In this document: positions 1-64,000 of the stretch, piece by piece
Position numbering within the stretch: the first letter of the stretch is position 1
How the letters are laid out: each line of letters opens with the position of its first letter
Position numbers and translations under genes: made by a program
Notes under the pieces: model-generated
What the model was told of the DNA's origin: nothing
What the model saw: only the letters and a program-made list of their open reading frames with translations
Databases searched by the model: none
NCBI RefSeq assembly: GCF_004006665.1
Contig: NZ_QOCL01000001.1
Span: 186,001-250,000, forward strand
Direction: 5' to 3'
Source: Halobacteriovorax sp. HLS
Lineage (GTDB): Bacteria > Bdellovibrionota > Bacteriovoracia > Bacteriovoracales > Bacteriovoracaceae
DNA: 64,000 bases

Positions 1-874
1 TGCATGGCCGACAATCCAGTTCAACGCTTAAAGTTTCAATTTGATCACCTGTGACAAAACCAAAAGCGGTTGGACCAATTAAGGAAATACCTTTAACATT
101 CAAATGATCTGCAACATGAATCAGACCTGTGTCGGCCGAGACAATTAATGGAGACTTTGCAACGCTGTAACAACTCTCTATCAACGATAGCTTACCTGCA
201 AAATTAGAGACTCTTGTTGGGTCCATATCTTCTAACTCCTGACAAAAGCTATCTGATGGTCCTCCAAGAATATTAAATTTTAAGTTAGGATTTAACTCTA
301 TTAACTTCTTCCAATGCTCAAGTGGCCATCTCTTCATCTCCCACGCGGCAGATGGAGCGAGCAGAACTCTTGAAGAATCAAACTCTTTAGGAAGGCTACA
401 TCGATCAAAGCTCCATTGAGATGATTTCAACGTTTCAATATTTGAAATATTCCAACTCTTCAATGGCCTTAAATAACTAAGAACTCCTTTATAAGGCCAT
501 TCAAATGTATTTTTTCTAAGCTTGAATAGAAGAAATCGCTTCCATCTCTCCTTACTTCTTCTTAAAGTAGGAATTGAAAATAGTATTGTACATAAAATAC
601 GAGAACGAATATTTGAGTGAGCATCATAAATATGAGTAAATTTCTCAGCTCGAAGTTTCAGTCCTAATTTAATCAGACCTAATAAACCAGATTTTCTATC
701 AAAGCTCCACACACGATCAACCATGGGCGTCAATTTCAACAAACCTTCCATATCACTACGTGTTACCCAATGTATTTCAGAGGAAAAGTCCTCTTTGAGA
801 GCAGGTAGAGCACTCATACACTGTACAATATCCCCGAAGCTTGAAAATCTTATTATTAATACTTTTTTAGTCAT
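1..874 (-). CDS. Glycosyltransferase family 9 (heptosyltransferase-like), 3' part cut by window edge
   Basis: Reading from the ATG at 874 gives 291 residues before the window edge, with no stop. The N-terminus has the GT9 motif RFSSFGDIVQ (residues 9-18). Later come the donor-site stretches PSAAWEMKRWP, ADTGLIHVAD and IGPTAFGF, and the visible end is a CRPC motif seen in ADP-heptose transferases of the RfaF/RfaC type. The family adds heptose or related sugars to the lipopolysaccharide core at the cytoplasmic face of the inner membrane. The acceptor cannot be told from sequence. The gene is divergent from the peptidase gene at 973, with about 100 AT-rich bases between. Class assignment is firm; the specific enzyme is not. 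Confidence 0.88.
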   Translation of the reverse strand, partial: MTKKVLIIRFSSFGDIVQCMSALPALKEDFSSEIHWVTRSDMEGLLKLTPMVDRVWSFDRKSGLLGLIKLGLKLRAEKFTHIYDAHSNIRSRILCTILFSIPTLRRSKERWKRFLLFKLRKNTFEWPYKGVLSYLRPLKSWNISNIETLKSSQWSFDRCSLPKEFDSSRVLLAPSAAWEMKRWPLEHWKKLIELNPNLKFNILGGPSDSFCQELEDMDPTRVSNFAGKLSLIESCYSVAKSPLIVSADTGLIHVADHLNVKGISLIGPTAFGFVTGDQIETLSVELDCRPC

Positions 875-972
875 TTGATTTATATTACCGCAAATAAGTT
901 AGTTTTACTAAATTACTCATTTAAAGTTCTCTTTTTTTTACAAAGTTATTAAAAAATAACTAAAATATCTAA

Positions 973-2229
973 ATGAAAAAAATTTTTATACTACATCTGC
1001 TGCTTACTTCTGCGTATATACACTCTGCGACACAATCAGAGATTATTATCTCTAATCTATGGAAAAATATTGGACACCAGTTACCAGCAAATATTACTAA
1101 AAAGCCAATTGTAAAAAAGCCTGCCAAAAAAGAGACCAAGGTTCAAGAAGATCAAAAAACTTCTCAGAAGCTATCACCAGGTCAGCTTAAGATAGAGCAA
1201 ATGAAAAAGGCCAATCGCGACAGGCTTCAAAAGATGAACCAAAAAAATAAAGAAACTAATACTTCTAAATCAGACAGTAAAGGCTCTATCTATCAACAGG
1301 CACAAGAGGGCCTGGCCCAAATGAAAAGAATGAATAAGCAGACACTCTCAAGCTGGAAGGAGCAAGAAAGACAAACTCTTGAGCAGTGGAAGAAAAAAAG
1401 ACAAGAGTTTCTTTCAAGAGTAAAAATATATAAGAATAATACTTTTGAGCTTGAGAGTACCTCTCAATCATTTGCACTAAAGAAGTGGGAAACAGACCTT
1501 GCGCAGGCGCCAGCTTCCGAATACTTTATAGTCAAAGATGCTCTAGAAATAAATATTAGAGACCAAGGAAATAGACCTACTTGCAGCGCTTTTGCAGGAA
1601 CAAGAGCAATAGAGATTGCCCTCGCCCAAAAGGGAGCTAAGACCAATCTATCTGAGCAATATATATACTGGGCCTCGAAACCTTATTGCCAAACAAGCCC
1701 CTGTAATAAGAAAGGCAGCTGGATAAGCTATGCCTATGATGACAGTATTAATTCAAAAGAAATGAATATCCCTTCTGAGAAAGACTGCCCTTATGTGAGT
1801 ACTCCAATTGCAGGAAATGAAACACAGATCCCCTTTAAGCAATCATGTTCTCAGGGAATTGTTAAAGTTAATTCCTACAAGAAAATAAATTCAACGAAAG
1901 AGATCTTTGAAACTTTAAATAACAATATTCCAATTGTTGCTGGTTTTAAACTCTCTCCAAATTTTTACAAAACTAATGGAATCATATCTTACAAAGATTC
2001 TTTAGTTAATGGTAGAATGGATGAGCATGCAAATGGACACGCACTATTAATTGTTGGGTATATGAGAGTTCCAAAGAATATTAGAGAAGAAGGTAATGAT
2101 TGCTTCATAGTAGCAAATAGCTGGTCCGAAGGTTGGGCGACGGGTGGTTACGGTTGTGTTACACAAAAGTGGCTCAATAACTACAAAGTCCCTAACCCAT
2201 TTTTAGCGATTACAAGTATCAAGGAGTGA
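973..2229 (+). CDS. Secreted papain-family (C1) cysteine peptidase with lysine-rich N-terminal region
   Basis: 418 residues. Residues 1-19 form a signal peptide. Residues 45-150 are Lys/Gln/Glu-rich, low in complexity and probably helical; they could be a propeptide or spacer. The C-terminal half is a papain fold. Gln198 (oxyanion) and Cys204 lie in DQGNRPTCSAFA, His356 in NGHALLIVGY, and Asn382 in ANSWSEGWATGGYG, so the catalytic set is complete. Extra Cys pairs (239/244, 272/292) suit an exported, disulfide-bonded enzyme. The gene ends 4 bases before pilT, and the pilT ribosome site overlaps its stop codon, so the two are probably cotranslated. Export and protease activity are inferred from motifs; the substrate is unknown. 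Confidence 0.9.
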   Translation: MKKIFILHLLLTSAYIHSATQSEIIISNLWKNIGHQLPANITKKPIVKKPAKKETKVQEDQKTSQKLSPGQLKIEQMKKANRDRLQKMNQKNKETNTSKSDSKGSIYQQAQEGLAQMKRMNKQTLSSWKEQERQTLEQWKKKRQEFLSRVKIYKNNTFELESTSQSFALKKWETDLAQAPASEYFIVKDALEINIRDQGNRPTCSAFAGTRAIEIALAQKGAKTNLSEQYIYWASKPYCQTSPCNKKGSWISYAYDDSINSKEMNIPSEKDCPYVSTPIAGNETQIPFKQSCSQGIVKVNSYKKINSTKEIFETLNNNIPIVAGFKLSPNFYKTNGIISYKDSLVNGRMDEHANGHALLIVGYMRVPKNIREEGNDCFIVANSWSEGWATGGYGCVTQKWLNNYKVPNPFLAITSIKE

Positions 2230-2233
2230 TAGC

Positions 2234-3322
2234 ATGGCATTTTCGCCTCAAAACTTTGCAGGATTAATCAAAGTTGCAGTACAACATAAAGCAAGTGACG
2301 TTCATCTCAGAACTGGTGAATCTCCCGGACTGAGAATCAATGGCGACCTAGTCCCTGTACAATCAAAACCATTTAGCTATGAAGACATATCTGATATTAT
2401 AAGAATTCTACTTCCAAGCAAGCAAAGTGACCTAAATATTGATGAAATTGATGAACTTGACGGCGGTGTTGAGATCAAAAACCTTTGTCGTTTAAGATAC
2501 AATATATTTAGATATAACAGTCAACTTGGAATTGTTCTAAGAATTGTAAAGTTATCTGTTCCTTCAATAGATGACTTGAATCTTCCTTCAGTAATTAAAA
2601 CTATAAGCTCAAATAGAAGAGGTTTAGTTTTAGTAACAGGTGCAACAGGATCGGGTAAGAGTACAACTCTAGCAGCAATGATTAACGAGATTAATGCACA
2701 AAGACCTTGTCATATAATTACTCTAGAAGACCCTATCGAATACGTACATCAAAGTAATAAAGCGAGAATTTCTCAAAGACAAATTGGTAAAGATACTGAG
2801 AATTTTTCAACTGGCCTTAGAGGAGCTCTAAGACAGGACCCAGACATCATTCTAATTGGTGAAATGAGAGACCCTGAAACTATTGCCATTGCTCTAAAGG
2901 CAGCGGAAACAGGTCACCTTGTTTTATCAACAGTACATACAACTAATGCTACGACGACAATTGGAAGAATCATCTCGATGTTTCCACCAGAAGAACAACC
3001 TGAAATCAGAAAACGTCTCGCGGAGAACTTGAGAGCAACAATCTCTCAAAGAATGCTTAGGGCCGATACGGAATCAAAAGTTGCAATTGCTCAAGAAATC
3101 ATGATTTCAACTCCAGGTATTAGAGAATGTATTCGTGGAGAAGAGCCGTTGAGTAGAATGTTAAGTATTATTAAAGAAGGTAAAGGGAAAAGTGGAAATG
3201 AGTCTCAGAGCTTTGATCAACATATTATGGATCTTTATAACGATAGGATTATTACTAAAGAACAGGCGCTTGCTTCAGTAGAGTCGGAGTCAGACTTTTT
3301 GCAACAATTAGACTTTGAGTAA
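2234..3322 (+). CDS. pilT: Type IV pilus retraction ATPase PilT
   Basis: 362 residues, the usual PilT length. The N-terminal PAS-like region starts LIKVAVQHKASDVHLRTG. Walker A is GATGSGKS (136-143), the Asp box is ITLEDPIEYVH (about 162-172), Walker B is DIILIGEMRDPE with Glu210, and the His box is GHLVLSTVHT (227-236). These are the hallmarks of hexameric secretion/pilus ATPases. The short length and lack of a long N1 domain favour PilT over PilB. It powers pilus disassembly at the inner-membrane base. The ribosome site AAGGAG sits on the end of the upstream peptidase gene. The C-terminal tail has STPGIRECI where many PilT proteins carry AIRNLIRE. The gene ends in a strong hairpin. Confidence 0.93.
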   Translation: MAFSPQNFAGLIKVAVQHKASDVHLRTGESPGLRINGDLVPVQSKPFSYEDISDIIRILLPSKQSDLNIDEIDELDGGVEIKNLCRLRYNIFRYNSQLGIVLRIVKLSVPSIDDLNLPSVIKTISSNRRGLVLVTGATGSGKSTTLAAMINEINAQRPCHIITLEDPIEYVHQSNKARISQRQIGKDTENFSTGLRGALRQDPDIILIGEMRDPETIAIALKAAETGHLVLSTVHTTNATTTIGRIISMFPPEEQPEIRKRLAENLRATISQRMLRADTESKVAIAQEIMISTPGIRECIRGEEPLSRMLSIIKEGKGKSGNESQSFDQHIMDLYNDRIITKEQALASVESESDFLQQLDFE

Positions 3323-3339
3323 GGACTCCTTACTCAAAG
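3313..3339. terminator. 12-bp perfect inverted repeat at the end of pilT, bidirectional hairpin
   Basis: Perfect stem CTTTGAGTAAGG / CCTTACTCAAAG around a 3-base loop; the pilT stop codon lies in the left arm. It separates pilT from the convergent RDD gene whose stop is at 3345. There is no long T-run on either side, so it may be a 3'-end stabiliser or weak bidirectional terminator. Confidence 0.65.
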
Positions 3340-3344
3340 AGTTA

Positions 3345-3995
3345 TTAACAATCTATTACTGAAGTTCCTGCAATAAAGTCATGTAGGCCCTTACGTTTAT
3401 TTGTAAAGAGAATCATCAGCACACCAATCAAAGTGAACAGAGCAACGGGTTTAGCGAAGTACTCTCGTATAAATATTGCACCTAAGGCAACTTTAGGTGC
3501 TTGAACTCCAACAATTTTTAGCTTCATCATTCTCTTACCTATCGACTGCTGCGTCGAAGCTGTTGGTAGAATAACGAGTATTAAGTGTAGCCCTACTGCT
3601 GCCAGTAAACCTCCTACATCAAGCGGAATAGAAGAAATTATTTCTGGCCCAAGAAAGGACTCTATATCTTTTCCAATTTCAGGAAAGAAGACAATACAGA
3701 ATTGGCCGGCGGCAATGAGAATCGCGAGCACACAAAGATCAAGTATAAAAGCAATAATTCTCTTTAGATGAGAAGCTGGATCAATTGAAGCTTCTCCTCC
3801 AATCCCCACTCCTCCAGAGGCCTCCCTGGCCAGCTGTCTTCTAGACTTTCTAGTTGCTTGAGCAGATGCTTCAACCTTTATTTCTTTTTTCTGAGCAGAC
3901 TGTAGTAAAGGTTTAACCTTTTCTTTTCTACGAGTCTTCTTTACTTCAGAATCATCTAGTTTAAAGTTCCAATCATCATTGTCAGAATCACTCAT
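3345..3995 (-). CDS. RDD-family integral membrane protein
   Basis: 216 residues. Residues 1-70 are charged and soluble (acidic start, then Lys/Arg-rich). The RDD domain follows: HLKRIIAFILDLCVLAIL opens the first membrane helix with the conserved Arg and Asp, a second hydrophobic segment follows, then SIGKRMMKLKIVG, and a last helix near FTLIGVLMILFTN. The family has been linked to ion or solute exchange in a few bacteria, but its role is generally undefined. It sits just downstream of the small protein at 4004 and the tail-specific protease, with an 8-base gap, so it probably ends that operon. Confidence 0.82.
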   Translation of the reverse strand: MSDSDNDDWNFKLDDSEVKKTRRKEKVKPLLQSAQKKEIKVEASAQATRKSRRQLAREASGGVGIGGEASIDPASHLKRIIAFILDLCVLAILIAAGQFCIVFFPEIGKDIESFLGPEIISSIPLDVGGLLAAVGLHLILVILPTASTQQSIGKRMMKLKIVGVQAPKVALGAIFIREYFAKPVALFTLIGVLMILFTNKRKGLHDFIAGTSVIDC

Positions 3996-4003
3996 TTCAG
4001 TCC

Positions 4004-4231
4004 TTATAACTCAAAAATTTCATTTACAACGGCATCTACTTTCTTCTTTGCCGTATCACATCTCTTTTTCCATTCATCATGACTAAGATCTTTATTTAAA
4101 TTCATTAATAACTCACCTAATTCTTTGGTTGCATCATTGAATTCTTTTAATTTAACAACGGCCAATTGTTCATCTTCCATTGTTTCAAGCTTATTCATAA
4201 CTTCTTCTAAACTAGTATCTTCTATATTCAT
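4004..4231 (-). CDS. Small acidic helical protein of unknown function, coupled to the tail-specific protease
   Basis: 75 residues, predicted mostly alpha-helical, rich in Glu/Lys/Leu, with no signal peptide or cysteine cluster beyond one Cys. Its ATG overlaps the stop of the upstream protease gene by one base (TAATG), which points to translational coupling. I do not recognise the family. Tight packing between protease and RDD genes supports that it is real. Confidence 0.7.
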   Translation of the reverse strand: MNIEDTSLEEVMNKLETMEDEQLAVVKLKEFNDATKELGELLMNLNKDLSHDEWKKRCDTAKKKVDAVVNEIFEL

Positions 4232-6495
4232 TACTTCACCGCTGAAAGTTTCTTACCTTTTTGCATTGTAACCATGTCATTTAATATATAAATAGCTTCT
4301 TCTAAACCAGCGTCTTGACGTAGTGCTTTTACCCACTCATCATTTCTCGCCTCAAAGCCTTTTCTCCACTTCTTCTCGTCACCCTTTTTAATTTCTTCAT
4401 GAAGCCTTACGCTTTCATCATAAAAAGAAACTTTTAGGTTCTTATTCTCTTCATCTAACTTGAGCCTCTCAGAGATTTCCTTATTCTTCTTATCTTCTTC
4501 AAGAACTTCTTTAAGATTTAAAGAAACAGTTGTCTCATTTCTTCTTTTAATTAGATAATCTACAGATTCATTAATCTTTGCGAATCTCTTATCTTTCTTA
4601 ACTCTATTTTCACTTCTGTTTTTAAGCTTCTTTCTGTCAAACTTATTCTCAGTCCACATAGTAAAAGGCTTTGCACTTACTTTGTCCCATTTTAGAGAAT
4701 ATTCTAAATCTTGCTCTCTACTCTTAGTATATCCGTATGGATCAGGGATAATAATATCTGGAGTAACACCTTTATATTGTGTAGATCCTCCTGTGATTCT
4801 ATAAAACTTTTGAATTGTTACCTTAAGAGCTCCAATCTCAGAACCAAACATTGACATTAGAGGTCCATGATTCAAATTAAGCACTGCCTGAACAGTTCCT
4901 TTTCCATGAGTATACTCACCTCCGACGATAACGGCCCTACCATAATCTTGAAGAGCTGCTGCCAAAATTTCAGAAGCCGATGCTGAGAATCTATTTGTCA
5001 TAACAATAAGTGGTCCCTTAAAAGTTACAGAACTGTCTGTATCCTCTAAGACATCTACTTTCCCATCATGATTTCTAATTTGAACAATCGGTCCATCTTC
5101 TATAAATAGACCCGACATTTGCTTAGCATCTTCAAGAGCACCACCACCATTATTTCTTAAATCGAGGATAACTCCATCAACACCTTTTGATTTTAAATTC
5201 TCTAATTCTCTTCTCACGTCATTCGTACAGTTATTACTAGAATTATCAAAGTCTCTATAGAATTTAGGAACATGAATATAACCTACTTTCATATTCGTCC
5301 CCTCAAGCTCTAAAACTGAAGACTTAGCAAATGACTCTCCAATTTGAACCACATCACGTACGATTTCTATTAATTGTCTTGTTCCATCCGCTTTCTTTAC
5401 TTGTAACCTTACAATCGTATCTTTCTTTCCTCTGATATATCTAACAGCATCATCAACTCTCATACCTACTAGATCCACAAAGTCACCAGTCTCCTGTCCA
5501 ACAGCAAGAATTAAATCATCAACTTCAAGATTCTTCTCTCTCCAAGCTGCTCCGCCAGGGATAATTTTATTAACTTTAATATATGGATCTTCTTCAGAAA
5601 GAACCGCTCCGATTCCCTCTAAACTTCCCGAGATATCAATATCAAAATCTTCTTTTCTCTTTGGAGGTAAGTATTGAGTATGCGGATCATAAATGATTGC
5701 AATTGCGTTAAAGAATTTTTCAAGATAATCAATTCTGTCATCTTTTCTAAGTCTTCCAAAAAAGCTCTTATACTTTTTAGAAATTGCCTCATGGGCCTTT
5801 TTCTTAATCTCAGCATCTGTAAGGATTTTAACCTTAGGAGCTTTCTTCGCTTTCTTCTTAGTTTTCTTAGAAGGCTTTTTCTTATTATTTTTAAGGTCGT
5901 CTTGCTCTTCTTTTAAAGCAATATATCTTCCAAGTGTTGCTTGCTTGAAAACTTTTCTCCAATGATCGGCCAACTCTTTTTCGTTAGCAGCAAACTTTCT
6001 TTTGTCTGGATCTAATTCAAATCTCTCACTACTTGTCCAAGTAAATTGTTTTTTGAAAACTTCTTTTCGAACTTTATCAACATCAACAATTCTCTTTCTA
6101 AAAATTTTAATTGCATCGTTAACCATGTCATGATTACCCGACATCATCTCTTCATGCATTTTAGTTTTGTACTTCTCAAGCTTCTTTATATCGCTCTGTA
6201 AGAAGAATTGTTTTCCATAATCAAGTTTCTTGAAGAACTCTCCAAAGGCCTGCTTTGAGAGGTCTTTATCAATCTTATGGTCAATATAGTGATAGTTCTC
6301 AAGAGCATTTCGAATGATATTACCAATAATCTTTTCTTTTTTGAGATCAGCTTTAGTATCTGCAGTTATAAGATCAACCGCTCTGGTCTCTTCTTTTTTT
6401 ATTTTCGCTTGTGCAATTGTCTTTGTATCTTTAGCTGATACACTCAGATTAAATGCAAGTGCCAAAATAACTAAAAGGTTTAATTTGTTTCTCAT
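4231..6495 (-). CDS. prc: Tail-specific (C-terminal processing) protease, Prc/Tsp type, S41
   Basis: 754 residues with signal peptide (1-21). An N-terminal helical domain (about 40-270) precedes a PDZ domain (about 283-370, starting GSLEGIGAVL) and the S41 catalytic domain. The nucleophile is one of the serines of NRFSASASEI (501-510), probably Ser506, and the general-base lysine is Lys532 in HGKGTVQ. The C-terminal region from about 600 is the Lys/Glu-rich DUF3340-like tail found in Prc. Length and domain order match periplasmic Prc, which trims proteins at apolar C-termini. A very lysine-rich stretch at 201-223 is unusual within the helical domain. Assignment is firm; the substrates are not known. 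Confidence 0.93.
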   Translation of the reverse strand: MRNKLNLLVILALAFNLSVSAKDTKTIAQAKIKKEETRAVDLITADTKADLKKEKIIGNIIRNALENYHYIDHKIDKDLSKQAFGEFFKKLDYGKQFFLQSDIKKLEKYKTKMHEEMMSGNHDMVNDAIKIFRKRIVDVDKVRKEVFKKQFTWTSSERFELDPDKRKFAANEKELADHWRKVFKQATLGRYIALKEEQDDLKNNKKKPSKKTKKKAKKAPKVKILTDAEIKKKAHEAISKKYKSFFGRLRKDDRIDYLEKFFNAIAIIYDPHTQYLPPKRKEDFDIDISGSLEGIGAVLSEEDPYIKVNKIIPGGAAWREKNLEVDDLILAVGQETGDFVDLVGMRVDDAVRYIRGKKDTIVRLQVKKADGTRQLIEIVRDVVQIGESFAKSSVLELEGTNMKVGYIHVPKFYRDFDNSSNNCTNDVRRELENLKSKGVDGVILDLRNNGGGALEDAKQMSGLFIEDGPIVQIRNHDGKVDVLEDTDSSVTFKGPLIVMTNRFSASASEILAAALQDYGRAVIVGGEYTHGKGTVQAVLNLNHGPLMSMFGSEIGALKVTIQKFYRITGGSTQYKGVTPDIIIPDPYGYTKSREQDLEYSLKWDKVSAKPFTMWTENKFDRKKLKNRSENRVKKDKRFAKINESVDYLIKRRNETTVSLNLKEVLEEDKKNKEISERLKLDEENKNLKVSFYDESVRLHEEIKKGDEKKWRKGFEARNDEWVKALRQDAGLEEAIYILNDMVTMQKGKKLSAVK

Positions 6496-6619
6496 TGTAT
6501 CTCCGAATTTATTCTCTTGAATTGGTACATTCTAATAATTTTACATCTTTATATCATAATTATAAAGCTTCACCGCTTAAAGAGAGAAAATATAACTCAT
6601 TAAATTTAAAATTAGACAG

Positions 6620-6642
6620 TACCCGCCTAGAAAAGACGGGTA
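6620..6642 (-). terminator. Hairpin downstream of thiI
   Basis: TACCCGCC pairs with GACGGGTA (8 bp including one G-U wobble in the minus-strand RNA) around a 7-base loop. It lies 7 bases past the thiI stop, between thiI and prc on the same strand. No clear U-run follows, so termination strength is uncertain. Confidence 0.5.
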
Positions 6643-6648
6643 TAGATT

Positions 6649-7851
6649 TTATAACTCTTCGTACTCACCCAGTACATCGAACTTATACACTTCTGCTTCA
6701 TCAAGACACTTTTTTAGAAGTTCACTATAGTCATTTTCTTCATGATAACTATTCATATATTTAAAATCTGCTTTAATCACAGGGTGCTTCGGAGAGAATA
6801 GACTACAAGCATCATCATGAGGAATGATAGAGATATCATGAGTTCCTATCTTTTGTGCCAGTTTAATAATTTCTAATTTATTGAAGCCGACTAAAGGTCT
6901 CAAAATAATTTTTCTAGAACAAGAGTCCATGACAGACATATTTCTCATGGTCTGGCTCGATACCTGACCTAAAGCGTCTCCCGTAAGGATCGCATCACCT
7001 TTGATTCTATCGGCCAAGTAATTTGCAGTCTGAACCATGTACTTTCTAAAAAGTATCGTTCTATATTCTTCGTGGCAATCTTTAGCAATTCTATTTTGAA
7101 CCTCACCAAATGGTACAACGTATAAACGGCAACCTCTTTGATACTGCGATAGAACTTCACAAATTTTGATAATCTTCTCTTTAACTTCATCTCCTACATA
7201 CGGATAAGCGTAGAAGAAGATAAAGTCTTGCCTACAACCTCTTTTTGACATCATATAACTTGCAACTGGAGAATCAAAGCCACCAGAGATCATCGTGACA
7301 ACATTCCCACTTGTGAGTACTGGTAACCCCCCAGTTGCAGTAAATTTTTCAGTAGATATGAGAATCGAGTCTTGCATGACTTTAATATCAATCATGATAT
7401 CTGGATTTTTCACGTTAACTTTCAAACATGAAAACTTCTTTAATAGTAAATGACCAAGCTCTCTGGCAAGATCTAGAGAATTATGAGGAAATGTTTTATC
7501 CACTCGTTTAGACTTAACCTTAAAGGTAGTTGTCACAGACTTATCAAGTTCTTGATCCAGTTTTTCAATCAATGTTGGAAGGATAAGGTCCTTATCTTTA
7601 GCGATACTAATTGCCGGCTGTATTGAAGAGATCCCTGGAACCTTAACTAATGATTGTATGGCATCATTAGTAAACCCAGATTCACTTCTAGCAACAAGCC
7701 TCTGTTGCTCGTTTTTTAATTCCATAACTTGTTCTTTTGCATGGGCCTTAAGAACAAGCTTCACATGGTCTCTTAGAGTTTTAAAGTAGTACTTTCTATT
7801 TCTACCTTTTAGCCAAAGTTCATCTATATTAATTATTATACTCTTATACAT
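6649..7851 (-). CDS. thiI: tRNA 4-thiouridine synthase ThiI, form without rhodanese domain
   Basis: 400 residues: N-terminal ferredoxin-like plus THUMP region (about 1-165), then a PP-loop ATPase domain with SGGFDSPVASYMM (about 189-201). The chain ends after DDACSLFSPKHP and a short tail, so the rhodanese domain of the E. coli enzyme (482 residues) is absent. It adenylates U8 of tRNA and replaces the oxygen with sulfur. I chose ATG 7851 because AGGTGA precedes it at suitable spacing; GTG 7857, directly after the upstream stop, would add two residues. The gene follows a cysteine desulfurase, the likely direct sulfur donor, as in the NifZ-ThiI pair of Bacillus subtilis. Confidence 0.93.
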   Translation of the reverse strand: MYKSIIINIDELWLKGRNRKYYFKTLRDHVKLVLKAHAKEQVMELKNEQQRLVARSESGFTNDAIQSLVKVPGISSIQPAISIAKDKDLILPTLIEKLDQELDKSVTTTFKVKSKRVDKTFPHNSLDLARELGHLLLKKFSCLKVNVKNPDIMIDIKVMQDSILISTEKFTATGGLPVLTSGNVVTMISGGFDSPVASYMMSKRGCRQDFIFFYAYPYVGDEVKEKIIKICEVLSQYQRGCRLYVVPFGEVQNRIAKDCHEEYRTILFRKYMVQTANYLADRIKGDAILTGDALGQVSSQTMRNMSVMDSCSRKIILRPLVGFNKLEIIKLAQKIGTHDISIIPHDDACSLFSPKHPVIKADFKYMNSYHEENDYSELLKKCLDEAEVYKFDVLGEYEEL

Positions 7852-7857
7852 TTTCAC

Positions 7858-8985
7858 CTACATTATTCTTTTAATCTCTTTTACTACATTTTCAAATTCT
7901 CTTACAAATTCTTCGGCTTCATCAATTGTTGAACTCTCACTAAAAGATACTCTTAAAACAAATTTATGTTCTCTTTGATCGATCTTCATCGCGGCAAAGC
8001 CTTCATTATAACCTTTAGCTCTAGATGAGCAGGCCGATGAGCTGGCCACAAAAATATCTTTCATCTCCAAGTGTCTTAGAATGATATCGCTCGATACACC
8101 CGGACAAATAAAACTTAAAATATATGGACTGGTCTTCTCTAGAGGAAAAGGAAATTTGATATCTAAACCAGAATTAATAAGCTTAGTCCTTATAAGCTCG
8201 TTAATTGCCATTACTGATTGATTTTTCTCAGTAATATTCTTAATTCCACTTTCAATTACATATTCTAAAGCGAGAATCATTGGAGTATTTAGAGTCGATG
8301 ATCTTAAACCATTCTCATGACCTCCTCCATGCAATTGTGCATTAATCTCAATTCCATTTTTTAAAAAAAGAGCAGCAACACCTTTTGGTGCTCCTATTTT
8401 ATGTCCGGAAATTGTATAGGAATCAATAAAAGAGCTAAGATCTACTCCAAGCTTAGTGATCGCTTGAACACCATCAACATGGATGTGAATATCACTTCGA
8501 TAATTCTTAATCTTCTTGGCCAAAGAGAGAATATCATACTTATTACCCGACTGATTATTAACATGACTAAATACGACTAGCCTAGATTGATCAGACAAGG
8601 ATTCCATTAGCTTCGCTTCATCGATATCACCATCTGCATTTAAACTAATATCAGTTTTTATTCCATTGGTTTCCAAAGCAGGCATAACAGTCGAAGGATG
8701 ATCTCCTCTGGAGAAGTGGATTTTCTCGTTATCTTTAATGCCTAATCCCTTAATAACTAAATTATTACCTTCAGTGGCCGAACCAAGAAAAACGAGTTGA
8801 TCACTTTTAGATGCTTTAAGTAGCTTCAATATTTTTAAGCGTGCTTTTTCAATCTTCTTTAAAGCTGATTTGCCGTACTTATGAGCAGCAGAAGGATTTG
8901 CAAAATCTTCATCAATACTTTTCAGTAGTATTTGCTTGGCCTCATCAAGTACTTTAGTTGATGCGGCATGATCAAAATAAATCAT
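7858..8985 (-). CDS. Cysteine desulfurase (NifS/IscS-like, NifZ-type partner of ThiI)
   Basis: 375 residues, a PLP class-V aminotransferase fold. The start MIYFDHAAST is typical of NifS/IscS. PLP-lysine is Lys196 in SGHKIGAPKG, and the persulfide cysteine is Cys319 in SSSACSSRAKG, on a loop lacking the longer insertion of SufS. The enzyme converts L-cysteine to alanine and a protein persulfide. It is cotranscribed with thiI: its TAG stop lies 6 bases upstream of the thiI ATG. No iscU or iscA is nearby, so a dedicated role in tRNA thiolation is more likely than general Fe-S assembly. The start is preceded by AAGGA. Confidence 0.92.
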   Translation of the reverse strand: MIYFDHAASTKVLDEAKQILLKSIDEDFANPSAAHKYGKSALKKIEKARLKILKLLKASKSDQLVFLGSATEGNNLVIKGLGIKDNEKIHFSRGDHPSTVMPALETNGIKTDISLNADGDIDEAKLMESLSDQSRLVVFSHVNNQSGNKYDILSLAKKIKNYRSDIHIHVDGVQAITKLGVDLSSFIDSYTISGHKIGAPKGVAALFLKNGIEINAQLHGGGHENGLRSSTLNTPMILALEYVIESGIKNITEKNQSVMAINELIRTKLINSGLDIKFPFPLEKTSPYILSFICPGVSSDIILRHLEMKDIFVASSSACSSRAKGYNEGFAAMKIDQREHKFVLRVSFSESSTIDEAEEFVREFENVVKEIKRIM

Positions 8986-9145
8986 GTATGTCCTTGTTAT
9001 TGAGTGCGCATCTTGCCTCAGTGATCACTTTTTGTCAAAGTGCGTAAAGCTGGATCTAGCTATTATTCTCGTTGCCTATGGTAAATCTTAGGAATTTCGA
9101 TACACTTATCTTTATAAAAATTTATGACTTTTTAAGGAGTGTTAA

Positions 9146-12100
9146 ATGACACAAATCGGATACTACAAGTTACCAGAAATACATAACGACAAAGTCTATT
9201 TTGTTTGTGATGAAGATATTTGGATGACTGATCGTGACAATTGTTCAATGGCATCAAGATTAACTTCTTCTCCAGGAATTAGTACTCACCCGAAGATCTC
9301 CCCTGACGGACTAAAGCTTGCTTATCTCTCAAATACCTCAGGAGAAAATAATGTCTACCTAATGAACTCCCAAGGTGGAATAGCTTCTAGAATCACACAC
9401 TTTCAAAATACAAACCTCTTAGGTTGGAAAGATAATAAAACATTGTATGTCAGCTCCTCACATCAACATTTTACAGATAGAGAAAAGCTTCTTTATGAAG
9501 TAAACACACAAGACTTTACATTTAAAAGAGTTGATATTGGTCCGACAAGTTGTATTACGACTTCATCTGAAGCAGAAATTGTAATTGGAAGACACACAGG
9601 TGACCCCGCGAGATGGAAGCGCTACAGAGGAGGAACGGCAGGTACTTTTTGGTATAAGAAGTCAAAAAAAGATCATTTTAAACAAATTCTTAAAAATATT
9701 AAAACCAATCTTGCAAATCCTCTCTTTATAGAAAAAAGACTTTTCTTTATTTCTGATCATGAGGGACATGGGAATATCTACTCTATGTCTCCGGCAGGTA
9801 GATCAATGAAGAGACACACAAACCATGAGGATTATTATGTAAGAAGTTTTTCATACTCAAATGGAGTGATTTCTTATTGTTGTGGAGCTGAGATTTATGA
9901 ATTGAATCTTGAAACTAATATCTCTAAGAAGCTCACTATTGAAGTCAATTCTCAGTTTTTACAATCTAGAGAAAAATTTATTTCGGCCTTAGATTACTTA
10001 CAGGATTTTGATCTTACTCAAGATGCTCAAGAATTACTGATTAACTCGCGTGGAAAACTCTTTTTCCTTCCTCCGTGGTCAGGCGGGCCAATTCGCTTAG
10101 GAACAGAAGCGGCAAGATATAAGAAATCTAGAATTATCTGGAGTGATGAATCAGAAGCTGTGTGTGCTATGAAGCTTGATGATGAGAATGAAGAACATCT
10201 TGTAACTCTAGATCTCACAACAAAAGAAGAGACATCTCTTGTTACAAAACAGAATTGGGGAAAGGTATTTGATATAGCATCTAATCCGAAAAAAGCATTT
10301 GTTGCAATATCAAATAATCGAAATGAACTTTTCCTAGTTGATATCGATAAAAATAAGGTTTCACTTATTGATAAGAGTGAGAACGATCATATCTCAAATT
10401 TAAAGTGGTCAGACGATGGAAGATTTCTCGCTTATCACAAAAAAGAAAATATTAATGACTACATCATTAAAATCTACGATATGAAAGAGAAGAAATCTCA
10501 CCGTACTGTTAACAATGTTTTAACTGATTATGCACCGACATTTTCAAAAGATTCAAAGACACTTTTCTTTATCGGAGCAAGAGAGTTCAATCCGACAGGA
10601 TCCGAAGTTCTATTTCAACTTGGCTTTCCATTTCTAACTAAAGTGTATGCAATGCCACTATTAGAACAAAATCTATCTCCTCACAAAGATTTTATGAATT
10701 TTGAAATTTCTAATGAAGAAGAGGAAGATCAAAAAGAAATAAATGAAGAAGAAATAAAAATAGATTGGTCTACATTGCACAATCGAATTGAAGCTCTTCC
10801 AATCGAACAAGGAGGACTAAAAGATTTATTTGTTCATAATGATACTCTCTATATTTTTAAATCTACAATCACACCAAGTGACCCTAATGAAATGAGATGG
10901 GAAGAAGGCAAATACAATCTGCTTAGTTTTTCATTTAAAGATAAGAAAGTAGAAACTCTGCTCAAAGATGTTAATGTCGATACGTACAAGAAAAATGGTA
11001 AGTATCTACTCATTGAAACTGAAGAAGAACTTCGTTTAATTGACCTTGAGTCTAAAGTTTCCAGTGGTGATGACTACTGTAAAAAAGATGGATGGATAGA
11101 CCTAGAGAGAATTAAAATAAAGCTAGACCCTGTAGCAGAATGGAAGCAGATGTACAGAGAAGCATGGATTCTTCAAAGAGAGCATTTTTGGACAGAAGAT
11201 ATGTCGAAAATAGACTGGCAATCTGTCTACAAAAAGTACCACTCTCTACTTCCTAAGGTGAAATGCAGAAGTGACTTGAGTGATTTGATTTGGGAGATGC
11301 AAGGAGAGCTTGGAACAAGCCACGCTTATGAGTTTGGAGGAGATTATCCAAACGGCCCGACATCAAACCCCGTAGGATCTCTAGACGCTGAATTCACTTT
11401 CCATCCAAGAACGAAATCTTTTGAGATCACAAAAATCTACAATGGTGATAGTTGGGTAAAAGGTCACGACTCGCCTCTTTCTAAGGCAGCAGTTTCTCTA
11501 AAAGTTGGTGATCATATATACTCACTAGATGGCGAAGAATTTAGTGATGCCAACTCATTACAAGTTTTACTAGAAAACAAGGCCAGTACTGAAATAAGTC
11601 TTCTCGTTAAAAGATCTAACAAAAGAAGAAAAGAAAATATCTCTTTAATTGCAAACAAACTTTCGACTCATACAAGGTATAGACAATGGGTAGAGCAAAA
11701 CAGGTCCTATGTAAAACAAAAATCTAGAGGAAAACTAGGATATGTTCACATTCCAGATATGTCTCTAAAGGGTATTTCTGAGTTTTGGAGAAGCTATAGC
11801 GTTGAACATGAATGTGATGGACTCGTAATTGATGTTAGGTACAACGGAGGTGGTTCAGTCTCTCAATTACTACTGAAAGAACTTCAGCAAAAAGTACTTG
11901 CTTTCAATCAAAGCAGATGGTTTGGACAATTCCACTACCCTGTTCACTCAGTGAATGGGCCTCTTGTATGTATTACTAATGAGCACGCAGGAAGTGATGG
12001 AGATATTTTTTCACACTGTTTTAAGTTATTAAATCTTGGGAAGCTCATAGGAAAGAGAACTTGGGGAGGAGTTATAGGTATTTGGCCAAGGCATTATCTA

Positions 12101-12352
12101 AATGATTTCTCTCTCACAAGTCAGCCCGAATTTTCATTCTGGTTCAAAGATGTTGGATTTGATGTGGAAAACTATGGAACAGATCCAAATATTGAGGTCG
12201 ACATTACACCAGAGCAATGGGGAAAAGGCATTGACTCTCAACTAGACAAGGCGATAGAGGTTATTCTTAAAGACTTAAAAGTAAGGCCTCCCTTAAAGCT
12301 GAATACGAAGAACAGACCTATTCTTCGTGCCCCTAAGTTACCGAAATTATAG
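9146..12352 (+). CDS. Tricorn-like protease (S41) with beta-propellers and PDZ domain
   Basis: 1068 residues, the size of Thermoplasma tricorn. Residues 1 to about 650 hold repeated WD/TolB-like beta-propeller strands (for example SRLTSSPGISTHPKISPDG). A C1 helical region holds the probable charge-relay His726 (GTSHAYEFGG), a PDZ domain covers about 755-850, and the S41 core contains DVRYNGGG and Ser950 in HAGSDGDIFSH. There is no signal peptide, so it is a cytosolic peptidase expected to cut peptides released by ATP-dependent proteases. An AAGGAG ribosome site precedes the ATG. It stands alone between a divergent gene and a terminator. Confidence 0.93.
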   Translation: MTQIGYYKLPEIHNDKVYFVCDEDIWMTDRDNCSMASRLTSSPGISTHPKISPDGLKLAYLSNTSGENNVYLMNSQGGIASRITHFQNTNLLGWKDNKTLYVSSSHQHFTDREKLLYEVNTQDFTFKRVDIGPTSCITTSSEAEIVIGRHTGDPARWKRYRGGTAGTFWYKKSKKDHFKQILKNIKTNLANPLFIEKRLFFISDHEGHGNIYSMSPAGRSMKRHTNHEDYYVRSFSYSNGVISYCCGAEIYELNLETNISKKLTIEVNSQFLQSREKFISALDYLQDFDLTQDAQELLINSRGKLFFLPPWSGGPIRLGTEAARYKKSRIIWSDESEAVCAMKLDDENEEHLVTLDLTTKEETSLVTKQNWGKVFDIASNPKKAFVAISNNRNELFLVDIDKNKVSLIDKSENDHISNLKWSDDGRFLAYHKKENINDYIIKIYDMKEKKSHRTVNNVLTDYAPTFSKDSKTLFFIGAREFNPTGSEVLFQLGFPFLTKVYAMPLLEQNLSPHKDFMNFEISNEEEEDQKEINEEEIKIDWSTLHNRIEALPIEQGGLKDLFVHNDTLYIFKSTITPSDPNEMRWEEGKYNLLSFSFKDKKVETLLKDVNVDTYKKNGKYLLIETEEELRLIDLESKVSSGDDYCKKDGWIDLERIKIKLDPVAEWKQMYREAWILQREHFWTEDMSKIDWQSVYKKYHSLLPKVKCRSDLSDLIWEMQGELGTSHAYEFGGDYPNGPTSNPVGSLDAEFTFHPRTKSFEITKIYNGDSWVKGHDSPLSKAAVSLKVGDHIYSLDGEEFSDANSLQVLLENKASTEISLLVKRSNKRRKENISLIANKLSTHTRYRQWVEQNRSYVKQKSRGKLGYVHIPDMSLKGISEFWRSYSVEHECDGLVIDVRYNGGGSVSQLLLKELQQKVLAFNQSRWFGQFHYPVHSVNGPLVCITNEHAGSDGDIFSHCFKLLNLGKLIGKRTWGGVIGIWPRHYLNDFSLTSQPEFSFWFKDVGFDVENYGTDPNIEVDITPEQWGKGIDSQLDKAIEVILKDLKVRPPLKLNTKNRPILRAPKLPKL

Positions 12353-12361
12353 CTAATTTTC

Positions 12362-12384
12362 AGAGGGACCCCATTGGTCCCTCT
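12362..12384 (+). terminator. Rho-independent terminator after the tricorn gene
   Basis: 9-bp perfect stem AGAGGGACC / GGTCCCTCT with a 5-base loop, starting 10 bases after the stop codon. An A/T-rich stretch and TTTTTT follow at some distance. Confidence 0.75.
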
Positions 12385-12463
12385 AAATATATATAGTTTT
12401 TTCACGTATCAACACGACGCATCAACAAAGTGATATAAAGGGTCTTCATAAAGGAAGACTTAT

Positions 12464-14311
12464 ATGGCCCTAAAGCTGTTTATCACATTAATGATGTTGA
12501 TTTCGACAAGTGCTTTTGCGAATTCAAAGCAAAGTAAATTTGTCGTCAAAACATATGAGCTACTCCCTGCTTCAGTTAAGAAAGTCATCACTCTTGAAAA
12601 TACACCAATTAAATTTACGAAACTCAATTCAGTGGGACTTAACTCACCTTGTGATGACATTCCTTTTATTTTTGGAAAGCACAGCGATGGGAAAATATAT
12701 TTAAGTGAACAATTAAATCCATACTTACTTGCAAGTGAACAAGAAGACTTTAAATGTAAACATAAGTCTTTTTATAAAACAGCTGTCTCAACACTTTTAC
12801 ATGAATTCATTCATGCTTATGAAAACAAAGTTTCTGATAGAGATTTGCTTCACAATAAGGCCGAGTTTAAAGCGCTTGGTTTTTGGAAATTAAAATCTAA
12901 AAAAACAAAGAACTTGAATACATACTCTCAAAGGTCTCCTAACAAGTATGAGTACAGTTCTTTAAAAGAGTTTATTGCTGTAAATTTCGAATATTTTATT
13001 TTGGATAAAGAATATAAATGTAGAAGACCAAACCTTTACAGTGCTTTCTCAAGGAACCTAAATCATATTCCATTTAACAATCATGTATGTAAATCATTAA
13101 GAGAAGTTTCCTTCTCAGACACCCATAAAGTGGGATCAATTGATATAAACTTCGATAATATTAGAGAAATTCATTACCTCTTTGCTTCTAAGGGTAAAGC
13201 AATGATGAGTAGATGGGGACATAGTATGTTTAAACTTGTCTCTTGCCCTCTTGATTGGTCTTTAGAGAAGTGTAGAAAGAGAGGGACATTCACAGTAATT
13301 GGTTTTCTTGCTCAAGTCTCAGATGTAAATATTAATGCAATCAAAGGAATCAGAGGAGACTATCCAAGCGATCTTGTTATCACCGATCTAGATTCAATGA
13401 AAAGACAGTATAATAGGGCCGAACTTAGAGATCTCATGAGTCTTCCTATTAAATTCACTTCTTTGCAAAAAGAGAGATTCTTAAACCACTTAATAAGAGT
13501 CTATTGGGAATATTCAGGAAGATATTACTTCTTTACCAATAATTGTGCAGATGAAGCCTTTAAATTTCTTCAAGTTTCATACAACGATGATGAAATTTAC
13601 AAAAAAAGAGTTTTAACACCCCTAGGGATACTCAATTTTGTAAAAAAGAATAATATAATATTCGATTACAAATTCGATGAAACGAAAGTGAATATCTCCA
13701 AGGGTCTTCTTTACGAAAGCTTTAAATCAAAGTTAGATAGAAGTTATAAAGCTTTATATTCAAATTATAAAGATGTATTAAAAATTAGAATTAAGAGACC
13801 AAGTGTTAATAGAAATCAAAGAAAGTTTGCACCTGAATTCTCTTATATAGATAGTATAGAGAAATATACAAATCTTGATACATGGAAAAGACGAGAGTTC
13901 ATTGAAGAAATTCTTAAAACAGCGAAAAAGAAAAGTATATTAAACCTATTTGCCGTTGAATCCCAGGCCCATTATGTAACAGGGAACCTGCTACTAAATT
14001 CAATGCAGTCAAAATCTCAAAAAATGTCAGACATCGAAGATGCTAAAGAGATTTTTCCAAAGATTGTTGAATTAAAAAACACTATTATATTTGGAACAAA
14101 CTCAAATAATAGTGGCTATGGAATTCCTCAAGAAGGTGATCTTACACAAGTTGTATCTGATGACTCTTACTACGCTCAAGAGGAACTGGCCCAGCTAAAA
14201 AAAGACTTACAATCAATTTATAAAGAAGTTTTTCAAGATGAGTTTTCTCAGCTTGAAGAGTCAAATATTAATAAGTTAATAATTAAGAAGGCCCTTAAAA
14301 ATGTCTTATAA
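12464..14311 (+). CDS. Exported two-domain protein: HExxH metalloprotease-like region plus DUF4105 (Lnb N-terminal) domain
   Basis: 615 residues with signal peptide (1-19). Residues about 100-190 contain LLHEFIHAYE (His113, Glu114, His117), a zinc-binding HExxH, followed by SLKEFIAVNFEYF, where Glu169 could be the third ligand as in gluzincins. From about 235 the DUF4105 domain appears: SRWGHSMFKL (His253) and FFTNNCADEAF (Cys361), with the spacing of a His/Cys active site. The C-terminal 200 residues are helical and unassigned. The protein is probably periplasmic or outer-membrane associated. DUF4105 is common in Bdellovibrionota and Bacteroidota but has no settled activity. The ATG is preceded by AAGGAAG. 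Confidence 0.8.
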   Translation: MALKLFITLMMLISTSAFANSKQSKFVVKTYELLPASVKKVITLENTPIKFTKLNSVGLNSPCDDIPFIFGKHSDGKIYLSEQLNPYLLASEQEDFKCKHKSFYKTAVSTLLHEFIHAYENKVSDRDLLHNKAEFKALGFWKLKSKKTKNLNTYSQRSPNKYEYSSLKEFIAVNFEYFILDKEYKCRRPNLYSAFSRNLNHIPFNNHVCKSLREVSFSDTHKVGSIDINFDNIREIHYLFASKGKAMMSRWGHSMFKLVSCPLDWSLEKCRKRGTFTVIGFLAQVSDVNINAIKGIRGDYPSDLVITDLDSMKRQYNRAELRDLMSLPIKFTSLQKERFLNHLIRVYWEYSGRYYFFTNNCADEAFKFLQVSYNDDEIYKKRVLTPLGILNFVKKNNIIFDYKFDETKVNISKGLLYESFKSKLDRSYKALYSNYKDVLKIRIKRPSVNRNQRKFAPEFSYIDSIEKYTNLDTWKRREFIEEILKTAKKKSILNLFAVESQAHYVTGNLLLNSMQSKSQKMSDIEDAKEIFPKIVELKNTIIFGTNSNNSGYGIPQEGDLTQVVSDDSYYAQEELAQLKKDLQSIYKEVFQDEFSQLEESNINKLIIKKALKNVL

Positions 14312-14330
14312 ACACACAATGGAGAAACAC

Positions 14331-14744
14331 ATGAAAAAATTATTAGTAACAGCTATTTTATTAGTAACTGCTGCACAATCACTTGCTCATGAAAGAACAA
14401 GATGTAGAACAACTAGAGATTCTTATGGAAGAAGAGTTGAAACTTGTAGAACGACAAGTCACTCACATCGTCACAATCATGCAGACTATGGAGATGGATT
14501 CTTTGATGGAATGCTTGCTTCTTCTTTAATTCTTCTAACAACTTCTGATGCGGCAGATGATGATTATAATAGAGACTTCATTGAATCAGAAATAACTTTT
14601 GCTCTTGCAACAGCAGAAGGCTCTTCATTAGAGCTTACTAGTGCATTACAAAAGCTAGTTGATGAGACTAGAGCAGCGAATGAAGATAAGGAACTTTCTG
14701 ATGAAGAAATTCTTGAAGCTTACTTAATTGAATTATCTAAGTAA
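14331..14744 (+). CDS. Small secreted His-containing acidic protein, unknown
   Basis: 137 residues from the ATG at 14331, chosen because GGAG lies 7 bases upstream and the product then begins with a clean signal peptide (MKKLLVTAILLVTAAQSLA). An in-frame ATG at 14301 would overlap the upstream gene and spoil the signal. After cleavage there is a Cys/Arg/Thr-rich stretch, a His cluster (HSHRHNHAD, about residues 44-52), then an acidic helical tail. The His cluster could bind metal, but I recognise no family. It is followed by an excellent terminator and may be cotranscribed with the DUF4105 gene. Confidence 0.78.
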   Translation: MKKLLVTAILLVTAAQSLAHERTRCRTTRDSYGRRVETCRTTSHSHRHNHADYGDGFFDGMLASSLILLTTSDAADDDYNRDFIESEITFALATAEGSSLELTSALQKLVDETRAANEDKELSDEEILEAYLIELSK

Positions 14745-14750
14745 TTTATA

Positions 14751-14776
14751 AAGGCCTTCTTCGGAAGGCCTTTTTT
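14751..14776 (+). terminator. Strong Rho-independent terminator with TTCG tetraloop
   Basis: Perfect 9-bp stem AAGGCCTTC / GAAGGCCTT closed by a C(TTCG)G tetraloop and followed by a run of T. It starts 7 bases after the stop codon at 14744. Confidence 0.93.
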
Positions 14777-14890
14777 AATAGTCATTTATATACCAATCTT
14801 TAGACACTGATCAAATTACATACACTTCACACCACTTAAGTTACTGATTTTACCAAACACCCTTGGCATAAGCTTTGCTTTAATAAGAGT

Positions 14891-15469
14891 ATGAGAAAAC
14901 TACTATTACTTATTCTTTTAATTAGCTCAATAAGCACTCTTGCCTATGATGGTGGTTACGAATGCTCTTCAAATAATAAACTCCATTTTAACAAACAGGC
15001 ACAACGCCTTATCGATGCTAAAGATTATTTAATTAAAGTAGAAGAGATGATCGAAAATGGAAATATTGGTCAAATTGATAAACAACTCGATCAAGCGGAT
15101 CAACTGCTAACTCAAATTCAACTAGAGTTTAAATCTAGTAATTACTGTCATTCTCTTTCAAAGAATATGGAGTATATGACTTTGAATATTTCAAAGTACC
15201 AGCTTCAATCTAAGATATTTAGATCAAAATTTAATGCGACTGACTCATGTCAATTTTCAATAGAGTTGATTAAAAAGAAATTAGAAGATACTAGATCCCC
15301 TGCTTCGAGTGGGTCATCAATTAGCTATTTAAATTTGTCAAAAAGTCTTAATAAGACAAATCTTCTATTAGCTTCAAATGAATGTAATAGTAACCAAAAA
15401 AGTGAGCTCTTTGCTCTATTCGATAGCCAGTCTAATTTATTAGAAGAGATTTATGAATCAATGAAGTAG
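14891..15469 (+). CDS. Hypothetical secreted helical protein
   Basis: 192 residues. An N-terminal signal peptide (about 1-18, ending STLAYD) is followed by a helical domain with Cys at about 26, 84, 119 and 164 (numbers approximate), compatible with two disulfides in the periplasm. No family is recognised. It has its own upstream gap after a terminator and runs into a convergent beta-barrel gene 7 bases away. Confidence 0.72.
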   Translation: MRKLLLLILLISSISTLAYDGGYECSSNNKLHFNKQAQRLIDAKDYLIKVEEMIENGNIGQIDKQLDQADQLLTQIQLEFKSSNYCHSLSKNMEYMTLNISKYQLQSKIFRSKFNATDSCQFSIELIKKKLEDTRSPASSGSSISYLNLSKSLNKTNLLLASNECNSNQKSELFALFDSQSNLLEEIYESMK

Positions 15470-15475
15470 ATTCTA

Positions 15476-16078
15476 CTATCTAGAAAAGAGAGACTTGAAT
15501 CCGAAGTCAAAGAGAAACTTAGCTCCAACTTGTATTGAAGTTGTAGTTCCCAGTTTATCAAATGAGTATCTATCAATTGAAGTATAAAGATTAAATCCTC
15601 TATTCACTTTAAAGAAGTCAAAGCTTAGGCCATAAGCAAGACCACCCTTAGAAGAGTTCATCATGCCATAAATATCTTTAATAGAAGCTTCTTTTGCTGA
15701 GGTAACACCGTTTTCTAATGTATGATCTACCTTGTACAGCGCGTATCCAAACTTAAAGTACAATCTTGGATTAAGGTAGAGATTTAGCATAGCTGCGTAA
15801 GTCCCTTGTGTGTGAATTATTGTATTATCAGCACTATCATGCCTAATCTTGCCCTTTGCTTTAAGTCCAGAGTATGAAAATTCTATTCCAGCAAATCCAG
15901 AACGCATTCCAAAGAGATAGCCAACACCTAAACCAATGGGTTCAACATTATATTGTGACATGGGTTCGTAACTAACTTTAGAAAGATTACCATTCACCCC
16001 AAGGTAACTTAATCCAAATGTGGAAAAGCAAGAAAGAATACTTGCGAAAATTAGTACAGTTTTAAATCGGTAGGTCAA
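15476..16078 (-). CDS. Outer-membrane beta-barrel-like protein
   Basis: 200 residues with signal peptide (1 to about 23). The rest shows alternating polar/aromatic strands, such as SGFAGIEFSYSGLKAKG and LNPRLYFKFGYALYKVDH, and ends in a strand rich in Phe (GAKFLFDFGF). This matches a small eight-stranded outer-membrane barrel of the OmpW/OmpA-like porin group. The terminal residues are FSR rather than the usual final Phe, so insertion by BAM is likely but unproven. Function is unknown. Confidence 0.65.
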   Translation of the reverse strand: MTYRFKTVLIFASILSCFSTFGLSYLGVNGNLSKVSYEPMSQYNVEPIGLGVGYLFGMRSGFAGIEFSYSGLKAKGKIRHDSADNTIIHTQGTYAAMLNLYLNPRLYFKFGYALYKVDHTLENGVTSAKEASIKDIYGMMNSSKGGLAYGLSFDFFKVNRGFNLYTSIDRYSFDKLGTTTSIQVGAKFLFDFGFKSLFSR

Positions 16079-16168
16079 ATGTCCCCTCCTTCTTATGATG
16101 TTACCAAGAAATGCTACATTTTTCCTTAAGGAAGACTTTTCCGATCGATGAAATCAACGATTAATACT

Positions 16169-16177
16169 TGCTAAAAT
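16169..16177 (+). promoter_or_regulatory. Candidate extended -10 promoter for the NHL lipoprotein gene
   Basis: TGCTAAAAT fits the TGnTATAAT extended -10 form, placed about 38 bases ahead of the ATG. No convincing -35 element is visible, as is usual for extended -10 promoters. Confidence 0.4.
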
Positions 16178-16214
16178 AATACAGGTGTAAACAAAGAGAA
16201 CCTAAAGGATTCCG

Positions 16215-17117
16215 ATGCAAAAGCTTAATAGTCAACTACTTCTACTTACAATGCTCTTTCTAATAATGGGTTGTGTTGAAGAACCTATAGAGACCTTTTC
16301 AAATTTTGTGGTACAACCAGGCGATGTGGTTGTAACCAATATTACTAATGATTCAGTAGTCCTTCTTGATAGTACCGGAAACTTTAAAAGAGTTCTTTAC
16401 GATGTACAAAATAATGTAGAGGTCCCATATGGAGTTGGTTGGAAGGCAGACACTCTTGAAGTCTTAGTTGCCGTTGATGGAGCAGACAGAGTCATGGCCA
16501 TTTCAGCTGTTGATGGCAGTGCCAGGGCCCTTATTCAAACACCTTTTCTCTCCGGTTCAATACGAGGAGTAGCTCAACTCACAGATGGAAGCATAATTGT
16601 TGCAGAATCAAATGGTGTTGAAAAATTTGATACCAATGGAAATAGAATAACGACAGGCTTTCCTCTGACAGGTGGTATAAATAATGTTGAAAATGTTTAC
16701 CCTAAAGCTGATGGAGGCTTCATTGTCTGCGCCAGAGGTGGTGACGTAGTTAGAACCTATACAGCAGCAGGCGTTTTGCAAAACTCCACGGCTTCAGGAA
16801 TTGGTGGAACGACAGATGGCTATGGATGTACCGAACTCAGTGATGGGACAATAGCGACAAGCTGGTCTGGATCAACTGACACAGTTTCTATCTATAATTC
16901 GAGCCTCTCCTCCGCCTCAGCTACCTACAACGATACAACAACAGTCCCTTCTCCTCGTGGTGTTGCTCAGCTAGCTAACGGTAATCTTATCGTTGCAGAC
17001 GCCACATATCATCACATTATAGAAATCAACCCTGCCGATGGATCTTTTGTTGGAACATTTTCAAGCTACGGCTTATCGAGCCCTAATCAAATTTATGTCA
17101 TCCCAAATTTCTTATAA
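16215..17117 (+). CDS. Lipoprotein with NHL/six-bladed beta-propeller
   Basis: 300 residues. The lipobox LIMGC puts lipid on Cys20. The mature part has repeated blades of the type RGVAQLTDGSIIVAESNG and RGVAQLANGNLIVADATYH, each with a conserved Asp/Asn-Gly turn, as in NHL and SMP-30/vitellogenin-type propellers. Such domains bind ligands or partners and can be enzymatic; no catalytic set is evident. Acidic residues follow the lipidated Cys (CVEEP), so final sorting to the outer membrane is uncertain. It is flanked by an extended -10 element and a terminator and is probably monocistronic. Confidence 0.82.
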   Translation: MQKLNSQLLLLTMLFLIMGCVEEPIETFSNFVVQPGDVVVTNITNDSVVLLDSTGNFKRVLYDVQNNVEVPYGVGWKADTLEVLVAVDGADRVMAISAVDGSARALIQTPFLSGSIRGVAQLTDGSIIVAESNGVEKFDTNGNRITTGFPLTGGINNVENVYPKADGGFIVCARGGDVVRTYTAAGVLQNSTASGIGGTTDGYGCTELSDGTIATSWSGSTDTVSIYNSSLSSASATYNDTTTVPSPRGVAQLANGNLIVADATYHHIIEINPADGSFVGTFSSYGLSSPNQIYVIPNFL

Positions 17118-17120
17118 AAA

Positions 17121-17141
17121 AAGGACCCTTTAAGGGTCCTT
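17121..17141. terminator. Bidirectional terminator between convergent genes
   Basis: AAGGACCC / GGGTCCTT stem around TTTAA, extendable by A-T pairs. It is preceded by an A-run, which serves the minus strand, and sits between the stops at 17117 (+) and 17148 (-). Confidence 0.82.
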
Positions 17142-17147
17142 CTATAT

Positions 17148-18056
17148 TTAAGCAAATTTCTCTTCAACTAATAAATCTGGATGTTTTCTTTTCTCATTCA
17201 CCCTTTGCACTGCCGCTTCAATTGTAGTATCAGGCACACGCTTAAGTTTCGACGCTAGCCCAACCTTGTCTAAACTCCAAATAAGCCATTTCCCCGGATC
17301 AAAGTGATGCCATTTAATTCCATTTCTATAGTCGGCCTGAAATGTATGATGAAAGTTATGATAGCCTTCTCCAAATGTAAATAAGGCCATTAATGGACTA
17401 TCTTTAGCTGTATGAGATTCAGAATATGGAGTTGTCCCAACCATATGACAAAGAGAATTAATAAAGAAAGTAGAGTGATGAACAAAAACAATTCTACTAA
17501 AGGCTATTATTGCAAGACCACCAAGAAGACTTCCTAATAAGTAACCTACAAATGCTGGAAGAATAATTCCAGCAATTACAGCAATTGGAAGATAGTACTT
17601 ATGCTGCCACATTACGAGAGGATCTTTCAAAAGATCTTTTGACATTGGATACTCTTCTTTAAACTTTGATGGTTCCTTAACAAGAATCCATCCCATATGG
17701 GCCCAAAAGAATCCTTTATTAATATTATATGGGTCTTTTTCTTTGTCACAGTGTGTATGATGTACTCTATGGTCACTTCCCCACTTTAGTAATGAGTTTT
17801 GAAAAGCAGCTGCTCCAAAAATGAGTAGTAAAAGCTTGACTGGTGTAGCGGCTTCAAATGCCTTATGCGAATAGAGCCTGTGATAACCAACCGTAATTGA
17901 CATACCACAAAGAACAGTAAAGCAAAAAGCTGCTACAAACATGCTAGGCATAAATCCATCTATCTTAAAGTGATAGTAGCTTAACACTATTGCAGCGAGT
18001 GGCGTTAAAGTAAGAAATAATGTGTTTACCCAATCTATTTTAGTTTTATTTTCCAC
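17148..18056 (-). CDS. Acyl-CoA-type delta-9 fatty acid desaturase (membrane di-iron)
   Basis: 302 residues with four membrane segments (about 14-30, 38-58, 74-90 and 155-190). Three histidine boxes bind the di-iron centre: HRLYSH (59-64), HRVHH (96-100) and HNFHH (233-237). This matches stearoyl-CoA desaturases, which insert a cis double bond in saturated acyl chains and control membrane fluidity. There is no fused cytochrome b5, so electrons must come from a separate ferredoxin/reductase. The gene is monocistronic, with its own upstream region and a downstream hairpin shared with the convergent lipoprotein gene. Confidence 0.93.
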   Translation of the reverse strand: MENKTKIDWVNTLFLTLTPLAAIVLSYYHFKIDGFMPSMFVAAFCFTVLCGMSITVGYHRLYSHKAFEAATPVKLLLLIFGAAAFQNSLLKWGSDHRVHHTHCDKEKDPYNINKGFFWAHMGWILVKEPSKFKEEYPMSKDLLKDPLVMWQHKYYLPIAVIAGIILPAFVGYLLGSLLGGLAIIAFSRIVFVHHSTFFINSLCHMVGTTPYSESHTAKDSPLMALFTFGEGYHNFHHTFQADYRNGIKWHHFDPGKWLIWSLDKVGLASKLKRVPDTTIEAAVQRVNEKRKHPDLLVEEKFA

Positions 18057-18131
18057 GATGTCCTCTATCGTAAAGGTTACTAACTATAGAAAGTGTATCG
18101 TGATAGAAGTGTTTACTTTGTAAAAGCAATG

Positions 18132-18153
18132 TAAAAGAGAAGCCCCTCTTTTA
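18132..18153 (-). terminator. Hairpin after the sensor kinase gene
   Basis: TAAAAGAG / CTCTTTTA, an 8-bp perfect stem with a 6-base loop, lies 4 bases beyond the kinase stop and upstream of the desaturase. It ends in A/T-rich sequence. Moderately convincing as the end of the three-gene signalling operon. Confidence 0.55.
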
Positions 18154-18156
18154 ATT

Positions 18157-20070
18157 TTAGATACTTACATTTTTTGAATGCGGAGCTTCTGCTAATGGAA
18201 GCGTTATGACAAAACTAGTATTTACGCAAAGCTTATCTAGGTAAAGATCCCCTTCATGCTTATTTATTATATTTTTAGATATACTTAGACCAAGACCGGT
18301 CCCCTTTCCGACAGCTTTTGTTGTAAAGAATGGGTCCATCATCTTATCACAGATAGTCTTATCTTTGATTTGTCCACTATCGGTTACAATCAGACTTACA
18401 AACCCGATCTCATGCCTTAAATCGACTTTTACCCATTTCTCTTCATTATCACTAATAGCATCGTAAGAGTTATTTAAAAGGTTTATTAGAACTTGAGAAA
18501 TTTGAACCGAATTTGCATTGATATAAGTTCTAGAATCATGGATATTATTCTTAATTATAATACCTGCATTTTTAAATCGACTCTCAGAGAAGTTAATTGT
18601 TTCTCTAATTATATCCTCTAGGCAGATATCTTCAAAGTCGACTCCCTTATCATCCCTAGAAATGAGCTTTAAACTTTTTACTATTTTTGAAATTCTAGCG
18701 ATAGTCTCATCCATCTTTAAAAAAGATGCCTGTTCACTAGTAGCACCTAATCCCCGTTGAATTTTCTTACTCAGCATTTGAATTATGGCGAGAGGATTAT
18801 TAATTTCATGAGCAATTGAACTTGCCATCTCGCCAACAGATGCAAGTCGCGCAGATGTAACAAGTACATCTTGTTGTTCAAGTAATTGCTGTGTTCGACT
18901 CTCTACCCTATCTTCTAAAGTTCTGTTTAGATCAATTATTTTTCTCTCAAAAGATATTTTATTTTTAAGAATAATCGCCAAGAAAATAATTGAGAAAGTT
19001 AAAAATATTAAAGAGGTAATTGTTAACCAGAATAATTGAGGAAAGTTTTTATAAAAATATTTAATACCGAAAGGACTATTTACAATAGTTGCTGAAGATT
19101 CAACATCTTTAGAAGTCATACCGAACTTTTTAAGAACATTAAAATCAAAATAAGTCCTAATAGGACTTTCACTAACAATTTTTAAATCATCTATAGGTGT
19201 TCCAGAAATATATTTTAGAGTCATTTCAGCTGCCATCTTTCCATGATCGTAACCACTTAGAAAAACGCCTCCAATGACACCATGATTGAGAAAAAAATCA
19301 AAGAACGCGTAAACAGGCCGTGAAGAGTGCCTAGAGAAGTTTCTCATATTTTCAGTGAAGTGATAGTATTTACCTTCTGAATCTCTCGAGTAAGCACCAA
19401 AAAGAGCAACACTACTTTCGTCAAAGTCTTTGGAAAGATCATAGACATCTTGCATTTTTAAATTTTCTAAATAAATAAATTCTAAAGGAAAGTTATTTTC
19501 GTTAACAACCTTTTGAAATTCTTTTTTAACAAACCTTCCACTTGCAGAGTGTATGGTGTTAATGAAGTAAACTTTCTTCAAGTTTGCATGGGTCTTTAAA
19601 ATAAGTTCAATATTTTCTTTAAGTGGAAGGCTCTCAACAATTCCTGTTATATTCTTCTGCGTTTTTAAAATAGTTTCTTTGTAATTTAGATAACCATTAA
19701 CTCCGGAAAAGAAAATTGGTGTATCAACGTTGAGTTTCTTTCTTAATGAAATTGCAAAGTGAAAAGCATTATCATCTGAAGTAATAAATGCCTTAACTTT
19801 CTTGCCTTTAAGTTTAACTTTATAGGTTTCAAGTAAACTATCTAGGTACTTATCTCCAATATATCTTTTCGTATCTAAATATTCTGATGATATTTGATGA
19901 GCAAATAATTTACTTAAAAGCGTTGTCCGAACACCATTATCAATTGAATCTGTCCAGATATTACCTCTACTATAAGAATGAAGGACTACAACCATTTCAT
20001 CTTCAGCGATTAAACCTGAAGCAAATGCCGGAGCAGTAAGAAAAAACAAAGATATTAATAGAAGTTTCAT
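18157..20070 (-). CDS. Sensor histidine kinase with periplasmic ABC-type substrate-binding sensor
   Basis: 637 residues from ATG 20070; a TTG at 20079 is possible but neither has a clear ribosome site. In numbering from the TTG, a signal peptide or first helix lies at 1-20. An ABC_sub_bind-like (PF04392-type) periplasmic domain follows at about 28-310, opening VVLHSYSRGNIWTD. Then come a membrane helix (349-371), a coiled coil, a HisKA box with His424 in SSIAHEINNPLAI, and HATPase_c with DSGQI and GKGTGLGLSIS. The G1 box reads DSGQ instead of DxGxG. The ligand is unknown. It is last in an operon with a response regulator and a ChpT/Spo0B-like protein. Confidence 0.88.
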   Translation of the reverse strand: MKLLLISLFFLTAPAFASGLIAEDEMVVVLHSYSRGNIWTDSIDNGVRTTLLSKLFAHQISSEYLDTKRYIGDKYLDSLLETYKVKLKGKKVKAFITSDDNAFHFAISLRKKLNVDTPIFFSGVNGYLNYKETILKTQKNITGIVESLPLKENIELILKTHANLKKVYFINTIHSASGRFVKKEFQKVVNENNFPLEFIYLENLKMQDVYDLSKDFDESSVALFGAYSRDSEGKYYHFTENMRNFSRHSSRPVYAFFDFFLNHGVIGGVFLSGYDHGKMAAEMTLKYISGTPIDDLKIVSESPIRTYFDFNVLKKFGMTSKDVESSATIVNSPFGIKYFYKNFPQLFWLTITSLIFLTFSIIFLAIILKNKISFERKIIDLNRTLEDRVESRTQQLLEQQDVLVTSARLASVGEMASSIAHEINNPLAIIQMLSKKIQRGLGATSEQASFLKMDETIARISKIVKSLKLISRDDKGVDFEDICLEDIIRETINFSESRFKNAGIIIKNNIHDSRTYINANSVQISQVLINLLNNSYDAISDNEEKWVKVDLRHEIGFVSLIVTDSGQIKDKTICDKMMDPFFTTKAVGKGTGLGLSISKNIINKHEGDLYLDKLCVNTSFVITLPLAEAPHSKNVSI

Positions 20071-20151
20071 CGTTAGCAATAATAGAACTACTACATCCTT
20101 AGGAAAAGTAAAAAAATAAAATTTAGATAATCTTAAGAAACAAAAAGAACT

Positions 20152-20841
20152 CTAACTATCGACTCTATCGGATAGTAGGGCCCAACGGCCGCCCCCCTCC
20201 GAACGAATCATATAACCAAATGAATGTAACTTTCTTCGAAGATTATACAGGTGAACATCTACAGTTTTTGGATGAACATTCGTACTTCCCCAAACTTTTT
20301 CTAGAATATCATTTCGAGTAATACTTCTATCATGAGAGTCTAAAAATAGTGAAAGTAACTGCTTTTGTTTTGCCGTTAAGTTCTCGATATCGTTCCCATC
20401 TAGACTAACGCTTTTGTGGCCAGACTCAATACTTCTAGGTCTACTCGCGCCTGATAACACATTTTCAATTTTTACTAATAATTCATTCTTCTTAAAAGGC
20501 TTCGTTAGATAGTCAAGAGCGCCTTCCTTAAAACAGAATCTTAAAGCATCAATATCATCAATAGATGAAACAATAATAAACGGAATATTTAGAATATTAG
20601 AATCTTTCGAATTTGTTAGAAAGTTAAGAAAGTTGCCATCTCCTAGCATTAGATCAGCGACGATCATATCTGGGAATTGAGAAGACTCAGCGCTTTCTAG
20701 TGTAGCGACAAAGTCATCCAATCGTTCAAAGTACTTTGTCTTATATCTATGATCTAAAGTCTGCTCATAAACAAATTGGCAGCCCTTATCATCTTCTAGT
20801 AACCAGAGAGACTTATCTTTCGCATTCATTAAATCAGACAT
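20152..20841 (-). CDS. OmpR-family response regulator
   Basis: 229 residues. The receiver domain (about 11-125) has acidic residues ED at 16-17, phospho-acceptor Asp63 in VADLMLGDG, and lysine in TKPFKKN. The C-terminal winged helix (about 140-225) contains LTAKQKQLLSLFL, ILEKVWGS, the recognition helix HPKTVDVHLYNLRRKL and the wing RSEGGGRWAL. It should bind DNA as a dimer when phosphorylated. Its ATG overlaps the end of the upstream ChpT-like gene by 8 bases, and the sensor kinase follows, so the three form one signalling unit. Targets are unknown. Confidence 0.9.
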   Translation of the reverse strand: MSDLMNAKDKSLWLLEDDKGCQFVYEQTLDHRYKTKYFERLDDFVATLESAESSQFPDMIVADLMLGDGNFLNFLTNSKDSNILNIPFIIVSSIDDIDALRFCFKEGALDYLTKPFKKNELLVKIENVLSGASRPRSIESGHKSVSLDGNDIENLTAKQKQLLSLFLDSHDRSITRNDILEKVWGSTNVHPKTVDVHLYNLRRKLHSFGYMIRSEGGGRWALLSDRVDS

Positions 20842-21520
20842 TGAGAACCTTTATCTTAAGAGAAACCAAAAAGTTCTCTCCTTCGTTTGAACATGAAATA
20901 TCGTACTTACTTGAGTTCAAAATAATTTCATGACCTAAATTCTTTCTAAATACTTTCGCACCAGGTGAAGAAGAATCATCAAGCTTTAAAAAAACAGCTT
21001 CATCCACTGGTAGCACGCTTTCTAGTGTAAACTCAGAATATTTAGAGTCAAGTACTTTTAGCTTTAACTTTACAACTGAGTCAACAAGTTGGCCTTTTTT
21101 AAGCTCTTCAAGATAAATGGCCATAAGCGAAAAGAGAACAGAATGGAGTTCTTCATTTGACGCATCAAGACAGACAGAATCATCGATTTCAGAAGTATCA
21201 AATTTTAATTTCTTAAACTCGTTCCAAAAGTGTACCTGTAGAGAATGGACAACATTTTCAAAAAGCTTCTTAGGACTTATTTGGCCAGTAATCAGAGAAG
21301 ATTTTTTGATATAACTTCGATAAAAAGTAATAAGATCAGTAACTTCATCCAAGCTATCTTGTAGGCGATTAAGATATTTAATCCCTTCAGTATCAATATG
21401 GTTTTCTAGCTCTTCCACACAAAACTGCATAACATGAATTTGTCCGGAAATATCATGAGCTGCGACACTGGAAGATTCCAGCATTGCGTCAACATACTTT
21501 TCAATTTTTACTGTTTCCAT
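20834..21520 (-). CDS. Histidine phosphotransferase-like protein (ChpT/Spo0B-type): DHp helices plus degenerate ATPase fold
   Basis: 228 residues, soluble. Near the N-terminus is AAHDISGQIHVMQFC with His22, very like the HisKA phospho-acceptor helix. A second long helix (about 35-70) follows, as in a DHp hairpin. The C-terminal part keeps a helix like an N-box region (ELHSVLFSLMAIYLEELKKG) but has no N-box Asn, G1 DxGxG or G2 GxG motif. That is the build of ChpT and Spo0B, which shuttle phosphate between receivers without ATP. It is the first gene of the operon, upstream of an OmpR regulator. A ribosome site AGGTGAG precedes the ATG. Functional assignment is inferred from architecture. Confidence 0.68.
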   Translation of the reverse strand: METVKIEKYVDAMLESSSVAAHDISGQIHVMQFCVEELENHIDTEGIKYLNRLQDSLDEVTDLITFYRSYIKKSSLITGQISPKKLFENVVHSLQVHFWNEFKKLKFDTSEIDDSVCLDASNEELHSVLFSLMAIYLEELKKGQLVDSVVKLKLKVLDSKYSEFTLESVLPVDEAVFLKLDDSSSPGAKVFRKNLGHEIILNSSKYDISCSNEGENFLVSLKIKVLNV

Positions 21521-21636
21521 ATTCTCACCTATCTCTTTGTAATTGATATTATAAACTAAAAATCTATAAGCATCTAGTCGAAGTTTATTTGGAACTTAAA
21601 AAGACAATTTATTTGAGCTATGCTACAAAGTTTCTC

Positions 21637-22365
21637 ATGAAAAAGGACAAAGTATTCGCCACAGAACTGGAATCAATTAAGAGTTTTGAGTTTAATCAGG
21701 AAGTCGCAGAGGTATTTGATGACATGGTAAGTCGTTCAGTTCCTTTTTATGACGAGATTCATCGAATAACCCTAGATCTAATCGATCGAAACTATAATGG
21801 CGGTGCCATTTACGACCTAGGATGTTCGACTGGAACAACAATCTCTATTATCGACAAACACTTCAAAGAAAAGAGCAGAAAGTCTCCTGATTATATTGGA
21901 ATTGATAACTCTCAACCAATGCTAGAAAAGTGTGAGCAAAAGCTCTCTCAAAACGGTGTTCAAAACGTTAAGCTTGAGTGCAAGAATATTCAGGATGTTC
22001 AGTTCAGAAAATCTGGACTTGTTATAATGAACTATACTCTCCAGTTCATAAAACCCACACAAAGAGCTGACCTTCTAAAGAAAGTTTACAAGTCTTTAGA
22101 CAAGGGCGGAATGTTTATCCTCTCTGAAAAAATCAAAAGCTCAGGTCACACTATTAATGACCTACTAATTGAGCTTTATTATGACTTCAAAAGAAGAAAC
22201 GGGTATTCTGAGCTAGAGATTTCTCAAAAAAGAGAGGCCTTAGAAAATGTTCTCATTCCACTTACTCCAGAAAAACAAATGGAACAACTTAGAAAGGCCG
22301 GCTTCAAAAAAGTGGAAATGATTTTCAGATGGTATAACTTTGCCTGCTACTTAGGAGTTAAATAG
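21637..22365 (+). CDS. cmoA: Carboxy-S-adenosyl-L-methionine synthase CmoA
   Basis: 242 residues from ATG 21637, matching the usual CmoA length. An upstream TTG at 21589 would add 16 residues and is less likely. The N-terminal FNQEVAEVFDDMVSRSVPFYDEI is characteristic of CmoA, followed by the SAM-binding motif YDLGCSTGTT and the acidic loop IGIDNSQPML. The enzyme makes carboxy-SAM from SAM and prephenate; CmoB uses it to form 5-oxyacetyluridine at tRNA position 34. The stop overlaps the start of cmoB by one base (TAGTG), so the pair is coupled. Confidence 0.94.
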   Translation: MKKDKVFATELESIKSFEFNQEVAEVFDDMVSRSVPFYDEIHRITLDLIDRNYNGGAIYDLGCSTGTTISIIDKHFKEKSRKSPDYIGIDNSQPMLEKCEQKLSQNGVQNVKLECKNIQDVQFRKSGLVIMNYTLQFIKPTQRADLLKKVYKSLDKGGMFILSEKIKSSGHTINDLLIELYYDFKRRNGYSELEISQKREALENVLIPLTPEKQMEQLRKAGFKKVEMIFRWYNFACYLGVK

Positions 22366-23357
22366 TGCCATTAGACTATCTTCTGCCATACAAAGACAAA
22401 GTCGATCTCGATTTTCTATCGCAATTAAAAAGTGATTGCGACACTTGGATAGATAGAAAATCCAATAGTGATTTAAAGGCGCTACTTAAAAGCCTTCCAG
22501 AAGTGGAAGGACACGCAACAGACCTAGGAGTAGATGCGGTAGTCATAGGTAACCCCTCAGAAATTACCCCGCAATTAAAGGATCAATATATTCAAGCCGC
22601 CAAGGCCTTAATTCCATGGAGAAAAGGACCATTTAATTTCTATGGTGAATATATAGACGCTGAATGGAGAAGTGACTTTAAGTGGAATCGTTTAAAAGAC
22701 CACGTAGACGATCTAGAGGGAAAAACTGTTTTAGATATTGGCTGTAATAATGGTTACTTCCTATTTAGAATGGCCCATCAAAATCCGGAATTACTTCTAG
22801 GGATTGACCCAGTAATCCAGTGTGAGACACAGTTTAAATTTTTACAACACTTTGCAAAGGTACCAAATCTTCATTTTGAGATGTTTGGAGTTGAACATAT
22901 AAACTCATTTAAAGAAATGTTTGATGTCATTTTCTCAATGGGTATTATCTATCATCACAGACATCCTCTAGAGCAACTCATTAATATTAGGAATGCTCTT
23001 AAGCCAGGTGGTCAAGCAATTATTGAAACGATAGGAATCCCTGGAGATGAAAGTTATGCTTTATTTCCAGAAGATAGATACGCAAAAATGCGAAATGTCT
23101 TCTTTGTTCCAACATTAAGCTGCTTCATTAATTGGCTTAAAAAAGCAAAGTTCATAGATGTTGAAGTTGTGGCCGCAACTCCACTTACATTTGAAGAACA
23201 AAGATTAACAGACTGGTGTCCACCTCCAAGTCAATCGCTTGAAGATTTTCTTGATCCTAATGACCTCACTAAAACTATTGAAGGACATCCAGCACCAATG
23301 AGATTCTGTTTAAAAGCAAGGAAGAAGCCGGCACAAAATGCTAACCAGAACAACTAA
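22365..23357 (+). CDS. cmoB: tRNA U34 carboxymethyltransferase CmoB
   Basis: 330 residues, the standard CmoB length, starting at GTG 22365 with GGAG about 8 bases upstream. The N-terminal helical region contains FNFYGEYIDAEWRSDFKWNR, a CmoB signature. The Rossmann methyltransferase core has VLDIGCNNGYFLFRM and LGIDP, and the C-terminus keeps RYAKMRNVFFVP and DWCPPPSQ. It transfers the carboxymethyl group from carboxy-SAM to 5-hydroxyuridine-34, widening wobble decoding. It overlaps the next gene by 20 bases. Confidence 0.95.
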   Translation: MPLDYLLPYKDKVDLDFLSQLKSDCDTWIDRKSNSDLKALLKSLPEVEGHATDLGVDAVVIGNPSEITPQLKDQYIQAAKALIPWRKGPFNFYGEYIDAEWRSDFKWNRLKDHVDDLEGKTVLDIGCNNGYFLFRMAHQNPELLLGIDPVIQCETQFKFLQHFAKVPNLHFEMFGVEHINSFKEMFDVIFSMGIIYHHRHPLEQLINIRNALKPGGQAIIETIGIPGDESYALFPEDRYAKMRNVFFVPTLSCFINWLKKAKFIDVEVVAATPLTFEEQRLTDWCPPPSQSLEDFLDPNDLTKTIEGHPAPMRFCLKARKKPAQNANQNN

Positions 23358-23721
23358 ACTTCTATTCATAGCATTAGGACTTTGCACACTTGTACTAGGG
23401 GTCATAGGCATTTTTCTACCAATTCTACCTACTACACCATTTGTTCTACTGAGTGCTTATTTCTTTTCTAAAGGTAGTGAGAAGCTACATTCATGGCTAA
23501 TATCAAGACCAAAAATAGGAAAAATTATACAGGACTGGGAAAGAGATCGAGTAATTGGACCAAAGTCAAAATTGCTCGCGACATTTATGATTACTCTTCT
23601 TTTTAGTTACACTATTATTTTTGTAAATGTACAAGCATGGATAAAAGTCATAGTCGCATTAAGTGGACTCTGTGTTCTATTATTTATACTCACAAGAAAT
23701 AGTTATCCTAAATCTTCTTAG
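23338..23721 (+). CDS. DUF454 (YbaN-like) inner-membrane protein
   Basis: 127 residues. LFIALGLCTLVLGVIGIFLPILPTTPFVLLSAYFF is split here as helix 1 and helix 2 with the conserved LPTTPF motif between; a charged loop (about 40-75) contains GSEKLHSW and PKIGKIIQDWE. Two more helices lie at about 79-95 and 100-118. This matches the YbaN/DUF454 family of unknown function. It overlaps the end of cmoB and converges with the methyltransferase gene, sharing 14 bases with it. Confidence 0.85.
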   Translation: MLTRTTKLLFIALGLCTLVLGVIGIFLPILPTTPFVLLSAYFFSKGSEKLHSWLISRPKIGKIIQDWERDRVIGPKSKLLATFMITLLFSYTIIFVNVQAWIKVIVALSGLCVLLFILTRNSYPKSS

Positions 23722-24346
23722 CAAGAGTTGCTAACCATGGCCTTTGCTCTATTGGAACTCCCTCAGGTCTATAATAGTGGTGAATCAACTCAAAACCCGA
23801 GTCTTCTAAATATTTTCGGTAAGTTTCAATTTCCATGTAATTTCCCCAACGATCACCGCTCCAACCTTCTCTGTCCCCTCTTGGGTTAGAAGAAAACAGA
23901 ATTCCAGACGGTCTTAGGCTTTTGTGTAACTTTTTTAAGACACTAGTAAGTTCCCTAGCGGGCACATGAAACAAGCTTGCATTGGCAAAGATTCCATCAA
24001 ATGATTCTTGCGAAAGATCAAGGCTTAGAAAATTTTGGTGAAGAACTTCACAACTGGTTAGCTCCTTTGCCATAGCAACAAAATTCTCACACCCATCAAG
24101 GCCTACTACCCTGTGACCTAGCTTGAAAAAAGACTTTATATCCCTTCCTGGGCCACAACCAAAGTCTAAAATATCAAAAGGTCCATCTCCTTGAATATGA
24201 CTCAGAAGAGATTCAATATTTTGTGTAACATCATGGTCTTTTGTTCCTTGCCAAAATTCTTTAGATTTACCATTATAGTGACCTAACGTTTGAGCAGTTA
24301 TAACTCTCAATTTTCCATCTAATTCATCGTTCAAGGAACTCTCCAT
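23708..24346 (-). CDS. Class I SAM-dependent methyltransferase, small-molecule type
   Basis: 212 residues from ATG 24346; an upstream in-frame start at 24382 would overlap the divergent gene by 38 bases. The N-terminal TLGHYNGKSKEFWQGTKDHDV is typical of a methyltransferase subfamily. Motif I is ILDFGCGPGRD, and the acidic residue after strand 2 is in VVGLDGCENFV. SLFHVPARELTSVL and SGILFSSNPRGDREGW follow. Substrate is unknown. No ribosome site is visible for either start. Its ATG shares the palindrome CATG with the ATG of the divergent gene, an extremely compact head-to-head arrangement. Confidence 0.82.
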   Translation of the reverse strand: MESSLNDELDGKLRVITAQTLGHYNGKSKEFWQGTKDHDVTQNIESLLSHIQGDGPFDILDFGCGPGRDIKSFFKLGHRVVGLDGCENFVAMAKELTSCEVLHQNFLSLDLSQESFDGIFANASLFHVPARELTSVLKKLHKSLRPSGILFSSNPRGDREGWSGDRWGNYMEIETYRKYLEDSGFELIHHYYRPEGVPIEQRPWLATLAKKI

Positions 24347-25451
24347 GAGTATAAAAGTGATTGATTCCATTAATGATATCAAAGAAAGTGATTGGAATAA
24401 ACTGGTACATGAAAATGACCCCTTTAACCAATATCACTTCTTCAAAGCATTAGAAGATAGTGGCTCTATTGGAGCCGAAAGAGGTATTAAGCCTCAATAT
24501 ATACTCTCTTTCCAAGATAATGAATTAAAAGCTGCCATGGTTCTATTTAGCAAAATGCATAGCTATGGAGAATATATTTTTGACTGGGCCTGGGCAGACT
24601 TCTTTCAGCGAAATGCAAAGTCCTACTATCCTAAATTAGTTTCTCAACATCCGTACTCACCTGTGACTAATAGAACCTTTATATCGATGTGCTCTAAGTC
24701 AACCAATGAGTTATTAACTTATTTAAGTGATGTAAGTAAAGATTCCCTCTACTCATCAACTCATCTACTCTTTCTAGAATCAACTGAGTTAGAAATAATA
24801 CCTATCAGTTTCAAAATACGTCATTCCTTCCAGTATCATTGGAAGAATGAAAACTACGACAGTTTTTCTCACTATCTAGAAACATTCAAAACAAAGAAAA
24901 AGAAACAAATACTAAAGGAGAGAAATACTGAATTACATATTAGAAATATTTCATGTGAAGAACTAGGTAAATACACTGATGAGTTTTATGAACTTTACCT
25001 AAGTACAGTTGATAAAAAAGGTGCTCATGCATATCTAAATCGATCTTTCTTTGCAAGTATTTTCAAAAATATGCCACAACAACTATTACTAATAGGGGCT
25101 TTTAAGGATGAAAGGCTGGTAGCAGCGTCATTATTTTTTAAAGGAAGAGAGAAGCTTTATGGTAGATACTGGGGCTGTCTTGATATGTATTCTAACCTAC
25201 ACTTCGAACTTTGTTACTATCAAGGGATAGATTATTGTATAAAAAATAAGATAGATATTTTTGAAGCAGGTGCTCAAGGAGAACACAAAATTCAAAGAGG
25301 GTTTAAACCTGTTTTAACTTATAGTGCACACTTTATTAACGATGATACACTTGCTAAGCCTATTTATCACTTCGTCGATGAGGAAAAAGAACAAACGAAA
25401 TTCTATATTCAAGAGTTATCTAAGAAACTACCCTTCAAAAAAATTACTTAA
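24345..25451 (+). CDS. FemAB-like N-acyltransferase (COG3146/DUF482 type)
   Basis: 368 residues. The opening YHFFKALEDSGSIGAERGI and the central AWADFFQRNAKSYYPKL match the peptidogalycan-biosynthesis/FemAB-like family, built from two GNAT folds. The C-terminal GNAT part has ERLVAASLFFKGREKLYGRYWG and FEAGAQGEHKIQRGF. The family is thought to transfer acyl or aminoacyl groups; the acceptor is not established. AAGGA lies 7 bases before the ATG, inside the start of the divergent methyltransferase gene. It ends just before a convergent glycosyltransferase. Confidence 0.86.
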   Translation: MSIKVIDSINDIKESDWNKLVHENDPFNQYHFFKALEDSGSIGAERGIKPQYILSFQDNELKAAMVLFSKMHSYGEYIFDWAWADFFQRNAKSYYPKLVSQHPYSPVTNRTFISMCSKSTNELLTYLSDVSKDSLYSSTHLLFLESTELEIIPISFKIRHSFQYHWKNENYDSFSHYLETFKTKKKKQILKERNTELHIRNISCEELGKYTDEFYELYLSTVDKKGAHAYLNRSFFASIFKNMPQQLLLIGAFKDERLVAASLFFKGREKLYGRYWGCLDMYSNLHFELCYYQGIDYCIKNKIDIFEAGAQGEHKIQRGFKPVLTYSAHFINDDTLAKPIYHFVDEEKEQTKFYIQELSKKLPFKKIT

Positions 25452-25452
25452 T

Positions 25453-26448
25453 CTACTTGCTATCATTCACTAGCTTACAGAAGTTTTTCTCAAAGACTTC
25501 CAGACTATGATACTGCATGACATACTCTCTGGCCTTAGTGCTGTAGAAATCATAATTTGATAATATCTTTTCAATCCTATCATGATACTTTTGCCCATCA
25601 TTTAAGTCTTCAGGCGACATAACAAAGTCTTCTATTTCCTTTTCCAACTCAAATGCATATCCAACTCGATTCATTACAATTGGTACACCACATGCCATCG
25701 CCTCTAAAGCAACAAGAGAAGCTGATTCAAATCGACTAGGAATAACGACAATTTTATGGGATTGATATATATTTACAATATCAAGATCAGGAGTTGACTC
25801 AATCCAGCGACAGTTAAAATCAGGTCTTATATCTGTTACACAAGTCAAATCATCTCTGATAAAGCTGAGTTTTTTAAGTAAATCAAAGCCTTTTACCCAC
25901 TCTTTAAAGGTCCCGACATTCAAAATCCCACTCCTATCAATATGGTCAACAGGTTTAAATTTAGAAGTGTCAACGGGGTTAAGTAATATTGAGCTAACGA
26001 TAATATTTTGCTTTCTAAGTTGCGAAGCATTGAACTGTGAAACGGTTACTATCTTCTTATTTGCACAGTCTTTAACCTGAAGTGCTCCCTGCCAAGTAAG
26101 ACTTAAATAGTACTTCAAAGAAATTTGAGATTTCGTAAAATCTCTAAGACCAATGTAAGAGCCATGAAAAATATTGATGACATTTGGATGTTCAATCCCA
26201 AGATTAAACTCTCCATTACAAATAATCAGATCATATATAGACGAATCTATATTACAAAATCTATTTGCTGTGATTGTTGGTAATCCAAAAACCTTAGATT
26301 TAAGTCTTAGAAGTGTCGAGACTTCTCCATCTGTAGTTAAGTATTCAACTTCATGGCCATTCTTAATTAAAATTGACTCAATCAATTGATTGTAACTTTC
26401 TACCCCTCCAGGGAAGTTCTTAAAAGGTGTGACTATTAAAACTTTCAT
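25453..26448 (-). CDS. Glycosyltransferase family 4
   Basis: 331 residues, GT-B fold. The N-terminal domain begins VLIVTPFKNFPGGVESYNQL, with a Gly-rich loop and short basic helix. The C-terminal nucleotide-sugar site has GILNVGTFKEWVKGFDLL, then VVIPSRFESASLVALEAMACGVPIV, containing the conserved E-x7-E of GT4 retaining enzymes. It probably adds a sugar to a surface polysaccharide or lipid. It is an isolated gene, convergent with the FemAB-like gene (1-base gap), and may share a transcript with the peptidase E-like gene upstream. Confidence 0.88.
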   Translation of the reverse strand: MKVLIVTPFKNFPGGVESYNQLIESILIKNGHEVEYLTTDGEVSTLLRLKSKVFGLPTITANRFCNIDSSIYDLIICNGEFNLGIEHPNVINIFHGSYIGLRDFTKSQISLKYYLSLTWQGALQVKDCANKKIVTVSQFNASQLRKQNIIVSSILLNPVDTSKFKPVDHIDRSGILNVGTFKEWVKGFDLLKKLSFIRDDLTCVTDIRPDFNCRWIESTPDLDIVNIYQSHKIVVIPSRFESASLVALEAMACGVPIVMNRVGYAFELEKEIEDFVMSPEDLNDGQKYHDRIEKILSNYDFYSTKAREYVMQYHSLEVFEKNFCKLVNDSK

Positions 26449-26485
26449 TTAAATCCATTTAAAATTTATAATAGTATAACAGCTT

Positions 26486-27202
26486 CTAAATTCGAATTAT
26501 ATCATTTTCAAAAGAAGAGTAGTTTTTTAATGGAAACTTGGAATTGATCATGATTTTTTGACCATTAAAGAAACAGTAAGCAGGACCGTGGAACTTAATG
26601 GTATGGTCTTCAATAATAATGCCACTTCCGTCTGGTAGAGCATATATTGGTATATTAATTTTTCGAGAATGCTGAACCAGGTCCTTATCATAGCGACTAG
26701 AATTTCTATAATGAGGAAAAAACTCAAATTTGACCAAGTTCATTGCTTTAAAATTACTAATATTAACGTCATTATCATCTCTATCGAACTCAGGAAATCC
26801 TGCTGTTGAAATATTTGGAGTCATAATAATGGCCCCTGCACTAAGGCCAGTCAGTATTCCACCATTTGCAACAAACTCTTTCAATAGCTTAAGCATTCCC
26901 TTTTTTCGTAAAGACTTTAAAAAATAATATGTATTTCCTCCATCAAGATGAATAATATCACTTTTAAATGCCTCTTTAAAAAGAATTTCATCATAGGGAA
27001 TATCAACAGGAAAATGTAAAAATTGTGTTATACCATGCCTACTATATTGATCAACAAAGTTTCGAAAGTCATACTCTGACTCATACGACCAAGAAGGTAT
27101 GAAAGTCATTCTTGGATTTTCTTTTTTACAGAGATCAAGGGTAATTTTATCAAGTTCAAAATTATCTTGCGAGCATCCGCCAGAATAAAAGACTAACTTC
27201 AC
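26486..27202 (-). CDS. Peptidase E-like protein (S51 family)
   Basis: 238 residues, a class-I glutamine-amidotransferase-like fold. The nucleophile is Ser121 in LTGLSAGAIIM, preceded by HLDGGNTYYFL (85-95), both hallmarks of S51 dipeptidase E and cyanophycinase relatives. The late region FFPHYRNSSRYD supplies the probable catalytic His. Peptidase E hydrolyses N-terminal Asp-Xaa dipeptides in the cytosol; a related substrate is likely. The start is GTG, overlapping the stop of the SelO-like gene (GTGA), so translation is coupled. Confidence 0.85.
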   Translation of the reverse strand: MKLVFYSGGCSQDNFELDKITLDLCKKENPRMTFIPSWSYESEYDFRNFVDQYSRHGITQFLHFPVDIPYDEILFKEAFKSDIIHLDGGNTYYFLKSLRKKGMLKLLKEFVANGGILTGLSAGAIIMTPNISTAGFPEFDRDDNDVNISNFKAMNLVKFEFFPHYRNSSRYDKDLVQHSRKINIPIYALPDGSGIIIEDHTIKFHGPAYCFFNGQKIMINSKFPLKNYSSFENDIIRI

Positions 27203-29031
27203 AGCCCCTCTCTATAATCTCTAACTATTTTTAACATATTATTCATAAACTTCGATTGTACCTTATCTGGTTTAGGAGTGCCTATACATTTTTCTGGATC
27301 AAAGTTTTGATATTCACAAAACTTCTCTAAAAGAGAATAGAGCTGCTTAGGCTTTAGCTTCGGTCTATACTGTAATATTTTATCAACAATTGTTGCGACA
27401 GAGTCACCTGTAACACGATCATATTTATTAATAACACTAGACCTCATTGTTAACTCTAATAACAACTTTTCATATGTATAAGACTCTGTCTTGGATACAA
27501 CCTGACATAGCTCGATATAGTAATTTTGAAAATCATTAATCATTTTCTTTCGATGAGAATTGAGCCTTAAGTCTCTTTCCGTAGCGTAAGAAGACTTAAT
27601 GACCTCTAAAAATTCATCATAATTCAGCTTTTCTTTTCTAACTAGCAGCAACTGAGGCAGCTCTCTTAGAATATCTCGCATACAAAAAATTGCTGACCAA
27701 TTGATACCATCAGCAACTTCATGAATCCCTACTTTAGATTTTGCTCTTTCAAAATAAACAAAACACTTTGAAAAACTTTCGACTAAATCAAGATGATTCT
27801 TTAGAAGATACTCTTTTTGCTCATCGGTAAAGCCTATTTTCAAAAGGAGGTTTTCGTACTTTGATTTTTGAAAAATTTGATCAAATTTTTCAAGTGATTT
27901 ATCTTTTGAGAAGTCTTTAACCGATTTTCTCTCTTTAGTTTTTAAGTAGTCTACAATTTGAGCGAAACATTGAACTGTATACTTGGCCTTATTCTTTTGT
28001 TCTAGTATCGTTGTCGAATATCTTTCAACATCATCATAACGATACTCACTATGAAACAGACCAAACTGTCTAATAGATCCATAGTCAATAATTCCACCAT
28101 TCATCAGGATATTATCACCATCCCAATCAAGCCAACAGAATATATACTCATCCTCTAACTTAGCGCTCATTTTAGCAAATATTTCAGTTTGTTTTTCTAG
28201 AAAATAATCATAGCGCTTCTTAGCACTCTTTGGAGCATCATTGAAATTTCCATTTCCTATTTCACGATCAATATAGAAATTCACGATACTTTTCAAATTT
28301 TCATAATCACCTTGCTTCAAATAATTAAACATATGAGAAGGTCGAAGAAGATTTTGTTGGGCCCTAATATTGATCGAAATACCTTTTTTAAACTCTATTA
28401 TGCCTAGAACTCTTTCTGTCTCTAAATTATTCTTATTAAAAATCTCACTAAAAAAGAGTGTTCCCATTCCTTCATCGATTTCAGAATAACCACAACCGTA
28501 GGAGATAGTAGGGTCCCCAGTTTTCCAATATTTTCCATAAATATGAGTGGCAGGACTTAAGGCCGTTGCACCCGTCCCAGCACTAGAGATATCCCAAGTC
28601 TTACCTCTGTGCTTAACCTGTCCATTCCAAATACTTCTTCCATCGCCAGAAGTCTTTCCTTGTTTATTAGGATGCTGTAATTGTAAATATCTTGTCGCCA
28701 TATATTCATGAGGGCGAACCTCATCTTCAGGGTATGAGATTTCATTTATTTCATCATACTCATTAATAATGACAAGGCTAAATGTATGTAAGATCTCTTC
28801 TTCAAGTTCGGGAGTCAATTCATTTGGATGACTCTTAGGTATTAGACCCATCTCTTTTGCAAGATCAAAGTTAAAGAAGGCCACCTTCCCACCCTTTCTT
28901 GTTCGTGCCTTATAGTTAAGAGTTGAATCAGGAACCTCTTTTTGCAAAGGATGCCTGCCATCTATAGACTTAAACTTTGAATAGCTGAATTCGACTTTTT
29001 CTTCTTTAGGTTGTTTTTTTAATCTTGTCAT
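27199..29031 (-). CDS. Divergent SelO/YdiU-like protein (UPF0061 superfamily)
   Basis: 610 residues from ATG 29031; GGAG lies upstream and an extended -10 promoter just beyond, so the longer frame to 29124 is unlikely. Resemblance to protein adenylyltransferase SelO is seen in VAFFNFDLAKEMGL, GDGRSIWNGQVKHRGKTWDI and SSAGTGATALSP (SelO: LKGAGPTPYSR), and in WDGDNILMNGGIIDYG (SelO: NTDNMSILGLTIDYG). The lysine of the LKGAG box is absent here. No Sec or C-terminal redox Cys is apparent. If active, it would AMPylate proteins with ATP in an inverted orientation. The relation is clear by motif order but distant. Confidence 0.6.
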   Translation of the reverse strand: MTRLKKQPKEEKVEFSYSKFKSIDGRHPLQKEVPDSTLNYKARTRKGGKVAFFNFDLAKEMGLIPKSHPNELTPELEEEILHTFSLVIINEYDEINEISYPEDEVRPHEYMATRYLQLQHPNKQGKTSGDGRSIWNGQVKHRGKTWDISSAGTGATALSPATHIYGKYWKTGDPTISYGCGYSEIDEGMGTLFFSEIFNKNNLETERVLGIIEFKKGISINIRAQQNLLRPSHMFNYLKQGDYENLKSIVNFYIDREIGNGNFNDAPKSAKKRYDYFLEKQTEIFAKMSAKLEDEYIFCWLDWDGDNILMNGGIIDYGSIRQFGLFHSEYRYDDVERYSTTILEQKNKAKYTVQCFAQIVDYLKTKERKSVKDFSKDKSLEKFDQIFQKSKYENLLLKIGFTDEQKEYLLKNHLDLVESFSKCFVYFERAKSKVGIHEVADGINWSAIFCMRDILRELPQLLLVRKEKLNYDEFLEVIKSSYATERDLRLNSHRKKMINDFQNYYIELCQVVSKTESYTYEKLLLELTMRSSVINKYDRVTGDSVATIVDKILQYRPKLKPKQLYSLLEKFCEYQNFDPEKCIGTPKPDKVQSKFMNNMLKIVRDYREGL

Positions 29032-29053
29032 AATTAATAAGCTCCACACCACA

Positions 29054-29062
29054 ATTATATCA
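29054..29062 (-). promoter_or_regulatory. Extended -10 promoter for the SelO-like / peptidase E / GT4 genes
   Basis: On the minus strand this reads TGATATAAT, a perfect TGnTATAAT. The expected start point is about 16 bases before the ATG at 29031. It supports the shorter start chosen for the SelO-like gene. Confidence 0.55.
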
Positions 29063-29112
29063 AGCTTAGTGAAACGATCATCTTTATCGGTGTTTTTTTC
29101 CGTTTTATGCTC

Positions 29113-29118
29113 TATAAT
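29113..29118 (+). promoter_or_regulatory. -10 element for srkA
   Basis: TATAAT about 53 bases upstream of the srkA ATG, in the divergent gap. No good -35 hexamer is seen at 16-18 bases, so confidence is modest. Confidence 0.4.
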
Positions 29119-29170
29119 GACCAAGTACTCAAAAAACCAACTTTATTAATCAGAAATATAAGGTCCTGAA

Positions 29171-30199
29171 ATGTCACAAAAAATGTGGGGCGACAAAGAA
29201 ACCCAATTCTTTTACCAATTAGGCCCTGATCAAATACTAGATGCCATAGATAATCTAGGTCTAGAGACAACAGGTAGAACAATGGTCATGAATTCGATGG
29301 AAAATCGTGTTTATGAAATTGAGATTTATAGTAATTCGGATAATATTTCAGAACATTCTGTGATCGCTAAATTTTATAGACCTGGAAGATGGTCAAAAGA
29401 ACAAATTTTAGATGAGCATAAGTTTCTTCAAGAGTTAGATGAAGAAGAGATTCCCGTCATTGCTCCAATGAGTTTTAATGGAGAGACTTTATTTCTCGAT
29501 GAAAATTCAGGTCTTTACTACTGTGTTTTTCCTAAAAAAGGAGGAAGAGCACCTGATGAGATGAATATTGATGATCTTGAGATTCTTGGAAGAACTTTAG
29601 CACGACTTCACAATATTGGGGCCTCCAAGAAAGCCGAGCACAGACTCGAAATAACACCTCAAAACTACGGATTGAAAAACCTTGAGTATCTTCTGGATAA
29701 GAAAGTCATTCCACCTCATTTAGAGCAGAGCTATAAGTCACTGGTTGAAAAGATTTGCGCAATTAGTTCTCCACTTTTTAAGAAAGATAAATTTATTCGC
29801 CTTCATGGCGATTGTCATATTGGAAATATAATTAGAAGAGACGAAACAGCTCTTCATCTGATAGACTTCGATGACATGGTCATGGGGCCTGAAGTTCAAG
29901 ATATATGGCTGGCCATTCCAGGAATTGACAATGAAGCCAGACAAGATAGAGAGATTCTACTTGAGGCCTATGAAACAATGAGACCATTCGCTAGAGAACA
30001 ATTAAAACTTATAGAACCGTTAAGAACTCTTCGTTTCATTCACTTCAGTACTTGGATCTCCAAAAGATGGGAAGACCCAGCATTTAAGTTACATTTCCCA
30101 CAGTTTGCTGAACATCATTACTGGGATATTCAAATTCAAGACCTAACAAACCAATTGAGAATCATTGAACAATCATTAGCTGAAACCCCATACTACTGA
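29171..30199 (+). CDS. srkA: Stress response kinase SrkA (YihE/RdoA)
   Basis: 342 residues, close to E. coli SrkA (328). The N-terminal LGPDQILDAIDNLG and NSMENRVYEIEI are characteristic, and AKFYRPGRW carries the ATP-binding lysine. The catalytic loop is RLHGDCHIGNI (Asp214), and the metal-binding motif is LIDFDDMVMGP (Asp232). The protein is a choline-kinase-fold Ser/Thr kinase linked in E. coli to Cpx stress and protection against stress-induced death. It overlaps the convergent L,D-transpeptidase-like gene by 7 bases. No dsbA follows, unlike in enterics. Confidence 0.92.
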   Translation: MSQKMWGDKETQFFYQLGPDQILDAIDNLGLETTGRTMVMNSMENRVYEIEIYSNSDNISEHSVIAKFYRPGRWSKEQILDEHKFLQELDEEEIPVIAPMSFNGETLFLDENSGLYYCVFPKKGGRAPDEMNIDDLEILGRTLARLHNIGASKKAEHRLEITPQNYGLKNLEYLLDKKVIPPHLEQSYKSLVEKICAISSPLFKKDKFIRLHGDCHIGNIIRRDETALHLIDFDDMVMGPEVQDIWLAIPGIDNEARQDREILLEAYETMRPFAREQLKLIEPLRTLRFIHFSTWISKRWEDPAFKLHFPQFAEHHYWDIQIQDLTNQLRIIEQSLAETPYY

Positions 30200-31212
30200 T
30201 CTAGCTCTACGATATCCTTAAGCTCAACAGAGCTAGCAGATTCATCTAGTTCAATAACAGCTAAAGTGCCACTGATATGGACTTCATTAGAAAAATTTTG
30301 TTCTAAACCTAAGCTATTCATCAAAGTATCTAGTAGCTCTCTTTGATGATCTTCTTTAGAAGTCTCTCTCATTGAAATACAACCTGATGTTGTGACATGA
30401 GGGTAATGACTACTTAAAAAATTCTTATTTTTAAGTCCTGTTCCATGAATCCTAAGCAAGGATCTTCCTCGCGCTTGCGCAATAATCGCCTCTTTCCAAA
30501 AATGATGCTCAAGAAGTAATTCATCAAATTGCTCTTCGATAATCTCTCGATTAACAAACTCAAGCTTCAGTCTTCGATTATTGCCGAATAGTTTTTTTTC
30601 ATTAGCTTCAGGCATAACAGAATCTACTTGGTAAATTCCACATGGAGTTTGACCATTAGAAACATAAAAAGGCTTATTCGCCCTTCCTTTACATAGTGCG
30701 GGAAGATTCCAATTTTTCTTTATACTGCCATCTGAGTTTAGCAGCACCATCTGACCAATATACTTTCTATCCCTCCTAAGGAAGAGAACGAGCTTAACCC
30801 CCTCTCTTTGCGCCATGAATTGTTTTAATGAACGCCAATGATTCCTTGAAAAATTAGAAAAGTTTGTGCTAAGTCCAGCAAAGTTCCAAACTTTAGAGAG
30901 ATCTCGATCTATAGTAGCATCTAGAGTTATGTGAAATGCTTCTGAAAAGGCATGTTTATAGAAATAGATTAAATAAAGTTCACTAGCAGTAAAGGTCCCC
31001 TCTCTAAAAAAAGAGATTATTTTAACCTCACTTTCATTTCGATCCTTAATAGAATAGTTGTAAAGATTAGACAGTATATAAAAATGTAAAATATCCAGAG
31101 GAGAAGAAATAGAAGGCTCTATTTCTTTGAGATGGTACTTCATCTTTGAAGACTCCAAAATAGAGTTCCTCCAGTGTCCATTCCATATTTTATCTAATTC
31201 TTTATTTCTCAT
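30193..31212 (-). CDS. L,D-transpeptidase (YkuD)-like protein without signal peptide
   Basis: 339 residues. The C-terminal half has the YkuD signature: His256 in RIHGTGLKN and Cys278 in TTSGCISMRE, preceded by CGIYQVDSVMPE (191-202). These cysteine enzymes form or edit peptidoglycan crosslinks or anchor lipoproteins. The N-terminal 150 residues are helical and unassigned. The start (MRNKELDKIW) has no signal peptide or membrane helix, which is unusual for a cell-wall enzyme. It could be exported by another route or use a different substrate. Its gene is divergent from the GNAT at 31255. Confidence 0.78.
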   Translation of the reverse strand: MRNKELDKIWNGHWRNSILESSKMKYHLKEIEPSISSPLDILHFYILSNLYNYSIKDRNESEVKIISFFREGTFTASELYLIYFYKHAFSEAFHITLDATIDRDLSKVWNFAGLSTNFSNFSRNHWRSLKQFMAQREGVKLVLFLRRDRKYIGQMVLLNSDGSIKKNWNLPALCKGRANKPFYVSNGQTPCGIYQVDSVMPEANEKKLFGNNRRLKLEFVNREIIEEQFDELLLEHHFWKEAIIAQARGRSLLRIHGTGLKNKNFLSSHYPHVTTSGCISMRETSKEDHQRELLDTLMNSLGLEQNFSNEVHISGTLAVIELDESASSVELKDIVELDQ

Positions 31213-31254
31213 TTCTATAACCTTTGCTAAGCTTATTATTAACTAGGATGAGAA

Positions 31255-31710
31255 ATGTTTAAAGTTTTAAAAGCAAATATTGGTGAACATTTACATAAAA
31301 TTGTCGATTTTCAAGTTGCGATGGCAATGGAAACAGAGAATTTAGAGTTAGATAAAGAAACTGTTACAAGAGGAGTTACGGCAGTCTTCGAAGACTCTAC
31401 GAAGGGAATATATTACGTGGCCCTTAATTCTAACCAAGAAATTATTGGCTCTCTTCTTACTGTAAATGAATGGAGTGATTGGCGCTGCAAAACCGTCAAA
31501 TGGATACACTCAGTTTACATAATCAAAGAAATGCGCTCTCAAAAAGTCTTTAGAACAATGTATGAATACTTAAAGGATATTGTCGTAAAGGACGAAGACC
31601 TTGCAGGTCTTAGACTATATGTAGATAAATCCAACACGAAGGCCCAGAGTGTATATCATAAGATTGGTATGTCTAATGAACACTATGAGCTTTTCGAGTG
31701 GTTAAAGTAA
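31255..31710 (+). CDS. GNAT-family N-acetyltransferase
   Basis: 151 residues with the GNAT core: IIGSLLTVNEWSDW (strands 4-5), WIHSVYIIKEMRSQKVFRTMYEYL (acetyl-CoA pyrophosphate loop, R-S-Q-K-V-F in place of Q/RxxGxG/A), and LRLYVDKSNTKAQSVYHKIGM. Substrate unknown. Its stop is directly adjacent to the stop of the convergent cyclophilin gene. Confidence 0.83.
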   Translation: MFKVLKANIGEHLHKIVDFQVAMAMETENLELDKETVTRGVTAVFEDSTKGIYYVALNSNQEIIGSLLTVNEWSDWRCKTVKWIHSVYIIKEMRSQKVFRTMYEYLKDIVVKDEDLAGLRLYVDKSNTKAQSVYHKIGMSNEHYELFEWLK

Positions 31711-32274
31711 TTATTTCTTAACGTATACTTTCTTAATCATAATTGTTTCAGCAGGGAGGTCTGTGTGTGCTCCCTTAGGAGACTTTGCAGCTTTTTTGAT
31801 TACATTAACAACACTCATTCCCTTAGTAACCTTACCAAAAACAGCATAACCAAACTCTCTTGGATCTGAGCTTCTGTGATCTAGAAAAGTATTATTATTA
31901 ACATTGATAAAAAACTGACTAGTAGCTGAATTGACCGAAGAAGTTCTGGCCATTGCAATAGTGCCAGTAGAGTTACTAATTCTATTAGTTGCTTCATTCT
32001 TGATGGCAGGCATCGTCTTCTTTTCAACTAATTTTGAATCATATCCACCACCTTGAATCATAAAGTTATCAATAACTCTATGAAAAATAGTTCCTTCATA
32101 GAACTTGCTATCTACGTAGCTTAAAAAGTTCTTTGAAGAGATTGGCGCACTATCTTCGAATAGCTCAATTTCGATATTCCCTTTAGTCGTTTCCATTACT
32201 ACAGTAGTACGTTTCTTAGCAGCAAATGTAGTAAGCGTTGTCATTGCAAGAATTAAGGCAATTAATACTTTCAT
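31711..32274 (-). CDS. Exported cyclophilin-type peptidyl-prolyl isomerase
   Basis: 187 residues with signal peptide (1 to about 18). The cyclophilin domain contains FLSYVDSKFYEGTIFHRVIDNFMIQGGG split over strands 2-3, ATSQFFINV and FGYAVFGKV, the active-site Arg/Phe/Gln pattern. Such periplasmic enzymes (PpiA-like) assist folding of exported proteins. Its 3' neighbour is the convergent GNAT. The upstream gene on the same strand is the DsbA-fold protein, 9 bases away, so the two are probably cotranscribed. Confidence 0.92.
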   Translation of the reverse strand: MKVLIALILAMTTLTTFAAKKRTTVVMETTKGNIEIELFEDSAPISSKNFLSYVDSKFYEGTIFHRVIDNFMIQGGGYDSKLVEKKTMPAIKNEATNRISNSTGTIAMARTSSVNSATSQFFINVNNNTFLDHRSSDPREFGYAVFGKVTKGMSVVNVIKKAAKSPKGAHTDLPAETIMIKKVYVKK

Positions 32275-32283
32275 CTTTATCCT

Positions 32284-32922
32284 TTAGTTAAATGGGTGAT
32301 TATTTAAAAAGTTATTATATTTATCTTTATCCATTGGATCCTTACCTGCGATAGCAAGTTCCAAATACTTAGTTGAGTCATTCCCCCAAAAAAGTTCATC
32401 TTTATAGAAGAACGTTGGTACACCAAAAACTCCTCTATCGATAGCACCATTAACATTCGTTTTAAGAATCCTTCTAATATCTTTAGAAGTTGTCATTTCT
32501 AGCAGATCGGTACTAAAGCCTGCCTCTTCCAAAATAGACTTCAACTCAAACTCATCACTAATATCTTTTCCACTCCCCCAGCTTGCACTAAAAAGAGAGT
32601 CAATCATTTTAAATCTGTCACCTGGTTCATTAACTGCAAGAACAAGTCTTAGAGCATATAACGAATTGAATGGAAGAGACTTTGGGGCAACAAAGTCAAT
32701 CTTGTTAACAGCACTATATCTCAAGCAATCTCGAAAGAGATAATTTCTCTTCGTTTCAATTTCGGCAGGGCCTTTCGTTTCATGTGAATGAATAATTTTT
32801 GCCATGGTCACAGGCACGAAGTTTAGCTCAATAGATAGACCATCAAGTAAGACCTTATTCTTCTTTAACCACTGAAATGCTAAGTAAGAATATGGAGATA
32901 AAAAGTCAAAATAAAAGTCCAT
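32284..32922 (-). CDS. DsbA-fold 2-hydroxychromene-2-carboxylate isomerase-like protein
   Basis: 212 residues. The N-terminal FYFDFLSPYSYLAFQWL is the GST-kappa/HCCA isomerase signature, with Ser-Pro-Tyr-Ser in place of the CxxC of DsbA. The middle is a helical insertion and the C-terminus has GVFGVPTFFYKDELFWGND, with the cis-Pro loop. The family uses glutathione or acts in aromatic catabolism; here no catabolic genes are nearby, so the reaction is unknown. No signal peptide is present, so it is cytosolic. Confidence 0.85.
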   Translation of the reverse strand: MDFYFDFLSPYSYLAFQWLKKNKVLLDGLSIELNFVPVTMAKIIHSHETKGPAEIETKRNYLFRDCLRYSAVNKIDFVAPKSLPFNSLYALRLVLAVNEPGDRFKMIDSLFSASWGSGKDISDEFELKSILEEAGFSTDLLEMTTSKDIRRILKTNVNGAIDRGVFGVPTFFYKDELFWGNDSTKYLELAIAGKDPMDKDKYNNFLNNHPFN

Positions 32923-32977
32923 GCTGTAACCTAGATGATATTCATTTAGTTCTTTATATAGTAGAGTAAAAAAGACT

Positions 32978-34912
32978 ATGGTTAAGTTTATACATGTTCA
33001 ATTTATTCGACTACTCATTTCAATCATTTTCTGTGTAGAAATTAATGATGCGTATGGATATGTTTCCAATCTCAGCGAAAAAGTCAGCGACAGAAGAATT
33101 GATTTAACTCAACATGTCGAGAAGATTCAAACTGACTCAAATGTATTATTTACAGAAGTTTATAATTCGGCAAAGAAGTTTCAAGTAAATAACAAAGCTG
33201 AGCTAAAGCAAGAATACACCAAATCTGCTCTTTGGGTGAAATTCACACTCTATAACGATACTGATAAAGAACTTAAAAGATACTTGTATCTAGACAGCAC
33301 ATTATCAGGAAAACTCGAACTATTTGTAATAAATGATAATGGGACGCTAGTTCATCAAGAACAAAACGGTAATTCAGTAAGCTATGCATTTAGAAAAGTA
33401 AAATCTTTAGTTCCTGCTTTTTATTTATCAATCCTCCCTAATGAAAAATTAACATATTACATAAAAAGAACCTCTAAACATAGATTAGATACTAAAATTT
33501 TCCTAGCAGATGAGGAAACCTTTAAAAAGGAAGATGATAGTAAGAAGCTATTTCTTTACTTCTACTTTGGAGCGGTTTTAGCAATCGCTTTATACAACTT
33601 GCTCATATGGTTTTTTACTAAAGATATTATTTATCTTCTATATTTCTTTCTTTGCGTAGGTATCTCATCATTAGTTCTTAATCTGAATGGAGCTCTAGAT
33701 TACTTTTTCATGCCCAAGAACTTCAACTTTTCAAAATATGTTCTTCTATCATCAGCATTGGCAATATTGTTTACTTCAATTTTCTCTCTCAATTTTTTAA
33801 AAATTAAACACAATCTCCCCACGGCACTACGCTATTATAAATTCGCATTTATTTTCATACTCCTGCATATTTCAATTGTCTTCACACCTTTTTTTACAAA
33901 GTATTCTAATATTCTTGGAATAACAATTGACTTAACTTTAGCCTTAACACTTCTTCTTATCTTAGTTACAACCCTTCTATGTCTAAAGAAAAAAGTTATC
34001 ATGGCCAAGTTCTATCTAGGCTCATTTATTTTTATATTTATAGGTGCTGGAATTTGGTTTTCTATGAACCTAGGACTTCTACCTGTAAATATATTTACAA
34101 AAAACTCTCTACTAATAGGCAACCTTTTAGAGGTCATCATAATTGCCCTAGGTCTAGCTTATAAAATTGCTTATATTGATAAAATTAACGACAAAGTTAA
34201 GCAAGAGTCAGTTCTACATCAAAAATTTCTAAGACTGTCTCGAGTTTTATCTCATGACATATCAAACTCCCTCTTTGTTATAACTGGGTTTAGTCGAAAA
34301 ATTAAAAGAGATCCGAATCTTGTTAACAAGATCGAAACTTGGGAAAAAATAGATAGGGCTTCACAAAATATAAGTAATATTTTACACAACGTTAGAGCTG
34401 AGTTAATTGAGAATGAGAAAAGTCCAATAAATTTATCAGATGTAAATGTATATAAAACCATTGAAGACTCTAGATTTATATTTCAAGATAAGTTGAGCGA
34501 AAAGTCTATCTCCTTAGAAAATAATATAGATCCTGCATTCGAGGTTTATAGTGAGCCTACTATATTATTAAATCACATTATAAATAACCTAATGTCTAAC
34601 TCCATCAAATTCTCTTACGAAAATTCTAAAATTTTATTTTCTTCTTACGAGACAAACTCAACAAAATCAATAGTAGTCTCAGATAGCGGTATTGGGATAT
34701 CTAAAGAAAATATTAACAACTTTTTAAGATATAAATCTATTAATACAACACCTGGAACAAGTGGCGAAGAAGGAACGGGAAATGGATTAAGATTAATATC
34801 CAACTACATGGGACGCTTTGGAGGACATATTGAAATCGAATCTCAAGAAAAACATGAGAAAACTAACTCTTCCGGAACAAAAATAACTCTAACCTTTCCA
34901 AGCTTGAGTTAA
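32978..34912 (+). CDS. 7TMR-DISM sensor histidine kinase
   Basis: 644 residues. A signal peptide comes first, then an extracytoplasmic DISMED2-type beta domain (about 35-178, with SALWVKFTLYN and RYLYLDSTLSGKLELFV). Seven membrane helices span about 190-400. The HisKA box has His426 in SRVLSHDISNSLFVI, and HATPase_c has DSGIGIS and GEEGTGNGLRLI. SHDISN replaces the more common SHE(I/L)R/N. The DISMED domain usually senses carbohydrates or small ligands. No response regulator lies next to it; the nearest downstream gene encodes an HD-domain protein. Confidence 0.9.
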   Translation: MVKFIHVQFIRLLISIIFCVEINDAYGYVSNLSEKVSDRRIDLTQHVEKIQTDSNVLFTEVYNSAKKFQVNNKAELKQEYTKSALWVKFTLYNDTDKELKRYLYLDSTLSGKLELFVINDNGTLVHQEQNGNSVSYAFRKVKSLVPAFYLSILPNEKLTYYIKRTSKHRLDTKIFLADEETFKKEDDSKKLFLYFYFGAVLAIALYNLLIWFFTKDIIYLLYFFLCVGISSLVLNLNGALDYFFMPKNFNFSKYVLLSSALAILFTSIFSLNFLKIKHNLPTALRYYKFAFIFILLHISIVFTPFFTKYSNILGITIDLTLALTLLLILVTTLLCLKKKVIMAKFYLGSFIFIFIGAGIWFSMNLGLLPVNIFTKNSLLIGNLLEVIIIALGLAYKIAYIDKINDKVKQESVLHQKFLRLSRVLSHDISNSLFVITGFSRKIKRDPNLVNKIETWEKIDRASQNISNILHNVRAELIENEKSPINLSDVNVYKTIEDSRFIFQDKLSEKSISLENNIDPAFEVYSEPTILLNHIINNLMSNSIKFSYENSKILFSSYETNSTKSIVVSDSGIGISKENINNFLRYKSINTTPGTSGEEGTGNGLRLISNYMGRFGGHIEIESQEKHEKTNSSGTKITLTFPSLS

Positions 34913-35001
34913 TTGCTCAATTCAAAAATTCTAAAAATAACTAGCATATTTACGATAAGACTTTAAAATATATTGAACCTTAAAAAGTGAATAGGAATCC
35001 C

Positions 35002-35946
35002 ATGGCGTACACTCCTTTACGAATCAGAACTGTAAAACCAAGTCGAGAACTAACTTTCGATTTATTTATATTTTTCAAAGATCAATATATTATTTATGCA
35101 AATAGAGGCAGCGAAATCGAAGAAGAGAAATATGGAAAATTAAAAAAGCAAAAGATTGCAAAGTTCTATATTGATGAATCTGATGAGATGAACTATCAAA
35201 AGTTTTTGGATGCCTTATTAAATGAAACAATGAACTCTGAAACAGCTACGACCGAAGAGAAAGTAAACCTAGTAGAGGGAGTTTGTGGGACAGCTGTTGA
35301 GCGTATGCAAAAAGACCCTGAAAGTGAGACTTCTTACAAAATGACTGAGAACGCGGCAAGAAGTCTTAGACAGTGTATTAGTGATAACCCAGAAGCCCTT
35401 AAAGAGATTTTTGGCAAAAAGGTTGAAGAGGAAGACCTCTTAATTAAACATTCATTAAACGTAAGTGCACTTTCAATGAAGCTTGGTCAAAAAATGAACC
35501 TTAGTGAAGAAGAACTTGATGAAATTGCTGTTGCTGGACTACTTCATGATATCGGTCTCATGCAAATGGACCAAGAGGCCAGGGACTTATTCAAAAAGAA
35601 TAGAAAGGATCTAAAGCCTGATGAAAGACTTCTCTATGGAGCCCATGTAAAAGACTGCATGGCCGTACTCGCTGAAAAGCCATATGTGAATAAGAAGACC
35701 ATGAATCTGATTTTAAACCATGAGGAAGTGAAGTCTGGAGATGGACCGAATAAGAAAACACAACTTTCTCAAAGTGAATACATTCTCTCACTTGTTAATA
35801 TTTATGACAAAATGTGTATCACTACAGAGATGACACCTAAAGAAGTAATAAAAGAAATTCTTATAGAAGAACTTGGAAATTTCGAGCTTGATTTATTAAA
35901 TAAATTTAAAGGTGTTCTAACTGAGGAAGGTCTTCTTGACCTCTAA
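35002..35946 (+). CDS. HD-domain protein related to HD-GYP, degenerate GYP motif
   Basis: 314 residues from ATG 35002, preceded by AGGA; a GTG at 34987 is the alternative. The N-terminal part (about 1-130) looks like the small sensor region found in front of Bdellovibrio-type HD-GYP proteins. The HD region has LLIKHSLNVSALSMKLG and GLLHDIGLM, with HD metal ligands present. Where HD-GYP proteins have HHExxDGSGYP, this one has LNHEEVKSGDGPNKK, so the GYP triad is missing while the His-Glu is kept. It may hydrolyse c-di-GMP poorly or bind another nucleotide. The next lipoprotein gene starts inside its end. Confidence 0.82.
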   Translation: MAYTPLRIRTVKPSRELTFDLFIFFKDQYIIYANRGSEIEEEKYGKLKKQKIAKFYIDESDEMNYQKFLDALLNETMNSETATTEEKVNLVEGVCGTAVERMQKDPESETSYKMTENAARSLRQCISDNPEALKEIFGKKVEEEDLLIKHSLNVSALSMKLGQKMNLSEEELDEIAVAGLLHDIGLMQMDQEARDLFKKNRKDLKPDERLLYGAHVKDCMAVLAEKPYVNKKTMNLILNHEEVKSGDGPNKKTQLSQSEYILSLVNIYDKMCITTEMTPKEVIKEILIEELGNFELDLLNKFKGVLTEEGLLDL

Positions 35947-36232
35947 GTTTCTAATCATCTTAACGGTACTATTTTTTTCTTGTTCTAAGAAAGTCTATAC
36001 ATTAGACGAATGTGAAGAACTATCTATGAAAAAATTCAAGGGTTATCAAAGAGAGTCACATCTATTTGACAATAATTGCCAAGCTATGGATATTCACTAT
36101 ACTCAGCAAAGATGCCAGAAGTCTTTAAAAGCGCTAATTTTAGGTACAACTATGGCCCAATTAAAGGCAACTCAAGGGCCTTTAATTGAACAATGTTTTA
36201 CTGAAAATGATATCAAGAACTTTTCAAAATAA
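35936..36232 (+). CDS. Small lipoprotein, unknown
   Basis: 98 residues starting at TTG 35936, with AGGAAGG 5 bases upstream inside the HD gene. The signal ends in a lipobox LFFSCS, with lipidation expected at Cys16. The mature part has four more Cys (LDECEEL, NNCQAM, RCQKSL, EQCFTE) that could form two disulfides. No known family. The 11-base overlap with the HD gene suggests coupled translation. It is convergent with rapA and abuts it. Confidence 0.75.
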   Translation: MTSKFLIILTVLFFSCSKKVYTLDECEELSMKKFKGYQRESHLFDNNCQAMDIHYTQQRCQKSLKALILGTTMAQLKATQGPLIEQCFTENDIKNFSK

Positions 36233-38938
36233 TTAAACAATCACTCTAAAACTATCGAGGCGAAGCTCAGCAATAGAAAGAATTTTCTGAAGTTCTTCTC
36301 GTTGCATTCTTACCCATTCAATCTCTTCATCACGTATTGAAGGATTAACTTTCTTTAAGTAAGTCAGTCTCTCTTCTTGTTCATTCAACTGATTAAGCAT
36401 ATTTTCTTCAAATCGTGCTTTTATAGTCAGCGACTTACTCTTAGCAAGCTCCCCTGCTTTGGAAATAACCTTTAGAACACCGTCCTTAGGGAACTTCGTA
36501 ACTCTCAGGATATTTTCTCGTGAAGCCGTTTCAATTTTGCTATCAAGCATTTCTTTTGGCCACTTTTCGCTAAAGTCTTCTCCTTTAGTATCAAGTAGGA
36601 CTCTAATTATTGTTGGAGGAAAGAATTTAGATGACTCTAACTCTTGATTATGAACTGTTTCTAAAACATAGAAGCACTCAAAGAATCCTTTCGAACCTTT
36701 TGAAATCTTTCTTTGTGCTACACTTACCGAACCTAAACCTTCACTAAGAATAAGATCACTAATACCTTGAACTAGTGGATGATCCCAATTTAAAAAGCCA
36801 AATTCCTCTCTTTCAAGAGCAATTTGCCTATTAAAAGTAAACGTCTGTCCATCTTTATTAAGGCCTGGAAAGTGAGGAAGAAGCATATTATCCGTTGGAC
36901 GAACAAAGAGAACATCTTCACCAAGGTCTTCAGAATCAACTCCAAGGTGATGAAAAACAATGTCAAGAAACTCTCTTAGTTCTTTAGAGTTATCAATAGC
37001 TCTTATTTCTTTTCTTAAACTAAGAGCAACATCTTCTTTATAAGAGTTTTTCTCTATAAGGATATCTCTTCCATCTTCAAGTTCTTTCATTACAATCTCA
37101 TACTCTTTCTTAGTATCTGAGATTAATTCTTCTATTGTTTCACTACTAAGGGCTTCAACTCTTTCTCTAAACTTGCGATACAACGTACCTCCACACTTAG
37201 CAGAAAGAGAAAAGGCGCTAAAGCCTTCGTTATACCATCTAAAAAGATGGTGCTCTGGTGAGTCCTTAACAAGTGGAACATGTATTTGGATATCTCTTTT
37301 TTGACCGATTCGATCAAGTCGACCAATTCGTTGCTCTAGATAATCTGGATTAGAAGGGAGATCGAAGAGTACTAAGTGAGAGGCAAATTCGAAATTTCTC
37401 CCCTCCGAACCAATCTCTGTACATAACAAGATTTGAGCCCCCTCAGCATCTGCAAAGAAAGCGGCCTGTCTATCTCTTGCCATTAAAGATAAGTCAGAGT
37501 GAAATACAGCTGTAGAAATATTAACAGCATTCTCTCTTATAAACGTCTCTAGTGCGAGAACCTTTGCCTTTGACTTACAAATAAGTAAGGCCTTATTACC
37601 ATTTAATCTCTGAAGCTCTTCTAATAGCCAAAATGCTTTTGATCTGAAAACGTTAACGTCGTAATTATCAGTCTTGGCATCTAATTCAATAATATCTTCT
37701 TTTAGAATTCTTTTAGGAAAAAAGTCGAAGACTTCCTTCATTTTTTCTCTTGTGTTACGAATATAAATCCGACCTGTTCCATGTCTATCAAGAAGCTGCG
37801 AAATGATTGTATCTTTATCTAAGCTTGCATCAATATCTATATCACCTAACATTTCCTTATCATCAATATCAAGAGCAACACCAGACTCAAGCTTTTTTAC
37901 AATTCCAGCAAAGTGCTCAAAACTTTCATGCTCTTTAATAAATTTTTCATAAGAGAAAAACCTATCCGCATCTAAGAGCTTTAAGCGACTAAAGTGTCCT
38001 TGTAACCCTAACTGCTCAGGAGTTGCTGTTAAAAGAAGTAGGCCAGGTGTTCTAGCTGCAACCTTCTCGACAACTTGATATTCAATTGAAGCTTCTTGTT
38101 CACTCCATTTTAAGTGATGGGCTTCATCAACAACTAAAACATCAAACTCAGCTTGATCAAGTAGTTCTCGAGCTGTTTGCGCTCCTTTCAGTAATCCCGT
38201 AGATACAATCATAATTTCATTGTCTATGAAAGGATTAGTACCTTCTTCTAAAGTAGTTTCTTGATTAATCACGGTAAAAGATAGAGCAAACTTTCTATGA
38301 AGCTCAATAAACCACTGATAAACAAGTGAATCAGGAACCATAATTAGAATTCTATTGGCCCTCTTAGACGTTAAAAGCTGATGAATAATCATCCCAGCTT
38401 CAATCGTTTTACCAAGCCCAACCTCATCGGCCAGAAGAACACGAGGAATGGGCCTATTATAAACTTCTTTGGCCACATATAGCTGATGAGGAATCAAGCT
38501 AACTCTTGGACCTAGAAGTCCTTTAACATTTAAGCAACTATAATCATTTCTATGAATTAAAGTGTCGTATCTTAACTGAAAGTGATCTAGCGGAGATACT
38601 AGTCCATTAAAAAGCTTATCTTGTGGCTTATTAAACGTCATCAAATCAGAAATATCTAATTCTGAAATAATCTGCTCTCCACAAAGGTAGAATGCCAAAC
38701 CATTTTCTTGCTGAACTTTATCAACAGTCAGTTTTTGTCCATTTTCTACTAATATTTCATCGCCTTCACAAAATAAAACTCTCTTCAGAGGACAAGTTTT
38801 TATTCCGTAGTTTCTCTCTACCGCACTTGCACTGAATAAAACGGAGACTGTTTTATCTGTTAGGTCATTGATGACACCAAGACCTAGTTCTGGTTCAGCT
38901 TCACTGATCCAGCGTTGGCCTAAATTAAAATCTTTCAT
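36233..38938 (-). CDS. rapA: RNA polymerase-associated ATPase RapA (HepA), Swi2/Snf2 family
   Basis: 901 residues, slightly shorter than E. coli RapA (968). The N-terminal Tudor-like domains begin FNLGQRWISEAEPELGLG. Helicase motifs: I, LLADEVGLGKTIEAGMI; II, VVDEAHHL; III, LLLLTATPEQ; V/VI, CTEIGSEGRNFEFA and EQRIGRLDRIGQ. The C-terminus is the RapA-specific domain. RapA remodels stalled RNA polymerase for recycling. It is the last gene of a minus-strand set with a 51-residue membrane protein, a coiled-coil protein and ParA; the 17-base gap to the 51-residue gene suggests cotranscription. Confidence 0.95.
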   Translation of the reverse strand: MKDFNLGQRWISEAEPELGLGVINDLTDKTVSVLFSASAVERNYGIKTCPLKRVLFCEGDEILVENGQKLTVDKVQQENGLAFYLCGEQIISELDISDLMTFNKPQDKLFNGLVSPLDHFQLRYDTLIHRNDYSCLNVKGLLGPRVSLIPHQLYVAKEVYNRPIPRVLLADEVGLGKTIEAGMIIHQLLTSKRANRILIMVPDSLVYQWFIELHRKFALSFTVINQETTLEEGTNPFIDNEIMIVSTGLLKGAQTARELLDQAEFDVLVVDEAHHLKWSEQEASIEYQVVEKVAARTPGLLLLTATPEQLGLQGHFSRLKLLDADRFFSYEKFIKEHESFEHFAGIVKKLESGVALDIDDKEMLGDIDIDASLDKDTIISQLLDRHGTGRIYIRNTREKMKEVFDFFPKRILKEDIIELDAKTDNYDVNVFRSKAFWLLEELQRLNGNKALLICKSKAKVLALETFIRENAVNISTAVFHSDLSLMARDRQAAFFADAEGAQILLCTEIGSEGRNFEFASHLVLFDLPSNPDYLEQRIGRLDRIGQKRDIQIHVPLVKDSPEHHLFRWYNEGFSAFSLSAKCGGTLYRKFRERVEALSSETIEELISDTKKEYEIVMKELEDGRDILIEKNSYKEDVALSLRKEIRAIDNSKELREFLDIVFHHLGVDSEDLGEDVLFVRPTDNMLLPHFPGLNKDGQTFTFNRQIALEREEFGFLNWDHPLVQGISDLILSEGLGSVSVAQRKISKGSKGFFECFYVLETVHNQELESSKFFPPTIIRVLLDTKGEDFSEKWPKEMLDSKIETASRENILRVTKFPKDGVLKVISKAGELAKSKSLTIKARFEENMLNQLNEQEERLTYLKKVNPSIRDEEIEWVRMQREELQKILSIAELRLDSFRVIV

Positions 38939-38955
38939 TTGTTATCTCCAGGTAC

Positions 38956-39111
38956 TTAAAGACCCAGACCATAGAATATTATTCCAATACCTGCAACAAT
39001 CATTGCCAGAAGAATGTAAAGATTCTTCTTTCCTTGCTTGAGTTCTGACTCAGTCGGTGGATGATTTACTGGACTAACTTTACGTTTTTTGCGAACTTTA
39101 TTCTTCCCCAT
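38956..39111 (-). CDS. 51-residue single-span membrane protein
   Basis: ATG at 39111 to TAA at 38956. Residues 1-12 are strongly basic (GKNKVRKKRKV), and residues 31-50 form a clear membrane helix (YILLAMIVAGIGIIFYGLG). The upstream AGAGGAAT is a plausible ribosome site. It fills the gap between the coiled-coil gene (ends 39129) and rapA with the same spacing as its neighbours, which supports that it is expressed. The basic N-terminus should stay in the cytoplasm. Function unknown. Confidence 0.72.
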   Translation of the reverse strand: MGKNKVRKKRKVSPVNHPPTESELKQGKKNLYILLAMIVAGIGIIFYGLGL

Positions 39112-39128
39112 AATTCCTCTATATTTAT

Positions 39129-39494
39129 TTAGGATTTAAACATTTCTTTAAAGAAAGTAATAACTCCAGGGCGAGTATTAATTTTCTTCATTTCGCTAGT
39201 TAGCTCTTTGATCTCTTGGTCTAGATGAAGCTCTTTTTGATCCACTTCCTCATCCCATTTACGAGATTCTTCTAACTCAACAAAGCCCTGCCGTAGTTTT
39301 TGAACCAAATCATTGTTGGACTCAACCTTTTCTCTAGCCTTTTTTACTGCTTCTCTGGCGCTTATTGTTCGAGTCTGTGCTCCAAGTCGATCAAATCCTT
39401 CCCAAGGTCTTAGGACCCTATTTTCATTAACTTCTTTGATAGCATCAGATTGATTCTTATTTTTAGAGCGAACATCATTAAGTCTTAACGCCAT
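39129..39494 (-). CDS. Coiled-coil protein, putative ParA partner
   Basis: 121 residues, soluble, highly charged and helical. Residues about 45-105 form a coiled coil, ending in TRPGVITFFKEMFKS, an amphipathic C-terminal tail. Its ATG overlaps the ParA gene by 10 bases, so the two are translationally coupled. ParA proteins need a partner to stimulate ATP hydrolysis; this gene sits where parB would sit but shows no ParB HTH or CTPase motif. That role is inference from position only. No family is recognised. Confidence 0.7.
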   Translation of the reverse strand: MALRLNDVRSKNKNQSDAIKEVNENRVLRPWEGFDRLGAQTRTISAREAVKKAREKVESNNDLVQKLRQGFVELEESRKWDEEVDQKELHLDQEIKELTSEMKKINTRPGVITFFKEMFKS

Positions 39495-40576
39495 GAACTC
39501 TCCTGTGGGTTAGCCTGATTTCGACTGTACTGCCAAGATGCAGCTTCGGGAGTTCTTCTACTAATCGACTCTTCAATTCTTCTATGAACTTCACTAAGAA
39601 CTTCAATAATTTCATTTGATGCCGGCTTACCTGGGCAATGCTCTATAAAGCTCTTATTCAAGGCCGTAGCTTCTTCACCTGAAACACCTTCTCTAATTGC
39701 TCCGTCAATGCAGCCATCAACATTTTCTCTATACCAACTTAAAATATCTTGGCTTAATTTTCTGTTTAAACTGTATCTTGTTGGAACAAAAATTGATTCG
39801 AAATCAAGTCTCATTTCTTGTTTAAATTCCTCTAAAAATTTAGAGAATACTTTAAAGTTTCTAAAGTTATTTATTTTGCACTCTAATGGAGAAATAAGAG
39901 CATCACATGCAACTAAAGCATTGGTTGTTAGCTTATTCCAATTTGGTGAGCAGTCCATTATAACTAAGTCGAAGTGTTGCTTTAGTGGATCAATAACTTT
40001 CTCTTTAAGCCAAAACTCTCGACGATTTATATTACTTAAGGAGTCATTGAGTGCAACAAGCTCTGGTGTCTCAGGAATAAGGAAAAGATTTTCCAAATCC
40101 GTTGGCACGATGGCCTCGTTTAAACGAATACTGTTATTAAATATATCTGAAAGCCCCTTAGTTCTATTGAGCTTTTCAAGAATATAATTGAGATCTGCAG
40201 AGTCTTCAAGACCATCGTCAAAGCCTAAAGCTGTTGTTACGTCACCTTGAATATCAAGCCCAACAACACAAGTTTTTAAACCATGAAGTGCAGCTGTTCG
40301 CGCTAAGTTTAAAGCTAAAGTGCTTTTTAACACGCCACCTTTAGTCGTAAATACACAAAGACTAGTGGGAGAATTAAATGTTTTAAAAAAGCCTAGTTTT
40401 TCGCCGATCTTAGAAATATCGTTAGAGCTGAACCCCTTACGATAAAGGGCCCCTGATCTAAACTTTACCTGAGCGCCTATCTCACCAGACTGTTCTAATC
40501 TAGTAATATCTTCCTTGAGGTGTTGACCACCAAACATGGCAGCAACTTTTTTGAGAGAATAGTATGTCTCGTTCAC
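39485..40576 (-). CDS. ParA/Soj-family ATPase with N-terminal HTH-like region
   Basis: 363 residues. Residues 1-68 resemble a MerR-like winged-helix (SLKKVAAMFG, TRLEQSGEIG), as in plasmid-type ParA proteins. The ATPase domain has a deviant Walker A, KGGVLKST (79-86), with the signature lysine Lys79. It also has VVGLDIQGDVTTALGF (A') and LVIMDCSPNWNKLTTNAL (B). The protein should form ATP dimers on DNA or on another surface and position cargo. No parB or parS is visible here. It is followed by an overlapping coiled-coil gene, so it is more likely an intracellular positioning factor than the chromosomal ParA. Confidence 0.88.
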   Translation of the reverse strand: MNETYYSLKKVAAMFGGQHLKEDITRLEQSGEIGAQVKFRSGALYRKGFSSNDISKIGEKLGFFKTFNSPTSLCVFTTKGGVLKSTLALNLARTAALHGLKTCVVGLDIQGDVTTALGFDDGLEDSADLNYILEKLNRTKGLSDIFNNSIRLNEAIVPTDLENLFLIPETPELVALNDSLSNINRREFWLKEKVIDPLKQHFDLVIMDCSPNWNKLTTNALVACDALISPLECKINNFRNFKVFSKFLEEFKQEMRLDFESIFVPTRYSLNRKLSQDILSWYRENVDGCIDGAIREGVSGEEATALNKSFIEHCPGKPASNEIIEVLSEVHRRIEESISRRTPEAASWQYSRNQANPQESSWR

Positions 40577-40662
40577 TCTTATCTTCCTGTTTTGAGTTAT
40601 ATAAAATTATAGAAAACAAAGAAGTGGAGTGTCAAAGTTTGGTTATGATTTATGCAATAATT

Positions 40663-41052
40663 TTAAGCCGATACCCTTAAATTGCCTCTTCCAACAACCT
40701 GTGTCATCAAGAAGACCAGCTCATTTAACTTAAATGGTTTTTCGAGAAGCAAAATATTACGATGCTTACTAAGTAGATAATGAATTCTCTCATCAGCATA
40801 CCCAGTAGTTAAAATAATTGGTATATTGGGCAGAATCTCCATCATATGCAAAGCAAGCTCAACACCATCCATTCGAGGTAATTGATAATCTATTATAACG
40901 CAGGAGTATAAACTTGATTCATCATAGAACTTTCTAAGTGCTTGTAGTGGATCTGTTAAACAATCAACTGAGTGTCCAAGCTTCACCAAGCTTTCTTTCA
41001 TTAACTCTAAAAGATCCAATTCATCATCAATGAGTAAAATTCTCTTTTGCAT
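40663..41052 (-). CDS. Single-domain response regulator (CheY-like receiver)
   Basis: 129 residues, one receiver domain. Acidic pocket DDE at 9-11, phospho-acceptor Asp55 in CVIIDYQLPRMDG, switch Thr in ILTTGYAD, and lysine in EKPFKLNEL. There is no output domain, so it acts by protein contact or in a phosphorelay. It lies upstream of the ParA gene on the same strand with an 86-base gap, and could be part of a longer transcript. Confidence 0.88.
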   Translation of the reverse strand: MQKRILLIDDELDLLELMKESLVKLGHSVDCLTDPLQALRKFYDESSLYSCVIIDYQLPRMDGVELALHMMEILPNIPIILTTGYADERIHYLLSKHRNILLLEKPFKLNELVFLMTQVVGRGNLRVSA

Positions 41053-41214
41053 TTAAACTCCTTAGCTAATGCGTAATAGAATTTTAACAGTTACGAAGTA
41101 AAAAATAGAGTGCAGGACAATATCTCTATATAATAGATAATAGCTCATAATTATTCTCCCCTATTACTTCCAGTGTTGGTAGACTTAGAAACTATAAGTA
41201 AAGGAAAACTAAAT

Positions 41215-41823
41215 ATGGAAACTTCAACATTAGTAGGAATCGGAATTTGTAGTGTCATTTCATTTGTTATTATAAAACTACTGCTGGCCTTAAAAAAGGA
41301 TACACGATTTCTTAAATATGACTTTCCTAGTGGCTGGGAAAATAAAATAGAGCAAAGATATGCCCTATACTCTCATTTAGACCAAAAACAAAAGTCACTT
41401 TTTAAAAGAAAAGTTCAAATGCTTATCGCTAAGAGAAAGATACAAGGACTAGAGGGACTTACAATTAACATAGACATTCGTCTAGCTTTGGCCTGTGAGA
41501 TATCCTTTGTCTCAATGACCAAAAAATCACTCTATCCCTACAAGAAAATTTCTCCAATAGCTCTATTGCCTTTTGATAAATACGAAGAATTTAAAAATAG
41601 AGGCTCGCATACTCTCTTTTGGGATTCAAAAGACAATACGCTTTACTTAGAAAACGAATCTAATCAGCTTCTCAAATCATCTTATTACTTATGGCTAAAA
41701 GTTGATTCAAGATTTTCGAAGTTGTCTCACGAGCGACTCTTAGAGATTTCGAACTCACTAAGCTCTTCTAAGGTCCCTGATGAACAAGACCTCTTTCCTA
41801 TTCTCGAAAATCTCAATGCATGA
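41215..41823 (+). CDS. MtfA-like (M90) membrane-anchored protein lacking the HExxH zinc site
   Basis: 202 residues from ATG 41215, with AAGGA 9 bases upstream; a GTG at 41173 is the alternative. A membrane helix (about 5-25) is followed by sequence like the N-terminal half of MtfA: FPSGWENKIEQRYALY, LFKRKVQMLIAKRKIQGLEGLTI, and LACEISFVSM (MtfA: AAQACLLLL). The family's HEFAHQLD metal site and everything after it is absent; the C-terminus is a short, different helical tail. It is probably a non-enzymatic relative or an old truncation. It is followed 12 bases later by a GNAT gene. Confidence 0.7.
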   Translation: METSTLVGIGICSVISFVIIKLLLALKKDTRFLKYDFPSGWENKIEQRYALYSHLDQKQKSLFKRKVQMLIAKRKIQGLEGLTINIDIRLALACEISFVSMTKKSLYPYKKISPIALLPFDKYEEFKNRGSHTLFWDSKDNTLYLENESNQLLKSSYYLWLKVDSRFSKLSHERLLEISNSLSSSKVPDEQDLFPILENLNA

Positions 41824-41835
41824 TATATTGATAAA

Positions 41836-42351
41836 ATGAAATCTATAACGGCAAAGAATGGACAAAATTTTGTTTTAAGACCTATCCAAAAAGAAGATAA
41901 ATCAAGGCTAGTCCAAGGTTTATCTAATATGTCTGCACAATCAATTCACCATAGATTTCTCGGGTTTAAAAAAGAATTTACCGACAAAGAACTTAAATAC
42001 TTAACAGAACTAGATGGCAAAAAGAATTTTGCACTAGCCGTTGGCACTCTAAATGAGAGTAATGAATTAATTGGTGTGGGTGTTGGAAGGTATCACGCTC
42101 TTTCTAATGATCCAAACAGGGCGGAAGTGGCCATCACAATTATTGATAAGTTTCAAGGGCTAGGTCTTGGGACCATATTAATGAAAGAGTTGATATTTCA
42201 TGCCAAGAAGAATGATATTCAAGTATTTGAAGGGATTTTAGAAAATGCAAACGATGCGATGAAGTCACTCGTAAAAAAGCTTGATGGATTTAAGCTCTCA
42301 CGCAGCGAAGATGATACTTTGAAAATGGTTGGTGATCTTACAATTTACTAA
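41836..42351 (+). CDS. GNAT-family acetyltransferase
   Basis: 171 residues. It opens FVLRPIQKEDKSRLVQGLSNMSAQSIHHRFLGFK, written here as two adjoining pieces FVLRPIQKEDKSRL and SIHHRFLGFK. That start resembles the GNAT domain of Pat-type protein acetyltransferases. Motif A is AEVAITIIDKFQGLGLGTILM, with GLGLGT for acetyl-CoA binding. Substrate unknown; no nucleotide-binding regulatory domain is fused. It lies 12 bases after the MtfA-like gene, in the same operon. Confidence 0.87.
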   Translation: MKSITAKNGQNFVLRPIQKEDKSRLVQGLSNMSAQSIHHRFLGFKKEFTDKELKYLTELDGKKNFALAVGTLNESNELIGVGVGRYHALSNDPNRAEVAITIIDKFQGLGLGTILMKELIFHAKKNDIQVFEGILENANDAMKSLVKKLDGFKLSRSEDDTLKMVGDLTIY

Positions 42352-42506
42352 ACAGAGATAAAGTTTAACCCATTCTTATCTATAACTAAGTTTAATAATC
42401 CAAAAGGCAAGGCTATACTAAAAGTTACAGGAATAATTATTCCCATAGTTACTCCCATATATAATGCCATCCATAGCATTTTTATAAACTGAAGAACTGA
42501 CTTCAT
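42348..42506 (-). CDS. Small membrane protein (52 residues)
   Basis: ATG 42506 to TAG 42348. GGAG lies about 6 bases before the ATG. The product has two hydrophobic stretches (about residues 11-33 and 30-42), possibly a hairpin, then NGLNFISV. It is convergent with the GNAT gene, overlapping its stop by 4 bases, and fills most of an otherwise empty 240-base gap. No family is recognised, and expression is unproven. Confidence 0.5.
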   Translation of the reverse strand: MKSVLQFIKMLWMALYMGVTMGIIIPVTFSIALPFGLLNLVIDKNGLNFISV

Positions 42507-42593
42507 ATGACTCCATTCATATATGTTAATATTATATTTTGATTGGTCTCAAGAGATTTGTCATTAATCACTTTCTAAAATATTATAACATCT

Positions 42594-43340
42594 ATGCTGA
42601 AAAAAATTATTAAACAAATAGCCGTTATTGGAGCTGGACACCTTGGTCACCAGTTAGCAAACTTTCTTGTTAGCAAAGGTTATAGTGTGATTGCCTCCAA
42701 TCGAACAAAAAATAAAGAAGATAAAAACTATAAAGGTATTTTATTCTCTTTAGAGAATATTGAAAAATCAGATGAGTTTTTTTTTGATATAGATTTATTT
42801 ATAATAAATATTCCTCCTTCCCAAACAACTACAAATCAACTCTTCGAGTTTCGAAATAAATTTCCTAACAGGAGATTTATTTATATCAGCTCCACGTCTG
42901 TCTTCGAAAACAATCAAGGTATTGTGAATGAAGAAACTATACCAATACAAAAATCAGCAAGATCCAAGAATGTCTACGAACAAGAATCTATCTTTAGAAA
43001 AGATTGTATAATACGTTGTAGTGGTCTAATTTCTTCGACGAGACACCCTATCCACTCTCTAATCAAAAAAGTAAATAATTCTGGAAATCACCCGCTAAAT
43101 CTTATTCACATTGATGATGTTGTAGAAATTATTTTTAAAACTATAAGTAATCAGATTTTTTCAACACTAATACACGCGACTCATTTGAATAATTACACTA
43201 AGCAAGAGTACTACTCTCAACTTGCTAAGAAGAGTGAGCTTGGAGAAATTTGTTTTAACTTAGATAGTTCAGAGGGAAAGAAGGTTGAATCCTTAACACT
43301 TAAGAAATGGAATTATCAGTTTAAGAATGATCTATTTTAA
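42594..43340 (+). CDS. NAD(P)-binding epimerase-like protein (YeeZ-like SDR)
   Basis: 248 residues. Dinucleotide-binding loop is AVIGAGHLGHQLANFLVSKGY; RFIYISSTSVFENN follows, with the substrate-side Ser/Thr and Tyr region (SKNVYEQES). Late HIDDVVEIIF matches extended SDR epimerases of the YeeZ group. Likely an oxidoreductase or isomerase on a nucleotide sugar; substrate unknown. It overlaps the convergent receiver-DHp gene by 9 bases. No ribosome site is strong, and the ATG is the first in frame. Confidence 0.78.
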   Translation: MLKKIIKQIAVIGAGHLGHQLANFLVSKGYSVIASNRTKNKEDKNYKGILFSLENIEKSDEFFFDIDLFIINIPPSQTTTNQLFEFRNKFPNRRFIYISSTSVFENNQGIVNEETIPIQKSARSKNVYEQESIFRKDCIIRCSGLISSTRHPIHSLIKKVNNSGNHPLNLIHIDDVVEIIFKTISNQIFSTLIHATHLNNYTKQEYYSQLAKKSELGEICFNLDSSEGKKVESLTLKKWNYQFKNDLF

Positions 43341-43970
43341 TTTAATCATTTTCTGCCCTTCAGTATACTTATCTGTTTGCACAGAAGTTTCCTGAGAGAC
43401 TTTATCAATTTTCTTAACAATTTCAGCTATTCTATTTAGAGCATGGTCTACTTTTTCCAGACCTTCAAACTCTTTTTTCATCATGCACTTTCTAAGCATG
43501 CCCATTGCAATTGTTAACGGGTTATTGATTTCATGATTATAAGTAACAATCATGGCATTAGCTGTTTCTAGCTCTTTTTTAATAATACTCTCTTTATTAA
43601 GAAGCCCCATAGATAAGTGGGTTCTAATTCTTGCCTCTGCAATATCCATATTAACAGGTTTCTGGATATAATCATTTGCCCCTTTTTTCATAGCATCTAC
43701 CACGTCAGAGACTTCTCCTTTTGCAGTAACCATAATTATAGGCAAATCCATTGTAGAGTATTCTTTTCTAAGGTGAGTTAAAACTTCTAGGCCCGACAAG
43801 TCAGGCATCATGATATCTAATAGAACTAGGTCAGCATCTTTAGCTGATTCAATATAATCAATACAATCTTTACCACAATAAACAGTTTCTACTTCAAACC
43901 CTCTATTGAGTAGTCTTTTAGAAAGCATCTTTGCATTAATTTGATCATCATCAACGATGAGAATTTTCAT
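43332..43970 (-). CDS. Receiver domain fused to a DHp (HisKA) hairpin, no ATPase domain
   Basis: 212 residues. The receiver (1 to about 122) has DDD at 7-9, Asp52 in VLLDIMMPDLSG and lysine in QKPVNMD. A linker helix leads to MIVTYNHEINNPLTIAMG with His146, a canonical HisKA H-box, then a second helix (about 165-195). The protein ends there: no N, G1 or G2 box exists. It therefore cannot phosphorylate its own His, but could pass phosphate between Asp52 and His146 or be a decoy for a kinase. The stop is certain in frame and the gene ends against a convergent gene. Confidence 0.82.
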   Translation of the reverse strand: MKILIVDDDQINAKMLSKRLLNRGFEVETVYCGKDCIDYIESAKDADLVLLDIMMPDLSGLEVLTHLRKEYSTMDLPIIMVTAKGEVSDVVDAMKKGANDYIQKPVNMDIAEARIRTHLSMGLLNKESIIKKELETANAMIVTYNHEINNPLTIAMGMLRKCMMKKEFEGLEKVDHALNRIAEIVKKIDKVSQETSVQTDKYTEGQKMIKLK

Positions 43971-44100
43971 CTATTACCTCTAGTTTCAGATTCAAGAATC
44001 TTAACTACTCTTCGGGTAAATATGTGAAGAAAATGAGTTATAACTTAATAAATATAAAGAAATTAAGAAAAATCGTTGAACTTACTGCAATTTAAATAGA

Positions 44101-44117
44101 GAGCTTAAGAAAAGCTC
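44101..44117 (-). terminator. Weak hairpin after serS
   Basis: GAGCTT / AAGCTC, 6 bp with a 5-base loop, lies 15 bases past the serS stop. No strong U-run follows. Possibly the serS terminator. Confidence 0.35.
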
Positions 44118-44131
44118 CCTAAAAAGAAAAT

Positions 44132-45400
44132 CTATTTACTTAAGAACTCGACTCCACCAAGATAAGGTCTAAGTTTTTCAGGAACTCTTACACTTCCATC
44201 TTCTTGCTGGTGGCACTCTAAAAATGGTACCAGAGTTCTAGGTGTAGCAATTGCAGTATTATTTAGGGTGTGCACAAATTGAACCTTACCATCTCCATCT
44301 CTGTATCTAGTATGAGTTCTTCTAGATTGCCAGTCATGTAGCTGAGAACAACTGTGAGTTTCACGGTATTTTTCCTCACTAGGAACCCAACATTCAATAT
44401 CAAACATTCGGACCTTTCCAGTTCCCATATCCCCAGTACAACACTCAACTATTCGATATGGAAGTTCGAAGTCTTGAACAATCTCTTCAGAGGTCTCTAA
44501 AAGCATCTTATGCCACTTATCTGACTCTTCAGCAGAGTTTTTACAAATTACATACTGCTCAACTTTCATAAACTGATGAACTCTTATTAAACCTCTAACA
44601 TCTCTACCGTAGCTTCCCGCCTCTCTTCTAAAGCACGGCGAATAACCTGCATAGAGAATAGGAAGATCACTCTCTTGTAAGATATCTTTTGCATGTAATG
44701 AATTAAGCTGAACTTCCGCAGTTCCTGATAAATATAAATCATCTTCCGGGAGATAATAAACTTGATCTTTACCTGTAGGAAAATGACCTGTTCCAACGAG
44801 TGCTTCCTCTCTTGCAAGTGAAGGTGTCGAAACAAGTGTGAAGCCTTTAGACTTTAGTTTTTCAAGAGCATACCTATGCATGGCCATCTCAAGAAGTACC
44901 ATATCATTTCGAAGAGAGTAACTTCTTGAACCACTTACGGATGCAATCTTCTCAAACTCGGCCCAACCATTCTTCTCTAGGATCTCAACGTGATCCAAAG
45001 GTTTAAAGTCAAACTTAGGAAGTGTTCCATGTAACTTCACTTCAACATTATCAGTATCATCTTTTCCAACTGGCGCTTTATCAGATGGAATCATTGGGGC
45101 CTGAAGTAAAAGTAACTTTAATTGTGCCTCTTTCTCGGAAAGACCAGGCTTTAAAGCATCAAGCTCTGTTCCAATTGCTCTTCCCTCTTCAATAAGAGCA
45201 GGTCTTTCTTCCTTACTTGCTTTTGGTATTTTCTTAGAGTGAGCGTTTCTTTTTTCTTGAAGTTCTTGAACTTGAACTTTTAGCTCAGAAATATCTTTAT
45301 CCAGTTTTAACAAATCATCGAAACTGAAGTTAATGTTCTTTACTTTCGCAGCAGTTTTTACCGCTTCTAGATTTTCTTTAATAAACTTAACATCAAGCAT
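44132..45400 (-). CDS. serS: Seryl-tRNA synthetase
   Basis: 422 residues from ATG 45400, which has GAGGTG about 5 bases upstream; the frame opens further to 45463 but those residues do not match SerRS. The N-terminal MLDVKFIKENLEAV starts the tRNA-binding coiled-coil arm (about 30-100). The class II core holds motif 2, SPCFRREAGSYGRDVRGLIR, and motif 3, RTLVPFLECHQQEDGSV, and TAEVQLNSLH binds serine. It charges tRNA-Ser and selenocysteine tRNA. It is divergent from a lone receiver gene. Confidence 0.96.
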   Translation of the reverse strand: MLDVKFIKENLEAVKTAAKVKNINFSFDDLLKLDKDISELKVQVQELQEKRNAHSKKIPKASKEERPALIEEGRAIGTELDALKPGLSEKEAQLKLLLLQAPMIPSDKAPVGKDDTDNVEVKLHGTLPKFDFKPLDHVEILEKNGWAEFEKIASVSGSRSYSLRNDMVLLEMAMHRYALEKLKSKGFTLVSTPSLAREEALVGTGHFPTGKDQVYYLPEDDLYLSGTAEVQLNSLHAKDILQESDLPILYAGYSPCFRREAGSYGRDVRGLIRVHQFMKVEQYVICKNSAEESDKWHKMLLETSEEIVQDFELPYRIVECCTGDMGTGKVRMFDIECWVPSEEKYRETHSCSQLHDWQSRRTHTRYRDGDGKVQFVHTLNNTAIATPRTLVPFLECHQQEDGSVRVPEKLRPYLGGVEFLSK

Positions 45401-45544
45401 GGACACACCTCTAATGAAACAAAATAAGGTATTAAACTTATTATAAATACTGTGATTTATCAAAGTTTCCGTGACTACGCGCTAGGCCAAAAAACTAAAC
45501 AAAAATTTACTTGCATAAAGTCTTCCCCATGCAATAATACCCAA

Positions 45545-45892
45545 ATGAGTAAAATACTAATCGTCGATGACGAAGAAATGTTAGCAGATTGCCTAAAAGA
45601 TGAATTTGAATTTCTAGGTCACGAGGTTACTGTCTTTAATGACCCTGAAGTAGTTTGCAAGCAACCTTCAATTCCAAGTTTCGATGTCATTATTTTAGAT
45701 ATTAAAATGCCAAGAATGAATGGTATTGAACTATACGAGATAATTAAGCCCAAAAGTAAGGCCAAATTTGTTTTCCTATCCGCCATCTCCGACATGATGA
45801 GTCAAGAATCTGCTCTAAAAAAAGCTGATCTTATACTTGAAAAACCTTTCTCGTTAGAAGATATTAAAAAGATTGTCGATCTAGCAAAATAG
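45545..45892 (+). CDS. Single-domain response regulator
   Basis: 115 residues from ATG 45545; the open frame begins at 45452 but the preceding stretch is not receiver-like. Acidic pocket DDEE (8-11), Asp52 in VIILDIKMPRMNG, Ser in FLSAIS, lysine in EKPFSLED. There is no output domain. The gene is divergent from serS and 8 bases ahead of the zinc-ribbon gene, probably the same operon. Confidence 0.87.
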   Translation: MSKILIVDDEEMLADCLKDEFEFLGHEVTVFNDPEVVCKQPSIPSFDVIILDIKMPRMNGIELYEIIKPKSKAKFVFLSAISDMMSQESALKKADLILEKPFSLEDIKKIVDLAK

Positions 45893-45900
45893 GAAAAATA

Positions 45901-46101
45901 ATGTCTAAATGTAAATATTGTGGAAAAGAAATATCATGGCTAAAAGAAGGTAGAAAGTTTTCTCCTATTGAAGGTGATGGAACTGTCCACAAATGTGATC
46001 AAATGATAAGCTCTCTCAGAAGTATAAAAAAAATGGAAAGAACTTCTCTATCCCCTGAAGAAATTAAAAAATACGAAGAAGCAATCAACAAGAAGAAATA
46101 A
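45901..46101 (+). CDS. Small zinc-ribbon-like protein
   Basis: 66 residues. CKYC (Cys4, Cys7) and HKC (His30, Cys32) are spaced as a four-ligand zinc site. The C-terminal 30 residues are a basic helix (LSPEEIKKYEEAINKKK). Short one-finger proteins of this type bind nucleic acids or proteins; none is firmly recognised. It is located just behind a receiver gene and abuts the convergent DJ-1/PfpI gene. Confidence 0.75.
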   Translation: MSKCKYCGKEISWLKEGRKFSPIEGDGTVHKCDQMISSLRSIKKMERTSLSPEEIKKYEEAINKKK

Positions 46102-46809
46102 CTACATTTCTCTTGTTAATGTTTTTGCCACGCTACGAGCCGCCTTTGGCCCAGTCCCAGTAACAAATGGGAAATCTGTAACATAGAACCATGGATTAAT
46201 GAACGCCATAAACTTAGAAGATACGCCCAGGTTGGCACCATTTTCTATCAATGCTAATTCATTACTATAAGGTATCGGTAAGTAATTTTTTGAAACCAAC
46301 CGTAACGTGACAAGTATTCGATCTAAAATCTCTGAAAAAGATACTATTTTTTTAGACTGGATAATTGATCGACCATTTGATTTCACAAAAGCAAAAGTCG
46401 ACGTTGCATGACATACACCACTTAACAACTTACCTTGCTCATAAAGCTCTAAGATTTTTTGATGGAGCATCTCATTCTTATTGATATCGAATAAACAACC
46501 ATGTCCACCAGGAAGATAAATGGCCTGGTAAGATGTTGTCTCTAATTCTATCAGTGGGCGAGCGCCAGAGAGTTTCCCTAACAATATTTGACCAAGAGCT
46601 GTTTCAGGACCAATTGATCTAGAAATACCTAACCCTACACATGAGAATGGACCGGTATAAGTAAGGCTTACAGGATCGGGCCTTGCCTCTATTCCAGTCG
46701 GTGTAAAAAAATCAACAGCAACTCCACTTTCTCTAAATACACAGTAGGCTTGATATAATTCTTCCCAATGGTATCCAACACTACTTACAACAATTGCTAC
46801 TTTATTCAT
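46102..46809 (-). CDS. DJ-1/PfpI-superfamily protein (type 1 glutamine amidotransferase-like)
   Basis: 235 residues. Nucleophile cysteine in LSGVCHATSTFAF, preceded by AIYLPGGHGCLFDI, which supplies the Glu/Gly elbow. These define the Hsp31/PfpI/DJ-1 group, which act as glyoxalases, deglycases or chaperones. The C-terminal third (NPWFYVTDFPFVTGTGPKAA) is like the Hsp31 subgroup. Substrate unknown. Methylglyoxal synthase is also encoded in the window (54037-54492) but not next to it. Confidence 0.86.
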   Translation of the reverse strand: MNKVAIVVSSVGYHWEELYQAYCVFRESGVAVDFFTPTGIEARPDPVSLTYTGPFSCVGLGISRSIGPETALGQILLGKLSGARPLIELETTSYQAIYLPGGHGCLFDINKNEMLHQKILELYEQGKLLSGVCHATSTFAFVKSNGRSIIQSKKIVSFSEILDRILVTLRLVSKNYLPIPYSNELALIENGANLGVSSKFMAFINPWFYVTDFPFVTGTGPKAARSVAKTLTREM

Positions 46810-46910
46810 AAATACTCCAAGCCTATCTAATATTATTCTTAATATAAGAGTTGGTAAATAACTGATTTCAGATAAACTGAAACATCTTTACTCTCTACGC
46901 CCAGTATTCA

Positions 46911-46919
46911 TGGTATGAT
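46911..46919 (+). promoter_or_regulatory. Extended -10 promoter for the gene at 46947
   Basis: TGGTATGAT fits TGnTATAAT with one mismatch. Placed 28-36 bases ahead of the proposed ATT start, it would give a short leader containing the GGAGG site. Confidence 0.5.
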
Positions 46920-46936
46920 ATACTAGTAAAGAACCT

Positions 46937-46941
46937 GGAGG
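46937..46941 (+). promoter_or_regulatory. Strong ribosome site that decides an ATT start
   Basis: GGAGG lies 5 bases before ATT at 46947. Between the in-frame stop at 46878 and this point there is no in-frame ATG, GTG or TTG. Confidence 0.55.
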
Positions 46942-46946
46942 CGCCT

Positions 46947-47597
46947 ATTAATCGAGTCTTTCACGGCATCTTAATTCTAATTATAAGTTATAACTCTTTT
47001 TCTAAAGAGCTTGGTCAAACGAGCCAATTCGATACCCTAGAGTTTCAATGCATTCAAAAAATCTTGGAACATAATTACACTAAGGCCAACTACCCCAACC
47101 TTCTTACTAATACAAAGCACCCTCTCTACTATAGCTTCTTAAAAGAAATAGACAAATTCTGCTTCTGTCAAAGCTCACACCAAAGAAAAGATCAACTGGA
47201 AAAGAAACAAGATTTTTTCAATTGGAGTTTTAAAGATAAGAAGATTGCTTTTGAAAAAGAAGACCAGTGTATGGCAGAAAACTTCTCTTCACATGCAATA
47301 CATACATTCTACGTAATCTCTATTGATACGAGGATTAAACATCATCTCTCACTTAGGCTAAAACACAGATTGCCAAGCTCATCTCATTTCATTGCTTCAG
47401 AAGAATCAATCCAAGAGAAACTATCCTGCCTAGAAGAGAAGATAATAAAACGATGCTCAAAAGTAAAAAGTCTAAGGACAACGTATAAGTGTATAGAAAA
47501 TATTACTAATCTTCATAAGAGCTTCAAAGAAATTGAAGCCCAATGTCCAGAGTTCCAGCAAGAGTTCAATATCGCAGAATCGAAAAGGTTAATCTAG
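46947..47597 (+). CDS. Secreted protein of unknown function, probably starting at ATT
   Basis: 216 residues if begun at ATT 46947. The first in-frame standard codon is TTG 47064, which has no ribosome site and would remove a good signal peptide (NRVFHGILILIISYNS). The mature part is Cys-containing and basic: FQCIQKIL, FCFCQSS, DQCMAENF, LSCLEEKI, RCSKV, YKCIENI, AQCPEF. At least eight Cys suggest disulfides in an exported domain. No family is recognised. ATT starts are known for infC and pcnB, where they limit expression; an undetected sequence error is the alternative. It overlaps the convergent permease gene by 9 bases. Confidence 0.62.
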   Translation: MNRVFHGILILIISYNSFSKELGQTSQFDTLEFQCIQKILEHNYTKANYPNLLTNTKHPLYYSFLKEIDKFCFCQSSHQRKDQLEKKQDFFNWSFKDKKIAFEKEDQCMAENFSSHAIHTFYVISIDTRIKHHLSLRLKHRLPSSSHFIASEESIQEKLSCLEEKIIKRCSKVKSLRTTYKCIENITNLHKSFKEIEAQCPEFQQEFNIAESKRLI

Positions 47598-48587
47598 CTT
47601 ACCTTCTAGCAATCTGGAGAATCTTTTAGTCGTTTCGATACGACTAAAAACGATTTTGAGAACCGCAGTAATCGGAACAGCTAAGAACATTCCCGGAATC
47701 CCCCAAACGAGACCCCAAAAAAGTAAAAATAATAGAATAGCTATTGGATGAAGTCCTAAATTCTCGCCCATTAGTTTTGGTTCGATAACATTACCAATAA
47801 TAAATTGAATTAAAAATGAAGCAAGAAGGATAATCGCCATTTTTAGACCAAAGCCAAATTGCAAAATGAGAACAGGCACAGGTAATAAAGTTGCGATAAT
47901 CGACCCGACACTTGGAATAAAATTAAGCAAAAATGTTAAAACAGCAAACATAAAAGCGAGTTCAACACTAAAGCCGAAGAATAATATTGCGATAAGGAGA
48001 GCTGTTATAAAAGAAACTGTAAACTTAGTCGCAACATACTTTGAGACTTTATACTGAACCTGCTGGAGTGTAACGTTTTGAATTTCACTCGTCGCTCCCC
48101 CTCCAATAAGAAAGAGAACCATAATCATAATTAATATAGCGTTTGAAATGAAGGATACTAGCTGCCCCGTAAGTTTCTTAAAAATTGAAAATATTGGCAA
48201 TTCACGAAAGCTCTCTCTAATTCGTTCACCATTAAGTTCGATTCCATAATCGTTTAACAAGCTCACCGACCCTTCAACCGTTTGAGTAAATCGCTCTTGA
48301 TACTCATCAATACCGTTTATAAAAGTATTTAAACTCTTCACAACTAGTAGACTTACAAAAAAGGAACCTACAAGGAAAATCGCCATTGTTAATATCACTG
48401 AGATTGAGCGAGGTATTTTTAATTTTTTCTGAAACCAATCAATAACTGGTCCGGAAACCGAAAAAATAAATAATGAAATAACAAATGGAATTAGTACTGT
48501 TTTTGTATAAATTAGTGCAACCGTAATCGCAATAAAAGTCAAAATCACAATACAGGTATTATTAATTCTTTCGTACGTGTCTTTCAT
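47589..48587 (-). CDS. AI-2E/PerM-family permease (UPF0118)
   Basis: 332 residues with about eight membrane helices: two at the N-terminus (14-50), one near 60-82, then 140-165, 200-255, 262-290 and 295-320. NFIPSVGSIIATLLPVP and GNVIEPKLMGENLGLHP are family signatures. Relatives include TqsA and PerM, proposed efflux or Na+/H+ transporters. No other transport gene is nearby and the substrate is unknown. Confidence 0.9.
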   Translation of the reverse strand: MKDTYERINNTCIVILTFIAITVALIYTKTVLIPFVISLFIFSVSGPVIDWFQKKLKIPRSISVILTMAIFLVGSFFVSLLVVKSLNTFINGIDEYQERFTQTVEGSVSLLNDYGIELNGERIRESFRELPIFSIFKKLTGQLVSFISNAILIMIMVLFLIGGGATSEIQNVTLQQVQYKVSKYVATKFTVSFITALLIAILFFGFSVELAFMFAVLTFLLNFIPSVGSIIATLLPVPVLILQFGFGLKMAIILLASFLIQFIIGNVIEPKLMGENLGLHPIAILLFLLFWGLVWGIPGMFLAVPITAVLKIVFSRIETTKRFSRLLEGKLD

Positions 48588-48711
48588 AAAATCTCCTCTG
48601 AGCTAAGAGTCTAACCATATATTGTTTTAAATTCAATTTTATTTTAAACATTATCAATAACTTAGATAATCAAGATAAAGGTTTTATACCCTTATTCCGA
48701 TGAGCTAAGCT

Positions 48712-50454
48712 ATGAAAAAGACACTAATTACAATCATATTACTCTCCCTTTGCTCATGTTCAACATTTAATAAACATAGTCAGATTTTTGATACCGTATC
48801 TTCACAAAAGAGAGATCCAGCGAGCATCAATTCTCCAGAAGAAGGCTGTAATAGAATAATCAAAGACTTTATAAGTGCAGACTACAATAAGAACCTTCTC
48901 AAAGCATTAGAAGACAAAGAACTAGTCAAGCGATCTTCGAAAAAGATGCAAATCAAATTACCAAAAGATGGATGGTGGACGAGACTTAAAGATTCATGGA
49001 CACATACTTTTAAAAACTGGAACGATAATAAGTTTGTCTCGCTCTATATGTTTGATGAAGATGAGACCGTCGCAAGCGCTGCTGTCTATAACAAAATTTT
49101 AAAGAAGACATTTGATGGCAGTGAACTTAGCGAAGATGAACAAATTGTATTAAAGAACGTTGATAAATGGACCAGTGACTTCACTAATTACAAACAACAA
49201 TTAGACAATCTAATAAATGAAAGAATCTCTATCGCTTACAATTTGGACATCTTAAAAAGATATTCTTTTGAAGGTGAAAGGGCCGAAGTTGAACTCTCTT
49301 TTGTTAAAGATGGAAAAGAGGTCATGGAAAAAATGGTCTTTTATAGATCGGACAAAAACCTCCAGTACTATATGAAACAACTGGACAAGCGTATAACTCA
49401 GCTTGATGGCGGTATCTTTGACTGGTGGTTTGATGAAGGAATTATAAAGCAGAGAATTATTCAACAGGCAATGCTAAAAGATAAAGTCACAATTGTGCAC
49501 AGAGAACTAGAGTACTTCATACAAAACACAGAGTCTCTGGATGTAGAGGTTCGTCGCCAGCTAGAAAGCAAGCTATCTGAACTCACAGCGATGCTCGAAG
49601 AGTTTGACTTTAAACCTTCTCAATACGGTATTAATAAAGTAACGAATAAGGCCCTTAAAAAGGAATTATGGTCACTACCAAAAACAGTAAAAGGATATAA
49701 GAAACTACAAGATGGTAAGAAAGTTATGAATGAACTATTGAGCGATCAGGACAAGGATCGACTTAAGTTCTTTACTAATGGCCATGCTAGAGTTTTTCAA
49801 GGAACGGCTTTAGGTGCACTTCTATCAGGTTCAGGTGCATCAATATGGATAGGCGTTAAGGAATACTTTGTCTGGGATGAAAATAAGAAATATGAATGTG
49901 TGAAAATGAAAAAAGAAGAAGAGTTCTTGAACTGTATTCAAGAATATATAGAAAAGAAGTATCCAATAATTTTCCAAGCGGCAATCCTAAGTGGAGACTT
50001 CAATCCATTTGACTATGATAATATTCCAGAGGACGAAAAAGATAAATACAAAGAAGAACTTGAACATATAAAAAGGCTTCGAGTTACGTTTAATATACTT
50101 GAACAACGTAAGAAGAAAACTAAAGAAGATCTAAGAAACTCTATTCGCCTCATGTATGATTCAATTGTAATTGACGAAGCTGAGCTTCATTCTTGCGCAA
50201 GAGTAACAGTGGAACTTTTCCCAGGCTGTATGATTGACTATTTAAGAGGAAAGTTCCCTGGCGTATTTGATATGTGGGACACTTCTAGTAGCGAAATGAA
50301 GACTGAAGGCATTAATATATTTGATTTTGATTCTATTCCTCAAAAGTATAAGAAGGACTATGAAAAAGAAGTAAAATCTATTACGTCTCAAAGAGCTACT
50401 TATGAAGACTTTCATAGCAATTTTGCTAAAGAGGCTGTCTTTCTACTGGAGTAG
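48712..50454 (+). CDS. Large lipoprotein with C-terminal tandem duplication, unknown
   Basis: 580 residues. The signal ends in LCSCS with Cys16 the likely lipidated residue. Most of the chain is helical and charged, with a hydrophobic Gly/Ser-rich stretch at 364-381. Two copies of a unit follow: 396 to about 457 (C396, C408, FNPFDYDNIPEDEKDKYKEE) and 495 to about 561 (C495, C506, INIFDFDSIPQKYKKDYEKE). Each has a Cys pair spaced 11-12 residues. No family is recognised. The 3' end overlaps the convergent lgt gene by 29 bases. Confidence 0.72.
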   Translation: MKKTLITIILLSLCSCSTFNKHSQIFDTVSSQKRDPASINSPEEGCNRIIKDFISADYNKNLLKALEDKELVKRSSKKMQIKLPKDGWWTRLKDSWTHTFKNWNDNKFVSLYMFDEDETVASAAVYNKILKKTFDGSELSEDEQIVLKNVDKWTSDFTNYKQQLDNLINERISIAYNLDILKRYSFEGERAEVELSFVKDGKEVMEKMVFYRSDKNLQYYMKQLDKRITQLDGGIFDWWFDEGIIKQRIIQQAMLKDKVTIVHRELEYFIQNTESLDVEVRRQLESKLSELTAMLEEFDFKPSQYGINKVTNKALKKELWSLPKTVKGYKKLQDGKKVMNELLSDQDKDRLKFFTNGHARVFQGTALGALLSGSGASIWIGVKEYFVWDENKKYECVKMKKEEEFLNCIQEYIEKKYPIIFQAAILSGDFNPFDYDNIPEDEKDKYKEELEHIKRLRVTFNILEQRKKKTKEDLRNSIRLMYDSIVIDEAELHSCARVTVELFPGCMIDYLRGKFPGVFDMWDTSSSEMKTEGINIFDFDSIPQKYKKDYEKEVKSITSQRATYEDFHSNFAKEAVFLLE

Positions 50455-51235
50455 TCTTTTTAAGACTATTAGCAATGATTATGAGACCTATTATAATCAT
50501 TGCTAAACATAGGAACTGCCCCAACGTTAAGAGTTCAAAGAATAGCCCTATTTGAGGGTCAGGATTTCTAAAAAATTCTACGAAGAATCTACCAATTCCA
50601 TATAACACTAAAAAGATGCCAGAACTGAAGCCAACTCGACTTAATTTATTTCTAACAAAGATCTGCATTACTAAAAATATCAACAATCCCTCTAGAAGGG
50701 CTTCATAGATTTGCGATGGATGGCGAGGAATATTATCATAGAATTTTGGAAAAATGACCGCCCACGACACATCTGTTGCTCTTCCTGCAAGCTCTCCATT
50801 CATAAAATTGGCCATGCGTCCAAAGAAGATTCCTAGAGGTGCAAACAAGCAAATAGGGTCAGTGAGTTTGAAAAGAGAAACTCCTTCTTTTCTTGAGCAT
50901 ATAAGAGCATATAATCCAATACCAATAATAGCTCCATGAAAGCTCATTCCACCTTCCCAAAGAGCAAAAATTTTAGCGGGATGATTTAGATAATAAGATA
51001 AGTTATAAAAGAGTATATAGCCTACTCTTCCGCCTAGGATAAGAATGAGAAAACCCCGAGATAGAAAACTATGTATAAACTTATGCCCAAAAGTGACGTC
51101 CCCTTTTTTCTTTAGAGAGAAAAAACCAAAATAGACGCTGAAGAATCCGCAAATATATGCTAGCCAATACCAAGGTAGGATAAACCAGCCAAGAGATATG
51201 GCCATAGGATTAAGGTCGTGAACATAGTAAGTCAT
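50426..51235 (-). CDS. lgt: Prolipoprotein diacylglyceryl transferase Lgt
   Basis: 269 residues and seven membrane helices. WYWLAYICGF, GGRVGYILFYN, LWEGGMSFHGAIIG and the Lgt signature GRMANFMNGELAGRATDV (about 138-155), with the conserved Arg and Asn, are all present. SQIYEALLEGL follows. It attaches diacylglycerol to the lipobox Cys of prolipoproteins at the inner membrane. Several lipoproteins in this window (16215, 35936, 48712) are expected substrates. Confidence 0.95.
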   Translation of the reverse strand: MTYYVHDLNPMAISLGWFILPWYWLAYICGFFSVYFGFFSLKKKGDVTFGHKFIHSFLSRGFLILILGGRVGYILFYNLSYYLNHPAKIFALWEGGMSFHGAIIGIGLYALICSRKEGVSLFKLTDPICLFAPLGIFFGRMANFMNGELAGRATDVSWAVIFPKFYDNIPRHPSQIYEALLEGLLIFLVMQIFVRNKLSRVGFSSGIFLVLYGIGRFFVEFFRNPDPQIGLFFELLTLGQFLCLAMIIIGLIIIANSLKKTTPVERQPL

Positions 51236-51260
51236 AATTTATTTTATCATACTTAGTATT

Positions 51261-51725
51261 TTATAAAAAACCTTTTACTTCTTTTAACAATTTTTCACTT
51301 GCTTCGATAATTTTCTCACAATATTCATCCTCAAGTTTGAAGCGAAGTTGATCCTCTTTACTTCTTTCCTGAAGACTTAATTGACTTCTACTTTCATGAG
51401 TTTTTAAATCTTTTAGTTTTTGATATAGCTCTTCAAAGACAATATATTCTTGAGATTCTATATCTAAGGCGTGACAATTAAGAAGTAACATTCTTATTCT
51501 GATACATCCTTCTGAAATTTCACACTGCTCTTGGACTAAGGCCTTTGTTATAATTTCAAGACTTTCTAGGATATACTTTTCCTTCTCTCGCTCTTTGTGT
51601 TCAACGCTTTTGTTTAATTTCTTTTGCTCTTTAATTTTTCGCGATAGAAAGAATATCAGTGTACTCAAAAGAGATATAATAAATACAAGAGCAATAAGAA
51701 TTTCGAAAAAATATTTTTCTAACAT
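51261..51725 (-). CDS. DUF2489-like membrane-anchored protein
   Basis: 154 residues. One N-terminal membrane helix (about 8-28) precedes a cytoplasmic helical domain with ITKALVQEQCEISEGCIRIRMLLLNC, given here as overlapping pieces ALVQEQCEISEG and CIRIRMLLLNC, the DUF2489 core pattern. Function unknown. It sits between the radical SAM gene (upstream, 9-base gap) and lgt, likely one operon. Confidence 0.78.
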   Translation of the reverse strand: MLEKYFFEILIALVFIISLLSTLIFFLSRKIKEQKKLNKSVEHKEREKEKYILESLEIITKALVQEQCEISEGCIRIRMLLLNCHALDIESQEYIVFEELYQKLKDLKTHESRSQLSLQERSKEDQLRFKLEDEYCEKIIEASEKLLKEVKGFL

Positions 51726-51734
51726 AATTTACCT

Positions 51735-52643
51735 TTATAGCATATGTGGAGGAACTTCAGGATAGACACCTTGTGGAATTTTACTAATCCATTCTCCGAT
51801 CAGAGAGAGTAATTTCTCTTTATCTTGTGGCAAACTCCCTCCAATAGGAAATTGGTTTGATACATGATTGGCCCTAAAAAGAGTGTTATTCTTCAGTCCA
51901 TTTATTTGTTTTAAAATTTCATACATTTCAGTAGTTAGCTCTTTAGTCGAAAGCTCCTCGATTAATCCCCTATCCACCATCGTTTTAAACGGTGTTCCCG
52001 GCACAGCAACAGTAGATAAGAATGAAAAAAACTCAGGAGAAATGAGACTGATTAATTTCGCCGTTTGTTCCACGTGATTCTTGGAGTGTTTAAGCCCGCC
52101 AACTCCCAACATTGCAATAACAGAAAGTTGAATCCCTGCTTCTTTAATCTTTAGAGACCCCTCAAGCATATCTTTTGCGTTATTACCTTTAACAATCATA
52201 TGAAGTACTTTATCGTCTCCACTTTCCATACCTAAGTAAGCGATTGTTAATTTCTTTTGCGCTAAAGCTTTCAGCTCATCAATGGATTTATCAAGCATAT
52301 TTTGAGCTGTGGCATATATACCAACTCGCTCAACGCTTGGAAAATACTTCGATATTAAGTCTAATACACTCAAAAGTAATTCAGTGGGTGCTCCAAGAGC
52401 ATCGCCATCACAAAGAAATACTTTAGTAGGACTATAGCTAAACCTTTGGAAATACGTTTTAGTTTTCAATAAGTCAGCTTCAATCTCATCAAGTGATCTC
52501 TCGCGATAGCTTTTGCTACGATACATATTGCAATAGGTACACTTATTATTTGAACAGCCTATTGTTACTTGCAAAAGAAAGCTCTTACCTTCAGAAGGAG
52601 GTCTAAATACAGGCTCTTCATATTCTATAGGAAAGTCATACAT
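51735..52643 (-). CDS. Radical SAM protein
   Basis: 302 residues. The [4Fe-4S] motif is CSNNKCTYC (Cys x4 Cys x2 Cys) at the N-terminus, in QVTIGCSNNKCTYCNMYRSK. DGDALGAPTELLL, IAYLGMESGDDKVL and LSVIAMLGVGG follow, as in the SAM-barrel strands. It belongs to the group of radical SAM proteins with start FRPPSEGKSFLLQ that lack a SPASM domain. Substrate unknown. Confidence 0.85.
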   Translation of the reverse strand: MYDFPIEYEEPVFRPPSEGKSFLLQVTIGCSNNKCTYCNMYRSKSYRERSLDEIEADLLKTKTYFQRFSYSPTKVFLCDGDALGAPTELLLSVLDLISKYFPSVERVGIYATAQNMLDKSIDELKALAQKKLTIAYLGMESGDDKVLHMIVKGNNAKDMLEGSLKIKEAGIQLSVIAMLGVGGLKHSKNHVEQTAKLISLISPEFFSFLSTVAVPGTPFKTMVDRGLIEELSTKELTTEMYEILKQINGLKNNTLFRANHVSNQFPIGGSLPQDKEKLLSLIGEWISKIPQGVYPEVPPHML

Positions 52644-52680
52644 ACTTTAATCTCTTTCAAACATGTGTTAAATAGTGACA

Positions 52681-52983
52681 ATGAATACTTATAACATGAA
52701 TTACATAGCAGATAAAAATGAATACTGGGTCAGTTGTGTGCAAAAACAACAATATATCGTCATTTTTACAGACAAATCTTCTGCACACCAGTATAAGTTG
52801 GCCTTAGTTCTTGGTAATACACTAGGACCGTGGGATGAGCTTGAAAATTACGAACTAATTAGTTCAAACGATGGCAAATTCTATTACAAAATAAAAGTAG
52901 TAAAACAAAATGATGACTGGAAAGACGAAGCCTGTTGTCAATCAGGTTGTCCAGGTTGCCCTTGGACACTTTCTCAAGGATAG
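52681..52983 (+). CDS. Small protein with C-terminal cysteine cluster CCx2GCx2CPW
   Basis: 100 residues from ATG 52681; GTG 52675 and ATG 52696 are possible and none has a strong ribosome site. The N-terminal 75 residues form a mixed alpha/beta domain (YWVSCVQKQQYIVIFTD). The C-terminus ends ACCQSGCPGCPW, similar to the short Cys-rich proteins of the DUF5522 kind, probably a metal or Fe-S site. It ends 1 base before the RluA-type gene, whose ribosome site AAGGA lies inside its last codons. The two are likely coupled. Confidence 0.75.
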   Translation: MNTYNMNYIADKNEYWVSCVQKQQYIVIFTDKSSAHQYKLALVLGNTLGPWDELENYELISSNDGKFYYKIKVVKQNDDWKDEACCQSGCPGCPWTLSQG

Positions 52984-52984
52984 T

Positions 52985-53812
52985 ATGAAATTAAAAAAGA
53001 CCATTTTTAGAGGAGAAGTTAAAACAAACGAAGGTGTTTTGCTAGTAGACTTTCTTAGTGAAAATACAGGCCTCTCTAAAGCTCAAATAAAAAAGATTGC
53101 AACTAACGGTGGTGTTTGGTTAAAAAAGAAAGGTAAAGGGCCGCTTTCTCGAATAAGACGGGCAAAGGCCACTCTTAATAGAGCGGACTATCTTGAACTG
53201 CACTATGACCCAAATCTAGCTGAAGTTGATACTTCTGCATGCAAAGAAATATATAAAACTAAAACTTGGGGAGTTTGGTACAAACCATCTGGCATACTTT
53301 CTCAGGGTACAAAATTTGGTGATCAGGCTTCGATCTTAAGAGTTGCAGAAAAAGAAAAGCCAAATGTTTATTTAATCCAACGACTCGATAGAGAAACAGC
53401 AGGATTAATGATCATTGCCTATACTGACAAAGTTGCAAGGATTTTTACCAAGGCCCTTCAAAGTAAACTTATCAGAAAGTTCTATCAAGCTGAAGTGCTA
53501 GGAAAACTATCTGAGTCGGCTGGTGAATTAAACTACCGTCTAGAAGACAAAGAGGCCAAGACTCTATTTAAGCTTGCAAAGACCAAAGAAGAAACCTCTC
53601 TAGTTGAAATTGAAATTATCACAGGTAGATACCACCAAATTAGGCAGCACTTCGACAAATTTGAGCACCCTGTAATGGGTGACCCAAAATACGGACGTGG
53701 GAATAAAAATAAAGACGGAATGAAGCTAGTTGCTCACAAACTTGAGCTAAAAGATCCGATCTCTAAAGAAGATCATATTTTTGAACTTCCAAAAGAATTA
53801 AGACTATTTTAA
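52985..53812 (+). CDS. RluA-family pseudouridine synthase
   Basis: 275 residues from ATG 52985 (AAGGA 5 bases upstream); the longer open frame from 52910 overlaps the previous gene. An S4-like N-terminal part (about 20-75, GLSKAQIKKIATNGGV) precedes the RluA core. The catalytic Asp135 is in IQRLDRETAGLMI. GRYHQIRQHF and HPVMGDPKYG are the usual later motifs. It isomerises uridine in rRNA or tRNA; the target site cannot be told. Confidence 0.91.
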   Translation: MKLKKTIFRGEVKTNEGVLLVDFLSENTGLSKAQIKKIATNGGVWLKKKGKGPLSRIRRAKATLNRADYLELHYDPNLAEVDTSACKEIYKTKTWGVWYKPSGILSQGTKFGDQASILRVAEKEKPNVYLIQRLDRETAGLMIIAYTDKVARIFTKALQSKLIRKFYQAEVLGKLSESAGELNYRLEDKEAKTLFKLAKTKEETSLVEIEIITGRYHQIRQHFDKFEHPVMGDPKYGRGNKNKDGMKLVAHKLELKDPISKEDHIFELPKELRLF

Positions 53813-54037
53813 AGACTTTCTTGAAGGCGACTTCTTCTTAGTCGTCTTCTTGATATTTACACTATTTACATTAGAAGCAACTTTTAAGATACCTCTTTGA
53901 ATTGGATATACTACACCACTTCCAACCAAAAATGCTTTTCCTACTCTACCAATATTTGCCAAACTTAACTCCATGTTAAAAAGTATAAATATCCGGCATT
54001 CAATTCTTTGGCCATTGAACTCATGCGCGCAACGCAC
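53804..54037 (-). CDS. Hypothetical small basic protein
   Basis: 77 residues from GTG 54037, or 56 from ATG 53974. The C-terminus is strongly basic (KKTTKKKSPSRKSLK), preceded by a hydrophobic segment (RVGKAFLVGSGVVYPI). No ribosome site for either start and no known family. It is placed between the methylglyoxal synthase gene and a convergent synthase, and overlaps both ends. It may be real but is weakly supported. Confidence 0.35.
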   Translation of the reverse strand: MRCAHEFNGQRIECRIFILFNMELSLANIGRVGKAFLVGSGVVYPIQRGILKVASNVNSVNIKKTTKKKSPSRKSLK

Positions 54038-54492
54038 TAAGATTTTTCAATAAGCACTTCTCTATTTTTCTTATAGCCATCCAAATGATCTAGATCACGA
54101 GTGTAGTCTTTTTTCATTAACGGAGAAATGATGAGAAAATCAGCACTCGTTTGATTACAGGCCAGAGGAATATTCCAAACTGTAGCTAATCTTAGTAATG
54201 CTCTAATATCAGGATCATGAGGCATACTCTGTAATGGATCCCAAAAGAAAATAAGCATATCGACTTTCCCCTGACATATTGATGCGCCAATTTGCTGATC
54301 ACCGCCCAAAGGACCAGATACAAACTTCTTTACAGGCATTTCAAGCTCCTTTTCCAACAAGATTCCAGTGGTTCCCGTTGCAAAGAGTTTGTGATTTTTT
54401 AGAATATTCTTATTTTTTGTGCACCACTTCAGAAGCTTGGCTTTCTTAGAGTCGTGTGCAACAAGTGCAATGTTTTTAGACTTAGTAATCAT
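54037..54492 (-). CDS. mgsA: Methylglyoxal synthase
   Basis: 151 residues from ATG 54492 (GAAGGGA upstream), the same length as E. coli MgsA (152). Catalytic and phosphate-binding residues are seen in ALVAHDSKKAKL (His13), FATGTTGILLE, SGPLGGDQQIGA (Asp65), FWDPLQSMPHDPD (Asp85, His92, Asp94) and NIPLACNQTSADFL. The enzyme turns dihydroxyacetone phosphate into methylglyoxal under phosphate limitation or carbon overflow. It is divergent from the FtsJ-like gene. Confidence 0.96.
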   Translation of the reverse strand: MITKSKNIALVAHDSKKAKLLKWCTKNKNILKNHKLFATGTTGILLEKELEMPVKKFVSGPLGGDQQIGASICQGKVDMLIFFWDPLQSMPHDPDIRALLRLATVWNIPLACNQTSADFLIISPLMKKDYTRDLDHLDGYKKNREVLIEKS

Positions 54493-54565
54493 GACTATCC
54501 CTTCTTTTTTATAGGTGCTAAGATACTTCATTATAATATATAAATAGAGAGAATTGGGAATCAAT

Positions 54566-55516
54566 ATGTCTAAGGGTCAATTTCTTTTCTTCACACCTAA
54601 TCGTGGAAATGAAGAGCATTTAAAATCAGAATTAAAATATGCACTTCCGGACCTCAAACTGAGCTTTTCAAGACCAGGTTTTTTAACTTTTAAGAATTCT
54701 GGGAACGATATAGATTTAAAAAGTTTATCTACAATGCACTTTGCATTTAGTCGCGTTCATGGTCTATGCCTTGGTCCAGTAGACGAAGAAAAAGTGACTG
54801 ATGAAATAGAGAGCTATCTTAAGCACTACTCTATTCACTCTTACAATATTCATAATTGGAGTCGTGACGGTAAAAAAGCATCTAGCGATATTAACTCTTC
54901 AGCTGACTTCATCTTTGACGTCATAGAGGTTGATCGCAATAAAATCTGGCTCGGGCTACATTTGGCAGACATTAACTCAAATAGTGCTCCAGGGGGTTTT
55001 CCACAGCTATCGCTTCCTGAGGACTCCCCCTCAAGGGCCTATTTAAAAATAGCTGAAATCGTTCATTCATATAAGCTGAAAGTTTCTCAACAAGATACTA
55101 TACTAGATATCGGTTGTGCTCCAGGTGGCGCCACTCAATTTTTTTTAGAAAGAGGAAATTGTGTCATTGGTATTGATCCAGGAGAAATGAATGAAATCTG
55201 TTCAAAAAATTCAAACTTTACTCACCTTCAGTCCCCAGTGCAAAAGATATCAAAAGCACAAATAAAGAAGAAAATTGACTGGATTATAATGGACCTTAAC
55301 CTTCAGGCCGGTTTGTCTTTGAAAGAAGGAATTAGACTTGCAAAAGAATATCCTAATTTAAAAGGTCTAGTCTTTACGGTAAAGATGCCAACGCCTGATC
55401 TTAGTGAAAGAATTGTAGAATTCGTTTCTAAGTTTTATTCATTTAAATTTAACCATTTAATTTATTCACAGGTGCCGACACACAAGAAAGAGTTTGCAAT
55501 TATTGCCTATAATTAA
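54566..55516 (+). CDS. FtsJ/RlmM-like RNA methyltransferase
   Basis: 316 residues from ATG 54566 (GGGA 6 bases upstream). The N-terminal half (about 1-145) resembles a THUMP/RFM-like region. The catalytic domain has ILDIGCAPGGATQFF, VIGIDPGEM, DWIIMDLNLQ and FTVKMPTPD, the D-K pattern of RrmJ/RlmM 2'-O-methyltransferases (Asp of IIMDL, Lys of VKMP). Most like RlmM (C2498 of 23S rRNA) in build but shorter; the target is inferred. It overlaps the convergent coiled-coil gene by 4 bases. Confidence 0.78.
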   Translation: MSKGQFLFFTPNRGNEEHLKSELKYALPDLKLSFSRPGFLTFKNSGNDIDLKSLSTMHFAFSRVHGLCLGPVDEEKVTDEIESYLKHYSIHSYNIHNWSRDGKKASSDINSSADFIFDVIEVDRNKIWLGLHLADINSNSAPGGFPQLSLPEDSPSRAYLKIAEIVHSYKLKVSQQDTILDIGCAPGGATQFFLERGNCVIGIDPGEMNEICSKNSNFTHLQSPVQKISKAQIKKKIDWIIMDLNLQAGLSLKEGIRLAKEYPNLKGLVFTVKMPTPDLSERIVEFVSKFYSFKFNHLIYSQVPTHKKEFAIIAYN

Positions 55517-57444
55517 CTTCGAGTTCTAATTGTTTCGCTCGAGCGATTGAGTTCATAGGCCCTTTTCATTTCTTTGATTCGTCTTTCGTAATTTGCAACC
55601 ATTTGTTCTGAGCGAATCGTATTTTGTTGTACTATACGTCTAAGCTCCTCTCTATCCTTATTTGACTTCTTCTTTGACTCCGTTGTTAGTTCGGACAATT
55701 GCTTTTGAAGTTTGTCTTCATAAGCATTGGTCAGCTTAGCTAATTTTGTATCGGACTCACGCTTAACTCTGGCCATTTCCTCGTCATGATTTTGTTTCAT
55801 AGCTGTAATTCTGGCTTCATACTGAACCCTTTGCGAGTCGAGGCGAGATTTAGAATCAGCTTGATTAAGATCTTTCGATTCTTTTTGAAATAGCTGTTGG
55901 GCCTGAAGCTCTTTTTTTGAACTTCGTTCTAAATTGCTAATGGCCTGATCCTTAACCTCAAGCATTCTTTCGTATTCATAATTTTTAGAGGATAATAGCT
56001 TTTCATACTTATCTACTAGGTTTTGAACTTTTTGAATATAGTCAGTTTTTTGCTCTTGGGTAACATTATTCAATAACTTATTTCCAAGATAGGCCATTTC
56101 CGATTTCTCTTTGGCAAACTCTTCTTGAAGATTATTTACATTTCGAATATTTGCTTCATTCAATTTATTAATACTGTCACCAAAAACCATCTTCTGTCTT
56201 GCGACACTATCTCTGAACTCATTTTCTTTTACTATATTTCTCTCTAAATGATCCCGATCCATAGTTTGTAACTTTCGTTGAAACTCATCTATCAAAGTTC
56301 TCTCTTTATTTCTCTGCTTCATCATAATGTCACTAAAGTTCGAATTATGAACCCTATCCTTTTCATCTAGTTTCTGTCTGACTAAGAAGTCTTTTGCTTT
56401 CGAGCGAGTTGAAATATCATATTCAAGATCATCTTTTAAAACCTCAAATTGGCTTCGTTGATCGCTCATCTGTTCTTGTAATCCCTTAAGTCTATTTTCA
56501 TAACTATCTCTAAGAGCTTGTTTTTGAAACTCTACGCCCTTTCCTTTAATTGATCTATCTCTAACTTCATCAAGACTTCTCGTAAACTTATATCTATCCT
56601 GCTCTCCTTCTCTTTTAAGCTGAGTAATCACTTGTCCATTTTCTTTTTCTTGAATCTGTCTCTCTCTTTCGCTAGCATTATTTAAACTAGTCATAGCAGT
56701 AATAAACTTCGATTTTTGATTCTCTAATTTGACCTTTCCATCATTTTTAGTTTTATCTAAAGAGTTTTCAAAGCGCTCCCCTTGACGCTGGATTTCTTCA
56801 TCTTTAGACTTTCTGAGTTCATCCATTTTCTTATTGAAGAAACTCTTAGTTGCACTTAATTGATCGCTAGAGTTACGTATTAATTCGTCTTTAGTAAAAC
56901 GATGATCACGAACAAGTTCGTCCTCTCGCTTATTATAATCATTACGAATCTCTTTTATACTGTCTTGTGACTTAGTAGTAAGTTCATTAATTTGTGCAGT
57001 ATGATTTTTCTTATTCGTTGAGATTAATGAATCAAAGTTTTCAGCTGTATTTTTTCTCTGTAAATTATCAAGGTATTTATGCTCTTTAAGTGATTTGGTG
57101 TAAGAGTCACTGATATTATCTAATTTCTTTTTATAGCCATTGGCAAGCTCATTACGACGTTCTGAAAACTCTTTCTTCTGTGTACTAAGATCTCCAAGAT
57201 ATGAGTCTCTTCTCTCTTCTAGCAATTTATTAGTTCTATTACTAAGTAATTCTATTTTATCTTGATTGTCTTGAATCAATTGTTCTTTTTGACCTTCTTG
57301 ATTCTTTTTGAGCTTGATTTCTTTTCTATGTGCAGTTTTCTTTACATTAGACAAATCGGCTTCATAACTTTCTTTAAGCTTATCTACAGCGTTATACTGT
57401 TGTTCACGAATGTTGGATAGCTCTTGAGCGTAATCTATCTTCAT
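55513..57444 (-). CDS. 643-residue coiled-coil protein
   Basis: Highly charged, continuous coiled coil from about residue 5 to 630, with no signal peptide, no membrane helix and no recognised globular domain. Heptads are broken by short polar stretches (RKDELIRNSS, FQKQALRDSYE). The C-terminus ends ELNRSSETIRTRS. It is a filament- or scaffold-type protein of the cytoplasm. Such proteins often organise polarity or cell shape; function cannot be assigned. It is the only gene on this strand here. Confidence 0.8.
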   Translation of the reverse strand: MKIDYAQELSNIREQQYNAVDKLKESYEADLSNVKKTAHRKEIKLKKNQEGQKEQLIQDNQDKIELLSNRTNKLLEERRDSYLGDLSTQKKEFSERRNELANGYKKKLDNISDSYTKSLKEHKYLDNLQRKNTAENFDSLISTNKKNHTAQINELTTKSQDSIKEIRNDYNKREDELVRDHRFTKDELIRNSSDQLSATKSFFNKKMDELRKSKDEEIQRQGERFENSLDKTKNDGKVKLENQKSKFITAMTSLNNASERERQIQEKENGQVITQLKREGEQDRYKFTRSLDEVRDRSIKGKGVEFQKQALRDSYENRLKGLQEQMSDQRSQFEVLKDDLEYDISTRSKAKDFLVRQKLDEKDRVHNSNFSDIMMKQRNKERTLIDEFQRKLQTMDRDHLERNIVKENEFRDSVARQKMVFGDSINKLNEANIRNVNNLQEEFAKEKSEMAYLGNKLLNNVTQEQKTDYIQKVQNLVDKYEKLLSSKNYEYERMLEVKDQAISNLERSSKKELQAQQLFQKESKDLNQADSKSRLDSQRVQYEARITAMKQNHDEEMARVKRESDTKLAKLTNAYEDKLQKQLSELTTESKKKSNKDREELRRIVQQNTIRSEQMVANYERRIKEMKRAYELNRSSETIRTRS

Positions 57445-57746
57445 TGTCAGTTATTTCACCTATCCCCACTGGGTCCATATTCATTAATATTATATAATTA
57501 TCTGATCAAAAAATTTTCTAAGACTAGTACTTGAAAAATGAATAACTTAGTGATGTTAAGAGTAATCAACGATTTAAGCTTCGATCTAGCTCTATTGCAT
57601 TAAGAAACGTCCATATTTTTAGATTAAATTTAGTTTGGCGAGGAATTTTTTACTCACAAAACCTTAAGAAAAAGTTAAATTTTAAAGTCCAAAGAGCAGT
57701 AAGTGAGTTAGAATAAAATGTATTAAATAATGAAAAGAGAGCTTTA
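57445..57746. other. 302-base intergenic region
   Basis: Between the divergent coiled-coil and HAD genes. It is A/T-rich. An open frame of 56 codons (57546-57716, +) has no ATG, GTG or TTG in frame and encodes a basic sequence (SSSIALRNVHIFRLNLVW in its middle); it may be a decayed gene end or chance. No RNA gene, repeat or clear terminator is seen. Promoters for both flanking genes probably lie here but I cannot place them. Confidence 0.5.
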
Positions 57747-58379
57747 ATGTTAATCCGAAGTTTAGATACAATTGCGACAATAGAAACTATTACACAAATA
57801 AAAGAGATTAAGACAATTCTTTTTGACCTTGATGGAACTCTAGTTGATACTGAATGTCTGCATGCTGAAGCACTCCATATGACATTAAAAAAGATTGATC
57901 CAGCTAGTAACGAATCAATTATAAATCTACAGATAAAATTTCAAGGGATGTCCGATACTGATGTCTTTAAAAAACTCGATAGTATTAATATCTCTCTAAC
58001 AGAGTTTCTCCAGATAAAAAATAATAACTTCATAGATATAATTAATTCTAAAAATGAAATATTACATACAGAAATTCGTAAACTTTTAAAAGATATAAAA
58101 TCTCTCTCCTTCAAACTAGGGCTTGTAACGGCTTCAGAGAGAATTATCGCAGAAGTTATTCTTAAAAAGATTGGAATCTTCGAGATGTTTGATATTATTA
58201 TTTGCAGAGACGATCTTACAAAATCTAAACCTGATCCATTACCGTATCTAACTGCAATGAAGGAACTAAATAGCTTTGCTAAAGAAACAATTATCTTTGA
58301 AGATAGTGAAACAGGCCTAGCTGCTGCTAAATCAAGTGGAGCTCATTATTTTAAGGTAAATTGGTTTAAGGACGTTTAA
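57747..58379 (+). CDS. HAD-superfamily phosphatase/phosphomutase
   Basis: 210 residues. Motif I FDLDGTLVDTE (about 27-37, nucleophile first Asp), a helical cap, then GLVTASE (motif II), KSKPDPLPYL with lysine (motif III) and FEDSETGLAAAKSSGA (motif IV). This pattern is of the beta-phosphoglucomutase/phosphoglycolate phosphatase group. Substrate unknown. The start chosen at 57747 adds about 24 residues before motif I, longer than usual. It overlaps the convergent hydrolase gene by 14 bases. Confidence 0.87.
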   Translation: MLIRSLDTIATIETITQIKEIKTILFDLDGTLVDTECLHAEALHMTLKKIDPASNESIINLQIKFQGMSDTDVFKKLDSINISLTEFLQIKNNNFIDIINSKNEILHTEIRKLLKDIKSLSFKLGLVTASERIIAEVILKKIGIFEMFDIIICRDDLTKSKPDPLPYLTAMKELNSFAKETIIFEDSETGLAAAKSSGAHYFKVNWFKDV

Positions 58380-59280
58380 AAAAGAATATATTTTTAAAGA
58401 ATTTATATACTCCATTCTTTCTATCTAAGCGTGGCTTCTTACCTCGTAAAAGTGAAGTGAAAGTTTCTTTTAGTACCTCATTTTTCTTTTTATCTTTAAC
58501 AAGGTAGTGCCTATGCCCACCAAAAGTTAACTTAGAAAAATCTAGATATACAGCATTAGGTGCCCTACCAACTTTATTTTTCTTTAAATACTTTCCTAAG
58601 TTTCGACCCAATCTCGGCCCTTCAAACTCTTCAAAATCTTTATTAAAACGATCAAGCTGCTCACTTCCATATAAAACGACATCATCGTCATTGTAAGTGA
58701 TGAAAACGCTCTTACTAAAGTCAATTTTTGATACCCATTCGTCATGTCTTTTCATCGGTAAGTCTGCAGCATTCAATGTTAGGGTTGAAAAGAGATTCCA
58801 CTTAAAGTCACCCATATAGTGATTTTCAATCATTGATCTAAATACGATATTTCCCATTGAATGTACGAGCATACTTAACTTAACTCCAAACATCTTTATA
58901 GGATGTCTTCTCACATATGCATTTAGCTCTAACAAGAATGCATTTAGATCATTACCAGATTCAACTGCATCAGCTAAAGGTCTCTCAAGGGCAGATTCCC
59001 ATGATGGCCAATGAAACATAAGTACTTTAACTCCATGCTTCTTTTCAATTTCTGGAATAACTTCAAGACCTTTTTCAGGATGCTTCCCTCTTCCATGAAC
59101 AAATATATTTATATAACGAGGTTTAATTGCCTCATCAAAAATTTCAGACATGGCACCTTCTACATCAGTTATCTCGAACTTTTTTCCAGAGCTAGTATAA
59201 AGCGCTGTCTCGGCCCAAGAGCCAAAACTGACTAGTAACGTGAATGTGATTAATAGAAACTTCTTCAATCTAATCTCCAA
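58366..59280 (-). CDS. Exported alpha/beta-hydrolase
   Basis: 304 residues with signal peptide (1 to about 23). NIFVHGRGKHPEKG supplies the oxyanion HG motif. VHSMGNIVFRSM contains Ser141 in a VHSMG nucleophile elbow, in place of GxSxG. A late His is likely in FGGHRHYLV. Resembles DUF900-type and lipase-like hydrolases. Substrate unknown; the location is periplasmic or extracellular. The C-terminus is basic (KKPRLDRKNGVYKFF). Confidence 0.82.
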   Translation of the reverse strand: MEIRLKKFLLITFTLLVSFGSWAETALYTSSGKKFEITDVEGAMSEIFDEAIKPRYINIFVHGRGKHPEKGLEVIPEIEKKHGVKVLMFHWPSWESALERPLADAVESGNDLNAFLLELNAYVRRHPIKMFGVKLSMLVHSMGNIVFRSMIENHYMGDFKWNLFSTLTLNAADLPMKRHDEWVSKIDFSKSVFITYNDDDVVLYGSEQLDRFNKDFEEFEGPRLGRNLGKYLKKNKVGRAPNAVYLDFSKLTFGGHRHYLVKDKKKNEVLKETFTSLLRGKKPRLDRKNGVYKFFKNIFFFKRP

Positions 59281-59414
59281 AAGTATGTAAATACTTAATC
59301 GACTAGATAACTTGGAGACTTGAGAATAAAGGGAATATATTTCCGCATAAAATTTAAATACTAATAAACTTTAAGTACTTATTACTTATACCCGACAAAA
59401 ACGCTTTTCACCTT

Positions 59415-60131
59415 TTAGCGCTTAGATTCGACAAATTCTTTTAGATTCTTTTCACTAAGCTTATCCATTTTAGTAAATTCGATTCCAAAATAAAAATCAT
59501 TTTCTTCCCCAACATGCCTTACCGTTCCAAATGTCTTAATTGTTTTCTTCTGAGGTAGAGAGATTATGCATTCTACATTCTCTCCTATTTTGCAATCAAT
59601 TATAAAGTGAGGTACCTTCACGGCGATTCCTCCTAATGAAATATCTTTACCTTTTACTATATCAACAAAGTTCTTCCCAACAATATCAATTCTTATATTT
59701 TCATTATCATTAGAATTAAAACCTACACGACGCTGATCTTTTCTAGATGGCTTTTCATCTTTAGCCCTAGATTCACTAATAAGCTCAAAGAGTGAATCTT
59801 TAAAATCATCTTTAGGTAAGAATCTAACAAAACTTAAGTCTTCTGCTGGCTCACCTGCCTCTAAGAATGCAGAAAGCATTATGACATTGCGAGGTCTATT
59901 TTTTTCAGGGATCGATTTTATTGATTTTATTAACTCCATTCCATTCATTACTGGCATATGGAAATCTGTAATAAGTAAATCATATTGAAAAGACTTCAAT
60001 TTATCCAAAGCATTGTAGCCATTACTAGCTTCAGAGATAGAGATATTCTCATCAAAGCCCTTTATCCTTTCTCTCAAAAGTTCTACAAAATCTGTATTAT
60101 CCTCAGCAATTAGTATATTGTAATTGATCAT
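59415..60131 (-). CDS. Receiver-PilZ response regulator
   Basis: 238 residues. The receiver (1 to about 115) has EDN at 10-12, Asp56 in LITDFHMPVMNG and lysine in LPKDD. The PilZ domain (about 135-235) has the c-di-GMP binding pattern RKDQRR (RxxxR), then DISLGGIAVKVPHFI (D/NxSxxG) and FGTVRHVGEENDFYFGIEF. It would link phosphorylation to c-di-GMP binding; output is protein contact. No kinase is adjacent. Confidence 0.9.
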   Translation of the reverse strand: MINYNILIAEDNTDFVELLRERIKGFDENISISEASNGYNALDKLKSFQYDLLITDFHMPVMNGMELIKSIKSIPEKNRPRNVIMLSAFLEAGEPAEDLSFVRFLPKDDFKDSLFELISESRAKDEKPSRKDQRRVGFNSNDNENIRIDIVGKNFVDIVKGKDISLGGIAVKVPHFIIDCKIGENVECIISLPQKKTIKTFGTVRHVGEENDFYFGIEFTKMDKLSEKNLKEFVESKR

Positions 60132-60233
60132 AAAAGCTCCTAGATCAATATTTTAACAATATAAAGCTATTAACGTTAGAGACAAAAAAATCACATTTTT
60201 TAAAAAAACTTGTCCAGACTTCTTTTATTGGTT

Positions 60234-60689
60234 TTACCAACTGGTTTGTTTCATCTTAGTAACAGCTTCTAGTATCATTTTGCGAGAGACAACTCCAACG
60301 ACTCTTTGCTCTTCTACAACAGGATAAATTTGAAAATTATTTTTGAGAAAAAGCTCTACCACGTGCAAGAGAGTGTCACTTGGAGAAATTGTCATTACAG
60401 TTCGAGACATAAAGTGTTCTACACTTGAAGGTGTGTGGTTATAATATTTTGAATCAAGACTAAATTTCAGACAATCCTTCTCAGACAAAAAACCAATTAA
60501 CTCCCCTTTATCTCCAACAACTGGAGCTCCCGTGAGATTCATTTTTAAAAGAGAAGTACTTGCTTCTGAAATGGTTATATCTTTACTCAAAGTAATGAAG
60601 GCCTTAGACATATGATCTCTAATGGACTCCTTTGAATTGATCTCACTTTTATTTAATCTTCCAACAACTGCTGGTGTAAAATTGACCAT
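60234..60689 (-). CDS. Two-CBS-domain protein
   Basis: 151 residues from ATG 60689 (GGAG 6 bases upstream; ATG 60701 is poorer). Two CBS repeats: LSKDITISEASTSLLKMNLTGAPVVGDKGELIGFLSEKD, shown here only by its pieces ISEASTSLLKM and GAPVVGDKGELIGFLSEKD, and MTISPSDTLLHVVELFL with YPVVEEQRVVGVVSRK. It binds adenosyl nucleotides as a sensor; no effector domain is fused. It is followed by a small secreted-protein gene upstream on the same strand. Confidence 0.9.
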   Translation of the reverse strand: MVNFTPAVVGRLNKSEINSKESIRDHMSKAFITLSKDITISEASTSLLKMNLTGAPVVGDKGELIGFLSEKDCLKFSLDSKYYNHTPSSVEHFMSRTVMTISPSDTLLHVVELFLKNNFQIYPVVEEQRVVGVVSRKMILEAVTKMKQTSW

Positions 60690-60704
60690 AATTTTCTCCA
60701 TTTT

Positions 60705-60929
60705 CTAATCTTTACAATTAATCATACAGCGATCAATGACATCTCTAAGCTCTTCTATCAATTCACTGTCTTCGACTTTATTAATTTCGTATTTACTAAA
60801 AATCTCAAGGAAGGAAGAGTTATTAATAAACTCTTCAGTACTTGATTCTAAATTTAGAGTGTCCAAGTTCTCGACCGTAAAAGTTGAACTTGAAATCATT
60901 AAAATAATGATGATAAGTAACCTTTTCAT
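60705..60929 (-). CDS. Small secreted protein, unknown
   Basis: 74 residues. Signal peptide about 1-18 (KRLLIIIILMISSSTF), mature part acidic and helical, with a C-terminal Cys pair (DRCMINCKD). AGGAAGG lies just before the ATG. The gene ends 15 bases before the CBS ATG, so it probably shares its transcript. No family recognised. Confidence 0.7.
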   Translation of the reverse strand: MKRLLIIIILMISSSTFTVENLDTLNLESSTEEFINNSSFLEIFSKYEINKVEDSELIEELRDVIDRCMINCKD

Positions 60930-61126
60930 GCCTTCCTCTAACTTATAGTAGAACTAAACTATTAAAGAATTATCAGTATCTTCTTACATCTATACTCGCA
61001 TATCGTTAAAGCATGTAAGTCACTAATTTTATGTCAGCAAATCAAATAAAACCTTACTTTTTTTCACTTTTCTTGCACCAAATACAATAAAGTTATAACT
61101 TGTCGTAACTCAATTTAAAGGCCTTT

Positions 61127-62452
61127 ATGAAAAAGCTTGGACTACTTCTTTTGCTACTGAACTCAATATCTCTTCTTGCGGCCAATAATATTATTAGCTC
61201 AGGCTTCTTTATCCAAGACATAGATAAAACCTTTTTAAAGCAAATAAAAAATAAGAAAGGCCTTATCATTGACCATGTCAGCTCAAAAGGCTTTGAATTA
61301 TATGGTGACAACAAACTAGAGAGCTGGCTCGTAAAGAACTCTCCAGTCCTTTTTTATAAAATTGATAACAACATTCATAAATCAGCACTTCAGAACTACC
61401 CAAACCCAGAACAAATTGAAAGAACCCTAAAAACACTTGCTAAGCAAAACCCTAGCATTTTCAAACTATTCTCCATTGGTAAAACTCAAGAAGGTAGAGA
61501 GCTTTGGGTAATGAAGGTTTCAGATAATGTTGAAGTTGATGAGACTGAACCAGAGTTTAAGTATGTGGCCAATATGCATGGCGATGAGATTGTGGGTAGA
61601 GAGATGATGGTTTCACTATTAGAAGATCTTGCAAAAGGCTATTCTGAATCTCATCAAAATATCGTCGAGTTAATAAATAATACTGAAATATTCATTATGC
61701 CATCATTAAATCCTGATGGTGCTTCAAAGCGCAGAAGAGGAAACTCAAACTGGAGAGACTTAAATAGAGACTTCCCTGATGTTGATAGTGATGCTGATGG
61801 TATTAGACCACGTCAAAGACAGTTAGAAACTCTTGCAATGATGAACTTTCAAGAGTCTAGAAACTTTTCACTCTCGGCAAATTTTCACGGTGGAACAGAA
61901 GTTGTAAACTATCCATGGGATACTAAAAGAGCAGACTTCCCTTTGCTTGAGCTCGTGAAAGATTTATCACTCGAGTATGCGCAAGCTATTCCCTCTATGA
62001 GAGATAATGATGAATTTACGGATGGCATTGTAAATGGCTATGCATGGTACGAAATTAATGGAGGTATGCAGGATTGGAGTTATCATTGGCATAACGACTT
62101 GCAAGTAACTATTGAACTCTCTCATTCTAAATGGCCTAGCTATTCTCAAGTTCCAGGATACTATCAGAAAAATAAATCTTCACTGCTGACATTCATGAAA
62201 AGAATTCATCAAGGACTCGGACTTAAGTTTAACAAGAAAATAGATGGAAATATAGTGATAAGAAAACTAATAGGAAATAACTATCAAGAGATTATTTCTA
62301 TGAAGCTTACTAAGAATGAATTCTATAAGGTTCTAGAGCCTGGAAATTATCAACTAGATATTCAATCTAATGGTGTTTCAAAGACTATTTATAAAGAAGT
62401 ATTAGCTGATAAGATCTTTATAAATGGTGAGTTCGAAACGGTAGAGTTCTAA
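61127..62452 (+). CDS. Exported M14-family zinc carboxypeptidase
   Basis: 441 residues with signal peptide (1-19). Zinc ligands: His151 and Glu154 in NMHGDEIVGRE, and His254 in ANFHGGTEVVN. Substrate-binding NR at 213-214 (DLNRDFP) and catalytic Glu330 (VTIELSHSKWP). The C-terminal part (about 360-441) is a beta-sandwich as in carboxypeptidase D/N relatives (GNYQLDIQSNG). It removes C-terminal residues outside the cytoplasm, typical of nutrient release or peptidoglycan-peptide trimming. It terminates in a hairpin shared with the convergent exporter. Confidence 0.92.
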   Translation: MKKLGLLLLLLNSISLLAANNIISSGFFIQDIDKTFLKQIKNKKGLIIDHVSSKGFELYGDNKLESWLVKNSPVLFYKIDNNIHKSALQNYPNPEQIERTLKTLAKQNPSIFKLFSIGKTQEGRELWVMKVSDNVEVDETEPEFKYVANMHGDEIVGREMMVSLLEDLAKGYSESHQNIVELINNTEIFIMPSLNPDGASKRRRGNSNWRDLNRDFPDVDSDADGIRPRQRQLETLAMMNFQESRNFSLSANFHGGTEVVNYPWDTKRADFPLLELVKDLSLEYAQAIPSMRDNDEFTDGIVNGYAWYEINGGMQDWSYHWHNDLQVTIELSHSKWPSYSQVPGYYQKNKSSLLTFMKRIHQGLGLKFNKKIDGNIVIRKLIGNNYQEIISMKLTKNEFYKVLEPGNYQLDIQSNGVSKTIYKEVLADKIFINGEFETVEF

Positions 62453-62465
62453 TCTTCTACCGTTT
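62436..62465. terminator. Bidirectional hairpin between M14 peptidase and MFS exporter
   Basis: 10-bp perfect stem AAACGGTAGA / TCTACCGTTT with a 10-base loop; the M14 stop codon lies in the loop. It ends 15 bases before the exporter stop at 62480. Confidence 0.7.
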
Positions 62466-62479
62466 ACATACTTATTATC

Positions 62480-63664
62480 TTAATCACTAGGTGTTAGAAA
62501 TTTTATTATAATAAAAGATATTAGACTTAGAAGAAAGAATGCCCCTACTAAAGGTATCACCGTTCCATTATAAAGCTGTCCAACCACCCCTCCTACACTT
62601 ACAGATATAAAAGTCTGAAAAGAACTAATCACAGAATTGGCAACACCAGCAATATGTCCTAACGGCGCAATGGCAAGAGTATTTAGATTCCCAAAAAGTA
62701 TACCAATAAATAAGAAAGAAAGACCTAAATAGATAACGAAACTTAACAGAGTTACGGGAGTCGAGATAGAGAATATGTACACAAGATAAAATATAGAAAG
62801 TAAATTCAATGAAGCGATAGATATAATAGAGAGATTTCTCATCCCAAACCTAGCTATTAATTTTGAATTTATAAATGAAGAGACACCAATACTTAATGCA
62901 AGAGCGCCAAAGTATAAAGAAAAACTATCTCCTAAATTAAATTGAAGTTGAAGAATTTGCTGAGCACTACTCAAATAACCAACAAAGGCTCCAAAAATAA
63001 GTCCAGCGCAAATAGTATAACCTCTAGAAGTTCCGTTGCTTACAGTTTCTTTAATCCCATTGCCAATTGAAGAAAATGAAAATGGGATTCTCTTATCCAG
63101 AGCTAGTGTTTCATCTTGAGTATATCTAAGTAGCAATATTCCACAGATAGCAAGTATAATAAAAACGAGAAATATAGACTGCCAATTACCAATATAAATT
63201 ATGAGTTGGCCAAGTCCAGGAGCAACAGCAGGAACTACTATAAAAACCATCATAATGAGAGACATTACTCTCCCCATCGCTGGCCCATGAAATTTATCTC
63301 GTATCATTGCGACTGATACAACTCTACAAGATGAAGCTCCAAAACCTTGTAAGAATCTCCCTAATAACATGACTTCGATACTATGACTCAACAAGGAGAT
63401 CAGGCTCCCTACACAGAAAATAGACAACCCCAAGTACAACGGTTTCTTTCTACCTATAGAGTCAGACAAAGGACCATAGAGCATGAGGCCGAACGACATC
63501 CCTAAGAAGATAGTTGAGATCACTAATTGAATATCATTTTCATTGACGACGGCAAGAGACTCTCTGATATGGTTCAGGGCCGGTAACATAGCATCTATTG
63601 ATAAAGCAATTAAAGACATCAGAAATGCCATTAGTACAATAAATCTATTTTCAACTTTTTCCAT
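62480..63664 (-). CDS. MFS multidrug exporter, Bcr/CflA family
   Basis: 394 residues and 12 membrane helices. Helix 1 has LSIDAMLPALNHI (the Bcr/CflA D-x-x-LPA pattern), loop 2-3 has GPLSDSIGRKKPLYLG, and motif C is VVPAVAPGLGQLI. The family exports drugs or sulfonamides by proton antiport at the inner membrane. It stands alone; no regulator is adjacent. Confidence 0.93.
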   Translation of the reverse strand: MEKVENRFIVLMAFLMSLIALSIDAMLPALNHIRESLAVVNENDIQLVISTIFLGMSFGLMLYGPLSDSIGRKKPLYLGLSIFCVGSLISLLSHSIEVMLLGRFLQGFGASSCRVVSVAMIRDKFHGPAMGRVMSLIMMVFIVVPAVAPGLGQLIIYIGNWQSIFLVFIILAICGILLLRYTQDETLALDKRIPFSFSSIGNGIKETVSNGTSRGYTICAGLIFGAFVGYLSSAQQILQLQFNLGDSFSLYFGALALSIGVSSFINSKLIARFGMRNLSIISIASLNLLSIFYLVYIFSISTPVTLLSFVIYLGLSFLFIGILFGNLNTLAIAPLGHIAGVANSVISSFQTFISVSVGGVVGQLYNGTVIPLVGAFFLLSLISFIIIKFLTPSD

Positions 63665-63813
63665 ATAATCCTTCTTAAGCTTTCAAGCTAGCATAAACGC
63701 TAAAATTGAAAATGTATTGCTCTTAGAGGTTGATTAAATTCATGAAAATAATTAAAAATTAGCTTCACTTATCGAAACTATTAGTTTAAGTTTCAAAAAA
63801 AGCAGGGGGAGCT

Positions 63814-64000
63814 ATGAAGAAAATCATTTCTATAATTCTTATTTTAAGTGCTCAATACACTATGGCCAGTTGTTACAGTGATGTTCTAGATCAATATCTA
63901 GATTCTTCTAGAGGTACTAGGTTCGACTACATGCCTAAGTTGCACAAGCCTGTAGAACTTGAGCAAGGGGAAGTATTTCCTGTTCGCAGAAACTCAGATA
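63814..64000 (+). CDS. Secreted protein, 5' part only (cut by window edge)
   Basis: ATG 63814 with AGGGGGAG upstream. The first 62 codons run to the window edge. A signal peptide (KKIISIILILSAQYTMAS) is followed by CYSDVLDQYLDSSRGTRFDYMPK. No family can be assigned from this fragment. Confidence 0.7.
   Translation, partial: MKKIISIILILSAQYTMASCYSDVLDQYLDSSRGTRFDYMPKLHKPVELEQGEVFPVRRNSD

Follow-up and report, generated by a model that had tools for sequence, protein, structure and literature searches.

Three consecutive genes on the reverse strand of the window (the whole analysed stretch of 64,000 nucleotides from Halobacteriovorax sp. HLS) raise a question about the flow of phosphate: does the first of them, called here HPT_X, encode a phosphotransferase, and if so which protein provides its phosphate and which one receives it? 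The preliminary description had proposed a relay contained within the three genes, formed by a ChpT/Spo0B-like protein, an OmpR-type regulator and a kinase with a PF04392-like sensor. The three open reading frames agree with that description in position, strand and 8-base overlap, and the sensor is recognized by Pfam (ABC_sub_bind, PF04392, 7.6e-9). The features of the locus are:

20834..21520, minus strand: HPT_X, 228 aa, putative soluble kinase-derived phosphotransfer protein
20152..20841, minus strand: RR, 229 aa, OmpR/PhoB-type response regulator, phospho-acceptor Asp63, acidic pocket Asp17
20834..20841, minus strand: overlap of HPT_X and RR, 8 bases
18157..20070, minus strand: membrane histidine kinase; periplasmic PF04392 sensor, HisKA with its His in AHEINNP, intact HATPase_c, no receiver
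21521..21588, no strand assigned: divergent promoter region between cmoA and HPT_X, holding the CTAGATGC box
21589..23357, plus strand: cmoA and cmoB, tRNA wobble uridine modification, divergent neighbours used as synteny marker and outside the mechanism

The Pfam domains of RR are Response_reg and Trans_reg_C; those of the kinase, besides its sensor, are HisKA and HATPase_c. Some 80 bp lie between RR and this kinase, which displays a hydrophobic N-terminal start and one further transmembrane segment; its open reading frame covers 18157-20079 when read from a TTG start, an ATG being present 9 bases downstream at 20070. The overlap between HPT_X and RR also amounts to 8 bases in three congeneric species (G001, G003 and G004) and to 4 bases in the genus of G015 and G059, and it likely couples the translation of both genes.

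HPT_X and its kinase relatives

A search of 129 genomes of the same family and 369 of the phylum gave a set of stand-alone HPT_X proteins, 213-259 aa long, from 24 genomes. In this protein the DHp hairpin extends over about residues 10-72, followed by a degenerate ATP-binding (CA) domain at about 79-228. His22 is invariant (24/24) and is in all 24 cases followed by an acidic residue, Asp or Glu (Asp23 in the window protein); the surrounding stretch, 17-39, is the most conserved part of a fast-changing protein. Compared with active HisKA kinases, HPT_X has the H box with its acidic His+1 and lacks the N box and G1: none of the 24 proteins has the N-box Asn and the G1 Asp, while the 18 full-length relatives presented below all have both, together with the G1 Gly. 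In the window protein the alignment places Ile135 at the position of the N-box Asn, and G1 is lost. The same partition is seen for the proline at His+5, absent from the 24 stand-alone proteins and present in the 18 full-length kinases. The histidine box and the loss of N and G1 reported in the preliminary description are therefore borne out, and no intact ATP site was found; on the other hand G2, also reported as lost, has left a trace (LG195-196 in the window protein) in most HPT_X. Two further residues never vary among the 24 stand-alone proteins, the histidine at His+7 (His29) and Cys34; the full-length kinases do not share this invariance.

These full-length kinases (536-597 aa) were retrieved with the HPT_X profile from several families of the phylum, and from three genomes of the same family. 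The 18 of them, all from Bdellovibrionota, have several membrane segments, and nearly all adjoin a homologue of RR. The profile of the 24 stand-alone proteins aligns with that of the 18 full-length ones (hhalign) at 99.7% and E 5e-26 over 225 columns, that is the whole of DHp and CA. In the tree, HPT_X and its full-length relatives form one clade against the other kinase of the window (100/100), and the stand-alone proteins are monophyletic within this kinase clade (89/91, with long branches and a rough bootstrap). The tree of the regulators runs parallel: those of the stand-alone loci form one clade (98/92), including G055 and G010 which later lost HPT_X, and the RR of the full-length pair of G040 sits just outside it. 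Because of this alignment, the motif losses and the trees, we take HPT_X to be a shortened kinase whose ATP site is dead, best read as the former cognate kinase of RR. In this reading the membrane sensor and the ATP site disappeared, and the hairpin for dimerisation and phosphotransfer was retained.

An AlphaFold model of HPT_X, calculated with two sequences as input, has a mean pLDDT of 51, i.e. a low confidence, and its DHp half is not usable. Its residues 79-228 nevertheless align to the CA domains of kinases with a Z of about 12, so that the C-terminal half, presented earlier as merely a helical remnant, appears in this low-confidence model to fit the kinase CA fold more than such a remnant. 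ChpT and Spo0B are not among the listed structural matches of the model, which is no argument against either.

Known sequence families did not capture HPT_X. The window protein has no significant family match in Pfam. The ChpT family (HPTransfase) matched neither the window protein at E up to 1 nor 13 members of the set at E up to 0.1, and the Spo0B family (SPOB_a) matched one of the 13 at a sub-threshold E of 0.055. The canonical Hpt domain (PF01627) was not detected in HPT_X, which is absent from the 11 places of the genome where Hpt is found. Searching PDB sequences with HPT_X or with its profile returned nothing meaningful, and no relative was found in viral contigs. Two Pfam matches, PIN_12 and Endonuc-dimeris, are below the cut-off and attributed to chance; a viral fusion protein in PDB (1e-4) is read as a helical chance match, which vanishes with the profile. 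From these comparisons HPT_X is outside the ChpT and Hpt sequence families, and appears as a variant of the ChpT/Spo0B/PhyT kind that arose independently.

The conserved gene pair and the position after it

In the 24 genomes of the family HPT_X is followed on the same strand by an orthologue of RR (44-82% identical), and cmoA and cmoB are the divergent neighbours in nearly all loci. The gene after RR is acnA, encoding aconitase, in 14 of the 24. By contrast the kinase of the window occupies this place in two loci only, those of the window species (G000) and of G002 (58% identity); in G015 that place is taken by a different kinase, and the 21 other loci have no directly adjacent kinase of such kind. 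Conservation of the trio, which the preliminary description suggested to look for in Bdellovibrionota, is thus ruled out, and the conserved unit is the pair HPT_X-RR, mostly accompanied by acnA. In one genome, G030 (L026:5958-6640), RR is split into two overlapping frames, the receiver and the DNA-binding part, beside an intact HPT_X; either the sequencing is at fault here or the two parts are really separate.

Within the genus, G001, G003 and G004 carry acnA after RR, and the two species with the window kinase are the only ones without acnA in the whole genome; both have acnB elsewhere (89% identical between the two). As acnA is absent there and the kinase stands at its place, the window kinase occupies the acnA slot in a lineage-specific manner. 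At this slot acnA and the window kinase are mutually exclusive in the genus (L016, L017, L018 and L019). The two kinase-bearing species are not sisters in the RR tree, which suggests a reversal or a horizontal exchange.

The CTAGATGC box of 21521-21588 is conserved across the genus and resembles a box preceding acnA in sister species, where the motif TTGTYTAGVTG is found upstream of both HPT_X and acnA (L017:4703-4858). Since genome-wide counts of this motif show no excess over a reversed-pattern control, it can be called no more than a suggestive operator candidate. We found no literature on such relays in Halobacteriovorax or Bdellovibrio.

Regulator phosphosite and proposed direction of phosphate transfer

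Asp63 is kept in all 23 scored RRs encoded beside a stand-alone HPT_X (the split RR of G030 was left out), and also in those encoded beside a full-length kinase. The RR-acnA locus is present without HPT_X in G055 and G010 and in G056 and G011, which represent two genera (g7 and g8) on two branches. In these four genomes Asp63 is changed to Glu and Asp17 to Ser or Asn, damaging the acidic pocket, and HPT_X was found neither elsewhere in the genome nor as a remnant. G040 (L108 and L120) also encodes, besides its full-length kinase-RR pair, a second RR paralogue (G040b) with Asn63 and no partner gene. The tree shows three losses of Asp63, each in an RR devoid of a partner and none in a partnered one; three independent events are too few for a sign test to reach 0.05. 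G026, G122 and G123 are exceptions, for they keep Asp63 with no adjacent HPT_X; in G025 the end of an intact kinase lies directly upstream of RR, which counts as partnered. In G026, G122 and G123 the HPT_X slot, from cmoA to RR-acnA, is occupied by an aldehyde dehydrogenase gene (L117, L118 and L119). The change from Asp to Glu is widely used as a phosphomimetic in response regulators, with an effect that is not universal. As it accompanies the loss of HPT_X, it suggests that the phosphorylated RR is the active form and that HPT_X is its phosphodonor.

Histidine phosphotransferases receive phosphate from the Asp of a receiver. The window kinase has no receiver, therefore a classic relay inside the three genes is impossible, and the donor of HPT_X is probably another receiver. 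We consider it reasonably probable that HPT_X is a soluble histidine phosphotransferase passing phosphate from other receivers through His22 to Asp63 of RR, and that RR in turn works as an activator. A receiver domain elsewhere in the cell, belonging to a hybrid kinase or a single-domain regulator, would phosphorylate His22; HPT_X, presumably as a dimer, would hand the phosphate to Asp63; and phosphorylated RR would activate transcription, its targets being probably its own operon and, in the loci where it comes next, acnA. The window kinase would be a later addition in two species and may phosphorylate RR directly, as a second input. Candidate donors are available: in the genome receivers are matched 89 times and HATPase 64 times, about ten of the latter matches being in one frame with a receiver (hybrid kinases), and there are many short single-receiver frames. 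Canonical Hpt domains are encoded as well, so that HPT_X is not the sole possible phosphotransferase.

Other readings of the same genes have to be weighed. The ATP domain of the window kinase might phosphorylate His22 directly, in trans or in a mixed dimer, HPT_X then serving RR: the adjacency of this kinase in the window species and G002, and the independent arrival of another kinase at the same place in G015, speak for such a circuit. We hold it nevertheless for improbable, given the kinase without receiver, the DHp domains of HPT_X and of the kinase lying in distant clades, and the loci, 21 in 24, that do without a directly adjacent kinase. Still less credit can be given to a non-catalytic control, in which HPT_X would bind RR as a scaffold or anti-regulator and His22 would be structural. 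The retention of a decayed CA domain, which points to other constraints on the protein, and the constant pairing with RR agree with it; at the opposite, a structural role hardly accounts for the invariance of His22 and of the acidic His+1 in a fast-changing protein, nor for an RR phosphorylation site kept wherever HPT_X is present.

The phosphatase or damper envisaged in the preliminary description has somewhat better grounds, and we regard it as unlikely. Here the kinase would phosphorylate RR directly, and HPT_X would remove the phosphate by reverse transfer or as a phosphatase, or sequester it. A direct kinase is indeed next door in two species, and the window kinase has Asn at His+4, the position at which Thr or Asn serves HisKA phosphatases. 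But HPT_X has Gly or Ala there in 24/24, never Thr or Asn, most of its loci have no kinase beside them, and its loss together with the change of Asp63 to Glu in g7 and g8 fits a lost donor better than a lost sink. Such an action has been proposed as one role of PhyT, kinase-derived and encoded beside its regulator, which both transfers phosphate to PhyR and sequesters it (PMC5898713).

Transfer from a distant receiver through HPT_X to RR, which we prefer, could be one stage of a decay series: a cognate kinase would have become a soluble phosphotransferase open to other kinases, whose loss, with the phosphomimetic change of Asp63 to Glu, would have left a constitutive control of aconitase. To this succession we give slightly under an even chance. 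If true, living relatives would let one trace how a private two-component pair turned into a shared relay and then into none. A single phylum contains all three states: kinases related to the ancestral one and, both at one syntenic locus, the decayed form and the situation after its loss; the order of the losses (the sensor, the ATP site, then the phosphotransferase and the phosphosite of the regulator) and the rewiring of the donor are thus directly testable. RR is besides the probable regulator of a TCA-cycle enzyme, aconitase, in predatory bacteria, here the marine predators of the Halobacteriovorax group.

Comparison with known phosphotransferases

Close terms of comparison are the full-length kinase-RR pairs of Bdellovibrionota (L091 in G364, L108 in G040, L025 in G022), homologous in DHp, CA and RR. 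They keep the membrane segments, the N box, G1 and G2, whereas HPT_X keeps only the trace of G2. More widely, a descent from kinases is assumed for ChpT, Spo0B and PhyT alike. The likeness to ChpT and Spo0B seen in the preliminary description holds in that HPT_X appears to be a kinase-derived phospho-histidine protein devoid of ATP-site motifs, and its sequence supports the kinase plan of the ChpT/Spo0B/PhyT class, a DHp hairpin and an ATP-fold domain.

PhyT of Sphingomonas melonis (PhyT/PhyP) has its gene next to that of PhyR and receives phosphate from distant kinases via a single-domain receiver, its kinase origin being only suspected in its paper (PMC5898713). It shares with HPT_X a derivation from kinases, a degenerate ATP domain, a conserved phospho-histidine and a gene next to the output regulator, and with the scheme proposed here the location of the donor kinases elsewhere. 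PhyT has a membrane anchor, a periplasmic domain and an HRxxN box; HPT_X is soluble, with an HDxxG/A box, and serves an OmpR-type regulator, unlike PhyT.

ChpT is not known to be encoded beside ctrA. Like HPT_X, ChpT of Caulobacter, which serves the regulator CtrA, is soluble and consists of a DHp hairpin and an ATP-fold domain without use of ATP (PMC3433190). The two differ in origin: relatives of the ancestral kinase of HPT_X are found here, and HPT_X has no match to the ChpT family of Pfam within the E limits given above. Spo0B of Bacillus has a His-Asp box. It follows the kinase plan, as HPT_X does, and HPT_X would also share its dimeric state and its task of carrying phosphate from a receiver to an output regulator; the gene neighbourhood and the regulator are different. 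Beside these systems HPT_X is real and well conserved, and would stand as a new, independently derived variant among kinase-derived phosphotransferases.
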